A stretch of DNA of 21,312 nt from a virus: IMG/VR virus record IMGVR_UViG_3300043749_000012, positions 1 through 21,312 of that record; one strand, given 5' to 3'. The notes under the pieces were generated by a model, which worked only from the letters and a program-made list of their open reading frames with translations, was not told the origin of the DNA and made no database searches. This document shows, one piece after another, positions 1 through 21,312 of this stretch (the first letter of the stretch is position 1; the number at the start of each line of letters is the position of its first letter). Position numbers and translations under genes: made by a program.

Positions 1-80
1 TATTTCCGTAACGGTTAAATTCAATACATATCCTAGATACCTGTTAGAAACTAGAATATAACATTTAAGTAATTAATATT

Positions 81-287
81 TTAATCCCTTTTTACACTAT
101 TGGCAATCGTTTCGGCTGCCTTTTTGGATCTCTTATCGGCTTTCTTTTCGTTGATTAAGAGAATGGCGTGAATCGTACCAGGAAACCAAAAAATTAGAGT
201 GAGAACTAAATTGATAACCGCCTGGAATGGTTTGCCTACTAATAAAACGGCCAACGGCGGGAAAATAAACGCTAAAATATACAACAT
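81..287 (-). CDS. YqaE/Pmp3-family small membrane protein
   Basis: A 68-residue protein with two hydrophobic segments (about residues 2-17 and 23-45) and a short lysine-rich tail. The order YILAFIFPPLAVLL, then INLVLTLIFWFPGTIHAILL, is the signature of the Pmp3/YqaE proteolipid family (PF01679): a PPLAV motif in the first span and a W-x-PG-x-IHA motif in the second. Family members are small plasma-membrane proteins linked to membrane potential and stress tolerance; a phage role is not established. The start is an ATG preceded by AAAAAAGGGG at about 8 bases, and it begins one base after the stop of the replication-relaxation gene, so it is the last gene of the same operon. Family assignment is firm; its function here is inference, perhaps a host-fitness or membrane-modifying cargo gene. 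Confidence 0.85.
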   Translation of the reverse strand: MLYILAFIFPPLAVLLVGKPFQAVINLVLTLIFWFPGTIHAILLINEKKADKRSKKAAETIANSVKRD

Positions 288-288
288 A

Positions 289-945
289 CTAAATCGCCCC
301 TTTTTTAACTTGAATTCTTACACCTTTTACATTCGCTTTAATTACGTTTGAATCCTCTTTTGGTTTCAAACTTTCCACAAATTTATTAAAATTTTCCGCC
401 TGGAATATCTTAAAAGGATAATCGTCGGCATCGATGCCATAATGATAATCCGATAATATCAGAATATGCGGAAACGGTTGCCTCATGATGCTGGATTCAT
501 ATAAATCCTTATAACGGCCCAATTTATCATCCATTTGTTTTTCAGAATAAACGGTTCTTTGAACCTCTATAAAAAACCGGGTTTTACGGTATTCACAATA
601 TATATCCGGTTCCGGTCCGCCTTTTTTCATGTATTTAGGTTCAACCAAAAACGCGTCCATGTTGCCCAATTTATCAACATTTTTGTAAACGTTCAAGATT
701 GCTAAAAAATGATTAATTTTTGCTGAATCTTTTTTAATTTTCGTTTCCGGGCCGAAATAAACAAATGGATTAAACATTGTTGATCGTTCAATTAACCCAT
801 CGCGGTATAATCGCAGCAAAACATTGTTGGCGGCCAAATTAGGGTTTTTTAAGCTGCTAAAAAATAACTCCCCTATGGAATCCCTATCCATCACACGAAA
901 TTTATTCAAGGCATCAATAATTTTTTTATCCCTGGGTTTTAACAT
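289..945 (-). CDS. Replication-relaxation family protein (wHTH + PD-(D/E)XK-like)
   Basis: A protein of about 218 residues. The N-terminal third (LKPRDKKIIDALNKF, then a second helix and the basic RLYRDGLIER) reads as a winged helix-turn-helix DNA-binding domain. The middle holds PEPDIYCEYRKTRFFIEVQ, with the Pro-Asp, a beta hairpin and then E-V-Q spacing of a PD-(D/E)XK-like nuclease fold, here with Q in place of the usual K. This matches the layout of the replication-relaxation family (PF13814) of plasmids and Firmicutes phages. Two in-frame ATGs exist (957 and 945). AAGGGG directly abuts the first, leaving about 12 bases to the second, so I prefer 945; the longer form would be 222 residues. 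It overlaps the end of the FtsK-like gene by about 20 bases, implying translational coupling. Whether it cuts, nicks or only binds DNA is not shown. Confidence 0.8.
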   Translation of the reverse strand: MLKPRDKKIIDALNKFRVMDRDSIGELFFSSLKNPNLAANNVLLRLYRDGLIERSTMFNPFVYFGPETKIKKDSAKINHFLAILNVYKNVDKLGNMDAFLVEPKYMKKGGPEPDIYCEYRKTRFFIEVQRTVYSEKQMDDKLGRYKDLYESSIMRQPFPHILILSDYHYGIDADDYPFKIFQAENFNKFVESLKPKEDSNVIKANVKGVRIQVKKGAI

Positions 946-2086
946 CGTTGAAAACATCCCCTTCGGTTATTTGCTTCGGTTCCGGCGGCGGCGGATCCGA
1001 AACATTTTTGACCGGGTTTTTCATCACGTAAAAAGGGTTTAATAATTCCTTCGCCTTATCCATTTTCAAATATGGGGCCTGTAAACTTTGGATCTTTTTT
1101 GCATTCATGATGAAATATCCGGAATCCTCAATCTTTTCCGCGCCTGGTGTGTTAACCATGTTCGATTCTATTTTATCCCGCAATTGGAACCCCATTGAAA
1201 CGGTACATTGTGAACGGATAGTTGTATCTAAGGTTTTCGCATTTGGCCGCTGCATCGATAGCAAAACGAAAACGCCCAATGTTCGCCCAACGCAAACTAT
1301 ATCAATCAAAACGGCCATAATGTCATCGTTGTTTCGCAGCAAAACAAATTCATCGATGCAAACAACGATATATGGCTTTTTATGTTCCGGCGGTAAGTCG
1401 TCAATATGTCCAACCTCGTACATTTCAGTTAAATCGGATCGGTTATCCATTTCAACTTTGATTTTGTTTAACATCCGTTCAATATCTTTTGGTTTGGTAT
1501 GAACGCATTTAACATGTTCAACCCGCTTGAAAATATGGAATTCGGATTTTTTGCAATCGCCCATATACAATTCCAATTCGTTCGGCCGTTTGGTTAAAAT
1601 CCAGGTTGTAACGATGGATCGAATTTGCGTACTTTTTCCGGATCCGGTTTCCCCCGCAATTAAAATATGCGGTTGTTCGGTTAAATCAATCGAAATTAAA
1701 TTTCCGTTTGGATCTGCCCCGCATATAACGCCCAATTTGGCCCCGTGTAACGATTTTTTTATTTCGTTAATGGAATATACCAAATCATCATTTTCGTTTG
1801 GATCCCGCGGTTTTTTAACGGACAAAACAAATGTTTTGGATCCGCCATCCAAATCGATGGATTCCCCAAAAATTTGTTCAAAAACATAAAATTTCTTTTT
1901 CATCAAACCCGGATCCACACCAACCGGAACCGAAAAAACATATTGAATGGCTTTTTTTCTGTCCTGGATCCGATGGATTTTTGGATATATGCGGCGCTTA
2001 TCCTCGCCAATTTCTTTGTATATCCCGGCATTGTCAAAAACTTTAACTAACTTTTTTCGATGCATTAACGTTTGAAGAAAATTCAT
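926..2086 (-). CDS. FtsK/SpoIIIE-family DNA translocase-like ATPase
   Basis: 386 residues. Walker A is GETGSGKST (about residues 145-153), Walker B is IVVCIDEF (about 240-247), followed by a conserved LSMQRP segment (about 277-282) typical of FtsK/SpoIIIE/TraG-like motors. It has neither the N-terminal membrane domain nor the C-terminal gamma domain of chromosomal FtsK, so it is a soluble motor core with a short N-terminal region and a proline-rich tail. The start is ATG at 2086: its SD (GAGGTGG, 5 bases upstream) and the ATGA overlap with the preceding small membrane-protein gene decide this over a GTG three codons upstream that lies within the SD. Probably moves or couples double-stranded DNA; its neighbours (small membrane protein, replication-relaxation protein) suggest plasmid-like replication, segregation or transfer. 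The actual substrate is unknown. Confidence 0.88.
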   Translation of the reverse strand: MNFLQTLMHRKKLVKVFDNAGIYKEIGEDKRRIYPKIHRIQDRKKAIQYVFSVPVGVDPGLMKKKFYVFEQIFGESIDLDGGSKTFVLSVKKPRDPNENDDLVYSINEIKKSLHGAKLGVICGADPNGNLISIDLTEQPHILIAGETGSGKSTQIRSIVTTWILTKRPNELELYMGDCKKSEFHIFKRVEHVKCVHTKPKDIERMLNKIKVEMDNRSDLTEMYEVGHIDDLPPEHKKPYIVVCIDEFVLLRNNDDIMAVLIDIVCVGRTLGVFVLLSMQRPNAKTLDTTIRSQCTVSMGFQLRDKIESNMVNTPGAEKIEDSGYFIMNAKKIQSLQAPYLKMDKAKELLNPFYVMKNPVKNVSDPPPPEPKQITEGDVFNDVKTQG

Positions 2087-2268
2087 CTTAACCACCTCAA
2101 CATTGGGTTATGAGTTAAAAAATAAGCAGCAAACCCTAAACCAACTAAAGGAATAATTAACCGGGTTGCGGTTCCTAACCAATGGATCCCGGTTTGATCC
2201 GCAATTTTCTCAACAATAGCAGCAACAACAACGCCCCCGGCGGAAATAATTAAGCCTGTCGAAAACAT
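2083..2268 (-). CDS. Small two-span membrane protein
   Basis: 61 residues. The start is ATG at 2268, preceded by AAGGGGG with 7-base spacing; a longer reading from 2325 has no comparable SD and overlaps the upstream gene. Hydrophobic segments at about residues 2-19 (FSTGLIISAGGVVVAAIV) and 34-51 (TRLIIPLVGLGFAAYFL) suggest two membrane spans joined by a short charged loop. It overlaps the FtsK-like start by ATGA, so the two are translationally coupled. Because the FtsK-like motor lacks its own membrane domain, this protein is a candidate membrane anchor or partner for it; that is inference from position only. No named family recognised. Confidence 0.75.
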   Translation of the reverse strand: MFSTGLIISAGGVVVAAIVEKIADQTGIHWLGTATRLIIPLVGLGFAAYFLTHNPMLRWLR

Positions 2269-2285
2269 GATGATTCCCCCTTTTT

Positions 2286-2702
2286 TTAGATAAACCACGA
2301 AACGCAATCTAAAATAAAATGCCAATCAATAAAATTCAAAACATGCTGCATATGATCCGATGGCCAAAAATTTTCCGCAAATCCTTGTTTCACTACATGA
2401 ACGCGATGGACAATAAATTTATAAATATCGGCGGTTAATTCGCTTTTGTTCATGATGGCCCAATTTAATGAATCCATATAACAAGGCAAATCATTGTTGC
2501 AATGCGCTTGAACATCATTAAAATTTTTAACCAAATCAAAATTTTGCGGCTGATAATTATACCAATCCGTTTGATGAATGGCGTTTGCCAATTTGTCCTG
2601 GATCGCCTGGCCCAATGAATTATAAGTATTTTGGTCAATTTGTTTAAAAAATGCGTCTGTTTTGGCATCACATAAATAATTCCCATTGATCGATATTTTC
2701 AT
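2286..2702 (-). CDS. Hypothetical protein, 138 aa
   Basis: 138 residues, starting at the ATG at 2702 with a GGGAGGGG SD 6 bases upstream; the longer reading to 2741 has no SD of its own. The protein looks soluble and rich in aromatic residues, Asn, His and Asp. It has four cysteines (about residues 11, 68, 74, 133) and a hydrophobic aromatic C-terminus (ILDCVSWFI). I recognise no family. It is the first long gene of the operon that continues into the small membrane protein, FtsK-like motor, replication-relaxation protein and YqaE peptide; the next gene starts 17 bases after its stop. A role with the DNA-handling genes is possible but unsupported. Confidence 0.7.
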   Translation of the reverse strand: MKISINGNYLCDAKTDAFFKQIDQNTYNSLGQAIQDKLANAIHQTDWYNYQPQNFDLVKNFNDVQAHCNNDLPCYMDSLNWAIMNKSELTADIYKFIVHRVHVVKQGFAENFWPSDHMQHVLNFIDWHFILDCVSWFI

Positions 2703-2745
2703 AATATTCCCCTCCCCCGTATTCTTTCCACTCCGTTCCACTCAT
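2668..2745 (-). CDS. Candidate 25-aa leader peptide overlapping the 138-aa gene
   Basis: A 25-codon reading frame beginning MSGTEWKEYGGGEYY and ending WELFM before TGA. It lies in a different frame from the 138-residue gene and overlaps its first 35 bases. Its ATG follows AAGGGGTGGGGGA, a good though close SD. The SD of the downstream gene falls inside this frame, so its translation could expose or block that start. It may be a real microprotein, a leader peptide, or chance. Confidence 0.3.
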   Translation of the reverse strand: MSGTEWKEYGGGEYYENIDQWELFM

Positions 2746-2813
2746 TCCCCCACCCCTTAACAAATTTTTAAAACGGCGCGGTTGGTATGGTTTCGGCCTG
2801 GACAAATGCATTT

Positions 2814-2842
2814 GATATAAATGGTTGATTCTGTTTTCTAAA
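2814..2842 (-). promoter_or_regulatory. Possible weak promoter of the FtsK/replication-relaxation operon
   Basis: On the minus strand, TTTAGA (2837-2842) and TATATC (2814-2819) are separated by 17 bases, each matching the sigma-A consensus at 4 of 6 positions. It lies between the 2888-2919 terminator and the first gene of the operon. An ATGCA just after the -10 resembles the sequence after the -10 of the better promoter at 4179-4207. Weak by itself; some promoter is expected because of the terminator upstream. Confidence 0.3.
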
Positions 2843-2875
2843 ACGTTTTGTAAATAGATGATTCTGATAACATAC

Positions 2876-2889
2876 TATGTAGCTACATA
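2876..2889. promoter_or_regulatory. 14-bp perfect palindrome, possible operator
   Basis: TATGTAGCTACATA is a perfect 14-base palindrome at the foot of the 2888-2919 terminator and upstream of the FtsK operon. A related arrangement, CTATGTACAT followed by GTTACAT on the minus strand, lies at the -35 region of the 4179-4207 promoter. Shared TATGTA/TACATA half-sites near two promoter regions suggest binding of a dimeric regulator, but this is inference. Confidence 0.35.
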
Positions 2890-2919
2890 AAAAAAATGCC
2901 TGGCACAATACCAGGCATC
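2888..2919 (-). terminator. Rho-independent terminator of the small-gene block
   Basis: On the minus strand an 8-bp perfect stem, ATGCCTGG with CCAGGCAT, encloses a 7-base loop and runs directly into eight T residues. It begins 6 bases after the stop of the 40-residue gene and closes the transcription unit that starts at the 4179-4207 promoter. Confidence 0.88.
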
Positions 2920-2924
2920 CGAAA

Positions 2925-3047
2925 TTATTTTAAATTTATTATGTGATAAGCTATATTTCCTAAATAAGCCGCCGCCGTTTCTAATGGCGTTTGCATTTCA
3001 TAAAATCCGTTTTGATAAGATTCAATAAACGTGTGGATAATATGCAT
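2925..3047 (-). CDS. Hypothetical small protein, 40 aa
   Basis: A 40-codon gene with one of the best ribosome binding sites in the window: AAGGAGG lies 7 bases before the ATG, inside the last codons and stop of the upstream 31-codon gene. The protein starts MHIIHTFIESYQNGFYEM and ends AYHIINLK; it looks soluble, with a likely helical second half. It is the last gene before the 2888-2919 terminator. No family recognised. The SD, tight packing and terminator make a real gene likely despite the length. Confidence 0.68.
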   Translation of the reverse strand: MHIIHTFIESYQNGFYEMQTPLETAAAYLGNIAYHIINLK

Positions 3048-3051
3048 CTCC

Positions 3052-3147
3052 TTACCTCCTTCTCATGTATTCAAGTAATAACCATGTTGCCCAAAAAGAC
3101 GCGCTCAAAACGGCCGCCGCCATTGGTATTTTTACATATGCACTCAT
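3052..3147 (-). CDS. Single-span membrane microprotein, 31 aa
   Basis: A 31-codon gene with an AAAAGGGGG SD 7 bases before its ATG and an ATGA overlap with the stop of the Sm-like gene upstream, so the two are translationally coupled. Residues 8-28 (PMAAAVLSASFWATWLLLEYM) form one hydrophobic span, with a basic Arg-Arg-Arg end that would favour an inside C-terminus. Its last codons (AGAAGGAGG) also serve as the SD of the next gene. Function unknown; the size would suit a membrane-active or regulatory microprotein, but nothing in the sequence proves it. Confidence 0.65.
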   Translation of the reverse strand: MSAYVKIPMAAAVLSASFWATWLLLEYMRRR

Positions 3148-3365
3148 TCAAATTCCCCCTTTTCCAAATACTTTCCCAAATCAACAACAAAATCAATATC
3201 CTGGATGTTGATTGTCAATTCCAATCCATCGCCATCGATGCAATTAACAAAATTAGAAAAACAAGACAAGACAACGGCATTAAAACGGCCGCCCGTTTTC
3301 AAAAATATTCTTATGTTGCTGCCTAAATAAAGAGTAGGATTAAATCTTTCCGCCAATACAATCAT
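3144..3365 (-). CDS. Small protein with Sm/Hfq-like sequence pattern, 73 aa
   Basis: 73 residues, ATG preceded by AGGGGTG at about 7 bases. The central part, IRIFLKTGGRFNAVVLSC followed by FSNFVNCIDGDGLELTI and INIQDIDFVV, has the alternating strand pattern and key glycine and hydrophobic spacing of the Sm fold. It can be laid against Hfq's IYLVNGFQLRGVVKGFDNF without gaps through the first three strands. The C-terminal DIDFVV would match the last Sm strand (Hfq H-A-I-S-T-I). It lacks the Hfq Y-K-H motif, so RNA binding of the Hfq type is not assured. It is preceded by a 131-base gap with an AT-rich promoter-like block and followed, coupled by ATGA, by a membrane microprotein. The gene is likely real; the fold is my inference. 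Confidence 0.7.
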   Translation of the reverse strand: MIVLAERFNPTLYLGSNIRIFLKTGGRFNAVVLSCFSNFVNCIDGDGLELTINIQDIDFVVDLGKYLEKGEFE

Positions 3366-3453
3366 GGATACACCCCTATTGTTTAAATTGGCGCGGTTGC
3401 ATATAATACAATTAGCTTGTTAAATACGCCTGTTTAACGCGCGCCCATGTTTT

Positions 3454-3500
3454 GCCCCGGCCCTGGAATGTTCGCCATTTCCGGGGCTTTATTTTATTAT
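3454..3500. other. GC-rich hairpin between small genes
   Basis: GCCCCGG (3454-3460) and CCGGGGC (3481-3487) form a perfect 7-bp inverted repeat around 20 bases that can themselves fold (GGAATG with CATTTCC and one bulge). Read on the plus strand it is followed by a T-rich tract (3488-3500), like a terminator for antisense transcription. On the minus strand, the direction of all genes, no T-run follows. It could be a plus-strand terminator, an mRNA stabilising or processing structure, or part of a small RNA. Confidence 0.45.
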
Positions 3501-3583
3501 TCCACCAAACCCGCGATTTTAAATATTGCCATTCCTAAACCGATTAAAATGAAAAATGCAACCCCAAATTCCAAAATACCCAT
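3497..3583 (-). CDS. Single-span membrane microprotein, 28 aa
   Basis: A 28-codon gene whose ATG shares one base with the stop of the 53-codon gene upstream (TAATG), with GAGGTG about 7 bases before the start. The peptide MGILEFGVAFFILIGLGMAI is almost entirely a hydrophobic span and ends in a short polar tail (FKIAGLVE). Coupling and a good SD support expression. No homologue recognised; a membrane-associated partner or toxin-like peptide cannot be told apart by sequence. Confidence 0.6.
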   Translation of the reverse strand: MGILEFGVAFFILIGLGMAIFKIAGLVE

Positions 3584-3744
3584 TATTTACACCTCTTTTC
3601 ATATTCGCCGTTTACCAATCTAACAACTACATCTTTCAACGTTTCCCCGGTTAACTCCGATATTTCAATCAATTGCTTTTTTACTTCCAACGACTCAATT
3701 ACAATTCTAGGTTTCGCCAATGTTGGCGGGTTTGGTTGTTTCAT
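3583..3744 (-). CDS. Small ribbon-helix-helix-like protein, 53 aa
   Basis: 53 codons, ATG preceded by GGGAGA at 8 bases. After a proline-rich start, PRIVIESL is a short strand, EVKKQLIEISELTG a first helix and turn, and ETLKDVVVRLVNGEYEKR a second helix. This beta-alpha-alpha order with a G-E-T turn resembles Arc/CopG ribbon-helix-helix proteins, which bind operators as dimers through the strand. The fold is inferred from pattern alone; no family is certain. It sits second in the block driven by the 4179-4207 promoter and is coupled (TAATG) to the 28-residue membrane peptide. If it does bind DNA, the palindromic half-sites near 2876 and 4202 are the first places to look. Confidence 0.62.
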   Translation of the reverse strand: MKQPNPPTLAKPRIVIESLEVKKQLIEISELTGETLKDVVVRLVNGEYEKRCK

Positions 3745-3797
3745 GTTCTCATTCTCCCTTTTTAACCGATGGGCCGGAATGGATCCGACCCCGGTTT

Positions 3798-4073
3798 TTA
3801 ATTAGAAAATAATTTACTCCTATGTTGAAATTTTAAATCACCGGATAACCAACCCGAAATTATATATTCTTTTTTCTGTTTCGTTAGCTTATCCGCTATC
3901 ATCCTGGCAGCATCATATAATTGTTTATACGTTGCTTTTTCTGAAGCTTTTTTATTAAAATGTTCCCAACCGTTACCAGGATCACAAACGTGAATTTCTA
4001 AAAGGCTGCCTTTGTCTGTATTCTTACATGATGACCAATCAAATTCGCTTTTGGTTCTATCCCTCATTATCAT
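3798..4073 (-). CDS. Hypothetical protein, 91 aa
   Basis: 91 residues, first gene of the small-gene block. The first ATG is chosen because AGGGG lies 8 bases upstream; another ATG two codons later is less well spaced. The protein is soluble and lysine-rich, with a strand-like GSLLEIHVCDPG region and a helical YKQLYDAARMIADKLTKQKK segment. The two cysteines at about residues 16 and 30 do not form a recognisable metal site. No family recognised. The promoter at 4179-4207 lies about 105 bases upstream, leaving a longish leader. The next gene begins 53 bases after its stop. Confidence 0.7.
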   Translation of the reverse strand: MIMRDRTKSEFDWSSCKNTDKGSLLEIHVCDPGNGWEHFNKKASEKATYKQLYDAARMIADKLTKQKKEYIISGWLSGDLKFQHRSKLFSN

Positions 4074-4178
4074 TTTATTCGCCCCTTTTAAACATTGCCC
4101 GGTTTATTTCTCGTCCATTCGCCGGATCCTTTTGATAGGTTGTTTTACAATGTTTTATTTAATTGGCCTTGCATATAT

Positions 4179-4207
4179 AATATAACTCTAATGTAACTAA
4201 ATGTACA
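4179..4207 (-). promoter_or_regulatory. Sigma-A-type promoter for the small-gene block
   Basis: On the minus strand TGTACA (4202-4207, 4 of 6 matches to the -35 consensus), a 17-base spacer and TATATT (4179-4184, 5 of 6 matches to the -10). It lies right after the terminator that ends the lysis genes, exactly where the next unit needs a promoter. The -35 is part of the palindrome ATGTACAT, a possible regulator site. Confidence 0.55.
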
Positions 4208-4216
4208 TAGATAATA

Positions 4217-4246
4217 TAAAAAAAGATGCCGAATATTTTCGACACC
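4217..4246 (-). terminator. Rho-independent terminator ending the late operon
   Basis: On the minus strand GGTGTCGAA and TTCGGCATC pair over 9 positions (two G-U pairs) around a 4-base loop, followed by seven T residues. It lies 11 bases after the stop of the probable holin gene. Confidence 0.85.
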
Positions 4247-4256
4247 TTTAGACATT

Positions 4257-4613
4257 TTATTTTGCAGCTGTCGTTCCGGATGGATCCGTTGTTTGTTGGA
4301 CCTGGGCCGGATCCGGTTGCGTTGGGGCTGCTGCCGGGGCTGCTTGCGGCGTTTCTATCTCGGTTGGTATAATCCCAACCGGGGCTTCTATCGGCTCAAT
4401 AGGGGCTGCTGCATCCGGTTTAATAATGCCCTCAATTGTTTTGAATGTTATGCCTTGTTTGGTAACGAAACGTAATACCAGGTTGATAACTGTTAAGATA
4501 ACGCCCTGGGCCGCCGGATCGATGATTTCTTTTCCGGTTGTGGTTTCCAACGCAACGCCAATCAACGCGATTAAGTTAACCCATACCGTTTTGGAAAGAT
4601 ACCATTGTTTCAT
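4257..4613 (-). CDS. Probable holin or lysis-associated membrane protein
   Basis: 118 residues. The first 50 (KTVWVNLIALIGVALETTTG, then AAQGVILTVINLVLRFVTKQ) give two hydrophobic segments around residues 10-21 and 36-50, a pattern seen in small phage membrane proteins next to endolysins. The last 50 are an alanine- and proline-rich, low-complexity tail that repeats short P-I-E-A/P and A-P-A-A units. The ATG has a GGGAGG SD at 7 bases and lies 12 bases after the endolysin stop; it is the last gene before the 4217-4246 terminator. Holin is inferred from position and topology. The XhlA-like protein upstream may share the lysis job, and the long tail is unusual for a holin. Confidence 0.6.
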   Translation of the reverse strand: MKQWYLSKTVWVNLIALIGVALETTTGKEIIDPAAQGVILTVINLVLRFVTKQGITFKTIEGIIKPDAAAPIEPIEAPVGIIPTEIETPQAAPAAAPTQPDPAQVQQTTDPSGTTAAK

Positions 4614-4625
4614 GCCTTTTCCTCC

Positions 4626-5576
4626 CTATTTTGCAACGCCAACGGCATTTGCATTTTTATAATTTTCGCCAATGTAAATAACGATTTCTTGTGCCTGTTT
4701 CAATGTAATTCCTTCAATGTTAACAGAATATGGCCAATCCGATGGTTTTGGATTTACATCAACATATTGCGGGCTTGCGGTTCTATATTTGCCATCATGA
4801 CATTGAACCATCCGTCCGCCATTACACATAATTTCTTTTGTAATAACCCATGAATCGCCTTTATTACTTGTTCCATCGCAAGTATCCCATTTTGGCGTAT
4901 TGTAATACCATAATCCATCGACTTTGCTTGTAAGTGTTTTACCTACGTATTCGCTGTTAGGAACATCAACAATAGTTACATTTTCCACTTGACCCCACGC
5001 TCCAATATCATTTTTTTCCAGGTTATCCAAATCAACATTAGCCCCGGTTCCATTCCAATTTGTTTTATCAATTTGGTATTGAAAGATGTTTAAAAAGCTA
5101 CAATGCTGCCCGTGGCTCCATGCAACCGTTTGAAACCAATAATCCGCCGCGTTGTTTTGCTGCAAATAATTAAGAACGGTAAATGATCCATACGCGCCAA
5201 TTTTGTAGTTTCCTAGATTTGCACGGATCGCCTTGAAATAGGATAAGATGTTGGCCAAATCTCCGGCCTGGGCATCATAATCCACCGTAAAATAAATTGC
5301 GGTTCCTTCCGGCTGCCCAACCGATTTTGCAAGATTAACGGCATCTGCTGCATCTGCTGCCCCTTTAGCTGCTGAAAAATAACTTGCTGATGTTGGGTTT
5401 GTTTCATAGATGCTAAATATCTGCATTCCGGCCGCCTTGATATTGGCCAATTCGCCTAAAGATAACCCTTTCCAGGTTGAACGGCTTAAATAACGCCCGA
5501 CATATTTAATTCCTTGTTTAGCAAGATTGCTTATTTGTGTTGGGTTTAATCCTGTGCAATCAATAGCGTTTACCAT
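4626..5576 (-). CDS. Endolysin, DUF1906 glycoside-hydrolase-like domain
   Basis: 316 residues. Residues 3-195 fit the DUF1906 / Rv2525c-like glycoside-hydrolase-like TIM-barrel family (PF08924): AIDCTG with Asp6, KYVGRYL, the IYETN segment with Glu58, IYFTVDYD with Asp99 and Asp101, and the late FQYQID and NVDLDN strands. The C-terminal 115 residues hold an SH3-like repeat region (GLWYYNTPKWDTC to YRTASPQYVDV, about 221-274), probably binding the cell wall, and a short helical end. The start has GGGGG 8 bases upstream. Next to the XhlA-like and holin-like genes, its role is peptidoglycan cleavage at host lysis. The bond cleaved cannot be told from sequence. Confidence 0.85.
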   Translation of the reverse strand: MVNAIDCTGLNPTQISNLAKQGIKYVGRYLSRSTWKGLSLGELANIKAAGMQIFSIYETNPTSASYFSAAKGAADAADAVNLAKSVGQPEGTAIYFTVDYDAQAGDLANILSYFKAIRANLGNYKIGAYGSFTVLNYLQQNNAADYWFQTVAWSHGQHCSFLNIFQYQIDKTNWNGTGANVDLDNLEKNDIGAWGQVENVTIVDVPNSEYVGKTLTSKVDGLWYYNTPKWDTCDGTSNKGDSWVITKEIMCNGGRMVQCHDGKYRTASPQYVDVNPKPSDWPYSVNIEGITLKQAQEIVIYIGENYKNANAVGVAK

Positions 5577-5594
5577 GTAAATTCCCCCTTAATA

Positions 5595-5888
5595 TTATTT
5601 TGTTGCAAAAACGGCCAAAACCGCAAAAACAAAAGTTATGAACCCTATAACAATTTGACGCTTTAACCATTTTACTTCTTTTTCCCGTTCATCGTTCTTT
5701 TTCTCCAAATCATCGATGCGCTTATGCGATTGTTTCGTTGATTCTCTTGTTTGTGCGCCCTGGATCTTTAATCCTTCGACATCGGCCTTGATTTCGGGAA
5801 CCCCCTTTACGTTTTCCTCGATTCTTATTAATCGCTCTTTAAAGTCATCGAAACTATCCGCTAATTTCTCTAAAAAGTTGTCATTCAA
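5595..5888 (-). CDS. xhlA: XhlA-like hemolysin/holin-associated protein
   Basis: 97 residues. A long charged coiled-coil region (residues 5-72, with heptad-like LIRIEENVKGVPEI and KRIDDLEKKNDEREKEVKWL) is followed by one C-terminal span (IVIGFITFVFAVLAVF). This is the layout of XhlA (PF10779), which in Bacillus phages works with a holin and endolysin to lyse cells. Translation must start at a TTG: AGGTG lies 5 bases upstream, no in-frame ATG is near, and a stop codon lies a few codons further up. It is the first gene of the lysis cluster, beginning just after a hairpin terminator, and 18 bases before the endolysin gene. Confidence 0.8.
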   Translation of the reverse strand: MNDNFLEKLADSFDDFKERLIRIEENVKGVPEIKADVEGLKIQGAQTRESTKQSHKRIDDLEKKNDEREKEVKWLKRQIVIGFITFVFAVLAVFATK

Positions 5889-5911
5889 CTTAACACCTAC
5901 CTATATTCAAA

Positions 5912-5945
5912 ATAAAAAACCCTGGAATGAACCAGGATTTTTTCA
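5912..5945. terminator. Terminator between receptor-binding gene and lysis genes
   Basis: CCTGG and CCAGG pair around a 6-base loop, extended by a G-U pair and flanked by A and T runs on both sides, so it could work in either direction. On the minus strand the stem is followed by TTTTTTATTTT. It lies about 35 bases after the receptor-binding gene and about 24 bases before the XhlA-like start, with no clear promoter between. Confidence 0.65.
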
Positions 5946-5980
5946 AAAAACATTAAGACGCTCTTTTGTCCAAGTATGTC

Positions 5981-7954
5981 TTATACACTTGCTCCTGTAG
6001 CATCAACCCACGAAGCAGATTGCCCAGCAGTTGTTATAGTAAAAGTAGCAGTTACCCCTGTCGTACCTGTATCTGTAAAAGTTGGTGTAGTATTTGTTCC
6101 TGTTGATATTTTATTAAATGTTACAGTTGAACCGCTTAATTGTGTGTACCAGTTTGGATAAGAACCTGCACTTATTTTAGAAGCTACTGTGATTGTAGAA
6201 TCTCCAGCAGAAACAGCTATAACAGTGTTCGCACCATTCAAATTAATTGTTATATTGCCTGAAGTTGTTGCACTATGAGTTACATTTAATGTATCTGCTT
6301 CTTTAATAGGTACTGTTTTAGCATAGACTGGTTTACCTAACGTTGTATCGAAAAATGGTTGACCTATATAAGCTGGGGCTGGTCTATTAGCTGTAATGCC
6401 GTTTTGTTTTTTATGACCGTAGTTACCATGTACGTAGACATTAGCTGAATTTGGACTAATATTCATTGGAGTTGTGATATATTTATCCTCAATGTAAACA
6501 TCCAAATAAATATCATAAGATGAATAGTCAACGCTGACCCCTTGCCATTGGTTAGGACGAGAACCCATTAAATAGTTGCCGATAATTCCTGAGAACTTAA
6601 CCCCATATGAACCATTTTTCATTGTCAATCCTGTTTGCTGATAGTTAGCACTTCCTGTAATACCACATGCATCTATAATGACATTGTTAAAAACGCTATA
6701 GTATGCACCCTCCAATGTAACCCCATCATTATAGTTATCTTGAATATCAATATTAGAATAAAAATTGTGTGAACTGAATTTTTCATAAAGAGTGGCATAA
6801 GAAGATTGAGCTAAATTATTACCATTGTTATACCATTTTCCACCTGTAAAGATATTGCTTCCTCCTGATTGATGAAAAACAGCTCCTTGTAAACAAAGGG
6901 TTATATCTATTCCATAAAAAGCGTTATCTGTACCATGAAAGTTATAAATTCCATATTGATTACAACTTTCAATTTTGATAAAACGCAATTGGGATATCCA
7001 TACAGGGTAAGGTTGACCGTTAATATAAATACCACTTAATGAAGCGTTTTTTATAACAACGTGAGTGATCTTTAATTGTCTCGGATAATCTAATCCCGGT
7101 TGATTAGTATTTGTAATTGTAACGGCATTACCATTACTATTATTTGCTTTATTAGCATCAATCGTCATATTAGTAACACCAGAATAGGATGCTTGATTAA
7201 ATGTAATGAAATCTTTATTTCTACCGTTATTTAATTTTAAAATTGTTACATTTTCACCGGCACCATTCAATATAACATTAGGCGGTACCGAAATTTCATT
7301 GGTAAGATAAGTGCCTTTAGGTAAATAAACCGTTCCACCACCATTTAGAATAGCTTTATTAATAGCATTTTGAATGGCAGTTGTATCATCCGTTACTCCA
7401 TCACCTTGAGCTATATAATCCACTTTCGCATCTACCCATGCGTTACCTATTCGCGACGTATTTTGCGCCAATTGTGCATTAACTTCATTAATTCCACCTT
7501 TAATATCTTTGGCCGTTGTTGTCAATGTAGCTGTACCCAACAATGGCGATAATGAATTATCACTTTGCAATGCTTGTTCACTTGTTAATGATTTTTGTAC
7601 ATAAAAGTAAAACGGTTGTGTTTCAATTGTGGTCGTTCCGTTTTGAATTTTAACCGCGCCTTTTACCTTGCCTGGATAAGTTAAAGTTTGTGTATTTAAG
7701 GAAACACTAATTTTCCCATTAACCATATCTGTTATAGTCAAACCGCTTGTTGTATCCTGATAAACGATGGTTCCGTCATCTTTTTGAAAAAATAAAGAAA
7801 CCGTCGAATTGGTTAAATTATAGACGGTTTCATCTTGGGTTATATTTATATTTAAAATCGCGGTATTTATATCACCTTGGTTATATAAGGGTTTTTCGTC
7901 ATTGTTGCCCACAATTTTATCTTTTATATCAACATTTATCGTGAATTGTTTCAA
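5981..7954 (-). CDS. BppU-type baseplate protein with pectate-lyase-fold receptor-binding domain
   Basis: 657 residues. Residues 1-125 fit BppU_N (PF10651): a beta-sandwich beginning FTINVDIKDKIVG, with VSLFFQKDDGTIVYQ and the closing PFYFYVQKSL. A short linker is followed from about 173 by DAKVDYIAQGDGVTDDTTAI, the start of a Pectate_lyase_3 right-handed beta-helix (PF12708), which runs to about 510. The end holds ITANRPAPAYIGQPFFDTTL and an Ig-like Thr-rich domain closing with WVDATG. It is the likely tail spike that binds or degrades host surface glycans. The start is TTG with AAGGGGTG 6 bases upstream; no ATG is nearby. Base composition and codon use change near 7430, at the linker, as in a domain exchange. 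Confidence 0.88.
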   Translation of the reverse strand: MKQFTINVDIKDKIVGNNDEKPLYNQGDINTAILNINITQDETVYNLTNSTVSLFFQKDDGTIVYQDTTSGLTITDMVNGKISVSLNTQTLTYPGKVKGAVKIQNGTTTIETQPFYFYVQKSLTSEQALQSDNSLSPLLGTATLTTTAKDIKGGINEVNAQLAQNTSRIGNAWVDAKVDYIAQGDGVTDDTTAIQNAINKAILNGGGTVYLPKGTYLTNEISVPPNVILNGAGENVTILKLNNGRNKDFITFNQASYSGVTNMTIDANKANNSNGNAVTITNTNQPGLDYPRQLKITHVVIKNASLSGIYINGQPYPVWISQLRFIKIESCNQYGIYNFHGTDNAFYGIDITLCLQGAVFHQSGGSNIFTGGKWYNNGNNLAQSSYATLYEKFSSHNFYSNIDIQDNYNDGVTLEGAYYSVFNNVIIDACGITGSANYQQTGLTMKNGSYGVKFSGIIGNYLMGSRPNQWQGVSVDYSSYDIYLDVYIEDKYITTPMNISPNSANVYVHGNYGHKKQNGITANRPAPAYIGQPFFDTTLGKPVYAKTVPIKEADTLNVTHSATTSGNITINLNGANTVIAVSAGDSTITVASKISAGSYPNWYTQLSGSTVTFNKISTGTNTTPTFTDTGTTGVTATFTITTAGQSASWVDATGASV

Positions 7955-7959
7955 TTAAT

Positions 7960-8196
7960 TCACCCCTTAAAAATTGCATCGCTGCCCTGGTCTGGTTCAA
8001 TGGCTTTAATGCAATGATCTTTTTGAAAAAGATTTAAAAATTTACATAATAAATTGCATACGGGGCATTTATCATGATTGGCCAAATGTTTTCCCAACCT
8101 GGACGAAATTGTTTCTTGCGGATCTCCGAAAAACAATAATGTATTCGCCAATTGGTCGATGGCTATCAATACATTCCAAATATATTTTTTTACCAT
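7960..8196 (-). CDS. Small conserved phage protein, 78 aa
   Basis: 78 residues: KKYIWNVLIAIDQLANTLL, then GDPQETISSRLGKH, a C-P-V-C-N-L-L-C segment, and FQKDHCIKAIE. The IDQLxNTLL-x-GDPxETxSSR pattern and the late DHC are shared by many small phage proteins found among tail and lysis genes in both Gram-positive and Gram-negative phages; their function is unknown to me. The first 20 residues are amphipathic or membrane-touching. The cysteines (three close together plus one in DHC) and histidines could bind metal. It overlaps the DUF4376-type gene by 7 bases and its stop lies within the leader of the TTG-initiated receptor-binding gene. Confidence 0.72.
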   Translation of the reverse strand: MVKKYIWNVLIAIDQLANTLLFFGDPQETISSRLGKHLANHDKCPVCNLLCKFLNLFQKDHCIKAIEPDQGSDAIFKG

Positions 8197-8708
8197 GTTA
8201 TCGCATCCAATGTCGGTTCGTCCTGGGCATTTGCAACATCGTTTTTTTTGCCATTTAACTTAGCAATTTGATTATCGCCCCATGTATGTCCATCAATAAA
8301 AACTTGCTGAAACTGAATTTTATTATGCGGTAAATATCCGGCATCAACCGTTTTATATTGAACTGTTGTAAAATTAGGATCGATATTGAATCGATGCAAT
8401 GTAGAATTGAACCATACCTCATCGATTAACATAGATTGATAGGTATGTTTAACCCCCAACGCATACGAATCGAAACCGCCCAAAATAGCAGCATCGCATT
8501 GTTGTTCCAATTGTTTAATCTTTTGTTCCCTGGAATAATCCAAACCATGATCGTTCCAATATTTTTCAACATCCGCGTTTAACGGTTTCGGATCTTGTAA
8601 ATTCCATTTTGATATTTCCCAACTGCCATCCGGGTATAAAATAACCTCGGTATTATCATTATTTGCATTGGGAACCATCTTGTACAAGGCCCATACTATT
8701 TGTGCCAC
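8190..8708 (-). CDS. DUF4376-type tail fibre-associated protein
   Basis: 172 residues, starting at a GTG with AAGGGGGG about 7 bases upstream. The N-terminal 50 residues form a small beta domain (TEVILYPDGSWEISKW). The rest fits DUF4376 (PF14301): a helix LEQQCDAAILGGFDSYALG, then HTYQSMLIDEVWFNSTL, ending with the helix-plus-AITW tail typical of the family. Such proteins lie next to receptor-binding genes and are thought to be tail-fibre components or assembly helpers. Gene order fits: the jelly-roll baseplate gene is 16 bases upstream and the receptor-binding gene follows after one small gene. Confidence 0.7.
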   Translation of the reverse strand: MAQIVWALYKMVPNANNDNTEVILYPDGSWEISKWNLQDPKPLNADVEKYWNDHGLDYSREQKIKQLEQQCDAAILGGFDSYALGVKHTYQSMLIDEVWFNSTLHRFNIDPNFTTVQYKTVDAGYLPHNKIQFQQVFIDGHTWGDNQIAKLNGKKNDVANAQDEPTLDAITW

Positions 8709-8724
8709 AATAACACCCCCCTTT

Positions 8725-9612
8725 TTAATCGCCTATCCTGGTAATATTGATAAAATATTCTTGAATGGTTCGCGGGCCTTCTCCAACTCTTATAAAAAAT
8801 TGGAAATATCCGCCTTTTTGCATATAAACCATAATTTTATTATGCGCCCATATTTGGTCTAGGTTTACGCCCGCACTTGCGTTAATACCCCTTGAAAAAT
8901 GGTTGTAATCTTGATTCAATACCCCATCTTTGTAGGCCCTAATAAGCAATTCATATAAAATATTTTGATTTAATCCGCTAATGGACGCGTCAATTTCCAC
9001 TAAATATGTTCCGGCTGTATTTACATTTACATTGTTACCATTTAGCGTTAAATCCTTTATTATTCCGCTTGTATTAACGCCTAATTGTTGCAATGCGCTT
9101 GCCGTTGGATAAGACACAGAATCCACCAAACAATAAAAGCAAGGATTGGAATTCGCAAAAATTCTTTCGTCTGTAATGTTTCCGGCTGCAATGGTTGCAA
9201 CGTTGGTTCCAACCGCGACTTGCGCCAAACTAATTTCCCATTTGGAACTATTTTGCGTTAATGCCGGCGGCGTTGGGCTTGCTGCAACGGTTCCCGTTAA
9301 TATGGCCAATTGGATCGTATTTGCTGCCCAATCCACGCGCAAAACAATCCGGTCAATCCTAGAGTTTGATGTTGGGGCCGTTGTAATCGGCAATATAACC
9401 TGGGCATCATTTTTATAGAAAAAACCTTGAATCCAGGCCATCCCGGTATTAACTTTCACTTGCATTCCGGTTGAATCCGCAAATGGATTCAATTCATTCA
9501 ATTGTGCTTTGAGAATTCCGGTATTTAGCCAAAATTGTGCCATTTGGCCCCAACTTGATTCGGTTACGTTTGAACCGGATCCGTTATCGAACGGAAAATA
9601 TGTTTGTGCCAT
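8725..9612 (-). CDS. Baseplate/tail structural protein with C1q/TNF-like jelly-roll end
   Basis: 295 residues. Residues 1-155 resemble phage baseplate attachment domains: a helix, then GMQVKVNTGMAWIQGFFYKN, an RIDRIVLRVD motif and a TDERIF closing turn, common in Firmicutes tail adhesins. Residues about 175-295 look like a C1q/TNF-type jelly roll (NVNTAGTYLVEIDASISG; MVYMQKGGYFQFFIRVGEG; a final FINITRIG strand), often a trimeric receptor-binding head. The ATG has AAAGGGTG at 7 bases. It lies 4 bases after the gp37-like tail gene. It may bind a receptor itself, alongside the BppU-type spike. Confidence 0.72.
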   Translation of the reverse strand: MAQTYFPFDNGSGSNVTESSWGQMAQFWLNTGILKAQLNELNPFADSTGMQVKVNTGMAWIQGFFYKNDAQVILPITTAPTSNSRIDRIVLRVDWAANTIQLAILTGTVAASPTPPALTQNSSKWEISLAQVAVGTNVATIAAGNITDERIFANSNPCFYCLVDSVSYPTASALQQLGVNTSGIIKDLTLNGNNVNVNTAGTYLVEIDASISGLNQNILYELLIRAYKDGVLNQDYNHFSRGINASAGVNLDQIWAHNKIMVYMQKGGYFQFFIRVGEGPRTIQEYFINITRIGD

Positions 9613-9616
9613 CGGC

Positions 9617-10780
9617 TCACACCCTTTCTAATTTACTTAATCGTCTATTCATCGTTTTCATTGAACTAAAAATTCGTAACGTTGATTTATTAGCAGCGTC
9701 CGCCGTTCCGATTAGCGGCGTTATCACCTCGCCTTTTTCATCAACGGTAATCGTTATTTGTCTGACTACATCCGAAATAACATCCATAACATTTTGGTTT
9801 ATTTGATCCCCTGTTTGCCCTGGTTGCGTTAAAACAACCGAAACAATGTCACCTAAATTATAGTTTTGCATGAATGCCATTGTATTTGTGTCAATCGGCG
9901 TTATGGTTAAACTTGTTGAAAACGACTTATTTGCCAATTCTTCCGTTATGGCCTGGCTTAATTCGGTTGTGGATGATGTATTGTTTTGATTTAAAAATTC
10001 CTCAACCCGGCCATACATCGAAACGGAATCACTATCGCCGGATTCCGTAATAATCCGCGCGGTCCCTTCTCCGGTTCCGGCGGCGATAATATAGTTCGCG
10101 TCCGGGCTTTGCTCGGTATAATCGAAATCTAGTAAATTACCCAACAACGGCGAAAAAACAACGCTTTGCGATTTATCGGTTGGTTGGTAAACCTGGAATT
10201 GTAACCCGTTTCCAACCTGGATAACCTTAAACCCTAATCCGCCGCCTTGTAACGCCAATGAACCGCATAACGCTAGTAATGTATCAAAACGCGCCCGGCC
10301 TGTTATAGATGTTCCACGCCCTAAATCTGTATCCGTGGTTATACTGATTTTTCGGTTGGATGATGCGCCGGAACCAATATTGGCGTTAATATATTGTTTC
10401 ATGATCGTTTCCGCCGGGCCTGTCCGGACATCGTAATCCGTTGATGTATACGGCGGCCCACCTGGAACCGGATAAGCCAATTTAGTTTGTAAAATATAAT
10501 TATCATCATAACCGGATATGGTTAAATCATCACTTTGTGCCGTCCATTTACGTTCCTTTTGATGAACGGGGCCGGAAAAAATCGTTGTGCCATTCCGAAC
10601 AACAATAATTCCCGCGCCTGGCTGTGTTATATAAAAGGCCGCATTACTATTCATGGACATAGCAAGGGTAAACGCCCCAACCGCGTTGAATTGTGGTTTC
10701 ATTTCCAACTTTTGATAATCGTCGATTTGCGCAACTCTATTCAAATTAACATCGCGAACATAAATTTGATATTTCAACAT
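9617..10780 (-). CDS. ReqiPepy6 gp37-like tail-tip protein
   Basis: 387 residues, fitting the siphovirus ReqiPepy6 gp37-like family (PF14594). The start YQIYVRDVNLNRVAQIDDYQ, the GAFTLAM strand, GIIVVRNGTTIFSGPV and LTISGYDDNYIL in the first 100 residues are typical of tail hub proteins. A repeat of that fold follows in the second half (NYIIAAGTGEGTAR, then FMQNYNLGDIVSV and ending KLERV). Such proteins act as the tail-associated hub below the distal tail protein. The ATG has GGGGGG 8 bases upstream, and the gene starts 3 bases after the Dit gene. There is no peptidase motif; cell-wall cleavage in the tail is covered by the tape measure protein. Confidence 0.82.
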   Translation of the reverse strand: MLKYQIYVRDVNLNRVAQIDDYQKLEMKPQFNAVGAFTLAMSMNSNAAFYITQPGAGIIVVRNGTTIFSGPVHQKERKWTAQSDDLTISGYDDNYILQTKLAYPVPGGPPYTSTDYDVRTGPAETIMKQYINANIGSGASSNRKISITTDTDLGRGTSITGRARFDTLLALCGSLALQGGGLGFKVIQVGNGLQFQVYQPTDKSQSVVFSPLLGNLLDFDYTEQSPDANYIIAAGTGEGTARIITESGDSDSVSMYGRVEEFLNQNNTSSTTELSQAITEELANKSFSTSLTITPIDTNTMAFMQNYNLGDIVSVVLTQPGQTGDQINQNVMDVISDVVRQITITVDEKGEVITPLIGTADAANKSTLRIFSSMKTMNRRLSKLERV

Positions 10781-10783
10781 TAA

Positions 10784-11638
10784 TCAAGCCCCCCAATATC
10801 GATTTGTATAGACTAATTGGACGGCTGATTGGGTCGTTGCATTCTGCATTTGGATTTGAATGTTGTTTGCCCCCTGAATGAAATTCCATAAACTTGAACC
10901 GTTAGCCATATAGGAAAATAAATTGGTTCCATCGTTTTTCGTAATGCTTTTAAATCCTGGCCTTGTGTCCACTGTTATATATTCACCAACGCCCAACGAA
11001 TAGTTAATATTTAGTGAATCACCGGTTGTTAGGTTGTTTAAATAAATAGTGTCACCTGGCCCCATGATTGTCCATATTGGCCATGTTTCAACATCGCCGT
11101 TATTTGTTACGGTTGCCCCCGAAAAGACGGTTGATGATGTTAATTTTAACGGCAACATCGGGAAAAACGTTGGCGGCGTTCCGGTTGTGTATGTAGTTAT
11201 AACCGGATTCGCATCATACCAAAACGGATCGAATGCCTTTAAAACTAACGTTGATTTAATCCAGGTCATCCCGGTTTCTTGCACCTCTAAGCCCGATTGA
11301 TAACGACAATTTAACAACCTGGTCGTTCCATCTTCGGCGACAACTTTTAGTTGTCCATCGCCTTTTAATGGATTGAACCAATTCAATGTATTCCGCAAAA
11401 CATTTCTTAAATCGGATGTCGACAACGCGGTTATTTCAATAGGCAAATCAATCTCACGCGATTTAACTGCAATGTTGCGCAAAACGGAACCCGGCAATAG
11501 TGGAACTTGTTGGTCGGTAATATCGAATTGGGGCATAAAACGCCCGGTTGCTCCTAATGCAACATCAATATTCGCGGAACCGGATAAATCATGTTCCACG
11601 CCGCTTGAATCAATGAAAGATATATATTCTTTAGACAT
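10784..11638 (-). CDS. Distal tail protein (Dit-like)
   Basis: 284 residues, resembling siphovirus distal tail proteins (phage tail family). The N-terminal half has VLRNIAVKSREIDLPIEI, followed by the helix DLRNVLRNTLNWFNPLKGDG and the strand LKVVAEDGTTRLLNCRY, which is characteristic. SGLEVQETGMTWIKSTLVLKAFDPFWYD ends the first domain. The C-terminal half (TNNGDVETWPIWTIMGPGD to the end) is a galectin-like beta domain. It joins the tail tube to the hub. Its position between tape measure and gp37-like genes fits. The ATG lies inside the last codons of the tape measure gene with GGAGAG 8 bases upstream. Confidence 0.85.
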   Translation of the reverse strand: MSKEYISFIDSSGVEHDLSGSANIDVALGATGRFMPQFDITDQQVPLLPGSVLRNIAVKSREIDLPIEITALSTSDLRNVLRNTLNWFNPLKGDGQLKVVAEDGTTRLLNCRYQSGLEVQETGMTWIKSTLVLKAFDPFWYDANPVITTYTTGTPPTFFPMLPLKLTSSTVFSGATVTNNGDVETWPIWTIMGPGDTIYLNNLTTGDSLNINYSLGVGEYITVDTRPGFKSITKNDGTNLFSYMANGSSLWNFIQGANNIQIQMQNATTQSAVQLVYTNRYWGA

Positions 11639-14291
11639 GGTTCAATCTCTCCATTCTTTGCAGCGCGCGAACTAAATCACTTTCGTTCATATCGGCGGTT
11701 AATGTATTAACGGTTACGTTGTATGTTTTGTGACTTCCGCCTAATAACTTATTTGTTTCACTATTGGTTTTAATCTGCGAACCTCTAGGAACATACATTA
11801 ATTCGGGGCCGTTTTCTCCAACCATAGCTAGCCCACCTGGGGCAAAATCCGTTCCGGCTGCATAACCAACATAACCGCCGCCATTCATCATATTTTTGAT
11901 CCCTGGAACGTTAAAGATATTCCCGTAACGCGCTTGAATATAGCGGATCCCCGCAATAGCATTTTGAATAGGGTTTAGTATGTTGGTCATTCCTGGCATG
12001 GCATAGGCCGCCATTGTGGACGGTATAAGCTGCATTAATCCTTGTGACGGATGGCCCGCTTTCGCATTAGAATCCCAATTGTTTATTGCGCTTGGATCGC
12101 CGCCCGATTCATGTTGAACCATCGTTGATAATGGCCCCAACCATGAAGAAGGAACGCCCGTTGCCGCCATTGCGGATTGTAGCCATGTTGTTACATTCCC
12201 CGATACGCTGCCGCCGCCAAATGCGCCCGATACAAACCCCTTAATTTTATCAACTGTATTCATAATTCCGCCGCCGAAATCTTTAAAAACCGACTTCCCT
12301 AAATCTAGTAAATTACCACTCGATAAACCGTTAATTAAACCGTCTAGAATATGGCCGCCCATTTCATAGAAAACTTTTGAAGGAGAATTAATGCCCAATG
12401 TTTTCTTGAATTGTTTTAATAATTCATTTGCTAGGCCCATAATTCCGTCTGTTACCCAATGGATACCATCGGAAATGCCGTTTGCGATTCCTTGTGGAAT
12501 GTTTTTGGCTGCATCGATTAATTCTCCAAATTTTGCTTTTCCTTGGTCAACTATTTTCGCAAACCATGTTCCCACGTCATCAACGAATAACCGCAAACCG
12601 CTTGTTATTTCTGACCAACCGCCCGAAAATAGTTCCTTGATTAAACCGAAAAACCCGCCGACTCCTTTTAGCACTTTGCCGATAAACATCAAATTGATAA
12701 TGTTCCAAATCGCCTCAACCGCGCCGCTTAAAATATCCTTGATACCCGTCCATAATAGGCCCCAATTGCCTGTAAATATGGCGGTAAAAACTAGGATAAC
12801 GCCCTGGATAATTTTTATGGCCCCTTCGATAACGCCCTTGATGTTATCCCATACGGATTGAATAATAAAAAGTAAAACAGGGGCTAAGACTTTAAAAATG
12901 GTTGCTAAAACGGCAAAAAAGTTTTGGACGGCCTGGGTAATCTGCCCGCCGTATTGATTCCAAAATTTTACAATTTGAGAAAATTGATCGCCAATGAATT
13001 TAACAATATCCTGTAAAATCGGCATCGCGATGGCTTTCACGGTATTGAACATAGATATGAATGAATCGGCAATATTCCCTTTACCTTTGAATAATCCCGT
13101 ATAGAAGTTAACAACATCGTTAAAATAACCGACAATGTTTGTTTTTAACGTGATTAAGGTATCAAGTATCATTTTTATAGCGGGGCCACTTAACCCTAAT
13201 TTGGTTAATATTTCTACGGCCTGGATGTTTTTGCCTTGCATAATATCAAAGACGGCCTCTAATGCGGGTTTAATATCGCCGATAACTTTTTTAATCGTGG
13301 TTTGGATCGTATAAAATGTATTTCCAACGGCCGCGCCGAATGTTCCAATACCCGTTTGCATCGGCCCGAAACCGTTTGTAAATCCTTCTTTTGCACCCTG
13401 GAAAAAATCCTTAATGGTTTTTGTTACACCTGGCCCGAATGCTCCATTCAAAGAAGCATAAACAGAATCCATATCGCCTTTCGCTAATGCTGGCAATGCG
13501 TCCATTATCGGCATAAATGCCCTTAACCCTTTTTCCATCGTTTCGAACAATGGTTTGGATAATTGGCCCGCTAAAATAGACCAATCATCTTTCAAGGTAG
13601 ACATCATACCCGTAAAGGTTGCCGCCTGTTTTGCACTTGATCCCTTAACGGAATCGGCGACACTATCGAATGCTTTATTGTAAATATCGGCCGAAATTTT
13701 GCCCTCTGATGCCATTTTACGAACGGCCCCAACGTTTGTATGCAATTCCGCCGCAATTGCCTTGAATATTGGAATACCTTGGTTTTGAAGTATATCTAAA
13801 TCCGCCGTATATGCTACTTGTGCCTGGTCAACCTGTGACATTTGGCGAACCATTTCTTTCGCATTATCGGCCGTAATATTAAACGCCCCTGACACATCCG
13901 CAACCCTGGTCAATTGGTCAAATAAATCTTGACCCGCATAACCCGCGTTGTTTAAGTATTTGGCCATCGCATCAACGCCCTCGGTGTCAAATTGCGTGTT
14001 TTTGGCAAATGTCGCAATATCTTGTATTTGTTTTTTCGCTTTTTCCTGGGAACCTAGCAACGTTGTCCATGCAACGGTTGAATTTTCTACCATTTGATTG
14101 TAATCAATACCCGTTTTTGCGATATAGCCCCCAATGGTTGCAATCGCGCCGGCAATTAATGTTTTTGCGCTCAATAGGCCGCCAACAAACTTGTTACTAC
14201 TTTCGTTCATGGTTCCAAATGCTTCGCGGACTGCATCGGATGCCTGATCCCTTGCGGATAGGATAATTTCAACCGTATTTCTTCCCGCCAT
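11631..14291 (-). CDS. Tape measure protein with lytic transglycosylase domain
   Basis: 886 residues. The N-terminal part (residues 1-240) matches a tape measure domain (PF20155-like: VDAMAKYLNNAGYAGQDLFD, QMSQVDQAQVAYTADLDILQ and GIPIFKAIAAEL). A long central region has hydrophobic helices (about 330-620). From about 703 to 800 is an SLT-type lytic transglycosylase domain: Glu728 in QHESGGDP as the catalytic acid, followed by SQGLMQLIPSTMAAY and a late GIRYIQARYG. It sets tail length and probably cleaves peptidoglycan during DNA entry. About 880 residues would suggest a tail near 130 nm at 0.15 nm per residue. The ATG has AGGGGGTGA upstream. It follows the frameshifted chaperone, the standard order. 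Confidence 0.93.
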   Translation of the reverse strand: MAGRNTVEIILSARDQASDAVREAFGTMNESSNKFVGGLLSAKTLIAGAIATIGGYIAKTGIDYNQMVENSTVAWTTLLGSQEKAKKQIQDIATFAKNTQFDTEGVDAMAKYLNNAGYAGQDLFDQLTRVADVSGAFNITADNAKEMVRQMSQVDQAQVAYTADLDILQNQGIPIFKAIAAELHTNVGAVRKMASEGKISADIYNKAFDSVADSVKGSSAKQAATFTGMMSTLKDDWSILAGQLSKPLFETMEKGLRAFMPIMDALPALAKGDMDSVYASLNGAFGPGVTKTIKDFFQGAKEGFTNGFGPMQTGIGTFGAAVGNTFYTIQTTIKKVIGDIKPALEAVFDIMQGKNIQAVEILTKLGLSGPAIKMILDTLITLKTNIVGYFNDVVNFYTGLFKGKGNIADSFISMFNTVKAIAMPILQDIVKFIGDQFSQIVKFWNQYGGQITQAVQNFFAVLATIFKVLAPVLLFIIQSVWDNIKGVIEGAIKIIQGVILVFTAIFTGNWGLLWTGIKDILSGAVEAIWNIINLMFIGKVLKGVGGFFGLIKELFSGGWSEITSGLRLFVDDVGTWFAKIVDQGKAKFGELIDAAKNIPQGIANGISDGIHWVTDGIMGLANELLKQFKKTLGINSPSKVFYEMGGHILDGLINGLSSGNLLDLGKSVFKDFGGGIMNTVDKIKGFVSGAFGGGSVSGNVTTWLQSAMAATGVPSSWLGPLSTMVQHESGGDPSAINNWDSNAKAGHPSQGLMQLIPSTMAAYAMPGMTNILNPIQNAIAGIRYIQARYGNIFNVPGIKNMMNGGGYVGYAAGTDFAPGGLAMVGENGPELMYVPRGSQIKTNSETNKLLGGSHKTYNVTVNTLTADMNESDLVRALQRMERLNHV

Positions 14292-14307
14292 TCACTCACC
14301 CCCTATT

Positions 14308-14879
14308 CTATTTTGGTTGGTTTGCGTTGTATTGATTTATGATGGATTGAATTAGTTCAAACGCTTCAATCCATCGGCCTGGTTGGTCAAAATAACCGCC
14401 ATCAAATGGCAAACAATGAAATTCTTTACACATATTAAAAACCTTTACGAATTCGTTGGAATATCTGCCGTTTCCCATCATTTGAGAAACGGCGGATATT
14501 AGTTTTTTCTTTCAACCTCTGTTAATTGATTCATAGAATCAACTTTAGCAAGGATTTTCATAAAAACAGATTCATCTAATTCTTTAACCGTTTGTTCGGT
14601 TATTGGTTCCGGCGAACTCCATTTAATAATTGCTTTCGAAACCTTATAATGTTGAATTTCTAACATTTTGCCTGATGATCCGATTAACTCGGCGGGAATA
14701 TCGTCGTCGGTTTTTGCGTTTTGAATGGCGCGGATCGCATTTGGCCCCGCATCGGCAAACGCTGAAATAGTACGGCCTTTGATTTCGTCTAAAATACCTT
14801 TAGAAAGATGTTGTAATTCTACGTAATCCTCGCCGCCTAATTTAATTTGTTCGGTTGGTTTGTTTTTAGCAAATAACAT
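14308..14879 (-). CDS. Tail assembly chaperone, -1 frameshift fusion product (gpGT-like)
   Basis: The 126-residue chaperone frame can shift by -1 at A AAA AAC (14502-14508), two bases before its stop, and continue for 64 codons to TAG at 14308-14310, giving about 190 residues. The extension (LISAVSQMMGNGRYSNEFV to the end QYNANQPK) has no start of its own with an SD, is free of stops and fills the gap before the tape measure gene. This is the gpG/gpGT arrangement known in lambda and many siphoviruses, where a low ratio of long to short form is needed for tail assembly. The mature reading frame uses both frames; coordinates give the outer limits. Confidence 0.88.
14467..14508 (-). promoter_or_regulatory. 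Programmed -1 ribosomal frameshift signal
   Basis: The slippery heptamer A AAA AAC is in the correct phase (AGA AAA AAC). Eight bases later begins a perfect 8-bp stem, GCCGTTTC with GAAACGGC, around an 11-base loop. A lower stem (AATATC with GATATT) can add 6 bp across one C-A mismatch. Heptamer, spacer and stem are all in standard form. Confidence 0.9.
14499..14879 (-). CDS. Tail assembly chaperone, short form (gpG-like)
   Basis: 126 residues: a strand-rich beginning (EQIKLGGEDYVELQHLS), then mostly helices, ending LTEVERKN at TAA. No catalytic motif. It lies between tail tube and tape measure genes, where the gpG-type chaperone, which coats the tape measure during tail assembly, is expected. 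The ATG has AGGGG about 9 bases upstream. Most ribosomes should stop here; a fraction shift to make the longer form. Assignment rests on gene order, size and the frameshift signal rather than on recognised sequence similarity. Confidence 0.88.
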   Translation of the reverse strand: MLFAKNKPTEQIKLGGEDYVELQHLSKGILDEIKGRTISAFADAGPNAIRAIQNAKTDDDIPAELIGSSGKMLEIQHYKVSKAIIKWSSPEPITEQTVKELDESVFMKILAKVDSMNQLTEVERKN

Positions 14880-14941
14880 ATTATTTTTCCCCTTTCAAAT
14901 CCGAATATTATTTTATGCCGGTTGTTTCGAACGTTCGTATT

Positions 14942-15913
14942 TTAATAAGCTGTTTTATTGTTAATTAAAGTGAATTTTGCCGCGCATGCTGCCGCCGGAT
15001 CGTATTCGCACCATCCATCTAAAACGGCCGTAACAACGCCCGCGCCGCTTACATTTATCGGGAATGCGTTAAAATGGAATTTCGTTGCATCCAATTGGAA
15101 CGTGTAATTGTAAGTTGTCGCGATTACTGCCCCAACTAATTTAACTTGTAAAGGAACCTCATTTTGAGCAACAAATAGGTTAAATTCGGTTAAATCTTGC
15201 AGTTCAATGGTTAATTTAACCGGGAATGTCCTTTTTCCGTTGCGTAAAATACGGTTAATATTCCTTGTTCCGTCTAATGTCGGACGGGCATCTAATGAGT
15301 TTTTAACGCCGATTTCAACGGATGAAACGTTTGTATTTACAACACTATTTAACGTTACGGTTGCCATATTCCAGGTGAATGCGTCTTGAACATCAAATGT
15401 CGGCGTTGTTTTTGTGATATTTGTGTATGATTTGGCCAACATTGCAGCTTTACAAGTTAAAATCTTTTTATCCACACCAAAATTGAAATCTAATTCGTTT
15501 GCAATCGCTCCTGTGTATTGAAAAGCGTTCGCGGATCCCAAATCGCGGTTTACCTCTAGCGTGTAACTTGGTAATGCTGCATTTGTTGCAAAGTTTGCTT
15601 GCGATGGTGTGAAAACGTGCTGATAAGCAGGCCCCGCACCCTGGATTGTGCTAACTGGCGCGCCCACTGCTGATCGCAAAAAGTTTCCAACTATATTCGG
15701 GTAAACATCAAAAGAAACATCCCCCGCAATGGTTGTCATTCCCTGGTAGTATGGGGCTTCATCAACAACCCCGTTGTTAACGTCGGATTTCACTTGTTCA
15801 ATAGATTGGTTAATAGTTTCGGATGCAAAACGGACATAATCCGTTGCGGCAACTGGCGTTCCAAATGTGGTTTCTTTTGCCATTCCGACATGTGATAATG
15901 CTCCAATAGCCAT
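14942..15913 (-). CDS. Major tail tube protein
   Basis: 323 residues. It begins GALSHVGMAKETTFGTPVAA, the typical opening of Phage_tube_2-like tail tube proteins (PF18906), followed by DVSFDVYPNIVGNFLRSAVG, ELDFNFGVDKKILTCKAAML and a second half with ELQDLTEFNLFVAQNE, consistent with two halves of a duplicated tube fold. It is larger than many tube proteins (150-200), matching the longer two-domain group. It should be among the most expressed proteins. The ATG has GGGGG at 9 bases and overlaps the stop of the 45-codon gene (TAATG). The chaperone gene follows after 62 bases. Confidence 0.88.
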   Translation of the reverse strand: MAIGALSHVGMAKETTFGTPVAATDYVRFASETINQSIEQVKSDVNNGVVDEAPYYQGMTTIAGDVSFDVYPNIVGNFLRSAVGAPVSTIQGAGPAYQHVFTPSQANFATNAALPSYTLEVNRDLGSANAFQYTGAIANELDFNFGVDKKILTCKAAMLAKSYTNITKTTPTFDVQDAFTWNMATVTLNSVVNTNVSSVEIGVKNSLDARPTLDGTRNINRILRNGKRTFPVKLTIELQDLTEFNLFVAQNEVPLQVKLVGAVIATTYNYTFQLDATKFHFNAFPINVSGAGVVTAVLDGWCEYDPAAACAAKFTLINNKTAY

Positions 15914-16050
15914 TATTTAATTCCCCCTTTGGTTTCTTTCATCTTGAATAATCCGGTTGCGAATAAGATTTCGTCATAATCGGTTTCGTCACCTGGCTTA
16001 TAAACGCCGAAACCAACAATTTCTTTTTCGCATTCTCCAATAAAAATCAT
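15913..16050 (-). CDS. Small hypothetical protein between tail genes, 45 aa
   Basis: 45 codons, ATG with AGGGGGG 7 bases upstream, and an overlap of its stop with the tube-protein ATG (TAATG). The protein (MIFIGECEKEIVGFGVYKPG, then DETDYDEILFATGLF) looks like a short beta domain. It starts 12 bases after the tail-completion gene. Comparable tiny proteins occur in this position in Firmicutes siphophages, but I cannot name a function. The SD and coupling make it a firm gene. Confidence 0.78.
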   Translation of the reverse strand: MIFIGECEKEIVGFGVYKPGDETDYDEILFATGLFKMKETKGGIK

Positions 16051-16062
16051 TTAAAAACCCCC

Positions 16063-16485
16063 CTATCTAGATTCCTGGGTTGTTGCTTTCATAGTTAACT
16101 CGCTAACTATCATTGGGTTGTTTTGATCCAAAATCGTTATAACATCGCCGGATGAAACGGAATTGTACATACATGTTCCGTTTAATTGTAAATTGGCCCG
16201 CAATGCTTTTAACGAATCGGTTGTCAATTGCCGGATAGTTACTTGCGGCACGTGTATATCGGATCCGGCTGCGTTCAATGAAACGTAAATGCGGATCTTC
16301 CAATTCCAATCATATTGTAAACGGCCAATAGTTTCCTCGTTTTCGGTAAACCCATCAAAAAACAAGGTTGCGGCGGGTAATTGTGGCATGTTTTGCGGCT
16401 CATAGTCAAATGCTGCAACAATGCCGGAAACGCCCGCCAAAACTGTTTGTATTTGGGCCGCCATGTTATTTAAATCAACGGGCAT
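16063..16485 (-). CDS. Tail completion/terminator-like protein
   Basis: 140 residues with a helix-strand start (LNNMAAQIQTVLAGVSGIVA), the strand LPAATLFFDG, a conserved-looking WNWKIRIYVSLN strand, a long helix (RQLTTDSLKALRANLQL) and a final strand pair (PMIVSELTMKATTQ). This matches the general fold and size of tail terminator or completion proteins that cap the tube and join it to the head. Gene order (after the gp10-like gene, before the tube) supports it. The start has GAGGTGA at about 7 bases and a TAATG overlap with the upstream gene. I assign it by position and pattern, not by a specific family. Confidence 0.68.
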   Translation of the reverse strand: MPVDLNNMAAQIQTVLAGVSGIVAAFDYEPQNMPQLPAATLFFDGFTENEETIGRLQYDWNWKIRIYVSLNAAGSDIHVPQVTIRQLTTDSLKALRANLQLNGTCMYNSVSSGDVITILDQNNPMIVSELTMKATTQESR

Positions 16486-16979
16486 TATCTACTCACCTCG
16501 TTATACGCTTTCCAAAATCCCTGGGCAAACAATGTTTGCGGCAAATTATCGGATTGCATCCGTTCCCAAACGGTATCGAATGGCCTATATGCTTTTAAAC
16601 CTGGATGATGAACTTGTGAAACCCATCGGCCGCCCATTAACCGCAATTGATGATTCGGATTATCGGCTTTCGGCCTTATAGTATGCGGTTTTGCACCATT
16701 TTCCAGGATGTTAGCAATATAAGAACGGGAACCCACAACCGATTTTGTATTGGTAGTTGACCCCCGGACACTTTTAGCATACGTTCCGGATTTAACCAAT
16801 CCATCGGATCTTATTTGTGCTCTGACTTGTTTCGCACCCTCGGTTGTAATGGCCCGCAATCCATATTTCATCCATTTTGGGGCCAAATCCTGGTTATTCC
16901 TCATTAAATGCTGTAATTCTGGCGATATAATGGTATTTACATCAACTTGTAGGTTTGCTTGTAGTTGATTCCCGGCCAT
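16485..16979 (-). CDS. HK97 gp10-like head-tail protein
   Basis: 164 residues. A helix (LAPKWMKYGLRAITTEGAKQ) followed by RSDGLVKSGTYAKSVRG, the strand SVVGSRSYIANILENGAKPH and a late helix FDTVWERMQSDNLPQTLF is the usual order of the HK97 gp10 family (PF04883-like): the L-x-x-S/G-x-L-x-x-S-V/I-R segment, then Y-A/I-x-x-L/I-E-x-G-x-x-P-H. These are head-tail joining or tail-completion components. Its start overlaps the connector stop by TAATG, with CGGGGG upstream, and its stop overlaps the next ATG, so the joining genes are translated as a coupled set. Confidence 0.78.
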   Translation of the reverse strand: MAGNQLQANLQVDVNTIISPELQHLMRNNQDLAPKWMKYGLRAITTEGAKQVRAQIRSDGLVKSGTYAKSVRGSTTNTKSVVGSRSYIANILENGAKPHTIRPKADNPNHQLRLMGGRWVSQVHHPGLKAYRPFDTVWERMQSDNLPQTLFAQGFWKAYNEVSR

Positions 16980-17578
16980 TATCTTATTCCCCCGCTTGTA
17001 TCTGCATAAGGGGCCAACATTAGTCTAACCTGGGTTGGCATCGCATCCGCTTTAAATACAAAACCGTCGGAAAAGGTTGTGCTGAAATTCGCAACATCTG
17101 AATTATAAATTGATTTCACATACACTCGGCAAGCATGGGCCAAATCGTCGGGAATGGTTGCAAATCCTGCCGTATAAGATACCGCAATGTTATAATCGCC
17201 TTGATTCCATAAAGACGAGAAACGGCTAATTGATAGCCCTGTGAATGTATTAGGATAAGGCCCAATTCGGCATAAAACCCCCGTTTCGTTCTTGATAACA
17301 TAGTTAGCGGGGTCAATTGTTACGCCGTTCACTTGTACCTGAGAAACTGATTGAACTGGGTAATTTTTTAGATTTAACCATTTCGTCCCGTTACCATCAT
17401 ACATATCATTCGTGTATACTTGCTGATAAAATGAACGGCGGCAATAGTTTTCAATAGCTGTCGAACATGCATTAATTAGGATGGATATAATGTCGTCATC
17501 GGTTGTCGTGGTTACTTTTAAAAAGGATTTTGTCGTCGCTAAATCAGTCAACGCATTATCATTTAGGTTAATACTCAT
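16979..17578 (-). CDS. Head-tail connector, gp6-like
   Basis: 199 residues. The start LTDLATTKSFLKVTTTTDDD followed by IISILINACSTAIENYCRRS fits the gp6/gp15-type connector family (PF05135, Phage_connect_1), in which an L-K-V/I-x-x-D-x-x-D-D motif precedes a helix ending in a cysteine- or arginine-bearing turn. The middle is strand-rich (YPVQSVSQVQVNGVTI; YNIAVSYTAGFATIPDDLAH) and a last helix AHACRVYVKSIYNSD completes the pattern. It would form the ring below the portal. It overlaps the upstream 59-residue gene by ATGA, with an AAAGGATG SD. Confidence 0.85.
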   Translation of the reverse strand: MSINLNDNALTDLATTKSFLKVTTTTDDDIISILINACSTAIENYCRRSFYQQVYTNDMYDGNGTKWLNLKNYPVQSVSQVQVNGVTIDPANYVIKNETGVLCRIGPYPNTFTGLSISRFSSLWNQGDYNIAVSYTAGFATIPDDLAHACRVYVKSIYNSDVANFSTTFSDGFVFKADAMPTQVRLMLAPYADTSGGIR

Positions 17579-17754
17579 TTAGAATCATCCTTTTTCAAGG
17601 CGGCTTTTTTTGTCGGCTTAACTTCCTCCACCAATTCAGCAATACCCGCGCCAATCCACGCATCCGCAACATCCTCCCGAACTTCTATTTCATCGTCATA
17701 CGCATACGAAAAATTAAGTCCTGCCATCGATGTCTTTAATCTAATTTTAGGCAA
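17575..17754 (-). CDS. Small protein between capsid and connector genes, 59 aa
   Basis: 59 residues. I place the start at the TTG at 17754, since AGAAGGTG lies 7 bases upstream. An alternative TTG at 17790 lies in the terminator hairpin and has no SD. The protein starts with a small beta domain (KIRLKTSMAGLNFSYAYDDE, then helix VADAWIGAGIAELVEE) and ends with a lysine-rich tail. Small proteins with the sequence A-G-x-x-F-S/Y near the start and a helix plus G-I-A-E are common between phage capsid and connector genes; their role, perhaps head decoration or joining, is not known to me. Coupled to the connector by ATGA. Confidence 0.72.
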   Translation of the reverse strand: MPKIRLKTSMAGLNFSYAYDDEIEVREDVADAWIGAGIAELVEEVKPTKKAALKKDDSK

Positions 17755-17775
17755 TATAAAACACCTTCTTTCTAA

Positions 17776-17810
17776 TAAAAAAAGAGGCAACCAAAAAAGG
17801 CCGCCTCTCT
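17776..17810. terminator. Terminator directly after the major capsid gene
   Basis: On the minus strand GAGGCGGCC pairs with GGTTGCCTC (two G-U pairs) around a TTTTTT loop, followed by seven T residues; the other strand is also T-rich after the stem. It begins about 12 bases after the capsid stop. Probably a partial terminator that lowers expression of joining and tail genes relative to capsid; no strong promoter is seen after it. Confidence 0.82.
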
Positions 17811-17820
17811 TTTAATTTTA

Positions 17821-19077
17821 TTAGGTTGCACTGTTGGCATAGTAAGCAATCGGATGGTTTCCTGCATCAACCAATTTACCATCTGCACGGCTGAATGCAA
17901 CGAATCCAACTTGACCTGAATCCATGAATTTTTCATTGAACCTAACGACTTGAACGGCCTTAACATCACGAACCCAATAATTAGAGAAGTCTCCAAATAG
18001 GATCGATTTTGCATTGGCAGCCATTACAGGCATGTCGTTGTTTACAACATAGCTGAAACCATTTAGGGAATCTGGCTCTTTGTAGGCAATACCAGGCAAG
18101 AACAATGGACGGCCTTGGGAATCTTTTAATTTTTTAAGTGCCTTTAATGTGCTATCGTGCATCATGAATTTTGCATTGTTACGATATGCAATATCAACAC
18201 TGTGTTCTAGGTCAACAATGTCATCGAAAATAACGGATGTTGTTTGTCCTGTCAAACCTGTTTTTCCAAGGGCCGCACCTGTTACAACGCCTTGTGGTTG
18301 GGATGATCCTGTACCAGTAGTAAAATGTGTGTTGTTAATACGGGCAATTCTTGTTCCTAATGCTTTAGCTAAATATTGTTCAATATCAAACGCTGAATCC
18401 TGTAACAGTTCCATAGAAACTAGAACGATATTGGAAGTGTATTTATAAGCATTTAGGATAGTTTGTCCAAACGGAACATCTAGGTTAGATGCTGCGGCAT
18501 TTTCTGCAAGGATCGCGCCAACGTTAGCTGTATCGTTTACAGTTGGAATTGGTAGCGCATTGCCTGAGTCTGTTGAAAATACATTCGCAACATCACGAAC
18601 GCCGCCAAACCATTTCATCGCTTCAATTAGGCTGTCATAGAATCCTTGCGGTACTGTGTATCCGCCTGCTGTGTTTGTGCCGACTGATAATGCCCGTGTT
18701 TCTTGATCTTGTGAACGGTTAGCAAAAAGAATTGAGCGTTCTTCTTGTCCTAGCATTTCAGTTCCGCCCATGATCCATTTTTTGAATACATCACGGTATT
18801 CTTGACCTTTTTTACCTTGCTCCATATCTTCTTTTTGATAGGCAGCAAAACGGTTTTCATGGCCTTCTAGAGATTTATTTGCATCCTCTAGTTTTTCTAG
18901 CTTGTCGATAGTGGAACGCAATTCTTCTTCCTCTTTAACCATGCGGTCCCATTGTTGTTCCTCGTCTTTACCTAATGAACGCTTTTCCTCTTTTACTCGG
19001 TCCATTAGTTCATTCATTTTTGTTACAACATTAGCGCGTTTTCTACGCATTTCGATAGAATCTTGAAAATGTGCCAT
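17821..19077 (-). CDS. HK97-fold major capsid protein
   Basis: 418 residues. Residues 1-125 are highly charged and coiled-coil (MRRKRANVVTKMNELMDRV, then ELRSTIDKLEKLEDANKSLE), the delta scaffolding domain of HK97-type capsids. The mature part starts after RSQDQETR (about Arg128), where a protease cut is plausible, and opens ALSVGTNTAGGYTVPQGF, a standard HK97 N-arm (PF05065). Later: ALPIPTVNDTANVGAILAEN, the P-loop and spine helix region LLQDSAFDIEQYLAKALG, the GTGSSQPQGVV loop, and the closing ILFGDFSNYWVRDV and VGFVAFSRADGKLVD. The SD GGAGG at 7 bases is among the strongest seen, and codon choice looks smoother than in neighbours, as expected for a very abundant protein. Confidence 0.95.
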   Translation of the reverse strand: MAHFQDSIEMRRKRANVVTKMNELMDRVKEEKRSLGKDEEQQWDRMVKEEEELRSTIDKLEKLEDANKSLEGHENRFAAYQKEDMEQGKKGQEYRDVFKKWIMGGTEMLGQEERSILFANRSQDQETRALSVGTNTAGGYTVPQGFYDSLIEAMKWFGGVRDVANVFSTDSGNALPIPTVNDTANVGAILAENAAASNLDVPFGQTILNAYKYTSNIVLVSMELLQDSAFDIEQYLAKALGTRIARINNTHFTTGTGSSQPQGVVTGAALGKTGLTGQTTSVIFDDIVDLEHSVDIAYRNNAKFMMHDSTLKALKKLKDSQGRPLFLPGIAYKEPDSLNGFSYVVNNDMPVMAANAKSILFGDFSNYWVRDVKAVQVVRFNEKFMDSGQVGFVAFSRADGKLVDAGNHPIAYYANSAT

Positions 19078-19113
19078 CTGTAAACCTCCAATTATAGTAA
19101 AGTATTTATATAT

Positions 19114-20025
19114 TTATCCCCACGGATTAAATGGGGGTTGCTGCTTAGAACGTTTTTGTTTCGGCTTTCCATCTGCATCGGACTCGTCGCCCTCATCGTC
19201 GTCGGTTGTATCTTCGTTATTCGGGTCGTCCGCTTCGGTTCCTGGGTCTTCTTCTTCCCCACCGTCTGCATCATCGACCGCTTTTGCACGTTTCTTTTGT
19301 TTGGCGTTGCCGTCTTCATCGCTGTCATAGTCTGGGTCGCCATCTGTATCCAATGATTCATCATCAGCATCATCTGTCTTGGCTTGTGGTCCTTTTCCCG
19401 CCCTAGAATCAAACTCATTAATCATTTTTAAATAATCAACGAATCGTTTATCTGGCTCGGAAACCTCTTGCTTTTTACGTTTTTCCATTCGTTCTTTTAC
19501 CTCGCTATCCTCTGAATCTAGCGAACGCATACCCGCGCTTGTAGCTTGATAGGCTGGAAAGGTGACAACGGAAACCTCTTGCAAATCAACATCTAATAAT
19601 TCGCGCATTTCGGTCCCATCTTCTAACGATTCCCAATTGTCTTGATTCACCATAAAGCCGAATGACATTTGATTGATGTCACCGCGTTGAATGCTTGTAC
19701 ATAAATCATTTGCCCATTGTGTATCGGGCGGCATAACTTCAAAATAAAGTCCCTTCGCATCACTTCGGATGTTTAATGTTCCCGCCGTTGTACGGCCTAA
19801 AACATAGGCTGAATCATGGTTCCACAATGCGCGAACATCGTTACCAAGACTATTATCGAATGCACCTGGCCGAATAACCTCACGGAAAAAACCATACAAC
19901 ATATCAGATTCGGAATTATAAACGGCTGCATATCCATTAATAACGGGTTGTTCTTGCCCGTCATTCCCCTGGGTTGTTCTCATTTCCAGGTTGTTGATTG
20001 TTATTTGGTGCTTGTTCTTTTTCAT
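19114..20025 (-). CDS. HK97-family prohead protease (U35) with acidic C-terminal tail
   Basis: 303 residues from the ATG at 20025, chosen because AAGGAGGTGA lies 8 bases upstream; a TTG further up (20046) lies just before that SD. Residues 10-170 are the prohead protease domain (PF04586, family S78/U35): GYAAVYNSES, FFREVIRPGAFDNSL, the ALWNHD motif with His70, the QMSFGF motif with Ser121, and LQEVSVVTFPAYQAT. It cuts the capsid delta domain and itself. The last about 90 residues are extremely Asp/Glu-rich with lysine patches, ending FNPWG, well beyond a usual protease. Such an extension could act in scaffolding or targeting into the prohead; this is inference. Its start overlaps the portal end by 65 bases. 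Confidence 0.92.
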   Translation of the reverse strand: MKKNKHQITINNLEMRTTQGNDGQEQPVINGYAAVYNSESDMLYGFFREVIRPGAFDNSLGNDVRALWNHDSAYVLGRTTAGTLNIRSDAKGLYFEVMPPDTQWANDLCTSIQRGDINQMSFGFMVNQDNWESLEDGTEMRELLDVDLQEVSVVTFPAYQATSAGMRSLDSEDSEVKERMEKRKKQEVSEPDKRFVDYLKMINEFDSRAGKGPQAKTDDADDESLDTDGDPDYDSDEDGNAKQKKRAKAVDDADGGEEEDPGTEADDPNNEDTTDDDEGDESDADGKPKQKRSKQQPPFNPWG

Positions 20026-21292
20026 TATCGTTATCACCTCCTTCAACAGGCGGTTCGATTGGTTGAGCCATCAAATTTTTAACAGGCTGCATTGCGGTAT
20101 TTACCATATATGCATCCCCGCCCTGGTCATCCGTTATAGGGTTTAATCCTTCTTTTGACCGTATATCATTAGCGCTTAACCAACCGTTTTGACGGCCTAT
20201 TTGATAGGCTGAATACCTTGCCTGTGTATCAACTTTTAAAAGCAAATCAACCTCATGTTGTGAATAATACTTTTTACGCTCATTCGGCAATAAAAGTTTA
20301 AGGTTAACAGCTTGTTCTAGTTTTACGATCCACGGATTAATAGTGTAAGTTAAAAACTCCATCGATTGTTGTTCAATGTTGTTGTTTGTACTTCTGTCCA
20401 GTTCGGATAACATGTGTAATGGCACTCTAAATATCCTTGAAATCTCGGCAATTTGGAATTTCCTAGTTTGTAAGAATTGGCTGTCTTCTGGCGGTAAACC
20501 AATTTGTTTATAAGTTAAACCTTCTTCCAAAATTGCTATCCGATGGCTATTATCCAAACCACTATGCATTTGATTCCAACCATCACGCAACCTATCGGCG
20601 GCGGGCTTAGATAGATTTGAAGGATGTTCAAGAACTCCACCAGGTTTCGCGCCGTTCCCGAAAAATCTCGCTCCATACTTTTCAGTCGCTTTAGATAGTC
20701 CAATCGCTTCACGGTATAAACGAATAGGAGAATAACCCATCAAACCGTCAAATCCTAATCCCATAACATGTAAAACTTTGTAGTATGGTAAATTGAAAGT
20801 CGTATCGATGGCGGTTGTTTGATAGTATAACGATCCGTTTGTATCAACTAACGGTCTGGTCATATCAGGCCTTAACAACCATAGATTTTTAACCTGGCCA
20901 TCTGGACCCCATTCTATTTCCGCGTATGCGTTGCCCCATAAGAGAATATGAGAAACAAAGGTTTCCCAAAAGACACTCGATGTCATGTATGGATTTGGTG
21001 AATCGTGTAAAAGGGCATGTACTGGATGCTTCTCTGCAACCTCTCTACCGCCGCCTTTTACTTTTTGATACATATTGAACGGCAATGATGCAATCGCCTC
21101 TGAAATGATCCTAACGGCAGCACTAACGGCTGTTGTTTCTAATGCGGTCTTTTCGTTTACATCCATACCCGTTGCCGATGTATAGTTAAATAAAGTTAAT
21201 GCATCAAACCCGCTTAAATCACCTGAGTAATTCGTTGCGATGATTCCCGCCGTTGCTGCCCTGGTTTCATTTACATAATCTCGAAAACCCAT
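19961..21292 (-). CDS. HK97-family portal protein
   Basis: 443 residues, matching the HK97-type portal family (PF04860). Landmarks in order: TAVSAAVRIISEAIASLPFN near residue 60, HPVHALLHDSPNPYMTSSVF, the GNAYAEIEW strand, VLHVMGLGFDGLMGYSPI, the clip/stem region around ATEKYGARFFGNGAKPGGVL, and EISRIFRVPLHMLSELDRST with NNNIEQQSMEFLTYTINPW. It forms the ring through which DNA enters the head. The last 40 residues are polar and proline/asparagine-rich. AAGGAGGTGA lies about 9 bases before the ATG, at the edge of the window. The protease gene begins inside its 3' end, in another frame. Confidence 0.95.
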   Translation of the reverse strand: MGFRDYVNETRAATAGIIATNYSGDLSGFDALTLFNYTSATGMDVNEKTALETTAVSAAVRIISEAIASLPFNMYQKVKGGGREVAEKHPVHALLHDSPNPYMTSSVFWETFVSHILLWGNAYAEIEWGPDGQVKNLWLLRPDMTRPLVDTNGSLYYQTTAIDTTFNLPYYKVLHVMGLGFDGLMGYSPIRLYREAIGLSKATEKYGARFFGNGAKPGGVLEHPSNLSKPAADRLRDGWNQMHSGLDNSHRIAILEEGLTYKQIGLPPEDSQFLQTRKFQIAEISRIFRVPLHMLSELDRSTNNNIEQQSMEFLTYTINPWIVKLEQAVNLKLLLPNERKKYYSQHEVDLLLKVDTQARYSAYQIGRQNGWLSANDIRSKEGLNPITDDQGGDAYMVNTAMQPVKNLMAQPIEPPVEGGDNDNEKEQAPNNNQQPGNENNPGE

Positions 21293-21312
21293 TTATTTTT
21301 TTCACCTCCTTT

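Follow-up and report, generated by a model that had tools for sequence, protein, structure and literature searches.

In phage lambda, most ribosomes produce the protein G, and a minority the longer G-T; the partner of G is the tape measure protein, and that of T the tail tube protein (Levin 1993; Xu 2004, 2013, 2014; reviewed in PMC5009743). In -1 frameshift signals, the hairpin usually lies 5–8 nt past the slippery heptamer (PMC4066793), and in E. coli the heptamer A_AAA_AAC is less shifty than A_AAA_AAG (PMC5009743). Here, we describe a signal that very probably directs -1 programmed ribosomal frameshifting of the same kind as in lambda gpG/gpGT, with a hairpin as its stimulator. It was found in the window, by which we mean the whole stretch of DNA analyzed, the 21,312 bases of IMG/VR virus record IMGVR_UViG_3300043749_000012. 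As in lambda, the gene concerned lies between those for the tail tube and the tape measure protein, the predicted -1 slip is near the end of G, the T domain ends close to the tape measure start, and the two predicted products share one N-terminus.

On its minus strand, the window carries a cluster of head and tail genes, for portal, prohead protease, capsid, connector, tail tube, tape measure, Dit-like and tip proteins. The order around the signal is tail tube, G, T, tape measure, anchored by the Pfam Phage_tube_2 match upstream and the TMP_3 and PHROG 167 matches downstream (Table 1). Several other genes of the window are worth recording. The tape measure protein (11631-14291, minus strand) has an SLT transglycosylase domain near its C-terminus, and a receptor-binding-like protein (5981-7954, minus strand) combines a BppU N-terminal domain with a pectate-lyase-like region. 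At 289-2095 (minus strand), a Replication-relaxation family protein adjoins an FtsK/SpoIIIE-like ATPase, a pair expected more in plasmids and conjugative elements.

G is homologous to seven other proteins that occupy the same gene position, and it has no sequence match to a curated family in Pfam or PHROG. Its AlphaFold model (pLDDT 77), compared with a viral structure library, has tail assembly chaperones among its closest named matches, with a probability of about 1.00 but E values of 0.003–0.04 and a TM score of about 0.5. The model has no fold match in the PDB, and sequence and fold searches of the PDB returned nothing meaningful. T is predicted to form a compact helical domain (pLDDT 87). 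In three of the eight members of the family described below, T weakly matches phrog_9001, 'tail assembly chaperone' (best E 0.0023); the T domain of the window is not one of these three.

Table 1. Features of the putative frameshift locus and its flanking genes (window coordinates)
Feature	Position	Strand	Basis
Tail tube protein gene, upstream of the chaperone gene	14942..15913	-	Pfam Phage_tube_2, E 3.5e-23
Zero-frame gene, tail assembly chaperone (gpG-like, G), 126 aa, C-terminus ...VERKN-stop	14499..14879	-	ORF
Slippery heptamer A_AAA_AAC, in phase (X_XXY_YYZ type)	14502..14508	-	Sequence; invariant in 8/8 distinct homologous loci
Zero-frame stop TAA, first 3 nt of the 8-nt spacer	14499..14501	-	Sequence
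Lower stem AAUAUC/GAUAUU enclosing the hairpin, window-specific	14460..14500	-	MFE fold
Stimulatory hairpin (putative), 8-bp core stem GCCGUUUC/GAAACGGC, 11-nt loop	14467..14493	-	Fold; covariation
-1 frame extension (T-like domain), 64 codons + TAG	14308..14502	-	Translation
Tape measure protein gene	11631..14291	-	PHROG 167, E 2e-61; Pfam TMP_3 and SLT

On the minus strand, the 3′ end of the chaperone gene reads GAA AGA AAA AAC TAA. An earlier note, made from the sequence alone, had placed an in-phase A_AAA_AAC two bases before the zero-frame stop; the heptamer is indeed in phase, but no bases separate AAC from TAA. Read from the last heptamer base, the -1 frame continues for 64 codons before a TAG at 14310-14308, 16 nt from the tape measure ATG (14291), as the note had it. 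The spacer between heptamer and stem (14501-14494) is 8 nt long, within the published range of 5–8 nt (PMC4066793). By itself, AAAAAAC is not rare in the window (15 occurrences versus about 18 expected). What sets this copy apart is the structure downstream: among 41 in-phase slippery heptamers in the genes of the window, only the one at 14508-14502 has a strong stem after it; the runner-up among nearby stems has 7 pairs with a single G-C. The local MFE here is -19, a value that none of the other 40 approaches. Long open -1 frames beyond gene ends also arise through overlap with the next gene. For example, the gene at 8190-8708 (minus strand) has an in-phase A_AAA_AAC at 8247-8241 and a -1 frame of 95 codons running through the ORF at 7960-8196, with no stem; this is probably an ordinary gene overlap.

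The perfect 8-bp stem and 11-base loop, beginning 8 bases after the heptamer, that the note described are present in the window sequence and in its predicted fold. Three further pairs (UCA/UGG) can form within the loop, which would lengthen the stem to 11 bp and leave a loop of 5 nt. The local fold has a free energy of -23.6 kcal/mol (z = -5.25), and none of 200 shuffled sequences was as stable. No described RNA family was matched in the window by Rfam. A possible 6-bp lower stem had also been suggested. Its pairs can form in the window, where a C/A mismatch sets them off from the upper stem. In the relatives 71% of its cells are paired, and it is not a conserved element. Moreover, since the lower stem begins 1 nt past the heptamer, it would have to be open with a ribosome on the heptamer, and it is probably not part of the stimulator.

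The signal set comprises eight distinct sequences: the window and loci L003, L009, L010, L013, L016, L017 and L024. Of the relatives, the first four are from IMG/VR, L016 is from Mesobacillus subterraneus, L017 from Bacillus sp. 03113 and L024 from a genome in a search of the same class; the sources outside IMG/VR are Bacillota genomes. One further contig (L002) has a signal and G protein identical to those of the window, and L024 is apparently the same prophage as L025. Identity to the window across the seven diverged relatives is 35–66% for G and 40–82% for the extension. In an alignment made without fitting to structure, the heptamer, 8-nt spacer, 8-bp stem and 11-nt loop align gap-free in all eight loci, while the stem sequences themselves vary (e.g., GCCGUUUC/GAAACGGC, GCGAUUAC/GUAAUCGC, GCGAUCUC/GAGGUCGU). 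All 64 core pair cells are paired, as are 97.7% of 88 cells when the inner pairs are included, and two-sided compensatory changes occur at four of the eight core pairs (10 cells). Slid-partner controls gave 35–58% pairing; shuffle counts cannot be used as probabilities here, because the sequences are related. RNAalifold recovered the same hairpin unaided. The comparison of heptamer and stem among related phages that the earlier note had called for thus came out in favor of a tail chaperone frameshift: each locus keeps the heptamer and the geometry, with compensatory changes in the stem, and the -1 frame is open in every one. The zero-frame stop is at the same place in seven loci and 7 codons later in L024. 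In the Mesobacillus prophage (L016:5986-6046), the base of the hairpin is extended (AGUC/GACU), and the fold is the most stable of the set (-29 kcal/mol).

The extension itself appears to be translated. Between the window and L003, dN is 0.127 and dS 0.75 (identity 82% in the extension, 66% in G); other pairs have dN of about 0.2–0.26 with dS of about 1.5 or saturated. Across seven pairs, dN in the -1 frame of the extension lies far under dS, which indicates that this reading is under purifying selection, i.e., protein-coding. Because the hairpin sits inside this coding sequence, the protein could in principle impose it. As a control, each sequence was recoded with synonymous codons, keeping its own -1 protein, and 1000 recoded versions were folded. 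The recoded sequences keep on average 4.8–5.8 of the 8 pairs, with all 8 retained in 0.6–4.5% of trials per sequence, and the native folds are stronger than at least 98.5% of the 1000 recoded versions. Silent bases track their partners: the third base of an Ala codon (column 18) is C or G and in every case matches column 40. Between the window and L003, silent divergence reaches its minimum at the signal, with pS of 0.145 in the first 14 extension codons versus 0.61 in the rest. Judged from these comparisons, the hairpin is under selection at the RNA level, beyond that on the -1 protein.

What else might such a hairpin do? In six of the eight loci, a U-rich tract follows on its 3′ side, and in three of them (L009:3006-3040, L010:3009-3037, L013:1521-1549) it scores as an intrinsic terminator, within coding sequence immediately ahead of the tape measure gene. 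With the U-rich tract in place, a terminator role fits these three loci by scan, and some relatives could use the hairpin for termination as well. The hairpin might then do two jobs in this phage group, promoting the -1 frameshift and partially ending transcription where the U-rich tract follows, so that tape measure mRNA would be lowered relative to chaperone mRNA. Such an arrangement is plausible in Bacillus if transcription outpaces translation; overall, we consider it unlikely. It is very unlikely, despite the scores in L009, L010 and L013, that the main function of the hairpin is to terminate or attenuate transcription between the genes for the chaperone and the tape measure protein. In the window and L003 the tract is absent (AGAUAU...), and for the window a terminator role was rejected, as its hairpin is not called a terminator and no U run follows it. 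In the relatives, the U run codes for Ser-Phe-Ser within T. A terminator would also leave the heptamer, the spacing and the -1 coding unexplained.

The open -1 frame could also be read as a separate gene for T with an internal start, e.g., at the tandem codons AUG AUG that the loop of the window hairpin holds in the -1 frame; an in-frame AUG is found in seven of the eight loci. We give this explanation very little credence. L024 has AAA in place of the loop AUG, and the loop AUGs lie inside a stable hairpin with no Shine-Dalgarno sequence upstream. The -1 frame is, moreover, open and similar from the loop AUG back to the heptamer, whose invariance an internal start does not explain. It is equally improbable that RNA polymerase slips on the A run and yields mixed mRNAs, with the hairpin incidental. 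The run at the site is 6 A (7 in L013 and L017), which is short for transcriptional slippage; runs of at least about 9 A or T are usually needed for that process. In every case a C comes after the run, as the heptamer A_AAA_AAC demands, and the fixed 8-nt spacing and covarying hairpin fit a ribosome-directed element. Finally, the idea that one gene was split by a sequencing error or recent indel at the homopolymer, the apparent signal being due to chance, can practically be dismissed, since independent contigs and isolate genomes share the split, to the base, with covariation.

In the ribosomal frameshift that we favor, most ribosomes would decode AAA AAC and terminate at UAA, yielding the 126-aa chaperone G. 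The hairpin, 8 nt downstream at the mRNA entry, would hold a minority of them with tRNA-Lys and tRNA-Asn on A_AAA_AAC; both tRNAs would then re-pair one base back, on AAA AAA, and the shifted ribosomes would continue for 64 codons to produce a 190-aa G-T fusion. By analogy to lambda, G would coat the tape measure protein and the T part would recruit the tail tube protein, such that the ratio of G to G-T set by the signal would support tail assembly. We infer the slippage, its frequency and the roles of the products from sequence. Efficiency may be low, because A_AAA_AAC is weaker than A_AAA_AAG in E. coli, and the weak heptamer may be the reason that a strong hairpin is kept.

Beyond the eight loci, the picture broadens. 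In a more distant locus, L044, A_AAA_AAC is kept, with a different, longer predicted hairpin about 4 nt downstream (L044:1610-1689, minus strand; fold z -4.5), as if the stimulator had been replaced or remodelled. In the distant T-domain loci examined, T is always in the -1 frame relative to the upstream ORF, and in most a slippery heptamer lies close to the ORF stop. These distant loci indicate that -1 placement of the T domain is the general arrangement, and that the 8-bp/11-nt geometry is confined to one clade. No relatives of gpG or T came from searching the phage and plasmid collections directly with DNA and protein. Thermoanaerobacterium phage THSA-485A has a related tail tube protein, but no A_AAA_AAC was seen on reading the downstream ORF in the chaperone position, and this phage was set aside. 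Bacillota samples searched with protein profiles and the RNA model contained few carriers, so the set remains at eight distinct signals. A covariance model of the signal (R1) can retrieve it by search. These results would bring a diverged chaperone family with no curated Pfam match into the G/G-T frameshift class, and place a stimulatory hairpin with covariation support in phages of Bacillus-like hosts. The 64-codon T domain, meanwhile, will escape gene callers.

Among known systems, lambda differs from the window in its heptamer (G_GGA_AAG versus A_AAA_AAC). The window further departs from lambda in that the zero-frame stop abuts the heptamer, in its covarying hairpin at a fixed spacing of 8 nt, and in a G protein with no recognized sequence similarity to curated families. 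SPP1, like the window, has a tail chaperone pair with a putative -1 slip (gp17.5/gp17.5*) in a Bacillus siphovirus; its slip site, however, is UUUUUUC and its extension much longer, with products of 173 and 297 aa, and the parts of the account consulted do not mention a stimulatory hairpin (PMC6316719). The g-t genes of haloarchaeal virus HCTV-2 have A_AAA_AAC in the same kind of gene (PMC5009743); its host is archaeal, unlike those of the window group, and the likeness is one of heptamer and gene kind. Signals of the IS3-family and dnaX type resemble that of the window in having a slippery heptamer and a hairpin 5–8 nt downstream, whereas their products are a transposase or DNA polymerase subunit rather than a tail chaperone (PMC4066793). 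Unlike these signals, those of the window group have no conserved Shine-Dalgarno-like element, an optional stimulator in such signals, that we could see upstream; by inspection, AGAGG precedes the heptamer in the window and L024, and L003, L009 and L017 are without such a motif. The class to which the window signal is assigned is thus well known; what is new is a stimulatory hairpin backed by covariation in an otherwise unannotated chaperone family.
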